The translations under genes and the position numbers were made by a program. Shown one piece after another: positions 1 through 64,000 of a stretch of 64,000 nt of DNA. The stretch's first letter is position 1. Every line of letters starts with the position of its first letter. The notes beneath the pieces are model-generated. The model ran no database searches and had not been told where the DNA came from. It saw only the letters and a program-made list of their open reading frames with translations. The stretch is from Frankia casuarinae (lineage in GTDB: Bacteria > Actinomycetota > Actinomycetes > Frankiales > Frankiaceae): contig NC_007777.1 in NCBI RefSeq assembly GCF_000013345.1, positions 4,774,001 through 4,838,000 on the forward strand, read 5' to 3'.

Positions 1-742
1 TGTTGTCGAGCATGCGCAGGATCTTGTGGCCGGACCAGGGGCCGCCGACGGTGGTACGCAGGCCGCGGTTGTTCAGGACGCTCGCGATGGCTCTGGTTCC
101 GAGGCGGTCGCGGACGTACAGGTCGAAGATCAGCCGGACGATCGTGGCTTCGGCGACATCGATGATGAGCTTTTTGGCGATCTTGTCGACCTGGTAGCCG
201 AACGGGCGCCGTCCGCCTTTCCACAGACCCTTGGCGGCCTTGCGTTCCATCCCGGCGATGACCCGGTCGATGATCATATCGCGCTCGAACTGCGCGAACA
301 TCGCCAGTATCTGGAGAAGCATGCGGCCGATGGGAGTGGCGGTGTCGAACGGCTCCGTGGCCGAGCGGAACACGACCCCGGCCTGTTCGAGTTCTTCGAG
401 GAGATCGACAGTGTCGCGCAGGCTGCGGGAGAGCCGATCGACGCGGTAGACGAGCAGGACGTCGATGAGCCCGTTGCGGGCGGCGGCCAGGGCCCGCTGG
501 AGGTCCTTGCGTTCGGTGGTGGCGCCGGAGGCGTCGTCGGCGAACCGCAGGGCGACGATCCAGTTGGGTTGGGAGTCGACGTAGGAGCGCAGCCGTTCTT
601 CCTGGGCCTCGATCGTGTAGGGCTGGTTCTCGTCGTCAGTGGAGCGACGCAGGTAGATCCCGACCCGGACGATCTCGGGTTGCGCGGCGACGGCCTGCTT
701 GGTGCGTTTCGCGGTAGTACGGCGCGCAGTCGAGCGCGGCAT
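1..742 (-). CDS. Large serine recombinase, N-terminal part (runs off left edge)
   Basis: The protein begins MPRSTARR and carries the resolvase/invertase fold: the nucleophile serine in YLRRSTDD (about residue 34), the DVLLVYRVDRLSRS strand, and FAQFERDMI of the long E helix, followed by the start of the Recombinase domain (KGGRRPFGYQ). A GGAAGGG ribosome site lies about 8 nt before the ATG at 742. The gene is open at the window edge, so the zinc ribbon and coiled coil cannot be seen. Such proteins integrate or excise phages and mobile elements. An IS end lies only 43 bp upstream of the start, so the native promoter has probably been replaced. Confidence 0.9.
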   Translation of the reverse strand, partial: MPRSTARRTTAKRTKQAVAAQPEIVRVGIYLRRSTDDENQPYTIEAQEERLRSYVDSQPNWIVALRFADDASGATTERKDLQRALAAARNGLIDVLLVYRVDRLSRSLRDTVDLLEELEQAGVVFRSATEPFDTATPIGRMLLQILAMFAQFERDMIIDRVIAGMERKAAKGLWKGGRRPFGYQVDKIAKKLIIDVAEATIVRLIFDLYVRDRLGTRAIASVLNNRGLRTTVGGPWSGHKILRMLDN

Positions 743-784
743 GGTGAGGTACCCTTCCTTCCCGAATGGGGTGTGCTGAGACGC

Positions 785-2346
785 CAGGGCTCCGGCACGT
801 TCGCGTTATGACCGGCTCGTCCGCGCGCCGACGGGACGGCCTGGATGTCCGTATCGTCAGGGAAAGCCGTGCAGGTCGAGCGCGGCGGTGGCGGTCTTGC
901 AGGCCCGGCGCCCGGCCGGAACGTAGCGGTGGCCCGCGGCGCGGACCGCGTGCGCGACAGTGGCGCGGAAGATCGCGAGGTTGACCGGGCCGCGGCGGGT
1001 CCGGCTCCGGCTCGCGTCCTCACCGAAAGTGACGTCACGGACGTGGTGCTGACGGTTCTCGATGATCCACTGGCCGCGGGCGGCGTCGGCGAGGAACCCG
1101 GCCGAGGCCTGCTCGAAGGCCAGATCCGTGATGCCGTAGACCGTCTCCCGGCTGGGTTTCCTGCCCTTCTCCCGGCGCCAGCGCTGGATCCGGACGGCCT
1201 GGCGGGCGTGCGGGAACTCGGCGTGCTCGACGGTCGCGGCCTTCAGCGTGCGGGTCTCGTCACGGCCGTGGCCATGGTCGTGGGTGGTGTCGGCGACCGG
1301 GACGTCCGCCCACGGCAACGCGGCCAGGAACGCGCGCAGCGTTGGCTGGTTGCCCTTCACGACCGCAAGGTAATGGGCCTTCTTGTCGGTGACCAGCCAG
1401 TCGAGATGGTCGCGCACGGTATGCAGAGCGTCGAAGGTCAACAGGTCGCAGGCAAGGTCGAGGGGCTCGAGGACAGGGCGGAACGCCTTCGTCTCATTGC
1501 TCTTCGAGTCCACCTCGTGCTGGTTGACCAGCCGGCCGGTCGCCTGGTCGGCGACCCCGACCAGTTGGACCTGCCGCCCGTCGGCGCGCTTCGCGCCGCG
1601 GCTGGTCTTCCCATCCAGTGCGTAGACCGCCCGCACCGCTTCTCCCGCCGCCTCGGGTGACGCCGGCTTCGGCGGGGCCGGGTCGGCCAGCGGCGGATCG
1701 AGCAGTGCGCGGGCGAGCCGCGCGTCGTCGGTGTCGTTGAGGAACCGGCGGATCGTCGACTCGCTCGGCAGCCGGTAGCCGTCAAACGGGTCGTACGGCA
1801 GCCGCAGCCGGCGCCGTTCCTCCTCCGTGGTGCCGGCGAGCCATTCGATCACGGCGGTGACCCGGTCATGGCCCGCCGCGGTCAGCGCGCACAGCCACAC
1901 CGCCGCCAGCACCGCCAGCGGGTAGACCCGCCCACGTCGGCCCCGGTGCTCGCCCATCGCGTGCAGCCGCTGCCAGATTCCCTCACGCGACACCGCGCCG
2001 GCTCCCACCACACCGGCCGCGTCACGCGACAATGCCCCCACAGGCACGTGCGCTCCCGGACCACGAAGACGTTAGACACCTCCGTGATCTACAGGCGCCG
2101 TGCCTGTCTTCTTCTCAGCGACGCGTGACCTGGCCGTGTCCGCCCGCCGACCCCCGCGCCCGCCCGATCAGGGCATACCGGGACCCCACCAGCCAACTCC
2201 GGGCGGACCGGGACCTCAGCTGACAGAACCGGCCAGGGCACCGCCCAGCAGGCCAGAACAACGAACACCTGGATCGATCACGCGATCAGCGCCACCCAGG
2301 ACGCACGGCCACGATCACACCAAAGCGCGAACGTGCCGGAGCCCTG
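785..2346. mobile_element. ISAs1-family insertion sequence (complete)
   Basis: Perfect 21-bp terminal inverted repeats (785-805 and 2326-2346, outer end CAGGGCTCCGG) enclose one transposase gene on the minus strand. The flanking bases (TGAGACGC on the left, CTGGCTCT on the right) do not form a direct repeat, so the insertion is old or one side has been rearranged. About 280 bp between the transposase start and the right end hold no gene that I can support. Confidence 0.85.
857..2047 (-). CDS. ISAs1-family transposase
   Basis: A 396-residue DDE transposase. It has the N-terminal DDE_Tnp_1-associated region (AVLAAVWLCALTAAGHDRV), the first catalytic Asp in YALDGKTSRGA, the block FDALHTVRDHL...YLAVVKGNQPTL, and the C-terminal RGQWIIENRQHHVRDVTFGED signature of ISAs1 (H-repeat) transposases. 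It fills most of the element bounded by the 21-bp inverted repeats and is full length, so it may be active. Confidence 0.92.
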   Translation of the reverse strand: MPVGALSRDAAGVVGAGAVSREGIWQRLHAMGEHRGRRGRVYPLAVLAAVWLCALTAAGHDRVTAVIEWLAGTTEEERRRLRLPYDPFDGYRLPSESTIRRFLNDTDDARLARALLDPPLADPAPPKPASPEAAGEAVRAVYALDGKTSRGAKRADGRQVQLVGVADQATGRLVNQHEVDSKSNETKAFRPVLEPLDLACDLLTFDALHTVRDHLDWLVTDKKAHYLAVVKGNQPTLRAFLAALPWADVPVADTTHDHGHGRDETRTLKAATVEHAEFPHARQAVRIQRWRREKGRKPSRETVYGITDLAFEQASAGFLADAARGQWIIENRQHHVRDVTFGEDASRSRTRRGPVNLAIFRATVAHAVRAAGHRYVPAGRRACKTATAALDLHGFP

Positions 2347-2381
2347 CTGGCTCTGGTCCGCCTGTCCGAGCAAAGCCAGGA

Positions 2382-2894
2382 TTACAGGTGTCGCTGTCGC
2401 GCTGCCCCGGTTGGCCAGATGACCTGGACGGCGCGGTCGTTTGCTTGGGCACGAGCGACGACGGCGGCTGTGCCACCCTGGTCGGCGGCGGCCTGGCCGT
2501 CCCAGACCGCGATGAGTAGATCGACGGTGTCGAGGAGCGCCTCGTTCGCCGCCTCGTACGCGGCCCGATCGGAGACCTCGTGCGGCAGGACCCGCACGGT
2601 GGCAGCCCGGCGGACGAGGTCGTCGAACAGAGGGGCGTGGTCGGGTTTGACCTTCCTTGCGCGGTAGTCGGCGGCAGGGATGATCACTTCGAGTGTGCCG
2701 CCGATGTCCAGGACGACGTCGGCGAAGATGCTGTCGGAGCCGGCCGCGATGCAGCTGACGCCGGTCAGGTCTGGCGCGTACGGCATGAGAGCCGCGGTGA
2801 GAGCGGCCCGGACGAGGGGGACGGTCGCGGGGGTGAGGTCCATGTGGCCGGTGACGCCGATGCGGGTCAAGTCCTGACCTTCCTCACGTTTCAT
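2382..2894 (-). CDS. SLOG-like Rossmann-fold protein, translationally coupled to a regulator
   Basis: About 170 residues from MKREEGQDL. The start ATG overlaps the stop of the upstream regulator as ATGA (2894-2891). The fold appears Rossmann-like: a first strand ending in IGVTGHMDL, a second block SCIAAGSDSIFADVVLDIGG, then LEVIIPAADY and LLIAVWDG. The GVTGH loop followed by a GSD element resembles the nucleotide-binding SLOG (SMF/DprA-LOG) superfamily; this rests on motif memory and not on a search. A longer start at 2945 is possible, but the ATGA overlap favours 2894. No enzymatic role can be assigned. The gene ends 35 bp before an IS end. Confidence 0.5.
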   Translation of the reverse strand: MKREEGQDLTRIGVTGHMDLTPATVPLVRAALTAALMPYAPDLTGVSCIAAGSDSIFADVVLDIGGTLEVIIPAADYRARKVKPDHAPLFDDLVRRAATVRVLPHEVSDRAAYEAANEALLDTVDLLIAVWDGQAAADQGGTAAVVARAQANDRAVQVIWPTGAARQRHL

Positions 2895-4583
2895 ATCCGG
2901 GCCGCCGTGTCTTCGGCGCGAAGCATGGGTTTGATCCTCCCGCACAGCTCGGCGATGGGGCGGGCGGATGTCCTGGTCTCGGCGTGCCGGTAGAACTGGC
3001 CGAGTTTGACCCGGACGCGGCTGGACCGGGTCTGCTCGACCGTCGTCACGGCGGCGTGACCCAGCCGTGCTGCTTCGTCGAACTCGCCCTGCACCAGTCT
3101 GATCTCGGCGTGCCCGAGCTGATCAAGAGCGGTACTGCGGACGCTGCCGACGCCCCGAGCCCGGACGGCCTGGCTCAACCAGGTGGCTGCCTCGTCGGCA
3201 TACTCGGGCGCCTGGTGCGCGACGTCGAGGAGACGACCTCCGGTGACGCCGGCCAGTTCCGCCTGGTCGAAGTAGGAGATCCAGTGCGGTTCAACGCCCG
3301 GGTCGACGTCGCGGAGAGCGTCCTGCGCCCGGCCTGTCACGCGCCGGAAGGCGGAGAGTCGACCTTGCTGGGCGTAGGCCCATGCCTCGCGCGTGAACAG
3401 CATCGCACGCACCGCCGGAGTCGCCCGAGCACCAGCGACGTCCTGCGCGAGGCGGACGAGCTCAAGTCCTTCGGTCGTCCGGCCGAGATAGAACTGCTGC
3501 CGCGCCATGCCAGCGAGGATGTTCGCGCAGAACACAGGATCGTCAGCCGCCTTGGCCGATCGAAGAGCGAGCAGGTAATAACGCTGAGCGATCCCCCCCT
3601 GGCCCCGAGTCCCAGGACATCGTCGCGGCGGTCTCAGCAAGATCGGCCATCACGCCGTGCAGCCGCCGGGTCAGATTCTGCGGATGCGAGAAGTCGCGAA
3701 GCTCATCCGCGATCTCAGCGAGCTGACCCACGACCGCTTTCCGTCGAAGGCCACCGCCGAACTGGTTGTCCCAGGCCCGAAAGGTTCGCGCGGCCAGCTC
3801 GATCTGCTCGATCTCCTCATCGCCGACGCCTGCGGTGCGACGCTGCCCGGCGGGCGGCTCGATGGCATGTAGCCAGCGCTCCGCCCCCTCAAGCAGAGCA
3901 GCGCCGACGATCACGTCCGCCATCGCGCGAGCCGCCTCGCGGCGATCAAGGGAGAGATCATCTCTGGCGATCTTATTCACCGCCTCTGTCGTCGATACCG
4001 TTTCCCATCCCATGAAATCTGTCGTTGCCTCGGGAAGGCGGCCGATGGGACTCGTGCACAGTTCCACCAGCGATCGAGTTTCCCGGGCGGTGGGCTCCGC
4101 CATGGCGCCGGCATCGGTTCTGTCGCTCTGGCGCCTCGTCTGTCCCGACAGTTCCACCGGCTGCGGCCGTGCGGTTTTCGACGTCTTGTCGATGAGGAGC
4201 AGGTCGGCGGGGTCGAAATGTTCGCGGTCGTCAAGGTCGATCAGGTTGTGGATGCTGGTGTCGTAGACCTCGGCGAGCAGGGCGAGGATCTGGGGGGTGG
4301 GCCGGCGGCGGTTGTTCGGCAACGGCCAGTTCTCCAGTTCCGACAGCTTCGGTGCGGTCATGGGCGCGGCGCCGTGGGGGTCGAGGCCGACGTGGACGGC
4401 GTGGGTGTTGATGTGGTTGGCGGCCTGCTGCTGGGTCCAGCCGTGCGCGACGCGGTGGGCAGCGCGTGGGCGCAGCCGGTAGCGCCGGCCGAACTCGATC
4501 GCGATCTCGTCGTGGCTCATCCCGACCGCGCGCATCCGCGCCCGCAACTCGTCCTGTTCAACACGCTGACTGGGTCTGGGCAT
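2891..4583 (-). pseudogene. XRE-type regulator with TPR-like region, frameshifted in a G7 run
   Basis: Two overlapping reading frames make one regulator. The first (from ATG 4583, GGAGG ribosome site 8 nt upstream) has the helix-turn-helix region (MSHDEIAIEFGRRY...GWTQQQAANHINTH) and ends in SWDSGPGG. The second continues GIAQRYYLLALRSAKAADD into TPR-like helices. The switch is at a run of seven C on the plus strand (3593-3599): removing one base gives a continuous protein of about 560 residues. It is a paralogue of the intact regulator at 5225-6817. It could be a true pseudogene, a phase-variable gene or a sequencing error. Confidence 0.75.
3593..3599. repeat. C7/G7 homopolymer at the regulator frameshift
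   Basis: Seven consecutive C on the plus strand (G7 in the coding strand). With six G the two halves of the regulator would be in one frame, reading SGPGG-IAQRYY. Confidence 0.8.
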
Positions 4584-4673
4584 GAGACAGCCTCCTTCCA
4601 TCGGGACTTGGGCGCCGCCGTCCAGAATGATGCGCGGGTCGAGGCGCAGCAGCGTCGTGGGATAGGCGCATGG

Positions 4674-5228
4674 TCACGATGGGTCCTCTGGCGCGGAGAT
4701 CTCACCGGCGGGCCGACGCGCTGGCAGGGAATTGAGAACGGGACGCCAGGCGAAGGAGGTGGTGCCGTCGGGGGGCCCGATCGCGTTGGTCGGCAGGACG
4801 GTGAAGCCGTAGGTGGTCAGGTCGCGTAGGGCTCGGGCGAAGGCCGGGTGGGCGGCGAGGGTGGGTTTGACATAGGGGGCGATGACGACGGGCAGCCCGA
4901 GCCCGATTGTTTCGTTCATGACGCCGAGCGCCGCGTTGTCGTTGATCCCGGCGGCGCACTTGTTGATCGTGTTGAAGGTCGCAGGGACAACCACCACGGC
5001 GTCCGCGGGCGGCAGGCGAGGCTCGTCCGGCCGCCGGGGCCGTGAGCGGACCGGGTGACCGGTCAACTCTTCCAGAGCGTGCACGTCCAGCCAGGTCGTG
5101 GCGACCGGCGTCGGCACAAGGCAGACTGCCCAACCATCCGTGTGGACGTGGCGGATCAGCTCGTCGACCTGCGCGGCGGGTGGGGCCGCGCAGACCACCA
5201 GATGCAGCATTGGTCGTCCACTGATCAC
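4674..5228 (-). CDS. HFCD-type flavoprotein
   Basis: 184 residues. The start overlaps the stop of the upstream regulator as ATGA (5228-5225). Motifs fit the flavin-dependent Cys-decarboxylase-like (HFCD) fold: MLHLVVCAAPPA at the first strand, ADAVVVVPATFNTINKCAAGINDN (flavin phosphate and ring contacts), and GLPVVIAPYVKPTLAAHPAF. The family includes phosphopantothenoylcysteine decarboxylase and the lanthipeptide enzyme EpiD/LanD. The canonical PxMN clamp is not evident, so the substrate is unknown. It may serve the regulator as a ligand sensor, or the nearby lanthipeptide remnant. Confidence 0.75.
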   Translation of the reverse strand: MISGRPMLHLVVCAAPPAAQVDELIRHVHTDGWAVCLVPTPVATTWLDVHALEELTGHPVRSRPRRPDEPRLPPADAVVVVPATFNTINKCAAGINDNAALGVMNETIGLGLPVVIAPYVKPTLAAHPAFARALRDLTTYGFTVLPTNAIGPPDGTTSFAWRPVLNSLPARRPAGEISAPEDPS

Positions 5229-6817
5229 GTTGCGACTCCGGCCTGCTCCGCGACACTCCGTAGGACCGAGACGGTGGAGCCGCGGGCACGGCCGAGCAGT
5301 GTCGCCAGCACAGCCCGAGCTGTCGGATCAACCCTCAGCAGCTGCGGCGCCCGGCGGGCGACGTCAAGGATGTGCACCGCCGCGATGGCATCCTCGCCCA
5401 GGCGGGCATGCCCGCCGGAAAGATCTACGTGCAGACGTGCGCGCCTGCCGGCCAGCGGGGGTGGCAGCAGACGTGTGTCGATCTGCTCGCCGACGCCGAC
5501 CGCCTCTGTCGGATCGTCCAGTACCAGGGTGGCGGTAAGGGTGTGGATCGCGACGTTCGTCGGCCCGAACGCCGACCACAGCCGGTTGTTGTCCCGGCCA
5601 AGCGCGTCAGCCTGCTCGGCCGCGGCGGTGAGCCGGCGGCGGCCTTCCGTCCGTTCGCCTCGGCGGATCGAGGTCATTGCCGAGAGCAGAAGAAGAGCGC
5701 CCCGCGCGGACGAGAGGTCGCGGTGGTCCTCGTCGCCTGGTCGCTGGTTCAGGGCGTCGAGGGCGCTGACCGCGACCCGTTCGGCGTCGGCCAGCCGTCC
5801 CGTGTCGTGGAAGACGCAGGCGATCTGTCTGCGCGCTGTCGCCAGTAGCGCTGGCGCGTCGGCAGCGAGCGCCGCGTGTTGGCCACGGTCTGCGGCCAGC
5901 CAGGCGAGATCGTGGTCGCCGGTCTTGGTCGCGAGCTTGGCGGCAGCGATGTACGCGACGGCCTGCGTCCGCCGGACCGCGCGGTGGTTCACGCCAGTCG
6001 GCGGATCGACCGTGAGTGTCTCGATGCCCCGCACCACCGCGGGGAGAAGTCTCGCCGTGCCTGCGTAGTCGGCCCGCTGGTAGCGGTCGTGGCACTCCCG
6101 CGCGCGAGCGTCAAGGTCGGCAGGGCCCGCGAATGAGGCCGGGTCGGGATCGGTGGACCACTCCGCCGGTGCCGTGATGGCTTCTCGCAGATCAGCGAGA
6201 AGATCGCATGCGGCCGGGAACACGGTCGACCGGACGCTCACGGACGGGGACGGCGCGGCCGGCTGTCGGGGCAGCACCACGGCAACGCCCAAGGCTGACG
6301 CCGCGAGCAGGAACTGCTGCCGATTCGGCGCATCCACCATCGGCGTGACCTCCGAGCTTGCCGACTGCGCTTGTGGGAGCGAACCGATAGCGCTCGCCGG
6401 CACGGCCCTCTCACGGATCGTGGTGATGAGCAGCAGATCAGCAGGAGGCATCTGTTCGCGGTCGTCAAGGTCGATCAGGTTGTGGATGCTGGTGTCGTAG
6501 ACCTCGGCGAGCAGGGCGAGGATCTGGGGGGTGGGCCGGCGGCGGTTGTTCGGCAACGGCCAGTTCTCCAGCTCCGACAGCTTCGGGCCGGTCATGGGTG
6601 CGGCGCCGTCCGGGTCGAGGCCGACGCGGGCGGCGTGGGTGTTGATGTGGTTGGCGGCCTGCGTCTGGGTCCAGCCGCGGGCGTGGCGGTGGGCGGCACG
6701 GGGCCGCAACTTGTAGCGGCGGGCGAACTCGACAGCGATCTCGTCGTGGGACATACCCACCGCGCGCATCCGGGCCCGCAACTCCTCCTGCTCCACCCGC
6801 CGGCTGAGCTTGCTCAT
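5225..6817 (-). CDS. XRE-type transcriptional regulator with TPR-like C-terminal region
   Basis: About 530 residues. The N-terminal helix-turn-helix region contains MSHDEIAVEFARRY, GWTQTQAANHIN and KLSELENWPLPNNRRRPTP; a short hydrophobic stretch follows (FLLAASALGVAVVL), then about 300 residues of TPR-like helical pairs (AAKLATKTGDHDLAWLAADRGQ). The start is uncertain: ATG 6817 (MSKLSRR) matches the paralogue at 4583, while ATG 6832 lies too close to its GGAGG. It is translationally coupled to the flavoprotein. About 130 bp of the helix-turn-helix coding region are nearly identical to the paralogue at 2891-4583. Confidence 0.85.
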   Translation of the reverse strand: MSKLSRRVEQEELRARMRAVGMSHDEIAVEFARRYKLRPRAAHRHARGWTQTQAANHINTHAARVGLDPDGAAPMTGPKLSELENWPLPNNRRRPTPQILALLAEVYDTSIHNLIDLDDREQMPPADLLLITTIRERAVPASAIGSLPQAQSASSEVTPMVDAPNRQQFLLAASALGVAVVLPRQPAAPSPSVSVRSTVFPAACDLLADLREAITAPAEWSTDPDPASFAGPADLDARARECHDRYQRADYAGTARLLPAVVRGIETLTVDPPTGVNHRAVRRTQAVAYIAAAKLATKTGDHDLAWLAADRGQHAALAADAPALLATARRQIACVFHDTGRLADAERVAVSALDALNQRPGDEDHRDLSSARGALLLLSAMTSIRRGERTEGRRRLTAAAEQADALGRDNNRLWSAFGPTNVAIHTLTATLVLDDPTEAVGVGEQIDTRLLPPPLAGRRARLHVDLSGGHARLGEDAIAAVHILDVARRAPQLLRVDPTARAVLATLLGRARGSTVSVLRSVAEQAGVAT

Positions 6818-6872
6818 GACGCCACCGCACATCCCCTCCGGACCCGAATATTGATCTCTGTGCCCTCTGCGT

Positions 6873-6891
6873 TGTAACGGGAACTGTTACA
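6873..6891. promoter_or_regulatory. Palindrome TGTAAC-N7-GTTACA upstream of the XRE regulator
   Basis: A perfect 6-bp inverted repeat with a 7-bp spacer in the short gap between the lanthipeptide gene and the regulator start, about 56 bp from ATG 6817. It is a candidate autoregulatory operator. I saw no copy upstream of the paralogous regulator. Confidence 0.4.
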
Positions 6892-6958
6892 CCGTAGTCA
6901 AACGGTCGCGGGTAGAACAATGATTTGGCTCATCGGGTATCCGTTGATGTTGCGGATG

Positions 6959-7756
6959 TTATCCGGGTGCATTGTCGAAGACGGCTTCCTTCGCGGCACG
7001 CGCGAGCGTGGCCTGGGTGGTTGCTGCGAGTCCGATTCGGTTCCAGTGGAAGATTACATGTAGTGCGATTGTCGAGCGTATTCCCCGGGTGAGTTGGCCG
7101 TTTTCTCGCAGGGTTCGGAGCGCTCGTCCTGTCTCGTGGAACGCTGTGAGCCAGTCGCCGTCGGTGAGGTCTGCGCGGGCGTCGCCGAGGAGGAGACGAC
7201 GTACGTCCCAGGTGAAGGACGCCCATATCTGCGGGTCGGGTGGTACTCCGGCGAGGGCGGCGCGCTGCTCAGCTACGCGTGCCCATACGTCGCCTTGCTC
7301 GTTGATGTCCAGTCCCGCGGCCCGCATGAGCTTGGTACACAGCAGGAGGGAGCGTTCCCGCCGGTCGGTGCAGCCGTCGCCAAGGGCGGAGAGCAGACGG
7401 CGGCTGTCCGCGTGGAACAGCGAGTGGGCCAGGTCCATGCTGGCCGGCCCGCCGAAGGCGTGGACCTCAGGTTCGTAGATGTCGTCGGTCCAGATGACGC
7501 CTTTCGTGAGCAGGGGATGGAGCGGGTCGGTGGCGTCGCTGTGACGGCCGCCCGCGGTGTCAGTGAGAAGGTAGCGGATACGCCACGGGCCTTTGCGGAT
7601 GAACCACCAGGAGGTGATCAGGCCGCCTGCCTCGGCCGGCGGGAGGATTTCGGTCAGGTGGGCGATGGCTTGACGCTCCCGCTCAGCGGGGTCCTCGGCG
7701 GGGTAGGTGATGTTCACCTGCTTCCAGGGAGTCTCTTCCACGGCGGGCCTTTCCAT
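6959..7756 (-). CDS. Thiopeptide-type / LanB C-terminal domain protein
   Basis: 265 residues from MERPAVEETPW. The ATG at 7756 overlaps the LanC stop as TGATG. WKQVNITYP, GGLITSWWFIRKGPWRIRYLL, the EPEVHAFGG region and the RSTIALHVIFHWNRIGL helix match the stand-alone C-terminal (SpaB-C, elimination) domain of class I lanthipeptide dehydratases, annotated as thiopeptide-type bacteriocin biosynthesis protein. It would remove glutamate from glutamylated Ser/Thr to give dehydro residues. No glutamylating N-terminal partner or precursor peptide is visible nearby. Confidence 0.85.
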   Translation of the reverse strand: MERPAVEETPWKQVNITYPAEDPAERERQAIAHLTEILPPAEAGGLITSWWFIRKGPWRIRYLLTDTAGGRHSDATDPLHPLLTKGVIWTDDIYEPEVHAFGGPASMDLAHSLFHADSRRLLSALGDGCTDRRERSLLLCTKLMRAAGLDINEQGDVWARVAEQRAALAGVPPDPQIWASFTWDVRRLLLGDARADLTDGDWLTAFHETGRALRTLRENGQLTRGIRSTIALHVIFHWNRIGLAATTQATLARAAKEAVFDNAPG

Positions 7757-8289
7757 CAGCGGAGCAGGAGACAGGCGTCCCACGAGGTTGTCGTGGTCGC
7801 GGTGGTAGCCAGGTCTGCGCCGGCCGATCCGACCAGGAAACCCGGGGGTTCGTCGTCCTCGGCAGCGGCGGGCTGGTGCAGGAGTTGCGGCTGTGTGAGG
7901 GAGATCGGGGTGAGGGCGTCGGCGGCGATGTTGCGGGCGGTTGCGAGGAGCCCGCCGGTCCCGTGGCACAGGCTCCGGTCGGTGAGGCGGCTCAGCTGCG
8001 TCGGGTCGTTCAGACAGTCGAGGAAGGCGGTCTCGGCGCGGCGTTGGCGGGCGGGTTCGTGCAGGGCACGGGCGGCGAGTTGCTGGGAGCGGGCAATGCC
8101 GGGAGTTCCGTAACACCAGGAAGGTCTGAGCGGGCCCAGTTGGCTGGTGGTGCCGCGGTCAAGGTCGGTCAGTGTGACGATCTGCGGCCACCAGGAGCCG
8201 CCGCCAGGCTTCTGCTGCTCCCAGGCGTCCAGCCACCAGCAGATCCGGGTGATCGCCTCCGTTTGCCCGTCAACCTTGATGCCATCGCT
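7756..8289 (-). pseudogene. LanC-type lanthionine synthetase, 3' fragment cut by an IS
   Basis: The reading frame emerges from the IS5-type element as SDGIKVDGQTEAITRIC and keeps the second half of a LanC cyclase: PSWCYGTPGIARSQQ with the first zinc Cys, and SLCHGTGGLLATA with the second Cys and the His. About 178 residues remain of the usual 400 or so. LanC adds Cys thiols to dehydro residues to form lanthionine rings. The N-terminal half is missing from the window. Across the composite-transposon-like unit the frame would join in phase to the methyltransferase fragment at 16987. Confidence 0.85.
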
Positions 8290-8291
8290 GA
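8289..8291. repeat. TGA at the outer left end of the paired IS unit
   Basis: The same trinucleotide lies at 16984-16986, just outside the other IS copy. The inner flanks of both copies read TCA (9723-9725 and 15550-15552). IS5-group elements often duplicate a 3-bp TNA target. Confidence 0.5.
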
Positions 8292-8394
8292 GTGGGCGTT
8301 CTGCACGCTTTCGCCGGGTCTCAGCTTGAGTTGATCTCTGGGGTGCGGAGTTGATCGTCTTGCGTTCGCCGGCTGGCGCGTTCTGCTGGAAGAC

Positions 8395-9231
8395 ATGGCA
8401 GAACGCAAGCCGTACCCCAGTGACCTGTCCGATGAGGCGTGGGACCTGATCCGCCCGGTCCTCACCGCGTGGAAGGCCCGGCATCCCTCGGCTAGCGGGC
8501 ACGAGGGTGGCTACGACATGCGGGAGATCGTGAACGCGGTCCTCTACCAGGCCCGGACCGGCTGCCAGTGGCGCTACCTGCCCCACGACCTGCCCCCGAC
8601 GTCCGCGGTGTACTACTACTTCGGCCAGTGGCGCGACGACGGCACCACCGAGACGATCCACGACCTGCTGCGCTGGCTGGTCCGTGAGCACCACCGCAGG
8701 AAAGCCGACCCGAGCGCGGTCGTGCTGGACTCCCAGACCGTCCGGTCCTCCACCAACGCCCCGAAGGGCACGACCGGCCTGGACCCGGGAAAGAAAAGCC
8801 CGGGCCGTAAACGCGGGATCGCCGTCGACACGTTGGGACTGCTCATCGCCGTGGTCGTGGTCGCGGCCAGCGTGCACGACAACACCATCGGCACCGCCCT
8901 GCTGGACCGGGTCGCCGCCGCCGCCCCGCCGGTGCGCAAGGCGTGGGTGGACGCCGGGTTCAAGACCACCGTCGTCGAGCACGGCGCCGGTCTGGGCATC
9001 GATGTCGAGGTCGTCGGACGCGAGCCGGGAGCGCGGGGGTTCACCCCGCTCCCGAAGCGGTGGCGGGTTGAGCAGACCCTGGGCACGTTGATGCTGCACC
9101 GGCGGCTGGCCCGGGACTACGAGGCGAAACCGGCCAGCGCGGTAGCGATGATCCACTGGTCGATGGTGGAGGTGATGGCCCGCCGGCTGACCGGGGCGGC
9201 CACCCCGACCTGGCGTGACCCGCCGGTCTGA
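8395..9231 (+). CDS. IS5-family transposase (copy 1)
   Basis: 278 residues. The N-terminal DUF4096-type region (YPSDLSDEAWDLIRPVL...CQWRYLPHDLPPTSAVYYYFGQW) is followed by the DDE core: VVLDSQTVRSS (first D), GRKRGIAVDTLGLLIAVVV, KAWVDAGFK (second D) and KRWRVEQTLGTLMLHRRLARDYE (E region). It is full length and intact. The translated protein is the same as in copy 2. Confidence 0.93.
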   Translation: MAERKPYPSDLSDEAWDLIRPVLTAWKARHPSASGHEGGYDMREIVNAVLYQARTGCQWRYLPHDLPPTSAVYYYFGQWRDDGTTETIHDLLRWLVREHHRRKADPSAVVLDSQTVRSSTNAPKGTTGLDPGKKSPGRKRGIAVDTLGLLIAVVVVAASVHDNTIGTALLDRVAAAAPPVRKAWVDAGFKTTVVEHGAGLGIDVEVVGREPGARGFTPLPKRWRVEQTLGTLMLHRRLARDYEAKPASAVAMIHWSMVEVMARRLTGAATPTWRDPPV

Positions 9232-9249
9232 CCGGCGGGAGTGTCGGGA

Positions 9250-9693
9250 ATGACGAGCGGAGTGCCGGTGCGGGAGGTGCTGGAACAGATCGAGGCTCGG
9301 CGGGCCCGCGCCGGGCGGGCCGTCGAGGAGCTGCGGGAGGAGATCGCCCGGCTCACCGGGCAGCTCGCCGCCGCTGAACGTGCCCTGGAACGGTTGGAGA
9401 TCACCCGGGAGACGGTGCTGGACCTGGCCGCGGAGAACGACGCCGCACCGGCCGAGCCGCTGCCGCCGGGGTATCGGGAGGTGCTGGCCGTGTTCACCCG
9501 GGGCGGGAACGGGCTGCACGCCAAGGACGTGTGCCGGGCGCTGGGTGGCGGCACCGAGCCCCGGCATGTCGAGAGCATGCGGGCCCGGCTGAAACGGCTG
9601 GTAGAGCGGGGTGTTCTCACCGAGCCCGATCCCGGCCTGTTCGTCCTGCCCCGGCCCGACCCACCGGCCACCCCAGAGATCAACTCAAGCTGA
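9250..9693 (+). CDS. IS accessory protein with coiled coil (copy 1)
   Basis: About 147 residues from ATG 9250, preceded by GGGAG. A GTG at 9241 is an alternative start. The N-terminal half is a heptad-rich coiled coil (EVLEQIEARRARAGRAVEEL); the C-terminal half resembles a winged helix (HAKDVCRALGGGTEPRHVES...RLKRLVERGVLTEPDPGLFVL). It travels with the transposase in both copies and may assist DNA binding. Its function is unknown to me. Confidence 0.7.
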   Translation: MTSGVPVREVLEQIEARRARAGRAVEELREEIARLTGQLAAAERALERLEITRETVLDLAAENDAAPAEPLPPGYREVLAVFTRGGNGLHAKDVCRALGGGTEPRHVESMRARLKRLVERGVLTEPDPGLFVLPRPDPPATPEINSS

Positions 9694-9725
9694 GGCCCGA
9701 CGAAAGCGTGCAGAACGCCCACTCA

Positions 9726-10017
9726 GGGCCGGCTCGTCGGCACGCAGGCGGACTGGCGGGCGGTCGCCGGGCGGCTCTGGCACCGATCTAAGATCGACCA
9801 CCCCGGGAACGTCGCTGCCTGCGATAGCAAGCACGGCGCGGACCATGCCAGACAGCACAGCCGGGTCCAGCTGCTCCGCCAGTGCTGCGTCTGTGATGAC
9901 GACAGGGTTGTCCAGTCGACGTAGCAACGCCCGGTGAACGTCCGCCGAGAAATGCGAAGAGATCAGTACTGGGACTGCGCCAACGCGCGCCACGGCCAGC
10001 GCTGCCAGCACGTACGT
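9726..10017 (-). pseudogene. AMP-dependent ligase, middle fragment
   Basis: Reading resumes after the IS66-type insertion with VLAALAVARVGAVPVLIS and ends at the IS5 copy after RADEPAL. This is the A2/A3 region of an acyl- or aminoacyl-adenylating enzyme, interrupted before the TSGTTG phosphate loop. The 5' part is at 11926-12197. The catalytic C-terminal two thirds are not in the window. Confidence 0.75.
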
Positions 10018-11925
10018 ATTCGGAAGTCCCGTTGTTGATCTTTTGGGGTGACGGCCTTCGGGGCTGGGTGTGGCCTGATGGTCGTGGTGGGTGATGTTCT
10101 GCCGGTCGGGGTGGTTTGCTGCGGTGCGTGACGGTTGTCGAGTCGGGGGCGGGCGCTGCCGCGAGCGGTGAGGTTGCCGAGGGCGCGGCGCTGCTGGCGG
10201 AGAACGCCTGGCTGCGGGCCCGGGTCGCGGAGCTGTTGACGGACATCGCCGGGCTGGTCGCGCGGGAGGCGACGCGTGAGGCCGAGGTGGTGGAGCTGCG
10301 TCTCCAGCTCGAGGCGTTGCAGGCGGAGCTGGCGACGTTGCGGCGGATGCTGTTCGGCCGGTCGTCGGAACGGGAGTGCGGCGGGTCGCCGGCCGTGGGT
10401 TCGCCGGATGGCGGGGACGGTTGTGGCGACGGGGCGCGGGGCGAGGCCGCCGGGTCGGCAGGCCGGCGGCGGGGGCCGGGCGCGCGCTCGGGCCGGCGGA
10501 GCTACGACCATCTGTCCCGCGACGAGGTCGACTGCGACTTCGAGGGCGGGGGCTATGGCTGCCTGTCGTGTGGGCAGCCGTTCACGCCGTGGGGCGAGCA
10601 TGTCGTCGAGCAGCTCGACTGGCTGGTGACGGTGCGGGTTCGGGTGTCGAGGCGGCGCCGGTATCGGCGGGGCTGCCGCTGTGGCGGGTCGTTGACGGTG
10701 ACCGCGCCGGGACCGTCGAAGGCGATCGGGAAGGGCCTGTTCACGCACCGGTTCCTCGCGATGCTGATCGTGGAGCGCTATGTCGCGGGCCGTTCGCAGA
10801 ACTCGCTGGTCACCGGGTTGGCCCGGCACGGCGCCCAGCTCTCGCCGGCGACGCTGACCGGGGCGTGCGCCCAGGTCGCGGGCCTGCTCGCCCCACTCGC
10901 CGAGCAGATCGTCGGGCGGTCGCGGGGGTCGTGGCACCTGCACGCCGACGAGACGACCTGGCGGGTGTTCACCCCGACCGGCGGCGGCGGGCCGGCCCGC
11001 TGGTGGCTGTGGGTGTTCCTGGGGCCGGACAGCGTCTGTTTCGTGATGGACGCGACCCGCTCGACGGCGGTGCTCGCCGAACACGTCGGCCTCGACCCGG
11101 ACAGCGGCCAGCTGACCGACGACGCCGACGGCGGACCGCGCCGCCTCGTGCTGTCGTCGGACTTCTACACCGTGTACGTCTCCGCCGGCCGCCGCGCCGA
11201 TGGCCTGGTCAACCTGTACTGCTGGGCGCACGCGCGGCGGTACTTCGTGCGGGCCGGCGACGCGAACCCCGCCCAGCTCGGGATCTGGGCCCGCCAGTGG
11301 GTCGAGCGGATCCGCGCGCTCTACACCGCGCACGGCGAGCTCGCCGCCGCCTGGCACACCGCCGCCGCGGCCCCGTCGCCGGCCACCGAGAAGCGGCTCG
11401 CCGCCGCGTACGCCGGCTGGGACACCGCGATCACCGTGATCGACACGGTTCGCCGCGAGCAGACGGCCTCGCCCGGCCTGCAGGAACCCGCGCGCAAGGC
11501 GCTCGCGACCCTGGACCGGGAATGGGACGGGCTGGTCGCCCACCGCGACTACCCCATGATCGGCATGGACAACAACCCGGCGGAAAGGGCGATCAGGGGC
11601 CCGGTCGTGACCCGGCGCAACGCCGGCGGCTCCCGCACCGAGGACACCGCCCGCCACGCCGCCACGATCTTCACGGTCACCGCGACCGCCGCGATGCACA
11701 ACCTGAACCTGCTGACCTACCTGGAGAACTACCTCGACGCCTGCGGCCGGGCCGGCGGCAAGCCGCCGACCGGCGCCGACCTCGACCGGTTCCTGCCCTG
11801 GGCCGCCAGCCCCGAGGACCTCACCACCTGGCAACAGCCTCCCGGCTGACCCCGACCCCCGAGACCCCAGCGGAGTGCCCCACGGTCACGCCGCCCACGA
11901 TCATGCCCCAACGGGATTTCCGAAT
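10018..11925 (+). mobile_element. IS66-family insertion sequence (complete)
   Basis: 1,908 bp with inverted ends ATTCGGAAGTCCCGTTG and its near-perfect complement at the right. It is flanked by ACGTACGT (10010-10017) and ACGTACGC (11926-11933), an 8-bp target duplication with one mismatch, the length expected for IS66. Removing it rejoins the AMP-ligase frame as LAYV-LAALAVA. Confidence 0.9.
10128..11849 (+). CDS. IS66-family transposase
   Basis: About 573 residues. A leucine-zipper N-terminus (LRARVAELLTDIAGLVAREA), the LFGRSSE motif and a Cys-rich zinc region (YGCLSCGQPF...RRGCRCGGSL) precede the DDE core: HLHADETTWRVF, LSSDFYTVY, YCWAHARRYF, and the IGMDNNPAERAIRGPVVTRRNAGGS block. It is a single-ORF version without tnpA/tnpB partners. 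The start is uncertain; I prefer GTG 10128 to the TTG at 10116. Confidence 0.92.
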   Translation: MTVVESGAGAAASGEVAEGAALLAENAWLRARVAELLTDIAGLVAREATREAEVVELRLQLEALQAELATLRRMLFGRSSERECGGSPAVGSPDGGDGCGDGARGEAAGSAGRRRGPGARSGRRSYDHLSRDEVDCDFEGGGYGCLSCGQPFTPWGEHVVEQLDWLVTVRVRVSRRRRYRRGCRCGGSLTVTAPGPSKAIGKGLFTHRFLAMLIVERYVAGRSQNSLVTGLARHGAQLSPATLTGACAQVAGLLAPLAEQIVGRSRGSWHLHADETTWRVFTPTGGGGPARWWLWVFLGPDSVCFVMDATRSTAVLAEHVGLDPDSGQLTDDADGGPRRLVLSSDFYTVYVSAGRRADGLVNLYCWAHARRYFVRAGDANPAQLGIWARQWVERIRALYTAHGELAAAWHTAAAAPSPATEKRLAAAYAGWDTAITVIDTVRREQTASPGLQEPARKALATLDREWDGLVAHRDYPMIGMDNNPAERAIRGPVVTRRNAGGSRTEDTARHAATIFTVTATAAMHNLNLLTYLENYLDACGRAGGKPPTGADLDRFLPWAASPEDLTTWQQPPG

Positions 11926-12197
11926 ACGTACGCCAGCACCACATCGAACCCGTTCGTCATGATGACGGCCACCTGATCGGCCGGACGGACCCCAGCAGCG
12001 TACAACCGGTGTGCCGTTTTATCGACAACTCCCGCCAACTCGGCGACGGTGAATTCCCTCCGATCGCGTCCACCGTCGACCAGGTTCAGTGGATGGTTTG
12101 TCGTGACAGTCATTCCTGGATTGTCGTCGGCCGCCTCGGCGAGCAGATCGCCAAGATAGAAGGGTGCTGCGGCTGGTGCTCCTGGGAGGCTTCCCAT
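11926..12197 (-). pseudogene. AMP-dependent ligase, 5' fragment
   Basis: Starts MGSLPGAPAAAPFYLGDLL and reads through FTVAELAGVVDKTAHRLYAAGVRPADQVAVIMTNGFDVVLAYV, the N-terminal subdomain of adenylate-forming ligases, until the IS66-type insertion. With the fragment at 9726-10017 it makes about 185 residues of one gene. It lies 73 bp downstream of the gene at 12271-12891, probably in the same operon. Confidence 0.75.
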
Positions 12198-12270
12198 ACC
12201 TGTCCAATCTCCCGCAATGTTTTACGTCCGAGGCTCGTTATTAGTCCACATCCCTGAGGCTTCGAAGGTC

Positions 12271-12891
12271 TTATGCGGGACACAGGGGGGTCCCAAAAAA
12301 GCGCTCTTCGGCTGCGGAGTAAAGCTCTGCAAGGATGCCCGTCTGGGTGCGCTCGCCCCTGTAGTGATCTCCAAAGCGGTCGCGATAGACGGCGAACCAG
12401 TCGGGTCGGCTATGCAAAAAGAGAATGTCGTGTACTGACATTCTTCGTATTGCGAATAGCGGGACTGGTGAGACGTTGACGTGAAAATCTTGATTGCGTG
12501 CCGATGGTTCCGTGCAGGAGCCGTGGAACTGGCCGATCATCAACCCCAGAGACACCGCCTCGCTCTTGACTATGGAATGCACCTGGTCTATGAGAGGCCA
12601 GTCCTGTTCGCCCATGTCAGGGAACGCGAGCACAAGAGCCGGCAAGGAAAGTTCAGGCTGCCAGAACAACGCGGGAAACAGGCGTATCGCCTCGCGGACC
12701 CGGTCCTCCAGCCAACTGGCGAAGATCGGCTTCGGTAGATCCAGTGTCCATAGTCGGATCTGGTCGCCGTCGAGGGCGGGGCGTACATAGGGGCAGACGG
12801 CCCCCAGGCGTCCGAGCATGGGGTGCGGTCGTGCGAGGTAGCTGCGAAACCAACTGTTGACGGTCTTCTCCGCCGTGTGGTCGTCAGACAT
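12271..12891 (-). CDS. DUF6875-like protein of unknown function
   Basis: 206 residues with a GGAGAG ribosome site just before ATG 12891. Conserved-looking blocks are PHPMLGRLGAVCPYVRPAL, LIDQVHSIVKSEAVSLGLMIGQFHGSC and SPVPLFAIRRMSVHDILFL. I associate these with DUF6875 proteins found in actinobacterial natural-product loci, from memory. There is no signal peptide or membrane segment. It appears to head an operon with the broken AMP-ligase gene and diverges from the Rrf2 gene. Confidence 0.6.
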   Translation of the reverse strand: MSDDHTAEKTVNSWFRSYLARPHPMLGRLGAVCPYVRPALDGDQIRLWTLDLPKPIFASWLEDRVREAIRLFPALFWQPELSLPALVLAFPDMGEQDWPLIDQVHSIVKSEAVSLGLMIGQFHGSCTEPSARNQDFHVNVSPVPLFAIRRMSVHDILFLHSRPDWFAVYRDRFGDHYRGERTQTGILAELYSAAEERFFGTPLCPA

Positions 12892-13337
12892 CGACTCTCC
12901 GGATTTGACGCTGCCAGGCAGGCGCGACCAACGGTCGGCACCTCGCCGTAGCGGGACGGCATCCGCTCCCCCGGCGACGCGGTCGGACCAGGCCGCACAG
13001 GCGCGCGTGCACTTGTGCGCAGGGACCGATGTATGCCGCGTTCCAGCGACCCCTCACCGCGAGGTGGAGCGGCAGACTCCATGATCAGAAAGCTCTTAGC
13101 GGACATCTCAGATAGGAAAAGACTGTAATAGCACCCGCGTGGGATTGCAACCACATGCAGCGATCGGGTCGCATTCGGCTGCATGCCCCACCTTGATGGT
13201 CACCATGCGTAAGCATGTCATAAACGGTGAGATCCGGAGCGCCGGCGGGCTCGCGCTACCGCCACCCGATCCGACGGCGCCATGCATCGCGCCCTAGCTG
13301 CGACCTGACCCGCGGCGCGTCTACCCAGGTGAAGCAG
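12892..13337. other. Divergent intergenic region, no gene seen
   Basis: About 445 bp between the DUF6875-like gene and the Rrf2 operator. It holds short inverted repeats (ATGCAGC...GCTGCAT near 13155-13185, CATGC-GTAA-GCATG near 13205) but no supported reading frame. Confidence 0.5.
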
Positions 13338-13364
13338 TATTCCGGTGATATACTATCCGGAATA
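13338..13364. promoter_or_regulatory. Rrf2 promoter-operator: TATTCCGG-N11-CCGGAATA over a -10 box
   Basis: A perfect 8-bp inverted repeat with an 11-bp spacer. The spacer contains a -10-like TATACT (13349-13354), and the right arm ends on the A of the ATG at 13364. The mRNA would therefore be leaderless, and a bound repressor would cover the -10 box. No clear -35 box is seen. Confidence 0.7.
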
Positions 13365-13897
13365 TGAGGCTCAGTCAGGGAATCGAGTGGGCGTTGCACT
13401 GTTGCCATGCCCTCGCGGAGGCGCCGGATGGAAGCTCGCTGCCCGTGCAGCAGCTCGCTGCGCTGCACGGTGGTAACCCGGCCTACCTGGCCAAACACCT
13501 CCAGGCGCTGTCGAAGGCCGGGGTGGTCGTGTCGGTCCTCGGCCCACGCGGGGGCTATCGACTCGGCCGTCCCGCGGACCAGATCCGGCTCCTCGACGTG
13601 GTCGACGCGATCGAGGGCTCCAGCCCGGTGTTCCTGTGCACCGAGATCCGCCAGCGAGGGCCGGCCGCGTTGCCACCGGCGAACTACCGAGCGCCCTGCG
13701 CGATCGCGGCGGCGGTGTCGTCCGCGGAGGACGCGTGGCGGCAAGCTTTGGCGTCGACCACCATCGCCGACATCGTCACCGCATCGCGCCGGCAGGCACC
13801 CGAGGCCGTTACCGCTACCGCTCGCTGGCTACGCGAGACCGTCGACGCGAGAAGCCGGGGCCAGGCAGACGAGCAGAACAGGAAGGCGGACGGGTGA
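13364..13897 (+). CDS. Rrf2-family transcriptional regulator
   Basis: 177 residues. The winged helix MRLSQGIEWALHCCHAL...GGNPAYLAKHLQALSKAGVVVSVLGPRGGYRLGRP is typical of Rrf2. Later cysteines (FLCTEI near residue 89, RAPCAIAA near 110) could bind an Fe-S cluster or sense redox, though the canonical three-Cys spacing of NsrR/IscR is not obvious. There is no Shine-Dalgarno sequence; the start overlaps a palindrome, suggesting leaderless autoregulated expression. The stop overlaps the MFS start (GTGA), so it probably controls the exporter. Confidence 0.9.
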   Translation: MRLSQGIEWALHCCHALAEAPDGSSLPVQQLAALHGGNPAYLAKHLQALSKAGVVVSVLGPRGGYRLGRPADQIRLLDVVDAIEGSSPVFLCTEIRQRGPAALPPANYRAPCAIAAAVSSAEDAWRQALASTTIADIVTASRRQAPEAVTATARWLRETVDARSRGQADEQNRKADG

Positions 13898-15228
13898 CGG
13901 GCCACGGCGCGGCCCGGCGAGACGTACCAGAGCCCAGGGTGACTCGTCCCCCTGTGGAGGCTTCATCCGCGTCGACGCGCGAGGTCCGACTCGACGGGGC
14001 CCCGCCGAACTCGACAGACCACGGTGATGCGCCCTGTCCCCGGCCCGAGACGCGCGACCGGCAGCGGTGGGGCGCGCTGATCACCGGCTGGCTGGCACTG
14101 TTCGTCATCGGGACCGATCTGTTCGTCGTCTCGCCCCTGCTGCCGATCTGGCGCTCCCGGTTCGACGTGTCACTGCGCACGGCCGGACTGACGGTGACGG
14201 TCTTCGCCCTGGCCTACGTCGTCGCGGCACCCGCGTGGGGTCGGCGAGCGGTGAAGGTATCGCCGCCCGCGGTGCTGGTTCTGGCCCTGTCCGGCTTTGC
14301 GGTGTGCAATGTGTTGACCGCCCTCGCCCCGAACTTCTGGACGTTGCTGGCCGCTCGGGTCGGCACCGGTCTGTTCATCTCCGGCGCCACGGCCACCGTG
14401 TTCACACTGGTCGCAAGCAGCGCCCCCAACGGGCGACGGGCGTCGTGGCTGGGGATCGCCACCTCAGGGCTGCTGTCCGCGCTGTGGGCCGGAGCCCCTC
14501 TCGGTGGCCTGGTCGCACGGCACACCAGCTGGCGGGCGGTGTTCGTCATCCTGGCCGCATTCGCCGTCCTCATTCTGGTTGCTGCCCGCAGAATCTGGCC
14601 GGACACACAGGCAGCCCGCGCCGCCGCTGCGCCCGCCAGCCGCAGTGCCGCGTGGCGGGCCCGCGCCGTCGCGCCGACCGCCTGCTGGGCGGCAGCCGTC
14701 TACGGCCTGTACACCTATCTGTCGGCTGGCCTCGGTGACCGGCCCGGATGGTCCACCGCCTGGCTGAACGCATCGTTGATCGTGTACGGGTTGTGCGCTG
14801 TCGCCGCCACGTTCCTCGGCGGTCGGATCGCAGACCGCCACGGCGCCGCCCGCACCACCTGGACGGCACTCCTGCTGCTCGCCGCCGCCGACGTCGCGTT
14901 CTCCGCAAGTCTCTCCAGCGCGGCGGTCACCACCTGCCTTGCGATCGCGTTGCTCGCGTTCGCCGCCTACACCGCCTTTCCCGCCAAACAGGCTCAGCTC
15001 GTCTCCGACCATCCCGCCGACTCCGCCCAGCTGATGTCCTGGAACCAGAGCGCCATGTACCTGGGGATCACCCTCGGCTCTCTGGCCGGCGGACGCATCG
15101 CCGACGGCCACTTCCGCGCGCTGCCACTCGCATGCGCGGCGGTCGCCATCCTCGGCGCCACCACACAGGTATCCACCGTCCGCCGCCGGACTCCGGCCGG
15201 TCATGCAGCGGATAGTGACCGGTGGTGA
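13894..15228 (+). CDS. MFS transporter
   Basis: 444 residues from GTG 13894, which overlaps the Rrf2 stop. About 50 polar residues precede twelve hydrophobic segments (from WGALITGWLALFVIGTDLFVVSPLLP to LPLACAAVAILGA). A drug-efflux-like signature (LLAARVGTGLFISGATATVF) and GGRIADRHGAARTTW between the halves support the DHA1 type. It is probably an inner-membrane proton antiporter for a small molecule. The substrate is not predictable. It is the only clearly intact operon inside the paired-IS unit. Confidence 0.88.
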   Translation: MTGHGAARRDVPEPRVTRPPVEASSASTREVRLDGAPPNSTDHGDAPCPRPETRDRQRWGALITGWLALFVIGTDLFVVSPLLPIWRSRFDVSLRTAGLTVTVFALAYVVAAPAWGRRAVKVSPPAVLVLALSGFAVCNVLTALAPNFWTLLAARVGTGLFISGATATVFTLVASSAPNGRRASWLGIATSGLLSALWAGAPLGGLVARHTSWRAVFVILAAFAVLILVAARRIWPDTQAARAAAAPASRSAAWRARAVAPTACWAAAVYGLYTYLSAGLGDRPGWSTAWLNASLIVYGLCAVAATFLGGRIADRHGAARTTWTALLLLAAADVAFSASLSSAAVTTCLAIALLAFAAYTAFPAKQAQLVSDHPADSAQLMSWNQSAMYLGITLGSLAGGRIADGHFRALPLACAAVAILGATTQVSTVRRRTPAGHAADSDRW

Positions 15229-15311
15229 CGGTTGATTCTGGAGCGCCGGTCCCGGACCTCCGGACTCCGGAAGCGCCGAATTCCGGACGTCGAAAGTGGG
15301 CCCGACTACGG

Positions 15312-15549
15312 TCAACGCCGCCACTTCGTGGCGAGCTCCCGATCCCAGGCCGACCTGGGGGAGTGGCCAGCGTGAGTGACGTAGACGCGCCAAGCAGTCG
15401 TGAGCATGTCAGTGACCCAGTAGCGGCCCAGGGTGTCCTCGTGTAGGTCGCCGATGGCATCGGCGACCGCGGAGCGCAGACTGTCCGCGTCGTAGTCGAA
15501 GAACATGATCAGATAGCTGGCGAGTTCGGCGGTTGCGCCACGTTCCCCC
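15312..15549 (-). pseudogene. Unknown protein, C-terminal fragment cut by IS copy 2
   Basis: On the minus strand the frame is open from the IS border: GERGATAELASYLIMFFDYD, then LRSAVADAIGDLHEDTLGRYWVTDMLTTAWRVYVTHAG, ending KWRR. The composition looks like real coding sequence truncated at its 5' end. I do not recognise the family. It converges on the MFS gene, 83 bp away. Confidence 0.45.
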
Positions 15550-15581
15550 TCAGTGGGCGTTCTGCACGCTTTCGTCGGGCC

Positions 15582-16025
15582 TCAGCTTGAGTTGATCTCT
15601 GGGGTGGCCGGTGGGTCGGGCCGGGGCAGGACGAACAGGCCGGGATCGGGCTCGGTGAGAACACCCCGCTCTACCAGCCGTTTCAGCCGGGCCCGCATGC
15701 TCTCGACATGCCGGGGCTCGGTGCCGCCACCCAGCGCCCGGCACACGTCCTTGGCGTGCAGCCCGTTCCCGCCCCGGGTGAACACGGCCAGCACCTCCCG
15801 ATACCCCGGCGGCAGCGGCTCGGCCGGTGCGGCGTCGTTCTCGGCGGCCAGGTCCAGCACCGTCTCCCGGGTGATCTCCAACCGTTCCAGGGCACGTTCA
15901 GCGGCGGCGAGCTGCCCGGTGAGCCGGGCGATCTCCTCCCGCAGCTCCTCGACGGCCCGCCCGGCGCGGGCCCGCCGAGCCTCGATCTGTTCCAGCACCT
16001 CCCGCACCGGCACTCCGCTCGTCAT
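15582..16025 (-). CDS. IS accessory protein with coiled coil (copy 2)
   Basis: Same protein sequence as the gene at 9250-9693: an N-terminal coiled coil and a winged-helix-like C-terminus. It lies downstream of the transposase in the same orientation. It is retained unchanged in both copies, which argues that it is a functional part of the element. Confidence 0.7.
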   Translation of the reverse strand: MTSGVPVREVLEQIEARRARAGRAVEELREEIARLTGQLAAAERALERLEITRETVLDLAAENDAAPAEPLPPGYREVLAVFTRGGNGLHAKDVCRALGGGTEPRHVESMRARLKRLVERGVLTEPDPGLFVLPRPDPPATPEINSS

Positions 16026-16043
16026 TCCCGACACTCCCGCCGG

Positions 16044-16880
16044 TCAGACCGGCGGGTCACGCCAGGTCGGGGTGGCCGCCCCGGTCAGCCGGCGGGCCAT
16101 CACCTCCACCATCGACCAGTGGATCATCGCTACCGCGCTGGCCGGTTTCGCCTCGTAGTCCCGGGCCAGCCGCCGGTGCAGCATCAACGTGCCCAGGGTC
16201 TGCTCAACCCGCCACCGCTTCGGGAGCGGGGTGAACCCCCGCGCTCCCGGCTCGCGTCCGACGACCTCGACATCGATGCCCAGACCGGCGCCGTGCTCGA
16301 CGACGGTGGTCTTGAACCCGGCGTCCACCCACGCCTTGCGCACCGGCGGGGCGGCGGCGGCGACCCGGTCCAGCAGGGCGGTGCCGATGGTGTTGTCGTG
16401 CACGCTGGCCGCGACCACGACCACGGCGATGAGCAGTCCCAACGTGTCGACGGCGATCCCGCGTTTACGGCCCGGGCTTTTCTTTCCCGGGTCCAGGCCG
16501 GTCGTGCCCTTCGGGGCGTTGGTGGAGGACCGGACGGTCTGGGAGTCCAGCACGACCGCGCTCGGGTCGGCTTTCCTGCGGTGGTGCTCACGGACCAGCC
16601 AGCGCAGCAGGTCGTGGATCGTCTCGGTGGTGCCGTCGTCGCGCCACTGGCCGAAGTAGTAGTACACCGCGGACGTCGGGGGCAGGTCGTGGGGCAGGTA
16701 GCGCCACTGGCAGCCGGTCCGGGCCTGGTAGAGGACCGCGTTCACGATCTCCCGCATGTCGTAGCCACCCTCGTGCCCGCTAGCCGAGGGATGCCGGGCC
16801 TTCCACGCGGTGAGGACCGGGCGGATCAGGTCCCACGCCTCATCGGACAGGTCACTGGGGTACGGCTTGCGTTCTGCCAT
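16044..16880 (-). CDS. IS5-family transposase (copy 2)
   Basis: 278 residues, identical in translation to the copy 1 transposase, with all three catalytic regions present (VVLDSQTVRSS, KAWVDAGFK, and the E-containing VEQTLG helix). It is intact. Confidence 0.93.
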   Translation of the reverse strand: MAERKPYPSDLSDEAWDLIRPVLTAWKARHPSASGHEGGYDMREIVNAVLYQARTGCQWRYLPHDLPPTSAVYYYFGQWRDDGTTETIHDLLRWLVREHHRRKADPSAVVLDSQTVRSSTNAPKGTTGLDPGKKSPGRKRGIAVDTLGLLIAVVVVAASVHDNTIGTALLDRVAAAAPPVRKAWVDAGFKTTVVEHGAGLGIDVEVVGREPGARGFTPLPKRWRVEQTLGTLMLHRRLARDYEAKPASAVAMIHWSMVEVMARRLTGAATPTWRDPPV

Positions 16881-16983
16881 GTCTTCCAGCAGAACGCGCC
16901 AGCCGGCGAACGCAAGACGATCAACTCCGCACCCCAGAGATCAACTCAAGCTGAGACCCGGCGAAAGCGTGCAGAACGCCCAC

Positions 16984-16986
16984 TGA
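16984..16986. repeat. TGA at the outer right end of the paired IS unit
   Basis: Direct match to 8289-8291 on the other side of the 8.7-kb unit. Confidence 0.5.
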
Positions 16987-17303
16987 GGACCCGTGTGATG
17001 TCGGTCAGCATGCGGCGGGGATGACGTAGCGGTGCCAGGACACTGAAGCCGATGACCGCGTCGAAGCTGGCGTCGGGCAGCGGCAGTGGCCGTTCCGCGA
17101 GATCCCATACCGATCCCCATGTCTGGCTGTTCTCCGGGGTCGGCCGGATCTGGCTCAGTGCCGCCCGGGTCGGGGCCAGGGTCGTGACGCTGCCGCCGGG
17201 CACGACGGCCGCGAGCGCCGCGGGCGTCAGTCTGGCGCCCAGGCTGAGGTCCAGCAGGTCCTGTCCGGTACGGGCGGCGGCGCCGTCTAGCACGGTAGCT
17301 GCT
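16987..17303 (-). pseudogene. SAM methyltransferase, internal fragment truncated at both ends
   Basis: About 105 residues remain of a class I methyltransferase: TGQDLLDLSLGARLTPAAL (motif I region) and LPDASFDAVIGFSVLAPLRHPRRMLTDITRVL (motifs II and III). The 5' end is cut by the IS5-type element at 17304 and the 3' end by copy 2 of the paired IS. The glycine-rich motif I is degenerate. If the paired-IS unit is removed, the frame runs straight into the LanC fragment at 8289 (RVL-SDGIKVDGQ). Confidence 0.65.
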
Positions 17304-17379
17304 AGGGCCTGTTCTGAGTCCGGATCACAATCGGGGTGTTCATCCTTCGTTCGGGTGCTTCGGCTGGTAGCACGGCTGT

Positions 17380-17796
17380 ATGACGCGTGGTGATCTGACC
17401 GATGGTGAATGGGAGTTGATCGAGCCGCACCTCCCGCTGGGGGCGTCCGGACCGATCCCTGACCTGCGCAGCTATTTCAACGCGGTGATGTGGAGGTTCC
17501 GTACCGGCAGCCCCTGGCGGGACGTGCCGAACAGCTACGGCTCCTGGTCGACGATCTACGACCGGTTCCGCATGTGGGCGCGGGACGGGGTCTTCCAGAC
17601 CCTCATGGACGCAATGATCACCGAGGCGGCGGCGCGCGACGATGTCGATCTCAGCCTGGTCAGCGTGGACTCCACCATCGCCCGCGCGCATCACCACGCG
17701 GCGGGCATGGCGGTCGACCCGGACCTCCTGGAGGACATAGAGAAGGCCCTGACGGAGGAAAAGGGGCTTCAGAAACCGGGCAAAACGACTCCGTAA
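17380..17796 (+). CDS. IS5-family transposase, frame A
   Basis: 138 residues: DLTDGEWELIEPHLPLG, AVMWRFRTGSPWRDVPNSYGSW (DUF4096 region), and the first catalytic Asp in LVSVDSTIARAHHHA. It ends shortly after an A AAG GGG slippery heptamer. The rest of the catalytic domain is in the -1 frame, so a full transposase needs programmed frameshifting. Confidence 0.85.
   Translation: MTRGDLTDGEWELIEPHLPLGASGPIPDLRSYFNAVMWRFRTGSPWRDVPNSYGSWSTIYDRFRMWARDGVFQTLMDAMITEAAARDDVDLSLVSVDSTIARAHHHAAGMAVDPDLLEDIEKALTEEKGLQKPGKTTP
17760..17766 (+). promoter_or_regulatory. Putative -1 ribosomal frameshift site A AAG GGG
   Basis: The heptamer fits X XXY YYZ in the zero frame of orfA (AAG at 17761, GGG at 17764). 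The downstream catalytic frame is exactly -1. Frameshifting of this kind is common in two-ORF IS5 elements. Confidence 0.6.
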
Positions 17797-18320
17797 CCGA
17801 GGCGCCCGAGGGCGGAGAGGAAGCCGAACGGGCACGGCGCCGCGCGGTACGCCGACGCCGCAAGGCCCGGCTGAAAGCCGCCGAACTGGGACGCTCCCGG
17901 GGCGGGCTGACCAGCAAGGTGCACCTCGCGACCGACCGGCGCTGCCGCCCACTGTCCATCATCCTCACCCCCGGACAGGCCGCGGACAGCCCGCGTTTCC
18001 TCCCGGTCCTTAAGAAGATCAAGGTGCGTGGACCGGTCGGCCGCCCCAGGACCCGGCCGGACGCGGTCGCCGGCGACAAGGCGTACTCCTCCCGCGCCAA
18101 CCGCGCCCACCTGCGCACACGGAAGATCCAGGCGGTGATCCCGGAGAAGGCCGACCAGACGGCCAACCGTAAGAAGCGCGGCAGCGCCGGAGGCCGCCCG
18201 GTCAGCCACGACGCCACGCTCTACAAAGACCGCAACACCGTGGAACGCGGCATCAACAAGATCAAGGAATGGCGGGGTCTGGCCACCCGCTACGACAAGA
18301 CACCCGTCGGAACAGACCCT
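17766..18320 (+). pseudogene. IS5-family transposase, frame B (C-terminus lost)
   Basis: In the -1 frame, GRSRGGLTSKVHLATDRRCRPL, AVAGDKAYSSRANRAHLR (second Asp) and RNTVERGINKIKEWRGLATRYDKTP (Glu) carry the remaining catalytic core. After DKTP the usual short hydrophobic tail and stop are missing and the frame continues beyond the element. It is therefore annotated as defective. Confidence 0.75.
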
Positions 18321-18389
18321 AACTGTCGACACCTCACTTGCCCCTGCCAGGGCCGCCACCGTTCCTCGATCCCAGGTGGTCAGTCGCTG

Positions 18390-19175
18390 TTATCCGAGCC
18401 AGAGGGTCGCGCCGAGGGCTGCGAGCCTGTTCTTGCGGGTCTCGTAGTCAGGCAGGGCGCGTTCGACCAGTCGCCAGAAGATTGGTGTGTGGTTTCGTTC
18501 GTGAGCGTGGGCGAGTTCGTGGACGAGGACGTAGTCGACGAGACTGACCGGGAGCTGCATGGTCGCCCAATGGATGTTGATTCGCCCGGTGGTGCTGAGC
18601 GAGCCCCATCGGTGGCCGAGGTCGCGCACGTCGAGGCCGGTGATGTCGACACCCATGCGGCTGGCCCAGGGACGGATGCGGGGTGGTAGCCAGGTTGCCC
18701 CTCGGTGCCTGTACCAGCCGATGAGCGTTGCGGAGCCGTCGGCGTCTGTTGCGGCCAGGCTTCGGGGCAGGTGTATTCGGCCCTGGGTGAGGCGCACCGG
18801 GGACGCCAGGGTTCGGCGGCGCCCAGCGGCTGGGCGGCCAGCCCGGGGGAGGACACCGCCGTCGTCCACCGCTGGATCGTCGGTGAGGAGCAGGCGGTAA
18901 TGCCGGCCGAGGTAGTCGAAGCCCTCTCCGTTGACGAACTGCTTCGCAGGCCGCGGGGAGAGCAGGACATCCTTCTCCGCGAGGCGTTGGTGGACCCACG
19001 AGCGGTGGCTGCGCACCCACCGTGCCAGCCGGTCCGGGTCGGCGTCAGTTGGGGTGTGTAGCAGCAGGGTTCCGTCCCGGTCGACGGTGATCCCGACGGT
19101 GCGACGGAGCTCGGAGGCGCGGATAACGAAGTCCAATCCTCCGATCGTCATCCGCGCATCCTCGCCGCTTGTCAT
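18390..19175 (-). CDS. YgjP-like (DUF45) metallopeptidase of the M48 type
   Basis: 261 residues. The zinc motif is VHELAHAHERNHTPIFW (HELAH with a third His after ERN), near residue 220. The region before it (GHRWGSLSTTGRINIHWATMQLP) is the typical YgjP/DUF45 signature. There is no signal peptide, so it is likely cytoplasmic. It lies 122 bp downstream of hsdR in the same direction. Genes of this family often accompany type I restriction systems, possibly for subunit turnover; that role is an inference. Confidence 0.88.
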   Translation of the reverse strand: MTSGEDARMTIGGLDFVIRASELRRTVGITVDRDGTLLLHTPTDADPDRLARWVRSHRSWVHQRLAEKDVLLSPRPAKQFVNGEGFDYLGRHYRLLLTDDPAVDDGGVLPRAGRPAAGRRRTLASPVRLTQGRIHLPRSLAATDADGSATLIGWYRHRGATWLPPRIRPWASRMGVDITGLDVRDLGHRWGSLSTTGRINIHWATMQLPVSLVDYVLVHELAHAHERNHTPIFWRLVERALPDYETRKNRLAALGATLWLG

Positions 19176-19297
19176 AGAGCAAGCGTAGGGGGTTGGCCTG
19201 TCGGACGGCGTCGACTGGGCCGGCGAGGCGGTGTGGTCTATCGCCTGCCCCTGGACGCAGTTCCGGGCGGCCTGCTGCTGTCAGTGTGGTGGCGCAT

Positions 19298-22200
19298 TCA
19301 GCTGACCGTGGGCGGGACTGTCGTGACAACCGCAGCGTGGTTGTGCCGTGCCAGTTCGACGATCTGGTCGGCGATGGCCTCCGCCCGGTCCTGGTCGAAC
19401 AGGTCGTCGCCGTCGATGGACACGTCGCTGACCGCTACCGTGATCCAGCTGTGCAGGCGTTGCTGGGCGTGGGCGTTCCCCCAGAAGTGCACCCTCCCGA
19501 TCTCCCGACACAGATGATCGACGATGAAGGTGACGAGCTCGGCGACGGCCTCGATGGCGACTGGTGTCATCTCCTTGCCCTCGGCGACCCGTTCGGCGCG
19601 TAGGATGTCGAAGAAGAGGCGTTCGATCGGAGTCAGCTGGACACCGTCGGGCGCGTCGTCGGGATCCTCGGCGGTGGTCCGTCCCGCGCGGGCCTTGTCG
19701 ATCAGGTCGCCGAGTTCGGCGACGAGCTGGTCCCACTGGTCACGGAGCCGGTCGAGGATCTCCGACAGCTGCTGGGACAGGGTGCGCGCGCGAACCGGGT
19801 CGGCGTCGAGCATGCCGCTGATGTGGTGGCGCAGGGCGTGCTCCATCTCCGACGCTTTCGCCCGCTTCGACGTCAGCCCGCCGACCTTCTCGTCGAAGCG
19901 GGCGTCGGTGAGCGACACAGGTGGGATCTTCTGGCTGATGCCGAGCGCGACGATGTGGTCGTCGATCAGGCGGCGTACCTTTTCGCCGTAAACGGAGACG
20001 TCGAAGTCCGGATCATCGCGGTCGTAGCGTCGCCGTGCGAGCAGGCCGATCACTCCGAACGCCTTGGTGTCGGCCGCATAGGGCAGCGCTTCCGGTCGTG
20101 GCAGGACCGTCTCCAGGCTGCGGGTCAGCGCCCGGTAGGCGACCTGGAACGCGGCCCGCAGCGCGTCGTCGGCCAGGATCTGGACGCAGGCTTCCTGATC
20201 TGCCGGGGTGTCGAAACGCTCCTGGCCGCGGTCTGTGAACAGCGCGCGGACCCTGGCGTGCCGGTCGGCCAGCAGTGGAAGCTCGTCGGTGATGCTCGCC
20301 AGCGCGCCGTCGATGTCCTCGGCCGCATACGCTTCCAGCGCGGCGTGCAGATGCTTGGCGACGCCGAAGTAGTCGACGACGTAGCCGTTGGCCTTCCCCC
20401 GAGCGGTGCGGTTCACGCGAGCGATGGCCTGGAGCAGTTCAGCTTCCTTGATCCGTCGGTCGAGGTAGATCACCTGGTCGACGGCGGCGTCGAAGCCGGT
20501 CAGCAGCATCGACTTAACCAGCAGGAAGGCAACCGTGCTGGTCGTGGCCGGGTCCGGTGCCGGGTCATCGGGTGCGGGCAGCGGCTTTTTGAACTCCTCG
20601 ATGACCACCTTCTGCCGGGTCTCGTCGATCCAGTCGCGCCAGTCCTTCTCGTTCTGCTCACCAGAGATGACCGGGACGAAATCGAGCCGAGCGATCAGGT
20701 CGCGGTACGGCCAGGCCCGGACGTCGCGCAGCCGGGCGCGCCCGAGGCCGGGGATGCCCTCGGGGGAGGTGGCCCGGTCCGCGGCCTCGGGGGTGCGCAA
20801 CTCGGCGGGCAGTGCATCGAGCCGGGCGACGAGATCATCACGAGCGGCCAGCAGGGCGTCGCGGTAGCGCACCGCGGCGAGCCGGCTGGTCGCGACGATC
20901 TGCGCCTTGAACCCGCCGGGCAAGGCTGTGTCGACATAGTGGCGGAGCATGTCGCGGGCCTTCGCCGTGATCATCTTCTCCGCTTCCAGCACGTTGCCGA
21001 TGGTTCCCCATCGACGTCGGATCTTCGCCAGCTGCGCATCGGTGAGGTCGGGGAACATGTCCTCGAACAGCTCGTCGAGGTCCGCCGAGTCCTGGACGTC
21101 GCTCTTCGTCGTACGGCCCTCGTAGCGGATCGGCACGGTCGCGCCATCCGCCTCAGACTCGCTGATGGTGTACCGGTCCAGATACGGGCCGAAGATCGCA
21201 TGGGTGCGTTTCCGCTTACCCATGATGATCGGCGTCCCGGTGAACCCGATCCGTGCCGCGTTCGGCAACGCGTCCAGCAGCACGGAGTGCAGAGTGCTGC
21301 TGTGCGAGCGGTGCGCCTCGTCCACGAGCACGACGACACCCTCGGACGGGTCCAGCACTCCGAGTGACTTCACCTCCAGCGGGGCGTCCTTCGCCGCGTC
21401 CGGGTTCCGGTACTTCTGGATCATCGCGAAAAGCAGCGCCTTGCCCGGAACCGACAGCAGCGAGCGAACCTGCTGGACGTTCCTCGCCGTGCGGGGTGTC
21501 TCTCCGGTGAGTTCGGCGGTCTTCGCGAGCTGGTCCTGGAGGTCCCTCCGGTCGGTGACCACGACGACCTTGAAACCGACAAGATCGGGATGCGTCCGCA
21601 TGACCCGGATCAGGAACACCATGGTCAGCGACTTGCCCGAGCCCTGGGTGTGCCAGATGATCCCGCCGCGCCGGTCGAACTCGCCGTCGGCCACCCGGGT
21701 CTTGCCGGTGCTCAGGCGGTGGATGGTGCGCCGGACCGCCCGGTACTGCTGGTAGCGGGCGACGATCTTCATCGTCCGCCCGGCCTGCGCGGGCATGAAT
21801 AGCGTGAAGTGCCGGACGATGTCCAACAGCCGCTCCGGGGCGAGCATGCCGGCGACGAGCCGCTGCTGGCTGGTCAGCCCGTCGACGCCGAGTGCTTCGG
21901 CGACCTCGGTCTCCGGAGTCGGCTCGGTTGTCTTCCACTCGGCGAAGTGATCCGGGTCCGAGGTGAACGTGCCGACCTTCGCCTCGTCCCAGCTCGTGGC
22001 GACGACGAACTGGTTGGTGTAGAATAGCCGCTCGTTGCCCTCGCGGGTGACAGCCCCGCGCTGGTCGGCGTACCGGGCCAGCTGACGGATCGCCTTCGCC
22101 ACCGGCGAGGACGTGGTGGGGCTCTTCGCCTCCACGACCACCAGCGGGATGCCGTTGACGAACAGCACGATGTCCGGCTCGATGTAGCGGCGCCCCTGGC

Positions 22201-22630
22201 TGCCCGGGATGTCCACCCGAAACTGGTTCACCACCAGAAAGTCGTTGTTCGACGGCGTGTCCCAGTCGATGAACCGAACCCGACGGTTCCGACCACCATC
22301 GACCTCCGGAATCCCCTCGACGGGCACACCGAGCAACAGCGCTTCCGTCAACTCCTCGTTGATCTCGACCAGCCTGGTCGCCTTCGGCCGAGTCAGCGCG
22401 GCAACGGCCTGCGCGAGCCGGCCATCATCAAGCCACAACTCGCCGTCCGGCCCTGGATTGATCCGCCGCAGCGCCGCGTGCAGCCGACCCTCCAACAGCA
22501 CCTCAGAGAACGACGCCCGACCGCTCGCGGCCGGGGCGTGCTTCGTCCCGGCAAGATACGCCCAGCCCAACCCGCGCAGCTGATCGACAAGCGGACGCTC
22601 AACCAGCTCGAACTCGGCAGCCCCGGTCAT
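19298..22630 (-). CDS. hsdR: Type I restriction endonuclease subunit R
   Basis: 1,110 residues. The N-terminal PD-(D/E)xK nuclease has EPDIVLFVNGIPLVVVEAKSP near residue 160. The translocase has Walker A IIWHTQGSGKSLTMVF, DEAH-type VVLVDEAHRSHSS, FTGTPI, and motif VI LLQAIARVNRTARGKANGYVVDYFG. A coiled C-terminal part (HALRHHISGMLDADPVRAR) probably binds the methylase core. Its start overlaps the hsdS stop (ATGA). Length and motifs look intact, so the nuclease/translocase should be functional if the methylase core assembles. Confidence 0.95.
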   Translation of the reverse strand: MTGAAEFELVERPLVDQLRGLGWAYLAGTKHAPAASGRASFSEVLLEGRLHAALRRINPGPDGELWLDDGRLAQAVAALTRPKATRLVEINEELTEALLLGVPVEGIPEVDGGRNRRVRFIDWDTPSNNDFLVVNQFRVDIPGSQGRRYIEPDIVLFVNGIPLVVVEAKSPTTSSPVAKAIRQLARYADQRGAVTREGNERLFYTNQFVVATSWDEAKVGTFTSDPDHFAEWKTTEPTPETEVAEALGVDGLTSQQRLVAGMLAPERLLDIVRHFTLFMPAQAGRTMKIVARYQQYRAVRRTIHRLSTGKTRVADGEFDRRGGIIWHTQGSGKSLTMVFLIRVMRTHPDLVGFKVVVVTDRRDLQDQLAKTAELTGETPRTARNVQQVRSLLSVPGKALLFAMIQKYRNPDAAKDAPLEVKSLGVLDPSEGVVVLVDEAHRSHSSTLHSVLLDALPNAARIGFTGTPIIMGKRKRTHAIFGPYLDRYTISESEADGATVPIRYEGRTTKSDVQDSADLDELFEDMFPDLTDAQLAKIRRRWGTIGNVLEAEKMITAKARDMLRHYVDTALPGGFKAQIVATSRLAAVRYRDALLAARDDLVARLDALPAELRTPEAADRATSPEGIPGLGRARLRDVRAWPYRDLIARLDFVPVISGEQNEKDWRDWIDETRQKVVIEEFKKPLPAPDDPAPDPATTSTVAFLLVKSMLLTGFDAAVDQVIYLDRRIKEAELLQAIARVNRTARGKANGYVVDYFGVAKHLHAALEAYAAEDIDGALASITDELPLLADRHARVRALFTDRGQERFDTPADQEACVQILADDALRAAFQVAYRALTRSLETVLPRPEALPYAADTKAFGVIGLLARRRYDRDDPDFDVSVYGEKVRRLIDDHIVALGISQKIPPVSLTDARFDEKVGGLTSKRAKASEMEHALRHHISGMLDADPVRARTLSQQLSEILDRLRDQWDQLVAELGDLIDKARAGRTTAEDPDDAPDGVQLTPIERLFFDILRAERVAEGKEMTPVAIEAVAELVTFIVDHLCREIGRVHFWGNAHAQQRLHSWITVAVSDVSIDGDDLFDQDRAEAIADQIVELARHNHAAVVTTVPPTVS

Positions 22631-23937
22631 ACCGCCAGCGTATCCACTGCATCCGACACATCCCGCAACCCCGACACCTGAACCCGCCCCATCAACAGAT
22701 CATCCATCAGCCCCTGCTTGACGAGTCGCAACTTCGCCAGCTCGGCCTTTGTCGAGGATATCTGTCGTTCGGCAGCGCCCAGTGATCCAATTATCATTTT
22801 CTGTGTCGCCAGTGGAGGTAGTGGAACGGGGAGTGCGGATAGCTGACTCTTGTTGATCGATGCCAGGTTGGTAGTTTGCTTCGAGATGCCCATGAAGTAG
22901 CTGCGCCCTGCAGTGGATGCGCTGTAGGTAGACAAATACTCGGGGAGCAGGCGAATCTTGTCGCAGCGAACACGGAAGATATGATTTTGGTGTAGGCAGG
23001 GGTCAATCGACCCGTCCCAGACGGCACCACGCCCGAGCTTGTCGAAGTCCCCTCCCTCCGTCATGAGAACGTCTCCAGCTTGAAGCAGGTAGCGATCAAA
23101 CTCCGATGTTCGCACGGTTACCGTCTTGATGTCGGTAGTGTCGATATATCCATCTTGCACGTTTGCGACCCGAAGGTAGGGAAGCTCGACTGAACGGCCA
23201 GCGGATGTAACACCGCCGAGCGTTACGCCTCCCGTGATCTCGCTCAGACGGTCTAGCCGGTCCATCCGCCAGCAGTCGGGAAGTCGACCCGACCGAATTA
23301 CATGCTCCTGAAGTAGATCGCCCCGCAATGAGTCGAACACCTGTTCGAGCTTGCCGACGAGTCGCTCCGTTGAACGGATCGCCTCGTCTGCCGCGTCCAG
23401 GATCTCGGAAATCTTACGTTGTTTATCTGGCGGTGGGACCGGAATTGGAAGTGCCCCCAGCTGTCGAGAATTAATCGTATACAAACCGGAGCTTGTGGCG
23501 CAGTTTCTCCCCCAGTAGGACTGGGAAAAGCTGGAATTCAGCCAGTGTAGCGCAAATCTCGCTTCAAGATTCCTTGGGCGCAATCTAAACAGATGGTTTT
23601 GGTAGAGGCAATTCTTCGACTCTGGCCCCACCTGGGCGCATCTTCCGATCTCGGCTGGGTTGGCGTGCCCCTCAACTACGAGTAGATCTCCGTCATCCAG
23701 TGCGTACCTAATCCGTTCGCGAGCTGATGCCTCTAGCCATGCGACATCGCTTAGTGTGAGACGACCGCGTTGTACATTCGCAACGCGGAGGTAGGGTGCA
23801 TCTTTCCTGCCGGACGTTCTCCGTGGTGAAAGGGTTATGCCGGACTGTATCTCGAATTCTGTGCCGACGGTTGAGATTCTTCCCGGGAAGATCTCGCCGA
23901 ACGATTCTATGGAAATATGTCGGAGTCCATCACTCAT
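22627..23937 (-). CDS. hsdS: Type I restriction-modification specificity subunit S
   Basis: About 436 residues with two target-recognition domains in tandem. Each has an APYLRVANVQ/LPYLRVANVQ block, an LYQNHLFRLRP/LHQNHIFRVRC block and a PIPVPPPDKQRKISEIL/PVPLPPLATQKMIIGSL helix region. The ATG at 23937 overlaps the natural end of hsdM (TATGAGTGA), so hsdM and hsdS were originally coupled. Base composition in parts (for example 22790-22960) is visibly lower in GC than the neighbours, as is common for exchanged specificity subunits. Confidence 0.93.
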   Translation of the reverse strand: MSDGLRHISIESFGEIFPGRISTVGTEFEIQSGITLSPRRTSGRKDAPYLRVANVQRGRLTLSDVAWLEASARERIRYALDDGDLLVVEGHANPAEIGRCAQVGPESKNCLYQNHLFRLRPRNLEARFALHWLNSSFSQSYWGRNCATSSGLYTINSRQLGALPIPVPPPDKQRKISEILDAADEAIRSTERLVGKLEQVFDSLRGDLLQEHVIRSGRLPDCWRMDRLDRLSEITGGVTLGGVTSAGRSVELPYLRVANVQDGYIDTTDIKTVTVRTSEFDRYLLQAGDVLMTEGGDFDKLGRGAVWDGSIDPCLHQNHIFRVRCDKIRLLPEYLSTYSASTAGRSYFMGISKQTTNLASINKSQLSALPVPLPPLATQKMIIGSLGAAERQISSTKAELAKLRLVKQGLMDDLLMGRVQVSGLRDVSDAVDTLAV

Positions 23938-24020
23938 AGCCAAGGCCCTTGAGATGGGAGGCGAGTTCAGAGGTCGCGGCGGCGCGGGCGGATTCGAGAT
24001 AATAGAGGGACGTGGCGTAC
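23930..24020 (-). pseudogene. hsdM 3' remnant separated by the IS701-type insertion
   Basis: Between the IS border and hsdS the minus strand reads YATSLYYLESARAAATSELA then SHLKGLGYE and a stop. Joined to the other side of the IS it completes the predicted original C-terminus (SWWNKYATSLYY...). Confidence 0.75.
24014..24020. repeat. IS701-type target duplication GGCGTAC (left)
   Basis: Perfect 7-bp direct repeat with 25716-25722. Confidence 0.8.
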
Positions 24021-25715
24021 CTCGACTTTCGCGGTTTTCTTGATCTCCAATTTTATGGTTGACGTCGCGTGAGACGTGTTCTGTGCGTGTTTGGTGTGCT
24101 GGTTCGTGGTGGGGTGTTTGAGCTGGTTTGCGGTCTCGGGTCGATGTCTGTTTTGTCTGGTTCCCGGGCTGTGGGGCCGGGATGGGGGCTGGTCAGGCCG
24201 CGAGGGCGCTGTCGGTGGTGGCCCAGGCGAGGCGGAGGGTGTGGATTTCCGCGTCGGTCGGGTTCGCGGGCCGTGTGGGCTGATATTGGGTGGTGATCAG
24301 GACGCGGCGGAGCTTGACGGCGAGGTCGGCGGTGCAGGGGCGGGTCTTGGTGGTGTACCAGGGGGTGCGGGCGCGGTGGTCGGCGGCGTCGCCGTGGTGG
24401 TGGCCGGTGGTGAGGTACCAGGCGAAGGCGAGGGTCTGGCAGGCCAGGCCGAACGGGACGGTGCGTTCGACGGCGGCGGTGAGTCGGTTGCGGGCCTGGC
24501 CGACCCCGAAGATCTGCTTCGCGTCCGCGATCGCGACCTCGATCGACCAGCGGGCCGCATAGCGGGCGACGAGCTCGGCGGGCCTGGTCAGGGTGTCGGT
24601 CGTGACGAGCGCGAGGTCGTAGGTCCCGGGCCGGTCGGTGTCGCGGACGAGGACGACGGTGACGGGGCGGGGGCCGAACACTCCGTACCACAGGCAGCGG
24701 ATGACCGCCGTGTGCACGGTCCCGGCGCGGCCGTAGCGGGTCACGGCCGTCGGGCGGAACGTCGCGGCCGCGGCGAGCTGGGCGAGGGAGGGCAACCGGT
24801 CGCCCTTGAGTCGGGGCCGGCCACGTCTCCCGGTGCGGGGTGGGGCGGGGGCGAACAGGGCGGCGTCGCGGCGGAGCCGGGTCGTCCAGGTCACCGAGGC
24901 CGGCAGTCCCCTGAGCTCGTCGCCGGCGTAGGCGGCATCCGCGACGACGTGGACCCGGCGGGCGGGGAACGCCCCGGCCAGCTGTTCGACCGCGCGGGCG
25001 GCCAGCCAGAGCCGCGAGGCCGAGACGGTGTCCTTGCGGACCAGGCGGGCCAGGACCGGCAGGCAGACCGGCCGGCCGAGCAGCGGCGCCGGCACGACGA
25101 GGCCGACGATCACCCAGTTGTTGCCGAACCCGACCTGGTCTGGCCCCTTCGCGGATCCGTCGTGGAACCAGCCCACCGCCCACACCTTCTTCCCCGCCCG
25201 GTGGAACAGGGTGTCATCGACGACGACGTGCAGCGGCCCGGCCGGGACGAGGCGGTCGACGACGAGCCGGGCGAGCGCCAGGCCGACCTTCTCCGGCGAC
25301 CAGACCGCCCGCGCGAAAAACCGGTGCGCCCGGTCGTGCGGCCACAGCGTGGACAGGCCCGCGCCGACGAGCATCCCGCACACCGTGCGCCGCCCGCCGG
25401 TGGCGAGCATCCCCACGACGAGCGCCCGGAACGTCCGGAACGACGGCGCGGTGAAACACGGCCGGAAACCCTCCAGCAGCACCGCCAGAGAAACCGGTAT
25501 CGTCACGTCCGGGAGCATCGGCGTCCAACTTTCGGGTTGGTACAGGAAACGCTGATGCTCCCGCCACCAGCCCCTCGCGCTGGCCTTCCACCCCTCCGCC
25601 ACGCACCGCGATACCACCGGCAGGCACCAGGGAATCATCCACCCGAAAGCAATCGGGAAAATTATCCAGCCGTTGCCAGACACTGATCTGGATCAAGAAA
25701 ACTGCGAAACTCTAG
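24021..25715 (-). mobile_element. IS701-family insertion sequence inside hsdM
   Basis: 1,695 bp. The ends CTCGACTTTCGCGGTTTTCT and CTAGAGTTTCGCAGTTTTCT are inverted repeats with a few mismatches. It is flanked by GGCGTAC on both sides (7-bp duplication). It contains one complete transposase. It interrupts hsdM 3' codons at WWNKYA, and because its gene runs in the same direction it may also drive hsdS-hsdR. Confidence 0.88.
24193..25683 (-). CDS. IS701-family transposase
   Basis: 496 residues. LHVVVDDTLFHRAGKKVWAVGWFHDG holds the first Asp, VHVVADAAYAGDEL the second, and RYAARWSIEVAIADAKQIFGVGQARNR the Glu region. The HDRAHRFF motif in the N-terminal part is typical of DDE_5 (IS701) transposases. 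The GTG at 25683 is the longest start; a shorter start cannot be excluded. Confidence 0.92.
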   Translation of the reverse strand: MSGNGWIIFPIAFGWMIPWCLPVVSRCVAEGWKASARGWWREHQRFLYQPESWTPMLPDVTIPVSLAVLLEGFRPCFTAPSFRTFRALVVGMLATGGRRTVCGMLVGAGLSTLWPHDRAHRFFARAVWSPEKVGLALARLVVDRLVPAGPLHVVVDDTLFHRAGKKVWAVGWFHDGSAKGPDQVGFGNNWVIVGLVVPAPLLGRPVCLPVLARLVRKDTVSASRLWLAARAVEQLAGAFPARRVHVVADAAYAGDELRGLPASVTWTTRLRRDAALFAPAPPRTGRRGRPRLKGDRLPSLAQLAAAATFRPTAVTRYGRAGTVHTAVIRCLWYGVFGPRPVTVVLVRDTDRPGTYDLALVTTDTLTRPAELVARYAARWSIEVAIADAKQIFGVGQARNRLTAAVERTVPFGLACQTLAFAWYLTTGHHHGDAADHRARTPWYTTKTRPCTADLAVKLRRVLITTQYQPTRPANPTDAEIHTLRLAWATTDSALAA

Positions 25716-25722
25716 GGCGTAC
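25716..25722. repeat. IS701-type target duplication GGCGTAC (right)
   Basis: Perfect match to 24014-24020. Confidence 0.8.
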
Positions 25723-25750
25723 TTGTTCCACCAGCTTTCAATGGCAGCAG

Positions 25751-28066
25751 TCACCTGGATACGGCGGGCCGTGATATACTCAGCGTGATATACTCAGCAA
25801 GATGCTCGGCAAGGAGGTCGTAGGTCAGACGGAGGACGAGGTCACGGACCTCGGCGATGGTTAGTTCTGCGCGGGCCTTCTCCAGTCGGGTGACTATCTC
25901 ACGTGTCAGCTCGCGGTGGCGGCGCCTCACCCTGGTCAACTCCCGTTTCAGGGAAATCAGCTCCGCCGGGGAGAGCCGCTCGGTATCGGTGCTCTCCTCG
26001 CCAGCATCCTCGTCGCCCTGGTCCACTGGCGCCGTAGCAGCCTTGATCTTCGCGTCGAGCTCGGCGCGCTGGGCCTCTACTGTCGCCAGCTCGTCCAGGA
26101 AATCCGCGAGGAGCGCCCGGACCAGCCGGTGGTCGAAAGGGTCGGTCTTCGACTGTGCGTCCTCGGCGGCAGTGACGATGGTGGTCACCCAGCCGTCGAG
26201 CACCCCGTCATAGCCGTTCGCGGCGAGGGTCCGCAGGTCGAACTGGACGGCGTCCCACCAGCGGACGAAGACGCCGGCGACCTGGAAACGGTCAAGCAGG
26301 CCAACGGGGGTCAGCACCGCTGAGAAGCTCTCCAACAGGGCTGTTCGCGTGGTGTGCAACCCACGTTCCGCAGCCAGCCCATCGAAAAGTTCGCAGTTGC
26401 CCTCCCACCAAGCCGAGAGCGCTTCCACGGCCTCACGCTCCTGGGCGAGCACCCCCGGGTGACCCTCGACGAGCCGACGAAGATCGCTTTTCGTGACGCC
26501 GTCGGCGAAGTCGAGGTAGTCGGCGTCCCGGTCGACGAACACCTCACCGAGGTCGAATCCATGGGCCGCGAATAGACCAGCCTTCGCCGCAACCTCGGCA
26601 CGCGGCACTCCACCGTGCAGGTGGGCGCGGACGTCCTGTAGCTCCAGGGGCGGCGCGTTATCGGCATACCGGCGGATGTTCAGGTTGTCGTCGGCCGCGC
26701 GCAGCTCCTCCCGGGTGACGACCTTCGCGTAGCTGGGGATGTCGGTGAACCCGTGATACGCCGCGACAATCTTTTCGACGTGTTCCGGCATCAGGTAATT
26801 CTGCGCCCGGCCGGCGCGGAACTCGGCGTCCGCGTTGACGAACAGCACCTTGCCGGCGCGCTCGGCCGGCTTCGACCCTGGCGCTCGTAGCACCAGAACA
26901 CAGGCGGGGATACCCGTCCCGTAGAACAGGTTCGGTGCCAGACCGATCACGGCTTCGATGACGTCGTCGTCGAGGAGGGCCGTCCGGATGTCGCGCTCAG
27001 TGCCGCCGCGGAAGAGCACGCCGTGCGGCATGACGGTCGCGGCGACGCCGTTCGCGCGCAGCACCGCGACCATGTGCTGGACGAACATCAGGTCGGCCTT
27101 CTTGCCGCCCTCGGGAGCCCAGCCCCACCGGAATCGGTTCTCCCGATCCATCCCTTCGCGGCTGTAGTTCTGGGAGAACGGCGGGTTGGATAGCACTCGG
27201 TCGAACCGCTCCAGTTCTCCGCTGGAGACGTGCATCGGCTCGGCGAGGGTGTCCCCGTTTCTGATGTCCGCGTCGGGGATGCCGTGGAGCAGCAGGTTCA
27301 TCTTCGAGATCGACCAGACGCCGCCGTTGTACTCCTGGCCGACCAGCCGTAGATTCCGCGGGTCACCGCCGTGCTCGGCTACCCAGTCCCGGGCGAGGAT
27401 CAGCATGCCGCCCGAGCCGGAGCACGGGTCGTAGACTTCCATGCCCGGCTTCGGGTCGACGAGGGCTACCATCATCCGCACGACCGCCCGTGGGGTGTAG
27501 AACTCGCCACCCTTTTTGCCGGCCGAGTCAGCGAACTCCCCGATCAGGTACTCATACGCTGCACCCAGGAGGTCGGGGAACTCGAAGTCCTCGTTCCGTA
27601 GTCTGACCGTGTTGAAGTGCGCGATCAGATCGCGCAATTTGCGGTCCGGGATGCTTGATTGTCCGACTGTCCGGGTGAAGTCGATATGTTGGACGACACC
27701 TTCGAGTGCGGTGCTATTGTGATGCTCCAACAGTTCTAGAGCTTTGTTCAAGGCATCGCCGACATTGTGGTGAATTTGGTCTCGTAGCCAAGCCCACCGG
27801 GCCTTCTCTGGAACGTAGAGGGTATCCCCATACCGTGCTCGGAGGGTGGCCTGCCGCTCGGCGTCCGTGCGGCTGCGCCCATCGGCAATGAGCTGGGCGA
27901 TGATTCGCTTCTCGGCCACCTCGAACTCGTCGGACGCACGCTTGAGGAACAGCATCCCGAAGATGTATTCCTTGAACTCCGAGGCATCCATCTTGCCGCG
28001 AAGGATGTCCGCTGCCGCGTATAGATGCCGTTCCAGCTGCGGCAACGTCAGCTTGCGCCCCAACAC
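25751..28066 (-). CDS. hsdM: Type I restriction-modification methyltransferase subunit M, altered C-terminus
   Basis: 771 residues from GTG 28066, with an AGGGGGAC ribosome site. The helical N-terminal domain ([37 protein letters not shown]) precedes the N6-adenine methylase core with motif [17 protein letters not shown] and motif [12 protein letters not shown]. The last residues ([10 protein letters not shown]) are out of frame because of a 14-bp tandem duplication at 25771-25798. Without it the frame would read [20 protein letters not shown] up to the IS701 insertion. About 50 original C-terminal residues are lost, so interaction with HsdS may be impaired. Confidence 0.9.
25771..25798. repeat. 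14-bp perfect tandem duplication in hsdM
   Basis: GTGATATACTCAGC occurs twice in succession (25771-25784 and 25785-25798). One copy keeps the frame [10 protein letters not shown]; two copies shift it to [15 protein letters not shown] and a stop. Confidence 0.9.
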
Positions 28067-28256
28067 CGTCCCCCTGCTCGTCTCAGATCCAACCGTCGGC
28101 CGGCCGTGCCACGGGTCGCCCCTGTCGGCAAGGCTAGCCACAGCCCTGACATGTCGGACAGCCTGCCACCCACGACCCTGAACACCCCGGAACGGACGCA
28201 TGCCATCACGTGGTCTGCCGGACCGGTCGGCCGTCGCGCATCCGGTCAGAACATCG

Positions 28257-29687
28257 TCACGAGCCACTTTGGGCCTGCGCGCGGGGCACGCCGACGAGCC
28301 GGGCGGCCCCCTCCGTGACGTCACCTGCGCCGCGCGCGAGGCTGCCGGCCTTGGTGCACCAAGGACAGTCGGGATCTTGCCGGCCGTCCTGGAGGGCTCG
28401 GCCGCGCGCACGCGGGTGATGCAGGACCGAGGCGCTGTCGGTGGGGTCGTCGTGGAGGCAGACGGCGGCGAACATGAAGTGGTTGACAGCCTCGGCGGTG
28501 GGCAGCGCATTCAGCGCAATGACGCTCGCTGCCGGGACCTCCGGCACGTACTGCGCGTTGCGTCGGTCGGCTGCGGAGTGCATCTCGATCGCGAGCTGGG
28601 TCGAGTCGATCAGCCCGTTGCACCACAGGCAGCCTTCGGCGGGCAGCAGTAGACGGGCCACGGTGTGGATCTCACCGATCTCGCCGGCTGGACCTACTGG
28701 GATCTTGACGCCGACCTGGGTGGCGGGGATCAGGTACTGGTGGACGGTGAGGTTGACCCAGTGTCGGGCGGAGTGAGCGTCTGCGGCGAGAAAGATCCAG
28801 TCGCAGGTGGTCAGTGCGTCGCGGGCGTCAGGATGCTCGACGCGGTCGGCGATGGCCGTGATCTGGATGGAGGGGTTGGCTCGGCGCGCGTTTCGCGCGG
28901 CGATATTGACCTTGAGTTCGCCGACGTCGTCTGGTTCGGCGGCGACTAGCCTCGGCAGGTTGGTGGCTTCGACCCGGTCGCCGTCGATCAGGACGAGTTC
29001 GCCGACGCCGAGGCGTGCGAGGAGTTCGGTGATGATGCTCCCTGCTCCGCCGAGGCCGACGACCGCGACGCGCATTCTGGCGAAGGTCTGCTGCCCGGCT
29101 GGGCCGAACAGCAGCGCCTGTCGATCCCACCGCGGGTCGATGTCAGGTGCAGGTGCCGGCCGTGGACGGAGCCAGATGATGTTGTTTCCCGGAACGACGG
29201 TCTCGGCGAGGACAGCGCGGGTGCCGTCGGGGAGCCAAAGGTCGCCGGCGGCGGCCCGGGGGGTGAGGACGAGCCCACCGACGATCTGGCGGGTGATCTG
29301 CCGCAGGGCTGGGTATCCGCGTTCGTGGCTGGCCATGTCGATCGTCGAGAACGCGACGGCTCCGGGCTGGAGGATGTCGGCGTGGTTGTGGACGGCGAGG
29401 TAGACGAGCTTCTCGTCGCGGGCGCGGAGGGCTTGGTCGCGGACGAACGTCGCGTCGAGCGCCCGGTAGCTGGTCGTGCCGTCGACGAAGTCGGTGCCGT
29501 CGGCGGCGAGTATGACGTCGCGGGCCAAAAGGCGGGGGCCGCGGGGGCCGTCCGCGTAGCCGGCGAGGATGACGGCTCCGTGCTCGTCGCCGTCGGAGAA
29601 CAGGTGGTCGGCCAGCGTCGTCCAGAGCTTGACCGGGATGGTCAGGCTCCAGCCGGTGGCCGGTGGGTTCACTGCGAGGTGAGCCAT
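28257..29687 (-). CDS. JAB-E1 fusion: ubiquitin-like activating enzyme with N-terminal deubiquitinase-like domain
   Basis: 476 residues from [10 protein letters not shown]; the start lies inside the end of the E2-like gene (19-bp overlap). Residues 1-150 form a JAB/MPN metalloprotease domain: Glu in [10 protein letters not shown] and the metal site in LAVHNHAD...FSTIDM. Residues 180-400 form a ThiF/E1 adenylation domain: [20 protein letters not shown] (ATP loop), [15 protein letters not shown] and [11 protein letters not shown]. Two Cys pairs ([16 protein letters not shown]) likely bind zinc; either could also supply a thioester Cys. It would adenylate the Ubl and process or remove it. Confidence 0.88.
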
Positions 29688-30055
29688 GTCAGGACCTTCT
29701 GCGCCTTGAGCGCCGCGTTGTCGACGGCGGGATTCCAACGGTTGGACCTACGGGAGAGCTGAAGCGCCGGCCGGTCCCGCCAGGTGACCTGCTGGATCGC
29801 GGAGCCGTGTGGCTGACCGTCGGTCCTGGCGAGCGGGCCTGTGTAGTGCGGGTAGACGTCGGACGCGGGGTAGGTGGCGTTGAGGTGGAAACCGAGCCAC
29901 GTCGCCGGTGGGTCGTAGAGCGGGGCCACATCGATGCTTTCGACGACGATGTAGGCGCCGCCGGCGCCGTCCGGGGCGACGTCCACCGTGGTGTCGGCGA
30001 ACTGGTCCCGGACGGCGTCGATGGCCTCCGCGACGGCCGCGGAGAGGGCGATCAC
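29669..30055 (-). CDS. E2/UBC-like protein without cysteine
   Basis: 128 residues from GTG 30055, which overlaps the stop of the Ubl gene (GTGA). The UBC-like pattern shows in the strand-loop WLGFHLNATYPASDVYPHY followed by [35 protein letters not shown], reminiscent of bacterial E2 family proteins found beside JAB-E1 genes. There is no Cys anywhere in the protein, so it cannot form the normal E2 thioester. It may be a Ubl- or target-binding scaffold, or use another residue. Assignment rests on context plus a weak motif match. Confidence 0.65.
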   Translation of the reverse strand: MIALSAAVAEAIDAVRDQFADTTVDVAPDGAGGAYIVVESIDVAPLYDPPATWLGFHLNATYPASDVYPHYTGPLARTDGQPHGSAIQQVTWRDRPALQLSRRSNRWNPAVDNAALKAQKVLTWLTSQ

Positions 30056-30324
30056 GAGTTGTCGTCCGGCGCGACCGCGATGAACTCCTGCTTCGGGTGG
30101 ACCCGGATCGGGTCGACGTCGCCGATGACCCGGTAGCGCTGACCCTCCCGGACTGACAGCTGGAAGCCGACCTCGATCTGGACGCCTTGCTCGATCGCAG
30201 CCTTCTTGATCTCCAGCCCGGTGACCTCCCGGTCCGGCAGGTCGACCTGCTGGCCGTTGACCGTCACCGGGATGCCCGAGGGGCGACGGGCGAGCTCCGC
30301 CGCCGCCTCCGCTGTGCTGGCCAT
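30052..30324 (-). CDS. Ubiquitin-like (multiubiquitin-domain type) protein
   Basis: 90 residues from ATG 30324, after a strong GAGGAGGAGCAGG ribosome site. The beta-grasp pattern is short: IPVTVNGQQVDLPDREVTGLEIKKAAIEQGV, then FQLSVREGQRYRVIGDVDPIRVHP and FIAVAPDDNS. It resembles the Multi_ubiq domain (VNGQ...VTGxEI). It does not end in Gly-Gly but in DDNS, so a classical C-terminal conjugation would need processing or another chemistry. First gene of the Ubl-E2-JAB/E1 operon. Confidence 0.7.
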   Translation of the reverse strand: MASTAEAAAELARRPSGIPVTVNGQQVDLPDREVTGLEIKKAAIEQGVQIEVGFQLSVREGQRYRVIGDVDPIRVHPKQEFIAVAPDDNS

Positions 30325-30476
30325 CCTGCTCCTCCTCACTCGGTCGCCGCGCTCGACAACCGATCATGTTGCGTAATCCATGCAGTGTTCGAGTTCTCGA
30401 ACGCCGCCCACGCTACCACGTCCGTCGCGAAGGTCGAACAGTGGTAGAACCTCGACATGAGGATGAGAGGGTCGTG

Positions 30477-30851
30477 ATGGCCAAGACCCGCGTGGACGTC
30501 AACGGGCTGTACGGCGCGCTCGACGCAGCGCGCACGGCACGGGGCCTGTCCTGGAGGCAGCTGGCCAAGGAGATCGAGGTGAGCCCGTCGACGATGACGC
30601 GGCTCGCCAACGGCCACAAGCCCGAGGTGGACGCCTTCGTCGCGATGACCCGCTGGCTGGGGATGCCCGCAGAGAGGTTTATGCTTGACGACGGCGACGA
30701 CGAGCGCCCACAGCCTGAACTGGTCGCCGAACTAGCCCCGCTTCTACGGGCGCGCAAGGACCTCGACGCCGAAGATGTCCGACACCTACAAGAGATCATC
30801 GGGTCCGCCGTGCGCCGCTTCAACGCCGATCGGGACGCGCGGGAGACATAA
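30477..30851 (+). CDS. XRE-family helix-turn-helix regulator
   Basis: 124 residues from ATG 30477 with GAGAGG upstream. Cro/C1-type HTH: LYGALDAARTARGLSWRQLAKEIEVSPSTMTRLANGHKPEVDAFVAMTRWLGM, then an acidic linker and the helix RARKDLDAEDVRHLQEIIG. It is divergent from the Ubl operon with about 150 bp between, and directly followed by an ImmA/IrrE-type peptidase. This pairing recalls ImmR-ImmA switches, where the peptidase inactivates the repressor. Confidence 0.88.
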   Translation: MAKTRVDVNGLYGALDAARTARGLSWRQLAKEIEVSPSTMTRLANGHKPEVDAFVAMTRWLGMPAERFMLDDGDDERPQPELVAELAPLLRARKDLDAEDVRHLQEIIGSAVRRFNADRDARET

Positions 30852-31436
30852 GTGGCACGTCCAGGCTGGAATCAGGCCAAGATGAGGGCGCTCGCCGCCG
30901 AAATCCGCGTCGAAATGGGCATCGGATCCTTCGACCGACTCGACCCTTACCGGATCGCGGAGGAGTACCGAGTCCCCGTCTACCCACTGCAAGAACTAGG
31001 AGACCACCGCGGCCAGTGCTCCGAAGCGGCGATCGCGCACTTCACCGTCACCCGGCGAACGAAGTGGTCGGCGGCCCTCGTCGCCGCGGGCTCCAACCGG
31101 ATGATCATCGAGAACGCGGCACACGAGGAGGTGCGGCGTCGCTCGAACCTCGCCCACGAGATCTCGCACCTTCTCCTTGAACACGAGTTCGACACCCTTC
31201 TTCTCACGGACGACACCACCTGCTTCACGGATGAGAAGAAGGAGAAGGAGGCCCAGTTTCTCGCTCGCGAACTCCTCATCTCGGAGCAAGCGGCGAAACA
31301 GGCAGCCTTCAAAAGGCTCACCAACGAGGAGGTCGGAGCCCTCTACGACGTCAGTTCCCAGTTTGCGCAGTGGAGGATGTCGGGGCCACGCGTCTACGCA
31401 CAACGTTCTCTCGCGCGCCAGAACGGGACCTCCTGA
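30852..31436 (+). CDS. ImmA/IrrE-family metallopeptidase
   Basis: 194 residues from GTG 30852, which directly follows the regulator stop codon. The zinc motif is NLAHEISHLLLEHEF (HExxH plus a later Glu) near residue 105, in the order typical of ImmA/IrrE: RIAEEYRVPVYPL upstream and EKEAQFLARELLISEQAAK downstream. It is cytoplasmic. The probable substrate is the adjacent XRE repressor, which would derepress the divergent ubiquitin-like operon on a stress signal; that link is an inference. Confidence 0.9.
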   Translation: MARPGWNQAKMRALAAEIRVEMGIGSFDRLDPYRIAEEYRVPVYPLQELGDHRGQCSEAAIAHFTVTRRTKWSAALVAAGSNRMIIENAAHEEVRRRSNLAHEISHLLLEHEFDTLLLTDDTTCFTDEKKEKEAQFLARELLISEQAAKQAAFKRLTNEEVGALYDVSSQFAQWRMSGPRVYAQRSLARQNGTS

Positions 31437-31579
31437 GGTCGATCCTCGCTGCAAAACATCTGAGTTGGCCGGCCTGACGGCCGTGTCGCAGCCGCCCTGA
31501 CCATCGTGCCCGTCGTACGGCTCATGTGGATGTTCGAATGTGCCGGTCGCCCGGCCGAGATGTCGCGTCGCCTTCGCCG

Positions 31580-32368
31580 TCACGAGGTGGGTGGCTGTGG
31601 TGGCCGGTCGTCGACGGCGGCTCCAGTGTCTCGGCGCAGCTGAGTGACCAGGTTGCGTGCGGTGCCCGTGCCGACGTTAAGCCGCTTGCGGAGGGTTTCG
31701 GCGGAGATGGGGCGGTGGTGGTGTTGCCAGTGGAGGACGTCTTCGGCGCGGGCGCGGTGGAGGAGGTCCTGCCGGCGTGCGTCCCGCTCGGTCTGACGTG
31801 ATGTGGCATCTGCTGGTTTCCGTTGGCTCTGGGCGATCGACGGTGGCGTTACCGATGTCTGCGGCTGGTCGGCATCCTTGGCTTCGGCCGCGGGGTAGAG
31901 GCTCCGGGGTGGGGCGGTGGTCTGGATGGCGTGGAGGAGGCCGGGTCCGACTTCTGCCCATCCGATAAGGAGGAGGGGGCCGACAGCATCGAAGGCGGCT
32001 TTGCCGTAGTGGCCGGTGATGAGGGGTTCGGTGATGTTCAGGGCGAGCGTGACCGTGCTGGCGAAGATCAGTAGGCGTCGTGCGGCGCGGATGACGTCGG
32101 CGGGTCCGCCGTGCAGGGTGAGGTGGCGTGCGCCGAGGAGGAGCCCGACGACAGAAAGATCAACTGCCGGCGCCACGAGGATGGCGACGTAGGTCGGGAC
32201 TCCCAGACGGATGCCGAGTGCGGCGACGTTGCCGAGTCCGAAGAGGAAGGTGAGCCCGACGACAGTACCGACGATCACGGTCACCATGCGGGCGGTGCCG
32301 TTCGGACCCACCAGGTCTACGGAACGTGTGTTCGATCCGGCTGGCGAGGTTGCTGGCTGGGTGCTCAC
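31580..32368 (-). CDS. DUF2637/SpdB-like membrane protein with C-terminal winged helix
   Basis: 262 residues from GTG 32368, overlapping the stop of the upstream recombinase fragment (GTGA). Four hydrophobic segments (VTVIVGTVVGLTFLFGLGNV, VAILVAPAVDLSVVGLLLGA, LLIFASTVTLALNITEPLI, AVGPLLLIGWAEVGPGLLHA) match the DUF2637 layout of actinomycete plasmid-spread and integrative-element proteins. A charged linker leads to a helix-turn-helix (SAETLRKRLNVGTGTARNLVTQLRRD). This supports an integrative conjugative element origin. Confidence 0.75.
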   Translation of the reverse strand: MSTQPATSPAGSNTRSVDLVGPNGTARMVTVIVGTVVGLTFLFGLGNVAALGIRLGVPTYVAILVAPAVDLSVVGLLLGARHLTLHGGPADVIRAARRLLIFASTVTLALNITEPLITGHYGKAAFDAVGPLLLIGWAEVGPGLLHAIQTTAPPRSLYPAAEAKDADQPQTSVTPPSIAQSQRKPADATSRQTERDARRQDLLHRARAEDVLHWQHHHRPISAETLRKRLNVGTGTARNLVTQLRRDTGAAVDDRPPQPPTS

Positions 32369-33270
32369 GGGGCGTCGTCCCTGGCCAGGAGCCTTGTGGA
32401 GACCGGTCGGACGGTGATCTCGGGGCCCTGAACCAAGATCAGACGGTTCTTATTGTGGTGCGTTAGGTCCACCAAAGGATTCATACTCGAACCCCGGTCA
32501 TGATCTTCATGGCCGGGGTCCGTCGTTTCTGGGCCCTCGGATGGGCCCAGTCCCGACCCTTCTGTGATACATGTCACGTCGGCCATATCCGCGAGCCGCA
32601 ACTCCCGTGTGTGACGTACCACACGTTCCATGGATGCCCAGGGCTGGGCCAGCATCGTGCCGGTCTCTTTTACATCAAGTTCAATGCGCACCAAAAAGGC
32701 CCGGTTCAACATCCGCCGGATCTCCGGGGTGGCCTGCTGGTAGATCGCAGGGCCCAGGCGCATCAGGGTGACGGCCTGACGGAAGGTCTCGGAGATGTCT
32801 TCGTGCTCGGTTTCGGCTTGGGCAAGAGCCCGCTGGGCGGCCAGCTGCTCCCGGCCGATGCGGTCTTGCTCCGTCTTCAGGAGGTCGAGTGGGATGGCGT
32901 CGGCATAGGCCATCTGGACAAGCTTGCGCCGTTGGTCATCCAAGACCTTCATCTGGCGGGCAGCCCGTTGCCGGGTCTCCGCGCGGTCCGCGCTCCCAAG
33001 GTTCAACTTGTCTTGGAGGGCGACCTCTGCCGCTTCGGCGTCAACCTCGTGCATCCGCACCCATAGGGGCCAGCCACGGACAACGTTGTCTTCCACGTGA
33101 TGGGCGGGCAGATACGGCAAGCTGCACTTTCTGCCCTGATGACGGCCACCGCAGACGTAGTAAGCGAACTCGTCGCCATGCTTGCCTTTGACCCCGCCAG
33201 TCGTAGAACTCCGGCCGGAAGCGACACAGCCTCCCCAGAGCCTCGACGCGTCCTGGTTCGTCCTGCACAC
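32365..33270 (-). pseudogene. Large serine recombinase, C-terminal part only
   Basis: The frame contains half of the zinc ribbon (FAYYVCGGRHQGRKC), PAHHVEDNVV, and a long coiled coil (RAETRQRAARQMKVLDDQRRKL...LAAQRALAQAETEHEDIS) followed by FRQAVTLMRLGPAIYQQATPEIRRMLNRAFLVRIELD, the usual end of large serine integrases. The catalytic N-terminal domain is absent; upstream frames are broken near 33200-33370. The stop is overlapped by the start of the DUF2637-type gene. An element of integrase origin has therefore decayed. Confidence 0.75.
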
Positions 33271-33383
33271 TGCCCATCATGACCTTCGGTTCGATCACGG
33301 CTTCTTTGGCGAGAGCAAGATCTTCCGAAGATCGTTCCACGTCACGAGGACACGCCGAACCACCCCACAACACCAGTAGGTAT

Positions 33384-34498
33384 CACGCAACGTGACAGTC
33401 GGAGGTTAAAGGGCGAGTTCACGCCGGGCGCCCAGAAGTGGGGGAGCCGGCTGATTGATCTGCTCCATGAGGTCAACACCCTCGTCGTCGCCCACACCGC
33501 CGGGAAGACCGAGCCCCTATCCAGGAGATGATCGACAGGCTGCTGACCTGGTACAACACCGACGTCTGCATCGGCGAACTGGCGAACATCTCCAGATCCT
33601 GGACTGACGAGAGAAACCATCCATGCTTGGGACTCGCCCTGGCCCGCCGCGAAGGCGAGCCTCGATACGGGATCGATCGGGCCCTCAGCAAGCACGATCC
33701 TCCCTGCTCAGAAGCACTTTCCCGCTTATCTCCACCAACAGAAGATCAATCCGGCGAAAGTCCGAGGCTAGCGCAACAGCAACCCCGGCAACCTCTCCGT
33801 GATCACCCACTGTCAATGCTGCGCCACGCAACGATCCTTCGGATCGGGGAACCCTGTTACCAAATCCTGCATGTGACTGGATTCACACCAGGTGCGCTGG
33901 CCTGCTGAGGCTGCGTGCCGACTTGACTGCCATGATTCGAAGTTGTTTGATCTGACCTGTGGTCAGATCTTCATCTCGGCGAACTGCAGCATCCGCGTCG
34001 ACGGCGAGCCTGGCGGTGTGCGCATTGCGTGTAGTACCGGCCGGCGGACTTGTGCAGGTGACATGTTGCCCTGGAGAGATGCGCACAGTTACGGGAACAG
34101 TTATAGCTGTATAGGGAAGAGGTAAACCCTCGGGGGATGGGCATAGCTAAGTATTCTATCAAGCCAAGCATTGGAGTGCTGTGGAAGCCTGACAGGGTGA
34201 GTTCTTCAGACTTGCAATCGAGGAAACTGGCAGCGAACCATTGGAGTGTCACGCCCTATTTCTAGGATGCGTCCGTAAGGATACGGCGGAGATGCTCGCC
34301 AGGCGACGGGATCAGAATGATCCGCCGATGCTGTGAGCTTTGAACAGAAAAAGCAGTCATGTGTGCGGCCGGCTTTGATTCGCTCGCCGAGTTCGCAGGA
34401 GTCTAACCGCCTCGATCTTTTTATGTGAGGGATATATCGACACTTACCGAAAGTATGACACCTATGCTGCGAGGCTCCTAGTAATCAGAATGGGAATC
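33384..34498 (+). other. Degraded stretch; possible broken gene at 33410-33908, otherwise no gene seen
   Basis: A plus-strand frame reads RLKGEFTPGAQKWGSRLIDL then LVVAHTAGKTEPL and stops. One base later a second frame continues IQEMIDRLLTWYNTDVCIGE, as if one base had been lost near 33520. I do not recognise the product. From about 33910 to 34490 the GC content falls and no coding frame is credible, apart from the promoter region of the GAPDH gene. Confidence 0.35.
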
Positions 34499-35509
34499 AT
34501 GACAATCACTGTGGGAATCAATGGCTTCGGCCGTATCGGCCGTAGCTACTTCCGTGCGCTGCTCACTTCCGGTGCCGACATCCGCGTGGCCGCGGTCAAC
34601 GACCTGACCAGCGCGCAGAGTCTGGCGGACCTGCTGAAGTACGACAGCGTGTACGGGCCGCTGCCGCAGCAGGTCGCGGCGGAGGGCTCATCGCTCAGGG
34701 TCGGGGACACCGTGGTCGAGGTTCTCAGCGAACGCGACCCGGCACAGCTGCCGTGGCGCCGCCTCGGAGTCGACGTTGTCATCGAGTCGACGGGCGTGTT
34801 CAACGACGCGGCCAAGGCCCGGGCGCATATTGATGCCGGCGCCTCGAAGGTGGTCGTCTCTGCTGCGGCAAAGAACGCGGATCTCACCCTCGTCATCGGT
34901 ATCAACGATGACCTGTACGACCCCCAGAAGCACACGGTCGTCTCCAACGCTTCGTGCACGACGAACTGCCTGGCTCCCATGGCCCGGGTGCTCGATGACG
35001 GGCTCGGCATCGAGTGCGGCACCATGACCACGATCCACGCCTACACGCAGGATCAGAACCTGCAGGACGGCCCGCACCCCGACCCCCGGCGCGCCCGTGC
35101 GGCCAACCTCAGCACCATCCCGACCACCACCAATGCCGCCAGTGCGATCGGCCTCGTGCTCCCAAACCTGAAGGGCAAGCTCGACGGGTACTCGGTGCGG
35201 GTTCCTGTTCCCGTTGGCTCGCTGACCGACCTGACCGTCCGGGTGGACCGTGAGACGACGGTGGAGGAGGTCAACTCGCTTTTCCGCAAGGCGGCGGACG
35301 GTGAACTTGCACGAATCCTGCGCTACACTGCAGACCCGGTCGTTTCCGCGGATATCGTCAAGGATCCGGCGTCATGCATCTTCGACTCCCTGCTCACGCA
35401 GGTTATCGAGGGGCGCCACGTACACATCTTCGGCTGGTACGACAACGAGTGGGGATTCTCCAACCGCCTTATAGACACAACCCAGTTGGTCGGCGGCGCG
35501 ACTGCATGA
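34499..35509 (+). CDS. gap: Type I glyceraldehyde-3-phosphate dehydrogenase
   Basis: 336 residues from ATG 34499 (MTITVGINGFGRIGR); an ATG 9 nt earlier is possible. The NAD site is GINGFGRIGRSYF, the catalytic Cys is in VSNASCTTNCLAPM (about residue 152), the His is in TIHAYTQDQNLQDGPHPDPRRARAA, and the C-terminal WYDNEWGFSNRLID is complete. It converts glyceraldehyde 3-phosphate to 1,3-bisphosphoglycerate. It stands alone between degraded DNA and IS remnants rather than with pgk/tpi, so it is probably an additional copy, possibly an inhibitor-resistant isoform or a horizontally acquired gene. Confidence 0.93.
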   Translation: MTITVGINGFGRIGRSYFRALLTSGADIRVAAVNDLTSAQSLADLLKYDSVYGPLPQQVAAEGSSLRVGDTVVEVLSERDPAQLPWRRLGVDVVIESTGVFNDAAKARAHIDAGASKVVVSAAAKNADLTLVIGINDDLYDPQKHTVVSNASCTTNCLAPMARVLDDGLGIECGTMTTIHAYTQDQNLQDGPHPDPRRARAANLSTIPTTTNAASAIGLVLPNLKGKLDGYSVRVPVPVGSLTDLTVRVDRETTVEEVNSLFRKAADGELARILRYTADPVVSADIVKDPASCIFDSLLTQVIEGRHVHIFGWYDNEWGFSNRLIDTTQLVGGATA

Positions 35510-35514
35510 CGGAA

Positions 35515-35695
35515 CTGGGCAGGGGGGCCACAGTGAGTCAGCCGTCCTGGCGGGTGAGGAACGCCGTGCCAGCCATGCGCGGTCAACGGCAACGTCGGCA
35601 TGACCTCGTCGGGCACGACGACGCCGGTGGGATGGGTACCGGGGTCGAGCTTGGCGTGCACGGTCAGCCCGGTGCGGGTGGTGGTCGTCCCGATC
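35515..35695 (-). pseudogene. ISAzo13-type transposase remnant
   Basis: On the minus strand GTTTTRTGLTVHAKLDPGTH then PTGVVVPDEVMPTLPLTAHGWHG resembles the C-terminal part of ISAzo13 transposases (TTTRTGLxVxAxLDxGxYPTG...HxWHG). Only about 60 residues remain, cut at the IS66-type end. Confidence 0.6.
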
Positions 35696-37136
35696 GTAAA
35701 CATTCAGCTTCATTGTTGATGTTGCTGTGAGTGGTTGGCGCTCGTTCCGGGTCCGCCTGTTGGCTGATGTGTGGCGCATCGGATCTGGTGCGTGTGGTGA
35801 TGTGGTGGGGTGCCGCCGCCGGAGGAGATGCCGATCGAGGGGCTGATCGCCCTCGTCCGCGCGCAGGCGGAGTTGATCGCCGAGTTGCGGGCGACGGTGG
35901 CGACACAGGCCAGGGAGATCGCGAAGCTGACGGCGAAGGTCGCTGACCTGGAGCGGAAGGTGTCGCGGAACTCGCGGAACTCGTCGTTGTCGCCGTCCAC
36001 GGACGACGCGATCCCGGGGCGGAAGCCGCCCGGCCCGGCGGGGTGTCCGGGGCGCCGGTGTCTTACGGGCCGGAGTTGCGTGCGCTCGCGCTGTACTTCC
36101 TGGTCCGCCAGCACCTGCCGGTCGAGCGGGCCAGGGAGGCGATCGCCGAGCTGTGTGTGTGTGTGGGGGGGGAGGTCTCGGCGGGCTGGCTGCGCTCGCT
36201 GCTGGCCCTGGGCGCGGACGTGGTCGCCGAGCCGGTCGACGCGATCGAACAGCGGATCGCCGCGGAGAAGGTCGTCGGGTTCGACGAGACCCCGCTGAAG
36301 GTCGGGCCGAAGGGCGAGAAGCGCTACGTGCTGTCCGCGTCGACGCTGCTGTTCACGCTGTTCATGCTGGGCGGCGCGACAAGGCGAGTTTCTGGGTGTT
36401 CCTGCTCGGCCGGATGCTCGGGGTCGTCGTCCACGACCGTTACGCCCTCTACGACGCCGAGGAGTTCGTCGGTTTCCTGCACCAACTCTGTGTCAGCCAT
36501 CTGCTGCGTGACCTCCAGGACGCCGTCGAGACCTACCCGGAGGCGGTGTGGCCGGTCCAGCTCCAGCAGGCGTTGCGGGGCCTGGTCCACCAGGCCAACC
36601 TCGCCCGCGCGGCCGTGCTGGCCGAGGTCCCCGCCGCGCTGCGCGACCCGCTGGTCGCCGAGTACCGCGGCGCGGTCCGCGTCGGGCTCAGGGATGTCCC
36701 CGCGGCCGAGAAGGGCGCGAAGCAGCCGGTCGGCCGCTGCCTACTCGAGTGCCTGCGCGACCGCCAAGACGACATGCTCCGGTTCGTCTTCGACCTCGAC
36801 GTGTGGCCGACGAACAACCAGTCCGAAGGCGACCTACGGCCGTTCAAGACCCAGCAGAAGATCTCCGGACGGCTCACCTCCGCGGCCGTGGCCGCCTGCC
36901 GCCTCCAGATCGCCAGCTACCTGTCCACCACCCGCAAACACAGCGTCTCCGCCCTGCACGCCCTACGGCTCGCGTTCCGCGGCACCCCCTGGATGCCACC
37001 ACCCGCCGTCGCCCCCACCTGACGGGCACCCCACCGATCCCACCGATCCCGCCGCGCCGGCCCCGCCTGCACGGCCCACAGCCACGCCCACGAACCGCCA
37101 CCTACAGCAAGATCCCTAAACCAGGTGAATGCTTAC
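35696..37136 (+). mobile_element. IS66-family element, defective
   Basis: The ends GTAAACATTCAGCTT (left) and the complement of AGGTGAATGCTTAC (right) are imperfect inverted repeats. No 8-bp target duplication is seen. The single transposase gene inside has an internal deletion and frameshifts. Confidence 0.65.
35810..37022 (+). pseudogene. IS66-family transposase, broken
   Basis: The N-terminal part (IALVRAQAELIAELRATVAT...SRNSRNSSLSPSTDD) is followed by PPGPAGCPG and then, in another frame, GAPVSYGPELRALALYFLVR: the zinc-finger region is deleted. A second shift near 36380 separates LLFTLFMLGG from KASFWVFLLGRMLGVVVHDRYALYD. The DDE end (VWPTNNQSEGDLRPFKTQQKISG) and the C-terminus remain. 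It cannot make an active transposase. Confidence 0.85.
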
Positions 37137-37270
37137 GACTTGGCGGCCCGACCCTCGACGCGGTTCTCGGCGCATCACGACGCCCACGAGAGCCCCGAAC
37201 AGCTCAGCGACGAAGACCGGGCACGGCTCTCCGTGGGCGGAAGTCCCCGCCGGGCGAAGTCAGGGTAATT

Positions 37271-38134
37271 TCAGGGGATCAGCATCGCCTTGCGGGCGCG
37301 GACGACGGCTTCGTAGCGTGTGCCCGCGTCCAGTTTCCGCATGGCGGATTGCAGGTATGCCTTGACCGTTTCGCGGGAGAGCGAAAGCCGGTTTGCGACC
37401 TCGGCATTGGTGCAGCCAAGCGCGACCTGGGCGAGGACATCGGTCTCACGGGTGGACAGGCGTACCTTGGAATTCTTTCCCGGCCCGCTCTCGCCGACGG
37501 CGACGAGACGTTGTGCGGCCGCGTAGATCCTGCGCTGGAGCGCCGAATCGGACATGGCTCCCGCGATGGCCCTCAGTTCGGAGTGCACCGAACGAAGTTC
37601 CTCGAGCGTGGCGGCGTGCGCGGGCTCGAGCTGTCTGACGGCCGCGAGCGACTCGGCCATCGCCAACCGATGATCGACTTCGTCGCGGATGGTGAGCTCG
37701 TGGACGAGCCGCCGGCCCGCGGCAACGATCTCGTCCCGTATCCGGTCGCCCAACGCGGCGGGCTGGCGCACCGCGCCGTAGAGGACGGCACGGCAACGGC
37801 CACCAGCGTGAACGGGAACCGCGAGTAACGAGGCGAGACCTTCGCGGAGGACGGGCCGGTCGTAGTCATGCGTGATGCTCCGCGCGCTGGCGTAGTCGGT
37901 CACCCCGACCGGGCGGCCCTGCAGGATCACCCGGCCGCCCAGTCCCGTGCCGGGACAGACCTCCAGATTGTGCAGGCCGGTGGTGCGAGTGCCCAGGAAC
38001 TCCGTCAGGCGCAAGCGGTTGCCACCCACCTCACCGGCGAATGCCACCGGGACTCCGCCCTGCCGGATGATGGTGCGCAGCTCGGCCCGCAAGGCCGCGC
38101 GGTCGTCTGGACGAAGTAATCGGGTGTCACTCAT
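37271..38134 (-). CDS. GAF-domain LuxR-family transcriptional regulator
   Basis: 287 residues from MSDTRLLRPDD. A GAF-like sensor (residues 15-150: FLGTRTTGLHNLEVCPGTGLGGRVILQGRPVGV and GLASLLAVPVHAGGRCRAVLYGA) leads through a helical linker to a LuxR-type HTH (RLSTRETDVLAQVALGCTNAEVANRLSLSRETVKAYLQSAMRKL). It is divergent from the acyl-CoA synthetase with about 220 bp between, and probably controls it in response to a small aromatic or acyl ligand. The ligand is not predictable. Confidence 0.88.
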   Translation of the reverse strand: MSDTRLLRPDDRAALRAELRTIIRQGGVPVAFAGEVGGNRLRLTEFLGTRTTGLHNLEVCPGTGLGGRVILQGRPVGVTDYASARSITHDYDRPVLREGLASLLAVPVHAGGRCRAVLYGAVRQPAALGDRIRDEIVAAGRRLVHELTIRDEVDHRLAMAESLAAVRQLEPAHAATLEELRSVHSELRAIAGAMSDSALQRRIYAAAQRLVAVGESGPGKNSKVRLSTRETDVLAQVALGCTNAEVANRLSLSRETVKAYLQSAMRKLDAGTRYEAVVRARKAMLIP

Positions 38135-38351
38135 CGCGTCCGTCCTCATTGCGCACACCGCCATGTTGTGCACGTCACAGTAACCCGGCCGAGGCAAGCC
38201 GTCGACCGGCCATCCCCGTGACCATCACGCGACCATCACGCGGCTACCTCCGCTACCACCCCGTGGCCATCCCCGCCTGCTACCAACTTTCGGGGGTGGC
38301 CGGCGGGGGCGGCTCGGCACGACTCTGTGCGGTGTTGGAAGGAGTTTGCCG

Positions 38352-40061
38352 ATGACGTCGACTGCCGCGACCGAGACCTACCGCACTGCCCGCGATCTTC
38401 TGATCAACTTGCGCACGGACTACGGCAAGGCGCTGGAGGAGTTCCGCTGGCCACGGTTCGAAGGCCAGTTCAACTGGGCCATCGACTGGTTTGACCCAAT
38501 CGCCCGGAACAACGACCGGGTGGCGCTGTGGATCGTGGAAGAGGATGGTTCGGAACGTCGGTGCACCTATGACGAGATGGCCCGTCGCTCGGACCGGGTA
38601 GCGACCTGGCTTGCCGGGTTAGGCATCGGCAAGGGCGATCCGGTGATCCTCATGCTCGGCAACCAGGTGGAGCTCTGGGAGTCGATGCTGGCGCTCATGA
38701 AGCTGGGCGCGGTAATCATACCCACCACTACCGCGATCGGTCCGACGGACCTCGCCGACCGGATCGAACGCGGCGGCGCCACCTGCGTGATCGCCAATGC
38801 CGCCGACGCGGTGAAGGTCAAGCTGAAAAACCTGAACGGTGTCATTGTAGGTGGCGAGGCCGCCGGCTGGCGCCCCTACACCGAGGCCAACGGCGTCACC
38901 GAGGTGCACCGGTTCGAATCCCGTACCGCCCCCACCGATCCGCTGCTGTTCTACTTCACCTCCGGAACCACCAGCCGGCCCAAACTCGTCGAGCACAGCC
39001 AGGTGTCCTATCCGGTCGGGCACCTGTCCACCCTGTACTGGACCGGGGTGCAACCCGGTGACGTGCATCTCAACATCAGTTCCCCTGGCTGGGCAAAGCA
39101 CGCGTGGAGCTCGTTTTTCGTGCCGTGGATCGCCGAAGCAACGATCTTCGTCTACAACTACGGCACGTTCGACCCCGCCAAGCTGCTGGCGCAGCTCCGC
39201 CGGGCTGGCGTAACCACGATGTGCGCGCCGCCGACCGTGTGGCGCATGCTCATCAAGGTCGATCTTTCCGGCGGGCCCGGCGCGCTGCGCGAGGTGCTGT
39301 CGGCCGGTGAACCCCTCAATCCGGAGGTCATCGACCAGGTCCGCGCCCACTGGGGCCTGACCCTGCGCGACGGGTTCGGCCAAACCGAGACGACCGCCCA
39401 GGTCGGCAACTCACCTGGCGCCGCCGTCAAGCCGGGGTCGATGGGCCGTCCGCTGCCGGGCGTGCCCACGGTCCTGGTCGACCCGGTGAGCGGCCAGCGC
39501 TCCAGCACTGAGGGAGAGCTGTGCCTCGATCTGGCCGCGCACCCGCTCGCGCTAATGACCAGTTACCGTGGCGACCCCGAACGCAACGCGGAAGTACTGG
39601 CCGGCGGCTACTACCACACCGGTGACGTCGCATCCCTCGACGAGGACGGCTACCTCACCTACATCGGCCGTACCGACGACGTGTTCAAGGCCTCGGACTA
39701 CAAGGTGTCCCCCTTCGAACTGGAAAGCGTCCTCGTCGAACACCCGGCTGTGCTCGAGGCAGCCGTCGTGCCCGCACCCGACGAGGTACGCCTGGCCGTG
39801 CCGAAGGCCTACATCGCACTTGCTCCGGGATGGGAGCCGAACCGCGAGACAGCGGAGGCGATCCTCCGTCACGCCCGCGAAAACCTTGCCCCCTACCTGC
39901 GCGTCCGGCGGCTGGAGTTCTACGACCTACCCAAAACGATCTCCGGCAAGATCCGGCGCGTCGAGCTGCGCAGCAGGGAGAGCGAAGCCGCGGGCACCCG
40001 CCTCAGCATGGAGTACCGCGACACCGACTTTCCCAGGCTGACCAGCCGTAAGGCCGACTGA
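38352..40061 (+). CDS. AMP-forming acyl-CoA synthetase
   Basis: 569 residues from ATG 38352, with GGAAGGAG 7-9 nt upstream. All adenylation motifs are present: LLFYFTSGTTSRPKLVEHSQ (P-loop), GFGQTETT (A5), GYYHTGDVASLDEDGYLTYIGRTDDVFK (A7-A8) and the catalytic Lys in DLPKTISGKIRRVELR (A10). The layout (about 570 residues, YHTGD, APYLRVRRLEF) resembles medium-chain/benzoate-type acyl-CoA synthetases of the ACSM group. It is cytoplasmic and makes an acyl-CoA from a carboxylic acid, probably controlled by the divergent GAF-LuxR regulator. Confidence 0.92.
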   Translation: MTSTAATETYRTARDLLINLRTDYGKALEEFRWPRFEGQFNWAIDWFDPIARNNDRVALWIVEEDGSERRCTYDEMARRSDRVATWLAGLGIGKGDPVILMLGNQVELWESMLALMKLGAVIIPTTTAIGPTDLADRIERGGATCVIANAADAVKVKLKNLNGVIVGGEAAGWRPYTEANGVTEVHRFESRTAPTDPLLFYFTSGTTSRPKLVEHSQVSYPVGHLSTLYWTGVQPGDVHLNISSPGWAKHAWSSFFVPWIAEATIFVYNYGTFDPAKLLAQLRRAGVTTMCAPPTVWRMLIKVDLSGGPGALREVLSAGEPLNPEVIDQVRAHWGLTLRDGFGQTETTAQVGNSPGAAVKPGSMGRPLPGVPTVLVDPVSGQRSSTEGELCLDLAAHPLALMTSYRGDPERNAEVLAGGYYHTGDVASLDEDGYLTYIGRTDDVFKASDYKVSPFELESVLVEHPAVLEAAVVPAPDEVRLAVPKAYIALAPGWEPNRETAEAILRHARENLAPYLRVRRLEFYDLPKTISGKIRRVELRSRESEAAGTRLSMEYRDTDFPRLTSRKAD

Positions 40062-40232
40062 TCGACCAGACACCACGGGCCGTGGATGGGGCGCGCTGGA
40101 GTGCGTGCCCCGTTCCGGGGGTCGTCCAGTTCGGCAGCGGTGAGCCCGGTGGCGCTCAGGCGACTCGGTTATGAGGGGCGAATGAGGGCGCCCGCAAGCA
40201 TGACCTGGGCTTCCGATATCTGGTCAGATCGG

Positions 40233-41078
40233 TCAGAGGAGCTCCGCGGCGTCGGTTCCGCGTCTGCCGGACTGCCACATGATGGCCAGCTCGGTACGTG
40301 ACCGCACGCCGCACTTGGCGAGCACATGGGTGATGTGACGTTTGACGGTCCACTCCGAGATCCCGAGCTCCCGAGCGATCAATCTGTTGGGCCATCCATC
40401 GGCAACGTAGCGGGCGATTTCGTGCTCGCGGATCGACAAGACTATTCCCGCCGGCGCGACCTGATGTTCGAGATGGCTGCGCAGCAGGTACGACAACGTC
40501 GGCCGAAGTCCCCGCAGGAGTTCGTGATCTCTATGATCGAAGGTGCGCCCGCCCGTCGCGACGACTCCGATGTAACCGTGAACGGGCAGCGAGGTATCCA
40601 GCCAGACGAGGATCTTGTCACTGATGTCGTTTTGCGGCAAGAAATCCTCGAGGAATTCTCCGCATCTGTCGTTGCCGAGGGCCATCTCTGCCAGTTGCGG
40701 GAGCACGGCCTGGCCGTATTCCTGCATCAGTTGACGAGCGAACTTGTGCGCGAAGACATCTCGACCGGCATACCTGTCCAGGTAGCGTGCCATGAGCTCG
40801 GGAAGGATGCCACGAGTGCGGGGCTCGCTCAATTCCAGCTGCAATGACGGGTGGCGGCCGAGGGAGAAGGTGAGGTGCTCGTAGCCAAGGTGCGCCGAGA
40901 ACGCGTCGAGGACGACGCTACGGAAGGACGGTGACTCGGTCGCACCGACACAGTCGTTGATCACCGCGAGAGTGCGGCGGTAGTCCGCAGCTTCCAGCTC
41001 CACGATGGCCTCCAGCAAACATGCGTCCAGCGCGACGTTACCCACCCGGAGAGACGCCACTTCCGAACGAATCACCAT
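40233..41078 (-). CDS. LuxR-family transcriptional regulator
   Basis: 281 residues from ATG 41078 (MVIRSEVASL); a GTG at 41108 would add ten residues but lies inside a palindrome. The N-terminal 200 residues (VVLDAFSAHLGYEHLTFSLG, ILPELMARYLDRYAGRDVFAH) look like a ligand-binding domain. The C-terminus is a LuxR HTH (LSIREHEIARYVADGWPNRLIARELGISEWTVKRHITHVLAKCGVRSRTELA). It is divergent from the alpha/beta hydrolase gene. Confidence 0.88.
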   Translation of the reverse strand: MVIRSEVASLRVGNVALDACLLEAIVELEAADYRRTLAVINDCVGATESPSFRSVVLDAFSAHLGYEHLTFSLGRHPSLQLELSEPRTRGILPELMARYLDRYAGRDVFAHKFARQLMQEYGQAVLPQLAEMALGNDRCGEFLEDFLPQNDISDKILVWLDTSLPVHGYIGVVATGGRTFDHRDHELLRGLRPTLSYLLRSHLEHQVAPAGIVLSIREHEIARYVADGWPNRLIARELGISEWTVKRHITHVLAKCGVRSRTELAIMWQSGRRGTDAAELL

Positions 41079-41099
41079 ATCACTCGCCGCCAAGATTTT

Positions 41100-41121
41100 C
41101 AATGCCACCTAAGTGGCATTG
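41100..41121. promoter_or_regulatory. Operator palindrome CAATGCCAC-CTAA-GTGGCATTG
   Basis: A perfect 9-bp inverted repeat with a 4-bp spacer between the divergent LuxR regulator and hydrolase genes. It lies about 22 bp upstream of ATG 41078 and 63 bp upstream of ATG 41185, well placed to control both. Confidence 0.65.
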
Positions 41122-41184
41122 AGGCGGACCTTCACGACAATCATTGTAGTGGTGCCGGTCACATTCTAGTCCAAGGTGAAATCC

Positions 41185-42027
41185 ATGAAAGAGCATATCG
41201 TTACCGGGGCCGCGGGGGCACGACTACGAGTCCTCGAGCACAGCCCGGAAAAGGCGCCCACCGTCGTGCTGGTCCACGGCCTGTCGCTGAACGCGGGCGT
41301 GTGGGACCCGCTCGTTGCGCGGATCCAGAATTCGTTCCGCATCCTGGCGCCCGACCTTCGTGGGCATGGCCGCTCGGATGTACCCGAGGACGACACCTAC
41401 GCGCTCAGCCGCACGTGGGCCGAGGACCTCGCGGCGGTTATCTCGCTCGCCGGACCGGGGCCGGTGGTTCTGGTGGCGTGGTCCTACGGCGGTCTGGTGG
41501 CTACCGACTTTCTACGCACCTACGGACAGTCCGGTCTGTCCGGACTGGTGTTGGTGTCCCCGTTGCGCAAGATCGGTAGCGCGGACGCCCTGGCGCTGTT
41601 GGGACCGGACTTTCTCGCGACAGCCGGTGGACTGACCTCGACCGACCTCGGCGAGGCGGTTCCCGCTGCGGGCGCGTTCGTCGATCTACTGCGCGCCGGG
41701 GACTGGGATCAGGCCACCCGCGAACGACTGCTCGGCGCCGTCCTCGCGGTACCGCCGCGGGTACGGGCCGCGATCCTCGGGCGCGTCGACGACGGCGATG
41801 AGGTGCTCGCCGAACTGACCATCCCCACCCGGATCATCTACGGCAGCGACGACACCGTCATCATCCCGGCCGCCTTCGCCGAGTTGGACACCATCATTGC
41901 CGCGGCGACCGTGACCGCGTACCCCGGCGTGGGGCACATACCGTTCGTGGAGAACCCCACACGCTTCGACACCGAACTCACCGAGTTCGTCGGCACCCTT
42001 TCATCTGCCACTGCTGCCGTGCGCTGA
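41185..42027 (+). CDS. Alpha/beta hydrolase
   Basis: 280 residues from ATG 41185 (AAGG upstream). VVLVHGLSLNAGVWDPL gives the oxyanion HG, LAPDLRGHGRSD the conserved loop, LVAWSYGGLVA the nucleophile Ser (AxSxG instead of GxSxG), IIYGSDDTVI the acid, and YPGVGHIPFVENP the His. It is cytoplasmic. It could act as an esterase, lactonase or C-C hydrolase in the small metabolic cluster with the acyl-CoA synthetase and the SnoaL-like protein. Confidence 0.88.
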   Translation: MKEHIVTGAAGARLRVLEHSPEKAPTVVLVHGLSLNAGVWDPLVARIQNSFRILAPDLRGHGRSDVPEDDTYALSRTWAEDLAAVISLAGPGPVVLVAWSYGGLVATDFLRTYGQSGLSGLVLVSPLRKIGSADALALLGPDFLATAGGLTSTDLGEAVPAAGAFVDLLRAGDWDQATRERLLGAVLAVPPRVRAAILGRVDDGDEVLAELTIPTRIIYGSDDTVIIPAAFAELDTIIAAATVTAYPGVGHIPFVENPTRFDTELTEFVGTLSSATAAVR

Positions 42028-42295
42028 CCGCAGCATCCACCCGATTATTCGGCATGGTGGCGGACGCCGTGCCGTACCGAAGTTGGGCGAAGGTAAGGGC
42101 CCACCGGTGAACGCGGGTACGCATCCTGAAGAACGGCATTTATTCGACCGGTTCCGCACCTGCCCGTACCCGGTCGACGCTTTCAATCAGGACGTCTTCA
42201 TGGCCTTCTTCGTGGGTCTTCTTCGTACTGGAGACGGACGGCCGCTAGAAACCAAGATGGAAAAGTAAACACCAATCAGAAAGGGAATCAATAAC

Positions 42296-42805
42296 ATGAT
42301 CGCTATTACCGTCGAGGAGCGGATTGCTCTGCAACGTGCGACCATCGAGGAGCACATTCGCCAGGAGAACGCCAAGGAGTGGGAGAAGGTCTACGACACC
42401 TTCGTGCGTGACGAGCGTTCCTTCTACGATGTCGTCCCAATGAGCACCCATTACGAAGGCATCCGGGGCGTGCAAGACTTCTACGAGGCGCTCACTGTCG
42501 CCTTACCAGACTTCGTCATCACCGTCACCGGAGAATACGACCTCCCCGGCTATTCCTGGCGAGAGGTGACTGTCACCGGAACGCATCGGAGCGAGTTCGC
42601 CGGTATCACTCCACAGAACCATGTGGTTCGCTTCGAAATCGCCGCACTCTACCTCTTCAGCGACGACAACCCCGGCAAGCTCATCGCCGAACGCGCGTAC
42701 TGGGACAACGACTCGATCTTCCGCCAGATGAAGGGGGAGGCCGACGCCCCCCGCGGCGGAGTTGGCCTGACCGACCGCGAACCCATCCGCGCAACCATCG
42801 CATAA
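42296..42805 (+). CDS. SnoaL/NTF2-like protein
   Basis: 169 residues after a clear AAAGGGA ribosome site. The pattern EHIRQENAKEWEKVYDTFV, HYEGIRGVQDFYEALTVALPDFVITV, EFAGITPQNHVVRFEIAALYLF and KLIAERAYWDNDSIFRQM matches the NTF2-like cone fold of SnoaL/ester cyclase proteins. These act as cyclases, hydratases or carrier-like proteins. It is 268 bp downstream of the hydrolase; the gap holds only a doubtful 61-codon frame (42083-42268). Confidence 0.82.
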   Translation: MIAITVEERIALQRATIEEHIRQENAKEWEKVYDTFVRDERSFYDVVPMSTHYEGIRGVQDFYEALTVALPDFVITVTGEYDLPGYSWREVTVTGTHRSEFAGITPQNHVVRFEIAALYLFSDDNPGKLIAERAYWDNDSIFRQMKGEADAPRGGVGLTDREPIRATIA

Positions 42806-42982
42806 CCCACATCCACGGACAGGGCGCGCCGTCGTAACGGGCGGCGGCGTTGCCCTGTCCTGCACAGGCAGGGAAGGCCGCCGAGGACAACAAAACGCGC
42901 AGGCGCGCCCTGGCGGCTGACCACCTACCGGCCGGGCGAGATCTCGCATATCCACAGTGTCATGGACGGCGAGGCGCGCGGG

Positions 42983-43475
42983 CTACGGTTTCCGGGCGAT
43001 TCCGCCATACATGTACACGTGGGCATCGTCCAGCGCAGCCGCCTCCTCGTCGGGATGCCAGTGGTGGACGAGCACTACTCCGGGGTCAAGCAGTTCCAGC
43101 CCGTCAAAGAAACGCTCGACCGTGCTTTTATCGCGCGCGATCAGCGGAATGCCGTTGGCGTTGTATGCGGCCTCCCCGGCGCGAGCTTCCTCGGGCGCGC
43201 TGTCGGCCGTGGCGGTCGACAGCGCCAGGATGCTCCCCGCCGGCAGCGGGCGCATGAGCCGGTCGATGATATCCTGAACGATCGCGTCATCAGTGATGAA
43301 CTGCACGATCGCGATCAGACTGACCGCCATAGGCCGGCCCAGGTCGAGAGTTTCCCGCAGTTGCTCGGGCTCCAGGATCCCCTCCGGGTTGCGGAAGTCG
43401 GCGTCGAGATAGGCGGCCCGGCCCTCGGGGGTACTGGCGAGCAGTGCTCGGGCGTGCACCAACACGATGGGTACC
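42983..43475 (-). pseudogene. DUF574-type SAM methyltransferase, 3' fragment
   Basis: From VPIVLVHARALLASTPEGRAAYLDADFRNPEGIL the frame runs through LDLGRPMAVSLIAIVQFITDD and ends MYGGIARKP, the second half of the actinomycete Methyltransf_19 (DUF574) family. The first half, ending YVDNEPIV, is at 44551-44922. The two are separated by about 1.08 kb that contains a toxin-antitoxin pair. Confidence 0.85.
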
Positions 43476-43562
43476 ACCCCTGGGCTGCACATGGCGTCCG
43501 GCATCCGGTCCTAGCGCTCTTATGCGTGCCAGTGGAGATCGCTTCGTCCTGGTGCGTGGAAG

Positions 43563-43991
43563 TCAGCCGAGGGTCGTAGGCAGAAGCTCAAAGGCGCCGC
43601 AGTGGCTGGGAACGACGATCTGGAAGTCCTTGCGGTCGACCGTCGCGACCTTGGGTGTGCCCAGGCGTTCCGCTGTAGCGACTACCGCGGCGTCGACTGC
43701 GTCGAGCGGAAGATCGGCATAGCGCCGCACCAGTTGGGCAGCGCGGTCGAGGTCCGCGGCTGTCGGCGCCTCCACGTCAAGCTCTCCGGCCGCCAGTGAC
43801 TCCAAGAACGTGGCGGCCAGTTGCGGCGTTCCGTGCCCCCGGCGCGCAAGCAGGTAACAAACCTCGGTGATGACCATCGCGGGAACTACCAGGGGCTCGG
43901 CGGCCGCCACGAGGAGGTGGGCACACGATTCATGGAACTTGTCCCGCTTGTTGATGGCAGCGACGAGTACACCGGTGTCGATAACTATCAC
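43563..43991 (-). CDS. vapC: VapC-type PIN-domain toxin
   Basis: 142 residues. The PIN domain acidic residues are visible: MIVIDTGVLVAA (first Asp), VITEVCYLLAR (Glu), LPLDAVDAAVVATAERLG (Asp) and VATVDRKDF (last Asp). It would be a Mg-dependent RNase acting on tRNA or rRNA. Its ATG overlaps the antitoxin stop (ATGA). The whole pair sits inside a split methyltransferase gene. Confidence 0.92.
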   Translation of the reverse strand: MIVIDTGVLVAAINKRDKFHESCAHLLVAAAEPLVVPAMVITEVCYLLARRGHGTPQLAATFLESLAAGELDVEAPTAADLDRAAQLVRRYADLPLDAVDAAVVATAERLGTPKVATVDRKDFQIVVPSHCGAFELLPTTLG

Positions 43992-44245
43992 CGGTCTGGC
44001 TCGCCTAGCTCCTCGTGAAGGATTCGAGATGAACGTTCAGCCAGATCGCGTTCACCATCCATGATCCCGATGAACGACAAGCGGCGCCCCGGTGTGGCTG
44101 CGCTGTCGTCAACCTGCCGTGCTGACTCCGTGGCCGGACGCGGGCCGAGCATGCCACCCAAGATCACATAGAGCGCCTCCACCTGGGTAGGCGCAAGCCG
44201 ATCCACCATCCGGTGCACATCGGCCACATGCGGCGCGGTTGTCAT
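43988..44245 (-). CDS. vapB: VapB-type antitoxin
   Basis: 85 residues from MTTAPHVADVHRM. The N-terminal part (VHRMVDRLAPTQVEALYVIL) is a short DNA-binding or dimerising helix region. The C-terminus RLSFIGIMDGERDLAERSSRILHEELG is the toxin-wrapping tail common in actinobacterial VapB proteins. Upstream the coding strand reads GGGCTACGCTGGCACC-ATG, a -10-like TACGCT about 7 nt before the ATG and no ribosome site, suggesting a leaderless mRNA. Confidence 0.85.
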   Translation of the reverse strand: MTTAPHVADVHRMVDRLAPTQVEALYVILGGMLGPRPATESARQVDDSAATPGRRLSFIGIMDGERDLAERSSRILHEELGEPDR

Positions 44246-44550
44246 GGTGCCAGCGTAGCCCGCTCGGACGGGGCGGTAGCGCGTCGTCGGGACGGATGCG
44301 CCGTCCCTGCCGACGCGTCGGGACGTTCCTGCGGGCGTTGCTGTGGGGTCATGCCCGTCCGCTCGAGAAGGTCGCCCGAGCGGTGACCGCCGCGCTGCCG
44401 CGCCACGCGCCGGTGCTGTTCCGCCTCGTCGACGAGGCTCTGGCAGTGCGGTGGCCGGCGCACTGCGTCCGAGCCGCGCGACGTGTGCAACTCGGGTACG
44501 GACCAAAGGCCGGGCCCGGCTACCTAAAGATGCTGGTGAGACGCCCGAAT

Positions 44551-44922
44551 CTACGCCGATACGATCGGTTCGTTGTCGACATAGAGAATCCGCGATTCCG
44601 GCGCGACCTCATGTAGGTTCGGCGCGGTCGGCAGCCCGGTACCGATATCCAGGAACTGCCGGATGCCGTGCTCCGCCGCCAGGACGCGGGCCATCCTGAC
44701 CATGAAGTTCCGGTTGGCCCGCATGGACGTGGGTAGGTTGGGCATACTCCTGGTGAACTCCGCGGCCGCAGCCCGGTCCGCCGGGAAGTTTTCCTTGCCG
44801 CCGAGTATGTAGTCGTAGACCCGCGCCGAGTGCGGAACGTCGCTCTTCAGGTCGACGTTCGGCGGCGCCCAGTCCGGCACCACCGAGCCGTGGGTCCACC
44901 CGGCGTTGTCACCTTTGGCCAC
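44551..44922 (-). pseudogene. DUF574-type SAM methyltransferase, 5' fragment
   Basis: From GTG 44922 (CTAGGGGGA ribosome site) the frame reads DLKSDVPHSARVYDYILGGKENFPADRAAA, FLDIGTGLPTAPNLHEVAPESRILYVDNEPIV, then SA and a stop. This is the first half of a Methyltransf_19 protein with the SAM motif FLDIGTG. The rest is at 42983-43475. The break falls at the PIV codons in both halves. Confidence 0.85.
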
Positions 44923-45137
44923 GACTCCCCCTAGCTCTGACAGCGCCCATACACAGACGCACTGATTATTTCTCCCAGACTCTCCCATGACCCCGTAATG
45001 GCGGCATCGGATGGGGTCGGGGAGTGACGTCCTCGGGGAGTGTTGCCTCCTGGGATCCTGGGCATGCCTGGCCCCCTCGGCCCGCCTTCGGCCGCCCCGG
45101 GCTCCGGGGGCGGACACCGGATGGAGATCATCGTCTC

Positions 45138-46157
45138 GTGAGCACCGAGCTGATCGATCTGTCGGTACCCATCGTGACCGGCATGCCCGTCTACCCGGGG
45201 GATCCCGAGGTCGACGTGTCACCGGCACTGACCACGGCCGAGTCCGGCGTCAACGTGCAGCGCCTGCACCTGGGATCACAGACGGGCACGCATGTCGACG
45301 CCCCCTTCCACATCGACGACTCGCTGCCCAGGCTTGACGAGGTTCCGCTTCAACGTTTCACCGGACCCGCGGTTCTGCTGGACGCGCGGGGCTACGGTCC
45401 ACAGGCGGCGATCGGCCCGGAGGTGCTATCAGGCCCCTTTACCCGCCCGTTTCCTCACGATGTCGTCGTCCTCATCGTCACAGGATGGTCCGTCCACTGG
45501 GGCCACGACGGGTACCTACGACATCCCTATCTCGCGCCGGACACCGCGCGGGCCCTCGTCAACGCGGGTGTCCGGACGGTCGGTATCGATGCGCTCAGCG
45601 TTGATCGAACACCCGGACCGGGCCAGGATGTCAGTCTCGCGGCCCACCGGATTCTGGGTGGGGCCGGTGCCGTCATCGTAGAGAACCTGACCAGTCTCGA
45701 TCGACTTCTCACCGCCCGGGCGAACGGACGGCCCATCCACATCGTCCTGTTCCCGATTCCGCTCGCCGGAGCCGACGGTGCCCCGGTCCGGGCAGTCGCA
45801 AGCGTCGGCCCCGCGGATCAGCTCCCCACCGCGTGCCGTCGCAGCAGCGGGTCGAGTTCGCCGGACGTGTCCCCCACGACGTTCCCGCCCGCCGGTGACG
45901 CATCGGCCGTCGGCCCGGCCGGCGTCGCCGTACCCGAGGGCATGATCCCGGTGGGAGCCACCAGCCCACCGTGCGTCCCCGGGGGGTTCACCTGTACCCG
46001 GCCGGGACGTGAGGTGGTCGAGCGCGTGCCCACGCGGGGCGCGGACCGGATGGCCGGCCGGGCCGAGGCCACGTCCACACCGACGACACCGTCCACACCG
46101 ACAACACCGTCCACACCGACAACACCGTCCACACCGTCCACACCGGTCTCGCCGTAG
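45138..46157 (+). CDS. Cyclase-family (kynurenine formamidase-like) metal hydrolase with extended C-terminus
   Basis: About 339 residues from GTG 45138. The first 225 form a complete cyclase-family domain: LIDLSVPIVTGMPVYPGDPEVDV, the metal motif GSQTGTHVDAPFHI, VGIDALSVD and IVENLTSL...LFPIPLAGADGAPVRAVASVG. The usual stop after this point is missing, and the frame continues about 115 residues antisense through the 3' end of sepX, ending in a Thr/Pro repeat (TPTTPSTPTTPSTP). The extension is probably not functional. Confidence 0.8.
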   Translation: MSTELIDLSVPIVTGMPVYPGDPEVDVSPALTTAESGVNVQRLHLGSQTGTHVDAPFHIDDSLPRLDEVPLQRFTGPAVLLDARGYGPQAAIGPEVLSGPFTRPFPHDVVVLIVTGWSVHWGHDGYLRHPYLAPDTARALVNAGVRTVGIDALSVDRTPGPGQDVSLAAHRILGGAGAVIVENLTSLDRLLTARANGRPIHIVLFPIPLAGADGAPVRAVASVGPADQLPTACRRSSGSSSPDVSPTTFPPAGDASAVGPAGVAVPEGMIPVGATSPPCVPGGFTCTRPGREVVERVPTRGADRMAGRAEATSTPTTPSTPTTPSTPTTPSTPSTPVSP

Positions 46158-47170
46158 CCCGTCTCGGGGTACTCGGCGAACCGGGCGAGATCGTCCTCCT
46201 CCGCGCCCTCGTCCAGGCCTGGCTGACCAGCCGCCAGAGCGCCGAGGTCGATCGTCTCGGCGCAGGCGATCGCGAGCTCCTCGTCGGTGAGCTCCTCCAC
46301 CGGCTGCTGGCCAACCCGCTCCTCCAGGGAGTCCGGTCCCGGCTGACGCTGCCGGTAGGCGAAGGAGGACCCGATCGGGGGCCGTCGGCGCCGGGCGGCC
46401 CGCTCGGCCTCGATCCGCCGGTCCATCGCCGCACGCGCGGTGGCCAGCCGCCGCTCAGTCTGCGCCGACCGGCGAAGATGAACGAGGTACGCGCCGAGTA
46501 CGGCATCAACGAGGAACTGCCCGGCGATCCACAGCCCGCCGAGGACGGCGGCCAGCACGATGCTCACCGCAAGCAGGACGAGCAGGACGAGCAGGCGCTG
46601 CCGACGCACCCGCATCAGGGCGGCACGCTCGGCGTCCGCCCGACGCTCGGGACCGCGCGCAGGAACATCCACCCGCGGATCGTCGGGGTGCGCACCCGAC
46701 CACCGTGGGCGGCCGGGGCACCCGTCCTCCGAGCCCCCGCCCTCCGGATCCTCGCCAGCAGACCCGCCACCGGATAGCAACGCGCCACCGGTCGAAGCGT
46801 CCTCGACGATCGGCGTGCCGGCCGCGATGGGCATCCCGGGGACGACCGGCTGCCCGCCGGGGGCTCCGGCCTCCCGGGACGGCTCGGCGGACACCGAATC
46901 CCCGAGCTCCGCGAGGTCGACCGGTCCATCGAAGAATTCCGCGTGCGACATTCCCGTTCCTCCCACGGTGAAGACGCCGCCATGATCGCCGCCGAAACGA
47001 TCGACGACGGCACCGCCCCGGCCGGGCGGCCGTCGGGAGAGCACCCGCATCGCAACCGTGAAACGCTCGGTGGACCGCTGCTGCGCCGTCGTGTCGTGAC
47101 GGCGCAGCCACATCGGGATCAGCACGAACCCCCAGACCGCGACGATCGCCACCCAGATCAACGCGCTCAT
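45818..47170 (-). CDS. sepX: Divisome protein SepX/GlpR
   Basis: 450 residues. The N-terminal segment SALIWVAIVAVWGFVLIPMWL-RRHD...STERFTVAMRVLSRR is characteristic. A variable acidic region, a pair of membrane segments (LLVLLVLLAVSIVLAAVLGGLWIAGQFLVDAVLGAYLVHLRRSA) and a basic coiled region follow. It is a membrane partner of FtsZ-associated Glp in actinobacteria. It lies downstream of glp-moaC-moaB-rimJ in the expected order. The C-terminal tail contains a VDGVVG repeat encoded by a 9/18-bp tandem repeat, and overlaps the cyclase gene on the other strand. Confidence 0.9.
   Translation of the reverse strand: MSALIWVAIVAVWGFVLIPMWLRRHDTTAQQRSTERFTVAMRVLSRRPPGRGGAVVDRFGGDHGGVFTVGGTGMSHAEFFDGPVDLAELGDSVSAEPSREAGAPGGQPVVPGMPIAAGTPIVEDASTGGALLSGGGSAGEDPEGGGSEDGCPGRPRWSGAHPDDPRVDVPARGPERRADAERAALMRVRRQRLLVLLVLLAVSIVLAAVLGGLWIAGQFLVDAVLGAYLVHLRRSAQTERRLATARAAMDRRIEAERAARRRRPPIGSSFAYRQRQPGPDSLEERVGQQPVEELTDEELAIACAETIDLGALAAGQPGLDEGAEEDDLARFAEYPETGYGETGVDGVDGVVGVDGVVGVDGVVGVDVASARPAIRSAPRVGTRSTTSRPGRVQVNPPGTHGGLVAPTGIMPSGTATPAGPTADASPAGGNVVGDTSGELDPLLRRHAVGS
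46073..46144. repeat. 9-bp/18-bp tandem repeat (72 bp) shared by two antisense genes
   Basis: Units of GTCCACACC alternate with GACGACACC or GACAACACC and end with two GTCCACACC in a row. The repeat encodes VDGVVG in sepX and TPTTPS in the cyclase frame. Confidence 0.9.
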
Positions 47171-47814
47171 CGGATCACACCTGCACGACCCTGGTCGCTC
47201 CCATCATCGACCACCATGATCCCGCCCGCCCCCATACTCCCACCCGCTCCTGTGGTTACGTTGTCAATCTCGCGGGATCTGTGGTCTCCGTGGTGTTCGC
47301 CGTTATCGGGGGGAGGGAACGCCGCGGGAAACGCGTCCCACCCACCACCCACTGGATGCGCACCATCCGCGGCGAGCGCGGCGGGTGCGGGCGCTCTGAC
47401 CATGAGGAGCCTCTTCTCGACACCAACGATTGCGATTTCGTAGTCGACGCTAGTGAGCGAAATCCACGTGGTCACCGACCCGGAGCCCGCGTGTCGCATC
47501 CGCAACCGGATGGGCGATGGTGGATGTGTGGTCGTCAAAACGCACCGTGGCACCCCACCAGAACCGCGCATGGCCTATGGAAGCCCTCGTAGAGAGCATC
47601 GGCATCCGGTCAGGACCTTCACTTTGTCACCGGATTGAGATCCGGAACGACGGGCGGTGACTAGAAGGGACTACATCCGGTAACCGACACCGTCCCGGTG
47701 GCGGAGTGGAACGTGTCACGCAAGCCATGGATCCAGGCATCGTTCTCAGGCGCGGCGGCACCGTCGGGCACGGCACCGTCCGGGCACGGCACCGTCGGGC
47801 GGCGCGGCGGCCGC
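47171..47814. other. Intergenic region between sepX and the acetyltransferase gene, no gene seen
   Basis: About 645 bp. Frames on both strands are short and of shadow-like composition. I saw no tRNA; the GGTGGCGGAGTGG near 47698 does not fold into a cloverleaf by eye. It may hold the sepX promoter. Confidence 0.4.
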
Positions 47815-48447
47815 TCAGGGCCGGCTGTACCGGGTCTCCCGCCAGCGGTGCACCAGGCCCTCGGGGACGTCCTCGGTCGTCAGCGCGAATCCGATGTGGT
47901 CGTGGTAGCGGCCGTCGATGGCAAGGAAGTGCCGGTGCAGCCCCTCCTCGCGGAAACCGAGCTTCGCGAGCACCCGCCGGCTCGCGGCGTTCTCCGGGCG
48001 CACATTCGCTTCCACCCGGTGCAGCCCGACCGGCCCGAAACAGTGGTCGACGACGAGCGCGAGCGCGGTCGGCGTGATGCCTCGACCGGCGTACTCGCTG
48101 TCGATCCAATAGCCGACCTGAGCGCTGTTGAACGCCCCGCGCACGATTGTGGACACGGTCACCTGACCGACGAGCCGCCCCTCGAAGGTGATCGCGAACG
48201 GCAACGTGGCGCCGAGCCGGGCCTGCTGGCGCAGGCGGTGCCACATCTGACGGTAGATCGAGAGGGTCTGGCGCTGCGCCCAGGTCTCGCGGACCATCAT
48301 CACTCCGGGTGGGGTCGCCTCCCACGGCGCCAGCCAGTCGGCGTTGCGCAGCCGCACCTCGACCCACGTGGAGGCGTCACGCAGACGAAGCGGCCGCACC
48401 TGGACCCGTCCGTCAGTCAGGACTGCCGGCCAACCCGGAGCTCCCAC
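47815..48447 (-). CDS. RimJ-like GNAT N-acetyltransferase
   Basis: 210 residues from GTG 48447, 9 bp after moaB. The GNAT core is clear: VRPLRLRDASTWVEVRLRNADWLAPWEATPP, LPFAITFEGRLVGQVTVSTIV, NSAQVGYWIDSEYAGRGITPTALALVVDHCF (the acetyl-CoA loop) and RVEANVRPENAASRRVLAKLGFREEG. RimJ-type enzymes acetylate protein N-termini. It keeps its conserved place between moaB and sepX. Confidence 0.88.
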   Translation of the reverse strand: MGAPGWPAVLTDGRVQVRPLRLRDASTWVEVRLRNADWLAPWEATPPGVMMVRETWAQRQTLSIYRQMWHRLRQQARLGATLPFAITFEGRLVGQVTVSTIVRGAFNSAQVGYWIDSEYAGRGITPTALALVVDHCFGPVGLHRVEANVRPENAASRRVLAKLGFREEGLHRHFLAIDGRYHDHIGFALTTEDVPEGLVHRWRETRYSRP

Positions 48448-48456
48448 CGTCGCGCC

Positions 48457-49050
48457 CTATCCGGCGTCAACGGCATCGACGGCAGCGGCATCGACGGCAG
48501 CGGCATCGACGGCAGCGGCAGGGCCCGCGGACCCCGCGGCCGGGTGCCCGTGGTCGTCGGCTCCGCGCAGCTGGGCGACGGCATGACCCACCACCCCGGC
48601 CAGCACGCCCAGCCCGTCGCGTACCCCACCGGTCGAGCCGGGCAGATTCACCACCAGGGTGGCGGCGACGGTTCCGACGAGCCCACGGGAGAGCATCGCC
48701 GCCGGCACGGTCTCCCGACCCGCCGCGCGCAGCGCCTCAGCGAGTCCGGGCACGGCCCGCTCAATCACCTCGCGCGTCGCCTCGGGGGTGACGTCGCGGG
48801 GACCGAGGCCGGTGCCACCGGTGCTCACCACCAGGTCCACTCCGTCGGCGACGGCGGACCGCAGCGCCGCGACGATCTCATCCCGCCCGTCCGGGACGAT
48901 CGTCGCCGCGCCCACCTCGAAACCGAGCTCGACGAGCCCGGCGACGAGCAACGGGCCCGACCGGTCGGCATAGATCCCTCGGTACGCCCGGTCGGAGACG
49001 GTGATGACCCGGGCCCGGGCACCCGCGGGAAGGTGGCGCCTGCCACTCAT
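48457..49050 (-). CDS. moaB: Molybdopterin adenylyltransferase-like protein MoaB/Mog
   Basis: 197 residues from MSGRRHLPAG; the ATG overlaps the moaC stop (ATGA). ARVITVSDRAYRGIYADRSGPLL, IVPDGRDEIVAALRSAV, DLVVSTGGTGLGPRDVTPEAT (molybdopterin-binding loop) and VVNLPGSTGGVRDGL are standard. It would adenylate molybdopterin. The C-terminus is extended by an Ala/Val/Asp repeat encoded by a 15-bp tandem repeat. Confidence 0.9.
   Translation of the reverse strand: MSGRRHLPAGARARVITVSDRAYRGIYADRSGPLLVAGLVELGFEVGAATIVPDGRDEIVAALRSAVADGVDLVVSTGGTGLGPRDVTPEATREVIERAVPGLAEALRAAGRETVPAAMLSRGLVGTVAATLVVNLPGSTGGVRDGLGVLAGVVGHAVAQLRGADDHGHPAAGSAGPAAAVDAAAVDAAAVDAVDAG
48472..48516. repeat. 15-bp repeat, three copies, at the moaB 3' end
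   Basis: GGCATCGACGGCAGC three times in tandem, encoding the AAVDA-type tail of MoaB. Confidence 0.88.
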
Positions 49051-49550
49051 TCCGCGGACCCCGCGTCCGGCGGGGGGTCGGCATGCCAGTCTCCGGAGCG
49101 CCCCCCGGTCTTCGCGATCACTCGCACCCCGGTCAGCTCCGCGGCGGGATCCACCGCCTTGACCATGTCGTGCAGCGTAAGCCCGGCGACGGCGACGGCG
49201 GTCAGCGCCTCCATCTCGACGCCGGTCCGGTCCGCCGTCCGGACGGTGGCCATGATCACCACACCGTCGTCCCGTACGTCCAGCTCGACCGTGACGCCGG
49301 AGATCGCGATGGGATGGCAGAGCGGAACGAGATCGGGCGTGCGCTTGGCCCCCATGATCCCTGCGACCCGGGCGACTGCGAGGGCGTCGCCCTTCGGTAG
49401 CCCCTGCCCGCGCAGCAGCGCCACAACCTCGGGAACGACCCGCAGCATACCGGTGGCGGTCGCGGTACGGACGGTGACGTCCTTCGCCGACACGTCGACC
49501 ATGCGGGCCGCGCCGCGATCGTCGACGTGGGTGAGCCGGGCGGCGGTCAC
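49047..49550 (-). CDS. moaC: Cyclic pyranopterin monophosphate synthase MoaC
   Basis: 167 residues from GTG 49550, overlapping the glp stop. ARMVDVSAKDVTVRTATATG, KGDALAVARVAGIMGAKRTPDLVPLCHPI and DRTGVEMEALTAVAVAGLTLHDMVKAVD contain the active-site Lys, His and Asp residues of MoaC. It performs the second step of molybdenum cofactor synthesis. It is of normal length. Confidence 0.95.
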   Translation of the reverse strand: MTAARLTHVDDRGAARMVDVSAKDVTVRTATATGMLRVVPEVVALLRGQGLPKGDALAVARVAGIMGAKRTPDLVPLCHPIAISGVTVELDVRDDGVVIMATVRTADRTGVEMEALTAVAVAGLTLHDMVKAVDPAAELTGVRVIAKTGGRSGDWHADPPPDAGSAE

Positions 49551-50944
49551 CGGGCCGCCGATCCGGCGGCCCGGGGCACGGCCGCGTTCCCCCGGCCGGC
49601 TTCGGCCCGCGGGCCGAAGCCGGCCGGGGAAGCCGGATCCGGGGAAGCCGGATCCGGGGCATCGACGTCCGCAGTGTCCGCAACCACCCAGGCCATGCCG
49701 GAGAGAATGGCCCCCGATGCGTCCGGGAGCAACAACGCCGGCAGCCGGCTGCCCGCCGGCACCTCGGTAACCCCCTCGGGGATGATCAGCAGCGCCTGCG
49801 CTCCCGCCAGCGAGGTGAGCTGATGTGACCCCTGCCCGCCGGCCAGATGGGCGACGGTGGCGGGTTCCAGGCGCCTACCGTCCCCGCTCCGCTCCAGCCC
49901 CACCCTCGGGAAGGACCTCTTCCCGAGGGGGGAACGCAGGTCGGATCCGACGGTCACGACAATCCGCGGGAGCCCGGTGCCGGCGAGACCGCGCATACGT
50001 TGCAGGGCCGGGCGGACGAACAGCTCGAACGAGATGAGGGCGCTGACCGGGTTCCCCGGCAACGTGAAGACGGGCACACCGTCGACCAGGCCGAAACCCT
50101 GCGGCTTGCCCGGCTGCATCGCGACCCGATCGAACCGGACAGTCCCGGTCCGCGCGAGCACCTCCTTGACGACGTCATATGCCCCGACGCTGACGCCACC
50201 GGTCGTCACCACAGCATCCACGTCGGGAAGCACCCCGTGCAGGGCTGCTGCGAAGGCGTCCGGCTCGTCGGGCACCCCGGCCAGGCGGCGTACCACCGCG
50301 CCGGCCTCCCGTGCCGCGGCGGCGATGCCATGGCTGTTCGAGTCGACGATCTGCCCGGCGCCCAGCGGTGTACCGACCTCGACAAGCTCGGTCCCGGTGG
50401 ACAGCACCGCCACCCGCGGCCGGGGATGCACCGGCGGGCAGGCCACGTTGACCGCGGCGAGCAGGCTGATCTGCGCGGAGCCGATGATCGTCCCGGCGGG
50501 GAGCACCAGGGCGCCCGGGGCGACGTCCTCCCCCGTCCGGCGGATGTGCAGGCCACGGCGCGGCGCCCGCTGGACCGCAACGGTCCGGCGGCCACCGTCG
50601 GTCCACTCGAGCTGGACGACCGTATCCGCTCCCGGGGGCAGCGGGGCCCCGGTCATGATGCGTACCGCGGCGCCGGGGAGCAGCGCGGCCGGCGAACCCG
50701 GACCCGCGGGGACGTCGCCGATGACCGGTAGGGAGACGGGAGTGGCCGCCGACGCCTCGGCCACGTCGGCGGCCCGGACGGCGTACCCGTCCATGGCCGA
50801 GTTGTCGAACCCGGGAAGCGCGACCGTCGCCCGGACGTCCGCGGCGAGCACGCATCCGTGCGCCTCGTCCAGCCTGGCCTGCCGAGCGCGGGTCGGCCGC
50901 ACCGTAGCCAGGATCCGCTCGAGGTGTTCATCCACCGAAGTCAT
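49547..50944 (-). CDS. glp: MoeA-like molybdotransferase / divisome protein Glp
   Basis: 465 residues from MTSVDEHLERILA. The four MoeA domains are present: PGFDNSAMDGYAVRAADV, RIMTGAPLPPGADTVV, the MPT-binding VAVLSTGTELVEVG...GQIVDSNSHG...VVTTGGVSVGAYDVVKEVL, and GVPVFTLPGNPVSALISFELFVRPAL. The position upstream of moaC-moaB-rimJ-sepX identifies it with Glp, the FtsZ-binding MoeA paralogue of actinobacteria, rather than a pure cofactor enzyme. The C-terminal tail has a DPASPDPASP repeat. Confidence 0.88.
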   Translation of the reverse strand: MTSVDEHLERILATVRPTRARQARLDEAHGCVLAADVRATVALPGFDNSAMDGYAVRAADVAEASAATPVSLPVIGDVPAGPGSPAALLPGAAVRIMTGAPLPPGADTVVQLEWTDGGRRTVAVQRAPRRGLHIRRTGEDVAPGALVLPAGTIIGSAQISLLAAVNVACPPVHPRPRVAVLSTGTELVEVGTPLGAGQIVDSNSHGIAAAAREAGAVVRRLAGVPDEPDAFAAALHGVLPDVDAVVTTGGVSVGAYDVVKEVLARTGTVRFDRVAMQPGKPQGFGLVDGVPVFTLPGNPVSALISFELFVRPALQRMRGLAGTGLPRIVVTVGSDLRSPLGKRSFPRVGLERSGDGRRLEPATVAHLAGGQGSHQLTSLAGAQALLIIPEGVTEVPAGSRLPALLLPDASGAILSGMAWVVADTADVDAPDPASPDPASPAGFGPRAEAGRGNAAVPRAAGSAAR

Positions 50945-51039
50945 GGGCGCCCGTCCAATTCTCTGCCCTTCGATGCACCACTCGTCGCACGCCGGGTCCG
51001 GCATCACCCAGGCTACGGCCGTCGAAGCCCGGACATCTC

Positions 51040-51085
51040 TTACCCGCAGTTACCTTCAGGTATTACCCGCAGTTACCTTCAGGTA
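51040..51085. repeat. 23-bp tandem duplication upstream of glp
   Basis: A 23-bp unit beginning TTACCCGCAGTTACC and ending TTCAGGTA occurs twice in direct succession (51040-51062 and 51063-51085), about 96 bp upstream of the glp start. It may duplicate a promoter or regulator site. Confidence 0.85.
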
Positions 51086-51317
51086 GCTCCAGCGGTCGGG
51101 GCGGGGGGCGTCCGCTCCGGGCCTCCCGCTCCGGGCCTCCCAGTCCGAACGGCATGCCGCGACCGCCGGGCGCTGGCCGGTTCCGGGAGCGTTCCGGTCC
51201 TTGCCGGAGTCGTCACCGGAGTCGTCACCGGAGCCGTCAAGGCCTACCCGAAGAGAAGCCGGCACATCCCGGCACCCTCAGGCGATGAAGCGGATAAATT
51301 TAAGCAATATGGATAAA

Positions 51318-52292
51318 TCAGGACAATGCTGCCTTCGGACCACCGGACGCGACATACTCCTCGATCCACGGGTACAGCTCGGGGCCAAGGTCGGCGCGCT
51401 CGCACGCGAGCCGGATGACGGCCTTCAGGTAGTCCACCCGGTCACCGGTGTCGTACCGCCGACCCGTGAAGATCACCCCGTGCACGGGCTCGGCGGCAGT
51501 GTCGGTGCCGGCGTCCCCCGCGGCACCGGCCGGTTCGACCGCCCGTAGCGCCAGGATCCGCAGGGCGTCGGTGAGCTGGATCTCCCCGCCCCGTCCCGGC
51601 TCGGTCCGCCGCAGGACGTCGAAGATCGTCGGCGAGAGGATGTACCGCCCGATGATCGCCAGATTGCTCGGGGCCTGCGCGACCGGTGGCTTCTCGACCA
51701 GGTCACGGATCCGCACGATCCCGTACCGGTCGTCGGCACTGCCGGTGCCGGCACTGGTGCCGACGGACTCCACCGTGGCGACGCCGTAGAGGGAGACCTG
51801 GTCCTCGGGCACCTCCATCAGGGCGATGACGCTGCCCCCGAAGCGGCGCTGCACGGCAAGCATCTCCTCGAGCAGCAGGTCCCGCTCGTCGATGAGATCG
51901 TCACCGAGGAGGACAGCGAACGGCTCGTTTCCCACGTGCGCCGCCGCGCAGAGCACGGCATGACCGAGCCCACGCGGCGACTGCTGGCGGACCGAGTGGA
52001 CCTCGGCCAGTTCCGCCGACACCCGGACCCGACGGAGACGAAGATCGTCACCCTTCCGTTCGAGGGCCGCCTCGATGTCCGCCTCACGATCGAAATGATC
52101 CTCGATCGCCTTTTTCGTGCGGCTTGTGACAAGCAGGACATCGCGCAGGCCGGCGCGGGACGCCTCCTCGACGACGTATTCGATAGCCGGCCTGTCGACG
52201 ACCGGCAGCATCTCCTTGGGGACGGCCTTCGTCGCCGGCAGGAAGCGGGTCCCCAGACCCGCGGCTGGAATGACCGCCTTCGTTACTGGCAT
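51318..52292 (-). CDS. galU: UTP-glucose-1-phosphate uridylyltransferase
   Basis: 324 residues from MPVTKAVIPAAGLGTRFLPATKA. The pyrophosphorylase signature, PKEMLPVVDRPAIEYVVEEA, FAVLLGDDLID and GRYILSPTIFDVL are all standard, and TGRRYDTGDRVDYLKAVI near the C-terminus is intact. It makes UDP-glucose. About 270 bp separate it from the cluster of glp genes in the same direction, and it is divergent from the folate cyclo-ligase gene. Confidence 0.93.
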   Translation of the reverse strand: MPVTKAVIPAAGLGTRFLPATKAVPKEMLPVVDRPAIEYVVEEASRAGLRDVLLVTSRTKKAIEDHFDREADIEAALERKGDDLRLRRVRVSAELAEVHSVRQQSPRGLGHAVLCAAAHVGNEPFAVLLGDDLIDERDLLLEEMLAVQRRFGGSVIALMEVPEDQVSLYGVATVESVGTSAGTGSADDRYGIVRIRDLVEKPPVAQAPSNLAIIGRYILSPTIFDVLRRTEPGRGGEIQLTDALRILALRAVEPAGAAGDAGTDTAAEPVHGVIFTGRRYDTGDRVDYLKAVIRLACERADLGPELYPWIEEYVASGGPKAALS

Positions 52293-52635
52293 AGCCGAAA
52301 CCTTAGTCGGGTCCGTGGACACGGGCACCGTCCACGGCCCCAGCACAGGCAATGCACAGCTCACGGCGGCCGCCGGTCCCGCCCGCCGCCCGCCCGGACA
52401 TGCGCCGCGGGTCCGAGAACGAGCCCGCGGCACTCCGTGCCACCCGGTCCACCACCGACAACACCCCTACCGGTAACTGACAACACCTCCACCAACAATC
52501 GACAAATCACCATCAGTAACTATGGGTGCCACAATTGGTAACCTGCGCTCCCTCCGCCCGACATCACGCCCACGTTCGCGTGCCGTATGCCGCGGCAACC
52601 CCCCGCTGGCGGCCAACCTGCGGGAGGCTGTCGGT

Positions 52636-53496
52636 GTGCAGTGGAATGACCGGCCTCCGGGTGATCTCGACGAAGAGCTCACCGTCGAGCTGACGATCCG
52701 TCCGCATCCCGGACCGGTGTCCGGACGCGGGAGTCGGCCAGCGGACCCGGGGCGTGCCCGCCCCCGCCACGACGGTGTCGACCGAACCCCCGGCACCGGC
52801 CCCGAGGCCGGCGGCGGCTCCGGGCAGATCGCACCCGCCCTAGTCGGCGGCGCGTCGGCGCTGGGTGAGACGAGCGAGGCAGGCGAGGCCAAGGCTCGCC
52901 TGCGGGCCCGGCTACTGGTACAGCGCCGCGCATCCGTGGCCCTGCGTCGGGGCTCGCTGTCCAGGTCGGATGCGTCCCGACTGGCCAACCGCATCCAGCG
53001 GCTGCCCGAGGTGGAGGCCGCGCGGTGCGTGGCGGCGTATGTGGGGCTGCCCGGCGAGCCGGACACCGCCGAACTGCTCGATCGACTGCTGGCTCGCGGA
53101 GTGCGGGTGCTGTTGCCCGCCCTACGCGCCGATCTCGATCTGGACTTCCGGGAGCACGTCGGAACACTGGTGCCCGGCGCGCTGGGTACCCGCGAACCAC
53201 CGGCGGCGGCACCCCGTGGGGTTCTCGCCGAGGCCGACGTGGTGATCATCCCGGCGCTCGCGGTCGACCGGACGGGCCGGCGTCTGGGGCGCGGTGGGGG
53301 CTCCTATGACCGGGTGCTGGCCCGGGTGGGCGCCGACGTTCCGGTGATCGCCGTCCTGCACGACCAAGAGGTTCTGGATGAGATCCCCATGGAGTCCCAC
53401 GATCACAACGTGAAGATCATCATCACGCCGAGTCGTACGCTACGGTGCGAACCAACCGATGGCACCGGGGAACATCTCGGGCCCTCTACAAGCTAA
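52636..53496 (+). CDS. 5-formyltetrahydrofolate cyclo-ligase
   Basis: 286 residues from GTG 52636, with GGGAGG 8 nt upstream; an ATG at 52522 has no ribosome site. The conserved domain starts at KARLRARLLVQRRAS and contains CVAAYVGLPGEPDTAELLDRLLARGVRVLLPAL and the ATP/folate loop DRTGRRLGRGGGSYDRVLA. The first 85 residues are a low-complexity actinobacterial extension. It recycles 5-formyl-THF to 5,10-methenyl-THF. Confidence 0.88.
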   Translation: MQWNDRPPGDLDEELTVELTIRPHPGPVSGRGSRPADPGRARPRHDGVDRTPGTGPEAGGGSGQIAPALVGGASALGETSEAGEAKARLRARLLVQRRASVALRRGSLSRSDASRLANRIQRLPEVEAARCVAAYVGLPGEPDTAELLDRLLARGVRVLLPALRADLDLDFREHVGTLVPGALGTREPPAAAPRGVLAEADVVIIPALAVDRTGRRLGRGGGSYDRVLARVGADVPVIAVLHDQEVLDEIPMESHDHNVKIIITPSRTLRCEPTDGTGEHLGPSTS

Positions 53497-53540
53497 AGTT
53501 GGCAGTCTCCACGTCAGAGTGCCAACTCCGGGAGGAGCAC

Positions 53541-53918
53541 GTGCCTACCTACCAGTACCGCTGCACCGACTGCGGGCGTGACCTTGAGGCCGTACAGAGC
53601 TTCAGCGACGTATCACTGACGGAGTGCCCGGCCTGCGCCGGACGACTTCGTAAAGTGTTCGGTTCGGTGGGCGTGGTGTTCAAGGGCAGCGGCTTCTACA
53701 AGAACGACAGCCGGTCCAACTCCTCCGGCGGGTCCACGCAGCACCGCCCCAAGGACGTCGGCGACGCCACGGCCACGGGTGGCAGCAGCGAGGCGACATC
53801 CGGGGGGAGCACCAACAGCTCCGTCAGCTCGGACTCGTCGTCCTCGACCTCGTCGGGCGGCACCGCCACGGCCTCCTCGACGACGTCGACTCCGGCCTCC
53901 AGCACCGCGGCGGCCTGA
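53541..53918 (+). CDS. FmdB-family zinc-ribbon protein
   Basis: 125 residues from GTG 53541 after GGGAGGAG. The N-terminal zinc ribbon is PTYQYRCTDCGRDLEAVQSF...ECPACAGRLRKVFG (two CxxC pairs), followed by VGVVFKGSGFYKNDSR, the FmdB signature. The remaining 65 residues are Ser/Thr/Gly-rich and disordered. It is a putative regulatory or RNA-binding protein. It keeps its usual place after the folate enzyme. Confidence 0.9.
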   Translation: MPTYQYRCTDCGRDLEAVQSFSDVSLTECPACAGRLRKVFGSVGVVFKGSGFYKNDSRSNSSGGSTQHRPKDVGDATATGGSSEATSGGSTNSSVSSDSSSSTSSGGTATASSTTSTPASSTAAA

Positions 53919-53937
53919 CCAGCCGCTGGATCCGCCC

Positions 53938-53969
53938 AAGGCGTCCGGGCATCTCGGCCTGGACGCCTT
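53938..53969 (+). terminator. Hairpin after the FmdB gene
   Basis: AAGGCGTCC and GGACGCCTT pair perfectly over 9 bp with a 14-nt loop, 19 bp after the stop codon. There is no long T run, as is usual in high-GC actinomycetes. Confidence 0.6.
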
Positions 53970-54280
53970 TGGCATGCCCGGACACCGAGCACCCAGCTCC
54001 TCCCCGCCGCGGCTCACCCACCGGCCCCCGGATGCGGTAACCGGGAGATGCCGGCGAGGGTTTCCAGATCTTGCGTCACACCATGACCTTGGAAGCCATC
54101 TCTTCAGGCCCGGCTACGGCCAGCCCGGAGTTCGGACTTACTCATCTAACGGAAGCCCTTCCGCCCCACTGGCGGCGTTTTTCGGCCACCCTGAACCGGC
54201 CGCGCCACCGGGGTGGCCCGGAGCCGCTGGTGCCGACAGATCTGACCTGATGCGGTGGCCTCGGCCGATGGCCGGGACGC
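53970..54280. other. Intergenic region, no gene seen
   Basis: About 310 bp between the hairpin and the HTH gene; open frames look like shadows and no motif was recognised. Confidence 0.4.
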
Positions 54281-54511
54281 CTACTGTTTGCGCCGCCGAT
54301 AGTGCTCCACGATCCAGGCGTCTACCTCTCGCTTGCGCCAAACCCGGGTGCCTTTGGCACCGCTACCCATCGGCGCGTTGATGACCTGCAAGGGCGCCGG
54401 AAACCGGGAGTCCTTGCGTGTCCAGTAGTCCACCGCCTGGCGAGTGATCTTGAGTTGGAACGCGATGTCCCCGATGCCGACCAACTGCTCACCGTCGTCC
54501 ACGCGGAACAT
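54281..54511 (-). CDS. Small helix-turn-helix DNA-binding protein (excisionase/MerR-like)
   Basis: 76 residues from ATG 54511 (MFRVDDGEQL); a TTG at 54535 is possible. The HTH_17-like pattern VGIGDIAFQLKITRQAVDYWTRKDSRFPAPL...TRVWRKREVDAWIVEHYRRRKQ resembles AlpA/excisionase-type domains. It faces the 98-residue gene at 54589 across a perfect palindrome and probably represses that divergent promoter. Confidence 0.75.
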   Translation of the reverse strand: MFRVDDGEQLVGIGDIAFQLKITRQAVDYWTRKDSRFPAPLQVINAPMGSGAKGTRVWRKREVDAWIVEHYRRRKQ

Positions 54512-54553
54512 CGTAACCACTTTGCTCTTCCTCAAGAACCTCGCTAGGGTCTA

Positions 54554-54571
54554 ATTTGCTGAGTAGCAAAT
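54554..54571. promoter_or_regulatory. Operator palindrome ATTTGCT-GAGT-AGCAAAT
   Basis: A perfect 7-bp inverted repeat with a 4-bp spacer in the 77-bp divergent gap between the small HTH gene and the hypothetical gene at 54589. It is AT-rich in an otherwise GC-rich context. Confidence 0.6.
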
Positions 54572-54588
54572 AGATGGAGGAGGAAACC

Positions 54589-54885
54589 ATGCCCCCCACC
54601 CCGCGCCGCCTGGATGAGGTCCGGGCGCTGTTAGACCGGGACGAGGACTACGACGAAGATCCGGTCGGCGATCCGCCGATCACGGTGAGCCGCTACCGGG
54701 CGTCGATACGGGCGCTCCTGGCCGCCCGGGTACCGGAGCCCGGGATACTCGCTTCTGCCTGGTCCCAGCGGGAGACGGATGCCTTCCTGGCGGGAAGCCG
54801 GGCGACCCTGCGCCTGGTCGTCGAGATAATCGGGCACGCCCTAGCGGCGGCACCCACCGGAGACGGCAGCGGCGGCGTAGATTGA
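54589..54885 (+). CDS. Hypothetical acidic protein
   Basis: 98 residues from ATG 54589, preceded by GGAGGAGG. An acidic N-terminus (LDEVRALLDRDEDYDEDPVGD) is followed by helical segments (VSRYRASIRALLAARV, ETDAFLAGSRATLRLVVEIIGHAL). There is no recognisable domain, signal peptide or membrane segment. Paired divergently with a small HTH protein across an operator, so the two probably form a small regulated module. Function unknown. Confidence 0.6.
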   Translation: MPPTPRRLDEVRALLDRDEDYDEDPVGDPPITVSRYRASIRALLAARVPEPGILASAWSQRETDAFLAGSRATLRLVVEIIGHALAAAPTGDGSGGVD

Positions 54886-55162
54886 CCGGCGGCGAGCGGG
54901 CGGCCAAGCGGCCGGGTGGCCGGGTGGCCGCCCGCTCGGTAGCATGCCGGCGGCCATCGGGAAGTAATAAGCACACTCCGGGCAGCCCGCCGAACAACGG
55001 CCGGCCCTAACCCGTACCCGGCCGGAGTCCAATCCCGCATCCAATCCTGCAAACGATTCACCCGAAGCACTGTCGGGATCGCGACACCAGACCGCGGCAC
55101 CAGGCCGTATCCCGCGCCGGGACCTCCGTTGCGAACAACCTGCGCCACACGAGGGGAAGATC

Positions 55163-55306
55163 ATGGGGGCCACAGAGCCGCACGACGACAAGCTGTTCGA
55201 CGACGAACGCGAGATCGGTTGGGGTGACGAGTCATTGTCCGAGGAAGAGGACCCGGACATCGAACGACTCCTCGCCGATCTTCCACCGCACCACGTCGAC
55301 CGCTGA
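55163..55306 (+). CDS. Small acidic protein (47 residues)
   Basis: Short gene from ATG 55163 with GAGGGGAAG upstream. MGATEPHDDKLFDDEREIGW continues through a Glu/Asp-rich stretch and ends LLADLPPHHVDR. The GWGD block followed by an acidic stretch recalls small actinobacterial proteins of unknown function. Codon use looks like that of its neighbours. No function can be assigned. Confidence 0.55.
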   Translation: MGATEPHDDKLFDDEREIGWGDESLSEEEDPDIERLLADLPPHHVDR

Positions 55307-55655
55307 TCCGGCGGCGAACCCACTCGTCACCACCAGCCCCCGCCACCAGGGCGAGAAAGTGCACCACTCGGCACTTTCCTGGCGCAATTATGGGGCGCCG
55401 GGTGCGGTTTGCCAGGAACGATCCGTGCCGGGTACCCAGCCAGCGGGGCGGCGTCCGCGCAGTTGGGCAGGACGTGAACGGGCAACCCGAGCCTGTCCTG
55501 GAGGACCCGCGCCGCTGATACCGCACGGGCGGAGAATTCTCACTCACGGTGATGATTGTGGGACGTGTCACCGCCGGGAGGAGCCTCGGTTCGAATTCCA
55601 GTCGGCGGTTGGCGCCGGTATCTCACCGAATCCCAATCCGACGACCGGCTCCGGC
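55307..55655. other. Intergenic region upstream of the CsoR gene, no gene seen
   Basis: About 350 bp. A GGTTCGAATTCC at 55588 looks like a tRNA T-loop, but no matching arms were found. Confidence 0.4.
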
Positions 55656-55680
55656 CCAGGTACCGTAGGGGGGTACCTGG
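55656..55680. promoter_or_regulatory. CsoR-type operator CCAGGTACC-N7-GGTACCTGG
   Basis: A perfect 9-bp inverted repeat whose centre (on the complement TACCCCCCTACGGTA) matches the C-tract palindromes bound by CsoR repressors. It ends 17 bp before the CsoR start codon, indicating autoregulation. Confidence 0.8.
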
Positions 55681-55697
55681 ACGGGAAGGCGCGATGG

Positions 55698-55979
55698 ATG
55701 CACGGCTACACCAACACCAAGGACGATTACACCGCTCGGCTTCGCCGCATCGAAGGCCAGGTCCGGGGGCTACAGCGCATGATTGCCGAGGACAAGTACT
55801 GCATCGACATCCTCACCCAGGTCTCGGCGACGACCCGGGCGTTACAGTCGGTCGCCCTCGGGCTCCTCGAGGACCATCTGACGCACTGCGTGACGCACGC
55901 CGCCGCCGAAGGCGGTCCGGTGGCCGACGAGAAGATCCGGGAGGCGTCGGCCGCGATCGCGCGGCTCGTTCGGTCCTGA
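55698..55979 (+). CDS. CsoR/DUF156-family metal-sensing repressor
   Basis: 93 residues from ATG 55698. The all-helical fold is clear: DDYTARLRRIEGQVRGLQRMIAEDKYCIDILTQVSATTRALQSVALGLLEDHLTHCVTHA. The Cu(I) ligand pattern C-H-C is complete: Cys in KYCIDIL, His and Cys in LEDHLTHC. Binding of copper would release it from the operator just upstream. No copZ or copper ATPase gene lies in the window, so the target may be elsewhere or only itself. Confidence 0.9.
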   Translation: MHGYTNTKDDYTARLRRIEGQVRGLQRMIAEDKYCIDILTQVSATTRALQSVALGLLEDHLTHCVTHAAAEGGPVADEKIREASAAIARLVRS

Positions 55980-56181
55980 CCACGGCGGTTGCGGTGAAGG
56001 CGGTTGCGGTGAGACGACGGACATCGCTTTCGAGGTTCGTCGAGGTCCCCGGGTCGGGTGCTGCGCAGGTCATCCTCGCCTGTTCACCTTCACGGAATAT
56101 GCCTCCTGGATCTCGCAGGTTACGCCGGACGGCCCCGGACCGGGGCCTGCCGGATGGCGTCGGCCGGGTAGCGTCGGCCGG

Positions 56182-56874
56182 GTGACGAGCGAGACCGACG
56201 GCACCGCGGTGCCCGCCAACGGTGCGGTCGACCGCACCGCGTCGGTGCAACGGATCTGGCTGGACGACCGGTCCTGGGTCGACGTCACGCGCGGATGGCT
56301 ACGCGAGGCCGACCAGCTGTACGAGACCCTGCATGCCGAGATCCCCTGGCGACAGGGAACCATGTGGCGTTACGAACGCCACGTCACCGAACCACGGATG
56401 AGCGCCTGGATCCCGCGGGGTCGGCCGGTCGCCTTTCCCGCCCTGCTCGACGCCTACCGGACCCTGCGGCGGACCTACGGCGTGGAGTTCGACGGCTTTG
56501 GCCTGTCGCTGTACCGGGACGGAGCCGACGGCGTCGCCTTCCACCGGGACCGCGAGATGCGCTGGCTCGACGACACGGTGATCGCCATCCTCACCCTCGG
56601 TGCCCGGCGACCGTTCCTGATCAAGTCTCGCCACCTGCCGCCCGGCCGACGGATCCTCAACGACCCGGAGGCATCCGGCGCTCGCGACCTCTCCCCGGCC
56701 GGCGGTGATCTGATCGTGCTGGGAGGTCGGGCCCAAGCCGACTGGCTGCACGCGGTGCCCAGGGTCCCGGAGCACGTCGCCGGACGCATCTCGGTCCAGT
56801 GGCGATGGACGTCCCGGACGGGCCGCCCGGAACAGGGCCCCGGTTACGGCGCCGCGCGCCACTTCTCGCGATAG
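56182..56874 (+). CDS. AlkB-like 2-oxoglutarate/Fe(II) dioxygenase
   Basis: 230 residues from GTG 56182. The iron ligands are HxD in VAFHRDREMRWLDD and the distal His in DWLHAVPRVPEHVAGRISVQWRW, with the 2-oxoglutarate-binding Arg in that same last strand. MWRYERHVTEPRMSAWIP is the nucleotide-recognition lid. It probably repairs alkylated DNA or RNA bases. It is monocistronic. Confidence 0.88.
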   Translation: MTSETDGTAVPANGAVDRTASVQRIWLDDRSWVDVTRGWLREADQLYETLHAEIPWRQGTMWRYERHVTEPRMSAWIPRGRPVAFPALLDAYRTLRRTYGVEFDGFGLSLYRDGADGVAFHRDREMRWLDDTVIAILTLGARRPFLIKSRHLPPGRRILNDPEASGARDLSPAGGDLIVLGGRAQADWLHAVPRVPEHVAGRISVQWRWTSRTGRPEQGPGYGAARHFSR

Positions 56875-57005
56875 CCGCCGCCTGCCGGCTCCCCGAGGCA
56901 TCCTCACCTGCCCGCACCCGCGGCACCACCACCAGCAGCAGGCCGGACATCACGAGGAACGCGACCAACCCGGCCGGTCACCGGGCGGGCCGGTCACCGG
57001 GCGGG

Positions 57006-59756
57006 TCAGTCACAGGGCGGGTCGTAGTGCCGGTGACCGAGGTAGGTCCGCCACTGCTCCCGATTGATGCGGCCCTCGGCCCTGGCACAGATCTCGTCCT
57101 CGGCCGCGAGCAGGTCGAGCTGCCAGAGACGGACGGCGTCACCGGCTACGACTGCGAGGACGCCCTCATGTCCCAGAGGTCCGAAGACCGTCGCCGTCGG
57201 CGCGGTGCCGACCGGCAGGGTGGCCCGCTGCACCGGCCGGGATGGTGAGCGCATGTCCCAGAGCGTTACCTGACCGGCCGGGGTACTGACAGCGAGGACC
57301 CGCCCGTCGGCGGAGAGCGCGATCGAACCGGCCTGGCCTGGCCGGCTCGCGATGGCGGTGAGGCGGTGCAGTCCCCGGGGGCTGTCCAGCCCATAGATCT
57401 CCGTCAGCGAGCCGCCGTCGGAGGTACTCGCCACGGCGAGCCACCGGCCGTCCGGGCTGACGAGGAGCTTGCGGACAGTGGCGGGGGCGGTCAGCTGGGC
57501 CCGGCGGCGCGGTTGCCCGGCAGCGGTCACATCCCAGACGGAGAGATGGCCTACCCCCCCGACCGCGAGCGAGTCGCCGTCGGGGGTGAAGGCGAGGCTG
57601 GTGACCTCCGCCGGCTGGGGCAGCTCGGCGAGGGCGCGAGGATTCTGCGGATGGCCGATGTCCCAGAGACGGACGACGCGATCGGCGCCCGCCGAGGCCA
57701 GGGTTCGACCATCCCCGCTCACCGCGACGCTCGCCACCGCACCCGTGTGTCCCCGCAACTCGGCGAGCAGACTCACCCGTTGACCGGTGTTGATCGCCGA
57801 CTGAAGGTCACCGTCGTCCGTGGACCCGGGCTGGGCCAGCCGCCATAACCGGATCACCCCGTCCGTCCCCGCCGTCACCATGATCGTGGACGCCCGCACA
57901 CCCGTGGCCGGACCGGATGCGGGTATCAGCGCGACGGCGAGCAGGCCCTTCACCGCGGCCGCCGGGGCGACCCCGGCCGCGAGGGGGCTGCGATCTCCCA
58001 TGGCCGCGGCCACCGCGGGCAGGTCGGTGATGTAGCGCACCCGGCCAGGGCCGATGATGTTCCACACCGACCCGCCGAAGTCACCGACGATGATCAGATA
58101 TCGACCATCCGGGGTGATCAGCAGATCGCGGATCGCTCCCGTCGCCGGCCCGATCTGCCGGATGCTCGCATTGACCAGCGCCTCCGCCGCAGCCGAGGTC
58201 GGAGCCATGCGGTAGGCCGAGACGGCGAGTTGGCCGGCGAGATCCGGTTCCCGGTCGAGAAGGCGCATCGCGCCACGGGCCGCCTCACGCGACGTGGCCG
58301 CCGCGCTGCGCTCCCGCAGCGTATCGACGATCACAACGGTCGAGAGGACGAGCACCGAGACCGCCACGCCGATCGAGAGCACGCGTCGAAGCCACCCGCG
58401 GTCCAGGTGATCCCGCGGTGACGATGGTGATGACAAGGCGGAGACATTCCCGGTGCCCTCCTGGACGTAGCTTGCGCGCGCTCTCGCGGCCGCGGTGGGC
58501 AGTGGGGCGGGCACACCGGCCAGAGCGGCCGACGGACCGGGAGACGACGGAGCGGGAGACGACGGACCGGGAGACGACGGACGCATCCGCGGTTCTGCTC
58601 CGGTACGGACGGCGCCGAGGGCGACCGCGGCGGCCGGCGGGACGGCCGTGATCTCCGCGGCCGGCGGGACGGCCGTGATCTCCGCGGCCGGCCCGGTCCC
58701 GAGCACGGTCACGGTTTCGAGTACGGTCACGGTTTCGAGCACGATCTCGAGGCCGTGGATGGCACCGATGGCAGGAGCGGCGAGGTCGCTCGTGCCTACG
58801 ACCTCCGGTTTCGTCTCGGACTCGACCGTCCGCCTCGTCTGCACCGGCACCAGCGTCTCGATGACACCCGCCGGCAGGGCGAGACGCCGGGTGGGTTCGA
58901 CCGCCGGCTCCGCCTCGCTTCGTGTCGGATAGGCCATCAGCTGTTCGAGCAGTTCGGCCGCGGCCGGCCGGCGCTTCGGGTCCTTGCGCATCGCCGCCGC
59001 GACCAGCTCTCGCAGCTCCGGGCAGAACACGGACAGGTCGGGTTCCGCGTAGACGGCCCGCTGCAGCAGGACCCGGGGCGTTCCGGCACCGAATGGCGGC
59101 CGGCCGGTCGCGGCGAACAACAGCATGCCGCCCCAGGTAAAGACATCCGATGCGACGGTGGCGGTCTGCCCGAGAGCCTGTTCGGGCGTTATGAACGCAA
59201 GTGTTCCGATACCGGACGGCGGTCCGCCCGGATTATTGATGCTTACCGCATTCATCGCTCGGAAGAGCCCGAAGTCAACCAGCCGCACTCCCTGCCCGGA
59301 AAGAACCACATTGATAGGCTTCAGGTCGCCGAGGAAAATTTCCAATTCGTGCAGTGCGGCCAGAGCCGTCGCCAGCCCGACGGCGAGCCGGTAGGTGTCT
59401 GGTCCGGACAACGCTGCGCCGCCGGCGACGGTTGCGGCGAGAGTCGGAGCGTCGATGAACTCCGCGACGACGTATGGGGGGCGAGCGCCCGTGTCGAGGT
59501 CGAGGATGGCGGCGAGGCAGGACGGCGCCAACCGGCGGATGTTGTCGAGGTCGACGCGCAGGCGCCGACGGAACTCTGCGTCCCGCCCGAAGGGCGCAGT
59601 AATCGTCTTGACGAGGACCGGACGCGCCTCGCCGTTACGTGCAAGAAACACTGGTCCTGTCCTGGCGTCGACCAGCTTCCGTTCAACTGTATACGGACCG
59701 ATAGTCTGGAGATCAGTCCCGGTGAGCCCAGGGAGGTTGCGCCGGGATATCGCCAT
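57006..59756 (-). CDS. Ser/Thr protein kinase fused to a WD40 propeller
   Basis: 916 residues from MAISRRNLPGL (GGAGG 9 nt upstream). The kinase domain covers residues 15-275: VLVKTI (ATP Lys), FLGDLKPINVVL (catalytic loop with LGD instead of HRD), RLVDFGL (DFG) and LAFITPEQALG. A Pro/Thr/Val repeat linker and a membrane segment near residue 470 (VLSIGVAVSVLVLSTVVIVD) follow. The extracellular part has about seven WD40-like repeats (VASVAVSGDGRTLASAGADRVVRLWDIG). It resembles actinobacterial receptor kinases. Confidence 0.92.
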   Translation of the reverse strand: MAISRRNLPGLTGTDLQTIGPYTVERKLVDARTGPVFLARNGEARPVLVKTITAPFGRDAEFRRRLRVDLDNIRRLAPSCLAAILDLDTGARPPYVVAEFIDAPTLAATVAGGAALSGPDTYRLAVGLATALAALHELEIFLGDLKPINVVLSGQGVRLVDFGLFRAMNAVSINNPGGPPSGIGTLAFITPEQALGQTATVASDVFTWGGMLLFAATGRPPFGAGTPRVLLQRAVYAEPDLSVFCPELRELVAAAMRKDPKRRPAAAELLEQLMAYPTRSEAEPAVEPTRRLALPAGVIETLVPVQTRRTVESETKPEVVGTSDLAAPAIGAIHGLEIVLETVTVLETVTVLGTGPAAEITAVPPAAEITAVPPAAAVALGAVRTGAEPRMRPSSPGPSSPAPSSPGPSAALAGVPAPLPTAAARARASYVQEGTGNVSALSSPSSPRDHLDRGWLRRVLSIGVAVSVLVLSTVVIVDTLRERSAAATSREAARGAMRLLDREPDLAGQLAVSAYRMAPTSAAAEALVNASIRQIGPATGAIRDLLITPDGRYLIIVGDFGGSVWNIIGPGRVRYITDLPAVAAAMGDRSPLAAGVAPAAAVKGLLAVALIPASGPATGVRASTIMVTAGTDGVIRLWRLAQPGSTDDGDLQSAINTGQRVSLLAELRGHTGAVASVAVSGDGRTLASAGADRVVRLWDIGHPQNPRALAELPQPAEVTSLAFTPDGDSLAVGGVGHLSVWDVTAAGQPRRRAQLTAPATVRKLLVSPDGRWLAVASTSDGGSLTEIYGLDSPRGLHRLTAIASRPGQAGSIALSADGRVLAVSTPAGQVTLWDMRSPSRPVQRATLPVGTAPTATVFGPLGHEGVLAVVAGDAVRLWQLDLLAAEDEICARAEGRINREQWRTYLGHRHYDPPCD

Positions 59757-59942
59757 ACGACGAAACCTCCTACGACTGCACAAACCGGCCGTGCCGGCAC
59801 GGCGGCGGATCTGGTCGACAAATTCATGTTATCGGCGCGAGCCATGGGCCGGGCGCCCCCTTGTGGTGGTCGAGCACCCACACCCACGCCATCCCGCCTA
59901 ATGTTGGCGGGAGGCCGGATGCCCGCCGACGGGCGTGGACGA

Positions 59943-60581
59943 TCAGGCGTTCGTCGGCCGGGCGAAGGGCTGCAACCGGGTGACGAGTCCGCGGACCTCG
60001 GCCCCGGCCGCAGCCAGGGTCTCCTCGGCGGAGCTGCGGCTGCTGCCCTCCAGCAGGACGTCCAACGCGATCAGCCGCTCCGCGATCTCCGTCATCAGAT
60101 CAAAGTCGCGAACACGCTGGTGGACCAGTTCGGCCAGCCGCTCGTTCTTCTCGAACAGCTCGACGAAGACGCTGACCTTGGCCCGGAGCAACCAGGGGTC
60201 GAAAGGCTTCGCGATGTAGTCGACCGCGCCGACAGCGTAGCCGCGGAACGCGTGATGCGGCTCGCGGTCGATCGCCGTCAGAAAGATGATCGGAGTGTCT
60301 CGGGTACGCCCCCGCTGCTTGATCCGGTGCGCTGTCTCGAAACCGTCCATCCCCGGCATCTGGACGTCCAGCAGGATCACCGCGAAGTCGTCCACCAGAA
60401 GACGCTTGAGAGCTTCCTCACCCGACGACGCCGTGACGAGATCCTGATCCAGCGAGGCGAGAATCGCCTCCAGGGCCATCAGATTGTCCGCTCGATCGTC
60501 GACCAGCAGGATCTTGCTGCGGGGCCGTTCCGTGCTCGGCCCACCTTCGCCGTCGACGGAACCGCCGGTCCGCTCGGTCAC
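59943..60581 (-). CDS. Response regulator with C-terminal coiled region
   Basis: 212 residues from GTG 60581 with a GGAGGAGGCAGG ribosome site. The receiver domain is complete: KILLVDDRADN (acidic pair), VILLDVQMPGMDG (phospho-Asp), FLTAIDRE (Thr) and YIAKPFDPWLL (Lys). A helical tail (FEKNERLAELVHQRVRDFDLMTEI) follows, with no DNA-binding domain. It lies 136 bp downstream of the hybrid kinase gene in the same direction and is its likely partner. Confidence 0.9.
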   Translation of the reverse strand: MTERTGGSVDGEGGPSTERPRSKILLVDDRADNLMALEAILASLDQDLVTASSGEEALKRLLVDDFAVILLDVQMPGMDGFETAHRIKQRGRTRDTPIIFLTAIDREPHHAFRGYAVGAVDYIAKPFDPWLLRAKVSVFVELFEKNERLAELVHQRVRDFDLMTEIAERLIALDVLLEGSSRSSAEETLAAAGAEVRGLVTRLQPFARPTNA

Positions 60582-60717
60582 CCGCCTGCCTCCTCCTTCG
60601 CGATCGCCCTGCCGACCCGTGGTGGGCGTCGCCACCCCTACATGATCACTGATCGCTCCCGGCGGCATCTCACCACCCCACCGATAGCCACCCGAATGCG
60701 CACCATACGCGATCTGA

Positions 60718-64000
<3,283 letters not shown>

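Follow-up and report, generated by a model that had tools for sequence, protein, structure and literature searches.

Ubiquitin-like conjugation generally relies on a C-terminal glycine and on cysteine thioesters, and the bacterial Bub system reportedly includes an oxyester step. In the section of Iyer 2006 devoted to it, operon type 6e is composed of a polyUbl, an inactive E2/RWD protein and a JAB-E1 fusion (PMC1779556), and structures of Citrobacter BubA-BubB-BubCD have been deposited (PDB 9EA4, 9EA5, 9EA8, 9EAE and 9EAV). According to PMC13373217, 219 of 544 Bub operons carry CapW or CapH+CapP, and CapP is activated by ssDNA and cleaves CapH; controllers of the CapH+CapP type beside Bub operons are already published.

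The window, a 64,000-nucleotide stretch of the Frankia casuarinae genome, contains a locus of this known kind, namely operon type 6e and the Bub operon (bubA, bubB, bubCD). The earlier note had taken the architecture to be undescribed, and this is refuted by the type 6e description, the Bub structures and the controllers reported next to Bub. Three genes lie on the minus strand: a bubA-like Ubl gene (30052-30324, ATG start, 90 aa), a bubB-like gene for an E2-like protein (29669-30055, GTG start, 128 aa) and a bubCD-like JAB (JAMM)-E1 fusion gene (28257-29687, ATG start, 476 aa); as read from the ORFs, the first two overlap by 4 nt and the last two by 19 nt. Divergent to them, on the plus strand, a CapH-like XRE repressor gene (30477-30851, 124 aa) abuts a CapP-like ImmA/IrrE (M78) metallopeptidase gene (30852-31436, GTG start, 194 aa), and the divergent starts are separated by 152 bp (30325-30476). 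ORFs, Pfam matches, folds and profile matches bear out the three overlapping genes that the note had described, and HTH_31 (2.6e-7) and Peptidase_M78 (4e-15) in Pfam do the same for its divergent pair about 150 bp away. Gene identities and folds, the conservation of active sites and of the operator, and the association with controllers are what the analysis shows, and we consider it quite probable that a switch of the CapH/CapP type governs this locus as a Bub (class 6e) operon for ubiquitin-like conjugation.

The relatives were collected with scan patterns drawn from the JAB domain, so that the choice of loci did not depend on the Ubl tail; 113 were found and 80 kept. L110 was dropped as a duplicate of L045, and L051-L053 were excluded from the clade counts as more distant. 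The clade comprises 89 loci, which the tree placed together against 12 others, though with weak node support (0.308), and which are not independent, L057 and L058 being from one strain and L048 and L129 looking like near copies. Five clade loci are without Ubl; four (L089, L099, L104 and L125) begin too near the contig end, and in L103 no Ubl or E2 was found despite 6 kb of upstream sequence. Among viral contigs the scan gave 32 pattern matches and no relatives, and of 17 phage records none covered 80%, the 15 matches listed touching the E1 stretch only.

The JAB-E1 fusion matched ThiF at 2e-37 in Pfam, which reported no JAB family at E<=1. Its profile reached Citrobacter BubCD at 3.4e-79 over nearly the whole chain, and its model aligned with 9ea4 (BubCD) at Z 38.0 over 418 residues, with 23% identity in the structural alignment. 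The JAMM residues E35, H100, H102, S114 and D117 were present in 89 of 89 homologues, and together with the ThiF and BubCD matches they confirm the fusion named in the earlier note. Y380 and four Zn-type Cys (CxxC ligands) were each kept in 88 of 89, and C295 was common but not invariant (73 of 89). The depositors' BubCD mutants D104A and Y370F, whose numbering was verified on the C. freundii plasmid homologue, correspond to D117 and Y380 here, and the protein has both the JAMM site and the E1 Tyr of a BubCD-type JAB-E1.

The E2-like protein matched Prok-E2_E in Pfam only weakly (0.0026; 17.9 bits, under the gathering cut-off of 25), yet its model (mean pLDDT 93.3) gave Z 13.4 against Citrobacter BubB, with 118 residues aligned, in agreement with the E2 fold expected for the 128-aa protein. 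A wider profile of 14 sequences reached BubB at 1.6e-12, and one built only from 49 close homologues gave no match to it at E 0.001. Lying between Ubl and E1, the protein has the E2/RWD fold and no Cys at all; by our reading, Q99 (78 of 86 clade homologues) sits at the usual E2 Cys place. S101 and K117 were conserved in 86 of 86 and R102 in 85, and in the clade alignment no Cys of E1 or E2 was invariant besides the four Zn-type ligands. Because the E2 is without a conserved Cys but keeps Ser101 throughout, and the E1 keeps its Tyr, the cascade looks thiol-free, which is new as far as could be seen. The missing Cys, the term "inactive" given to the class 6e E2 in the relevant section of Iyer 2006 (PMC1779556) and the next structural matches of the model, UEV and E2 folds scoring equally at Z about 8, would also suit a non-catalytic RWD/UEV-like adaptor, with the E1 alone passing Ubl to targets. 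This has some weight as a possibility, short of an even chance; the near invariance of Ser101, Arg102 and Lys117 argues against it, as does the Ser that BubB has at the S101 position and that other Bub E2s have within their WSRH motif, and we prefer an E2 that takes part in the transfer.

The Ubl is a single beta-grasp domain matching Multi_ubiq (1.2e-14, Pfam), as in Bub and class 6e, and its C-terminus reads ...VAPDDNS. Among the 84 clade Ubls, from 13 phyla by title, 83 have a C-terminal Ser and 78 end in DDNS; the Ubl of one locus, L115, ends in DDNS-SEPTC (five residues beyond DDNS plus one Ser). Outside the clade the ends were mixed: NNG (C. freundii), TTTEG (L145), FGGGV (Deinococcus, L051) and GQELC (an Abditibacteriota ORF, L138), and the more distant L051-L053 all had other Ubl ends. 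A Ser-ended clade, as against the Gly-ended Citrobacter-type Bub Ubls, appears to be new as far as could be seen. The Ser in place of the usual Gly may point to unusual tagging chemistry, and since the characterised Bub Ubls end at Gly, Bub chemistry is possibly not transferable to the Ubl here. PDB 9CD2, which ends in TDKS, was considered as a Citrobacter BubA with a Ser end and was rejected, the C. freundii homologue having NNG at 227-229, which fits the construct BubA(155-229). Ubls of loci with a JAB-less E1 end in TDRS (second locus of F. casuarinae), TTKS (L033) and TARS (L038), and by its similar tail we would group 9CD2 with these.

It might instead be that the Ubl is trimmed before use and that DDNS is a recognition tail, not the conjugated end. 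The JAB of Bil processes the Ubl of Bil, as stated in PMC11354881, Citrobacter-type Bub has fused Ubl-E2 precursors, and the L115 Ubl runs past DDNS. In contrast, 83 of 84 Ubl genes stop right at the Ser, which suggests that the Ser end is the mature end, and we regard trimming as rather unlikely. A second reading takes the Ubl as carrying sulfur or an acyl group for a small molecule, with ThiS/MoaD or MccB-like chemistry, and not as a protein modifier. The JAB-E1 model also aligns with the E1 folds of ThiF, MoeB and MccB (Z 24-26), MccB activates a peptide with C-terminal Asn, and DDNS minus one residue would likewise end in Asn. We think this improbable, as the E1 is fused to a JAMM peptidase whose motif is complete in every homologue, an E2-fold partner is present in 86 of 89 loci, and the nearest solved relatives are BubCD and BubB; a Ubl that modifies proteins through its Ser end is the reading we keep.

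Compared with PADLOC, the XRE protein matched capH at 5.7e-5 and RmrA better, at 1.6e-9; the best match of the ImmA/IrrE protein, which has a HEISH motif at residue 102, was capP (1.1e-8). The two genes stand beside the operon promoter in the layout of CapH+CapP controllers. Between the divergent genes lies a putative operator, the strandless perfect palindrome GTTCGAG-TT-CTCGAAC (30387-30402), which is the only GTTCGANNNNTCGAAC in the 5,433,628-bp genome. A possible degenerate second operator (30424-30439, strandless), with one half-site intact, lies 37 nt from the first, and relatives with two palindrome copies have a spacing of 38-41 nt. A scan of 401 bp for sigma-70 promoters and terminators found none. 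The palindrome was found again in the 5 nearest relatives retaining XRE+ImmA and was missing from 4 with other controllers. Across 93 loci (1.07 Mb) there were 8 perfect copies, every one of them in the XRE-Ubl intergenic region; when 20 loci were compared for exact 7-bp palindromes, the more distant ones had few and shared none. The locus of a congener with a 91% identical JAB-E1 instead carries a 108-aa ORF followed by an XRE-M78 fusion, and has no palindrome within 2 mismatches. The 108-aa ORF of L135, considered as RelE-like, matched no Pfam family at 0.001. A palindrome between XRE and Ubl that tracks the XRE+ImmA controller seems to be new as far as could be seen.

For the controller counts, 78 loci were used, 11 with no Ubl or <1500 nt upstream being set aside. 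An XRE and/or ImmA-type peptidase was found within 2.6 kb upstream in 66 of these 78 close JAB-E1 loci, so that such neighbours are not rare, as the earlier note had allowed they might be; XRE without detected M78 occurred in 21 and neither in 12. The M78 profile gave 49 matches (HExxH in 47) in the 205 kb upstream of Ubl, whereas the other 778 kb of these loci held 8, so that the matches are about 23-fold denser upstream. Here it must be considered that clade loci supplied the seeds of the Ubl, XRE and M78 profiles, which may favour look-alikes, those for M78 and XRE being also iterated on the same loci. This M78 enrichment directly upstream of these operons is, as far as could be seen, new. 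Among the 12 loci that lack both genes, 7 had one upstream ORF each compared with Pfam, as did L130 and L133, and none of these ORFs matched a repressor family over cut-off; the upstream ORF of L094 had MarR-like matches just under cut-off and that of L117 was an AAA ATPase. Of the 21 loci with XRE alone, 9 had one ORF behind XRE compared in the same way, and only that of L090 passed the cut-off; it matched a ClpP-like SDH-type serine proteinase at 1.8e-8 and might be a further protease that removes a repressor.

Mobile elements often carry XRE-ImmA pairs, and the one here could be an independent regulator or antitoxin pair adjacent by chance. We consider this very improbable in view of the M78 density, the conserved operator that is absent where other controllers sit, and the second Multi_ubiq operon of the genome, which is also flanked by a divergent XRE+M78 pair. 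That the pair is the switch of the operon, earlier proposed from position only, is instead supported by the palindrome, by the survey of neighbourhoods and by the way controllers differ between loci.

The type I restriction operon that the note had placed directly beside the locus is real and consists of hsdM (25751 to about 28066), hsdS (22627-23943, Methylase_S 7e-17) and hsdR (19298-22630); hsdM and hsdS are separated by a transposase gene (24193-25683). An HsdM relative occurred in only 6 of the 89 loci, window included, and the restriction genes were ruled out as a part of the system. An anti-phage function of the operon is our inference. PMC13373217 states that phage protection by Bub was not demonstrated and itself raises a general damage or stress role, and a general DNA-damage/stress system in place of an anti-phage one is an explanation that comes fairly near to an even chance. 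Against it stand the 6 loci with HsdM relatives in about 0.79 Mb, compared with 47 N6_Mtase matches in about 111 Mb of 20 genomes (counted by a different method and with rounded sizes), and the location of 12 of the regions read on plasmids.

From these comparisons we infer the following course. In the uninduced state XRE on the palindrome would hold expression of bubA-bubB-bubCD low; DNA damage, probably from phage attack or other stress, would activate ImmA/IrrE and XRE would be removed. The E1 half of BubCD would then adenylate the C-terminal carboxylate of the Ubl at its Ser end, the Ubl would be passed on, probably as an oxyester via E1 Tyr380 and the Cys-less E2 with its invariant Ser101, to target proteins, and the fused JAB would take it off again. 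More broadly, and tentatively, we might speculate on a phylum-spanning Bub branch whose ubiquitin-like cascade uses neither thiols nor a C-terminal Gly: the Ubl would be encoded ready with ...Asp-Asp-Asn-Ser, activated on Ser (or, after trimming, on Asn as in MccB), relayed as esters over E1 Tyr and E2 Ser, and fired by whichever damage-sensing repressor-protease module with matching operator is plugged in. If the C-terminal Ser and the Tyr/Ser esters are true, neither a Gly end nor Cys thioesters would be required for such conjugation, and a short three-gene system that can be tested heterologously would be at hand; the controller differences among close operons, with the operator present or absent to match, would be a natural test of damage-sensing repressor-protease switching.

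Among known systems, Bil (BilABCD) also has Ubl, E1, E2 and JAB parts, but PMC11354881 describes four separate genes, an E1 with a Cys domain and a BilA with two Ubl domains and a reactive C-terminal glycine; membership in Bil was ruled out by the JAB fused to E1 and the lack of any invariant Cys besides the four CxxC ligands. Membership in Cap2/Cap3 (type II CBASS) was ruled out because the E2 is a separate gene and there is no E2-E1 fusion; the 25 PADLOC E1-E2 matches listed for JAB-E1 are all confined to the E1 stretch (about residues 186-362). The CapH+CapP controllers known from CBASS, Bub and further operons resemble the pair here in having XRE and an M78 peptidase by the promoter, whereas the capH and capP profile matches here are only weak and repressor cleavage would be by analogy. 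Iyer type 6e agrees in gene content and order, with the E2 between Ubl and JAB-E1, but its treble-clef protein Y is absent here, and the type 6e section mentions no controller. The Citrobacter proteins are alike in Ubl, Cys-less E2 and JAB-E1 with the same D and Y, and CapH+CapP-type controllers are reported beside Bub operons, much as the XRE+M78 pair lies beside this one. In the C. freundii plasmid homologue, however, a long Ubl is fused to E2, where the Ubl here is separate, single-domain and ends in DDNS, and there is a DUF6527 gene, with a wHTH gene upstream, where this locus has no DUF6527 gene, the sole DUF6527 match of the genome being at the second locus (C1:1029918). The Bub locus of Synechocystis PCC 6803 plasmid pSYSX (L145) differs in its TTTEG end and in having DUF6527, and shares with the present locus the divergent HTH and ImmA/IrrE genes, the separate Ubl and E2, the ThiF-family JAB-E1 and a DNA methyltransferase gene nearby.

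The five genes that the earlier note placed at this locus were all recovered as real open reading frames in the sequence, at the positions claimed. On the minus strand, a ubiquitin-like protein (Ubl, 30052-30324), an E2-like protein (29669-30055) and a JAB-E1 fusion (28257-29687) are encoded, with overlaps of 4 nt (Ubl/E2) and 19 nt (E2/JAB-E1). On the plus strand, the genes for an XRE repressor (30477-30851) and an ImmA/IrrE (M78) peptidase (30852-31436) abut; the divergent starts are 152 bp apart. Pfam assigned Multi_ubiq to the Ubl, ThiF to JAB-E1 and, sub-threshold, Prok-E2_E to the E2-like protein; no JAB family was found in the search of JAB-E1 at E<=1. With profiles of homologues, the best solved relatives were Citrobacter BubCD for JAB-E1 (9EA4, 3.4e-79) and Citrobacter BubB for the E2 protein (9EAE_C, 1.6e-12); an E2 profile from 49 close homologues alone gave no match at 0.001. 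The AlphaFold model of the E2 protein (mean pLDDT 93.3) matched BubB with Z 13.4 and rmsd 2.4 over 118 residues, UEV/E2 folds following at Z about 8, and that of JAB-E1 (pLDDT 87.6) matched BubCD with Z 38.0 and rmsd 3.2 over 418 residues. Since BubCD and BubB were the best matches by both profile and structure, the locus is of the Bub kind (bacterial ubiquitination-like operons) and also of operon type 6e of Iyer et al. 2006 (PMC1779556); the architecture, proposed before as undescribed, is already known under these names.

The JAMM residues E35, H100, H102, S114 and D117 (numbered as in the window's own proteins) were invariant in the 89 homologous JAB-E1 proteins, whose loci we call the clade; the four CxxC cysteines were kept in 88 of them, and Tyr380 likewise in 88. 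The title of 9EAV gives the depositors' construct as BubCD D104A/Y370F, and both the alignment and the C. freundii homologue equate D104 with D117 and Y370 with Y380 here. Y380 falls within a low-confidence loop of the JAB-E1 model (377-385), which we take to be the region where the catalytic Cys stands in other E1s. Beyond the four CxxC, no E1 Cys was invariant among the 89 proteins, the commonest being C295 (73/89). In the E2, Ser101 was invariant in 86 proteins and Arg102 was kept in 85; position 99 was Gln in 78 and Met in 8, and the sole Cys column at >=15% was variable and N-terminal (13/86). By its distance on the N-terminal side of the E2-helix Trp (E2 numbering), Gln99 presumably stands at the catalytic-Cys position. 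Taken together, this conservation of the E1 and E2 active sites, with Tyr380, Ser101 and no invariant catalytic Cys, points to a cascade that would proceed without thiols. Bub is said by Ye et al. in 2026 to act via an oxyester.

Ser followed directly by stop ended 83 of 84 clade Ubls (78 DDNS, 3 HEDS, 1 QEDS and 1 DENS); the one exception, from a Polyangiaceae MAG, continues past DDNS as SEPTC. By record titles the Ser-ended Ubls span 13 phylum-level groups: Actinomycetota, Proteobacteria, Nitrospira, Chloroflexi, Cyanobacteria, Acidobacteria, Gemmatimonadota, Verrucomicrobia, Planctomycetes (Zavarzinella), Deinococcus, Rhodothermales, Dadabacteria and Binatia. Because the clade Ubl reaches its end without trimming, yet the JAMM site is always conserved, it is suggested that the JAB may work as a deconjugase. 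No published description of a Ser-ended Ubl was apparent in titles and abstract openings, and one may already exist. In the HEDS-ended sub-branch (surveyed loci L046, L079 and L096), an ORF of roughly 1120 aa lies upstream (annotated ATP-dependent helicase in L046), with an M78 match about 3.9 kb upstream; perhaps these and the Bub genes form one larger operon. At L103 profiles found no Ubl or E2 despite 6 kb upstream of JAB-E1.

The count of controller genes covered the 78 clade loci where a Ubl was present and the upstream sequence ran to 1500 nt or more. XRE lay within 2.6 kb upstream at 55 of these (53 divergent) and M78 at 45; at least one of the two was present at 66, neither at 12. M78 matches numbered 49 in the 205 kb upstream zone versus 8 in the 778 kb remainder of the same loci, and 47 of the 49 carried HExxH. 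At 21 loci an XRE without detected M78 faces the Ubl gene (e.g. L045, L063, L064, L066-L071, L090); behind that of L090 lies a ClpP-like serine proteinase ORF. Among 12 non-clade plasmid Bub regions, HTH and ImmA/DUF955 were annotated near the Ubl in five (L052, L053, L142, L144, L145), a single 401-aa XRE protein of L051 matched both XRE and M78, and the remaining six had a wHTH gene, an HTH gene alone, a WYL gene or nothing recognised. L145, on pSYSX of the widely used laboratory cyanobacterium Synechocystis PCC 6803, combines a Bub operon, divergent HTH and ImmA/IrrE genes and an adjoining DNA methyltransferase gene, and its Bub operon is a ready test bed. One report (PMC13373217) gives CapW or CapH plus CapP at 219 of 544 Bub operons, CapP being an ssDNA-activated protease that cleaves CapH.

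Between XRE and Ubl we found a putative operator, GTTCGAG-TT-CTCGAAC (30387-30402); the genome, one contig of 5,433,628 bp, contains GTTCGANNNNTCGAAC a single time. With at most one mismatch it stands at the same place in the five tree-nearest relatives with XRE and M78 (Lentzea, Dactylosporangium and three Micromonospora), paired 38-39 nt apart in four of them; in Lentzea a perfect copy lies 41 nt from a second that has two mismatches. In 93 loci (1.07 Mb) all 8 perfect copies lie in the XRE-Ubl intergenic region, and 8 one-mismatch copies are scattered elsewhere. Four relatives whose controllers are of another kind lacked any copy within two mismatches in the examined stretch. Congener G001, with 91% identity in JAB-E1, has an ORF of 108 aa that belongs to no known family and a 358-aa XRE-M78 fusion. 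Rhodococcus L042 carries a gene annotated as a RelE/ParE toxin and a 369-aa 'HigA', itself a fusion of XRE and M78. In the other two, L058 and L060, the XRE and M78 profiles both failed to match. L057 and L058 come from the same strain, and only one of them has the controller and operator. The slightly more distant L061, with XRE and M78, had no copy within one mismatch. Being kept with XRE plus M78 and absent with other controllers, the putative operator goes, on this comparison of sequences, with the controller type, and both travel separately from the Bub operon.

Damage-induced, reversible Ubl conjugation would be the best reading of the locus, and a defence role is plausible. In both Frankia genomes (the window's and G001) hsdM, hsdS and hsdR adjoin the Bub operon. 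HsdS (22627-23943; counterpart L135:9593-10924 in G001) is 30% identical between them versus 87% for the flanking HsdM and 93% for HsdR, so that a specificity swap is likely. Between hsdM and hsdS lies a transposase gene (24193-25683), and HsdM is shorter than in G001 (771 versus 806 aa) with a divergent C-terminus; the transposase gene, on inserting here, appears to have truncated hsdM at its 3' end. HsdM relatives were found at 6 of the 89 clade loci, most giving none, and look commoner than expected, against a background counted by another method.

Other Ubl operons were observed in Frankiaceae. A second Multi_ubiq operon of the same genome (1028433-1028654 of its contig C1; L001, L136) has a Ubl ending in TDRS, a 397-aa DUF6791-ThiF protein without JAB, a DUF6527 protein and also a divergent XRE (HTH_3 5e-14) and M78 peptidase (6e-25). 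L006-L009 (genomes G022, G026, G023 and G033) carry a different Ubl/E2/JAB/E1 operon type whose E2 keeps its Cys (WYCLED in L006, L008 and L009; Prok-E2_E 1.3e-10 in L006); two of the four adjoin CRISPR-like repeats (13 copies in L007, 3 in L009), and that of L008 a reverse transcriptase (RVT_1 2.5e-24).

Unlike the clade, Citrobacter-type operons have the Ubl fused to the E2 with NNG at the junction, and in C. freundii G229 of this motif is the last residue of crystallised BubA 155-229. The NNG junction was also found in R. gallicum, Thioclava, A. johnsonii and Synechocystis B12; the Ubl ends in TTTEG in Synechocystis 6803 and R. phaseoli, and two further non-clade Ubls differ again. As a Bub member the locus is ordinary; what sets it apart is the evidence for the operator and a branch that is Ser-ended and looks thiol-free.
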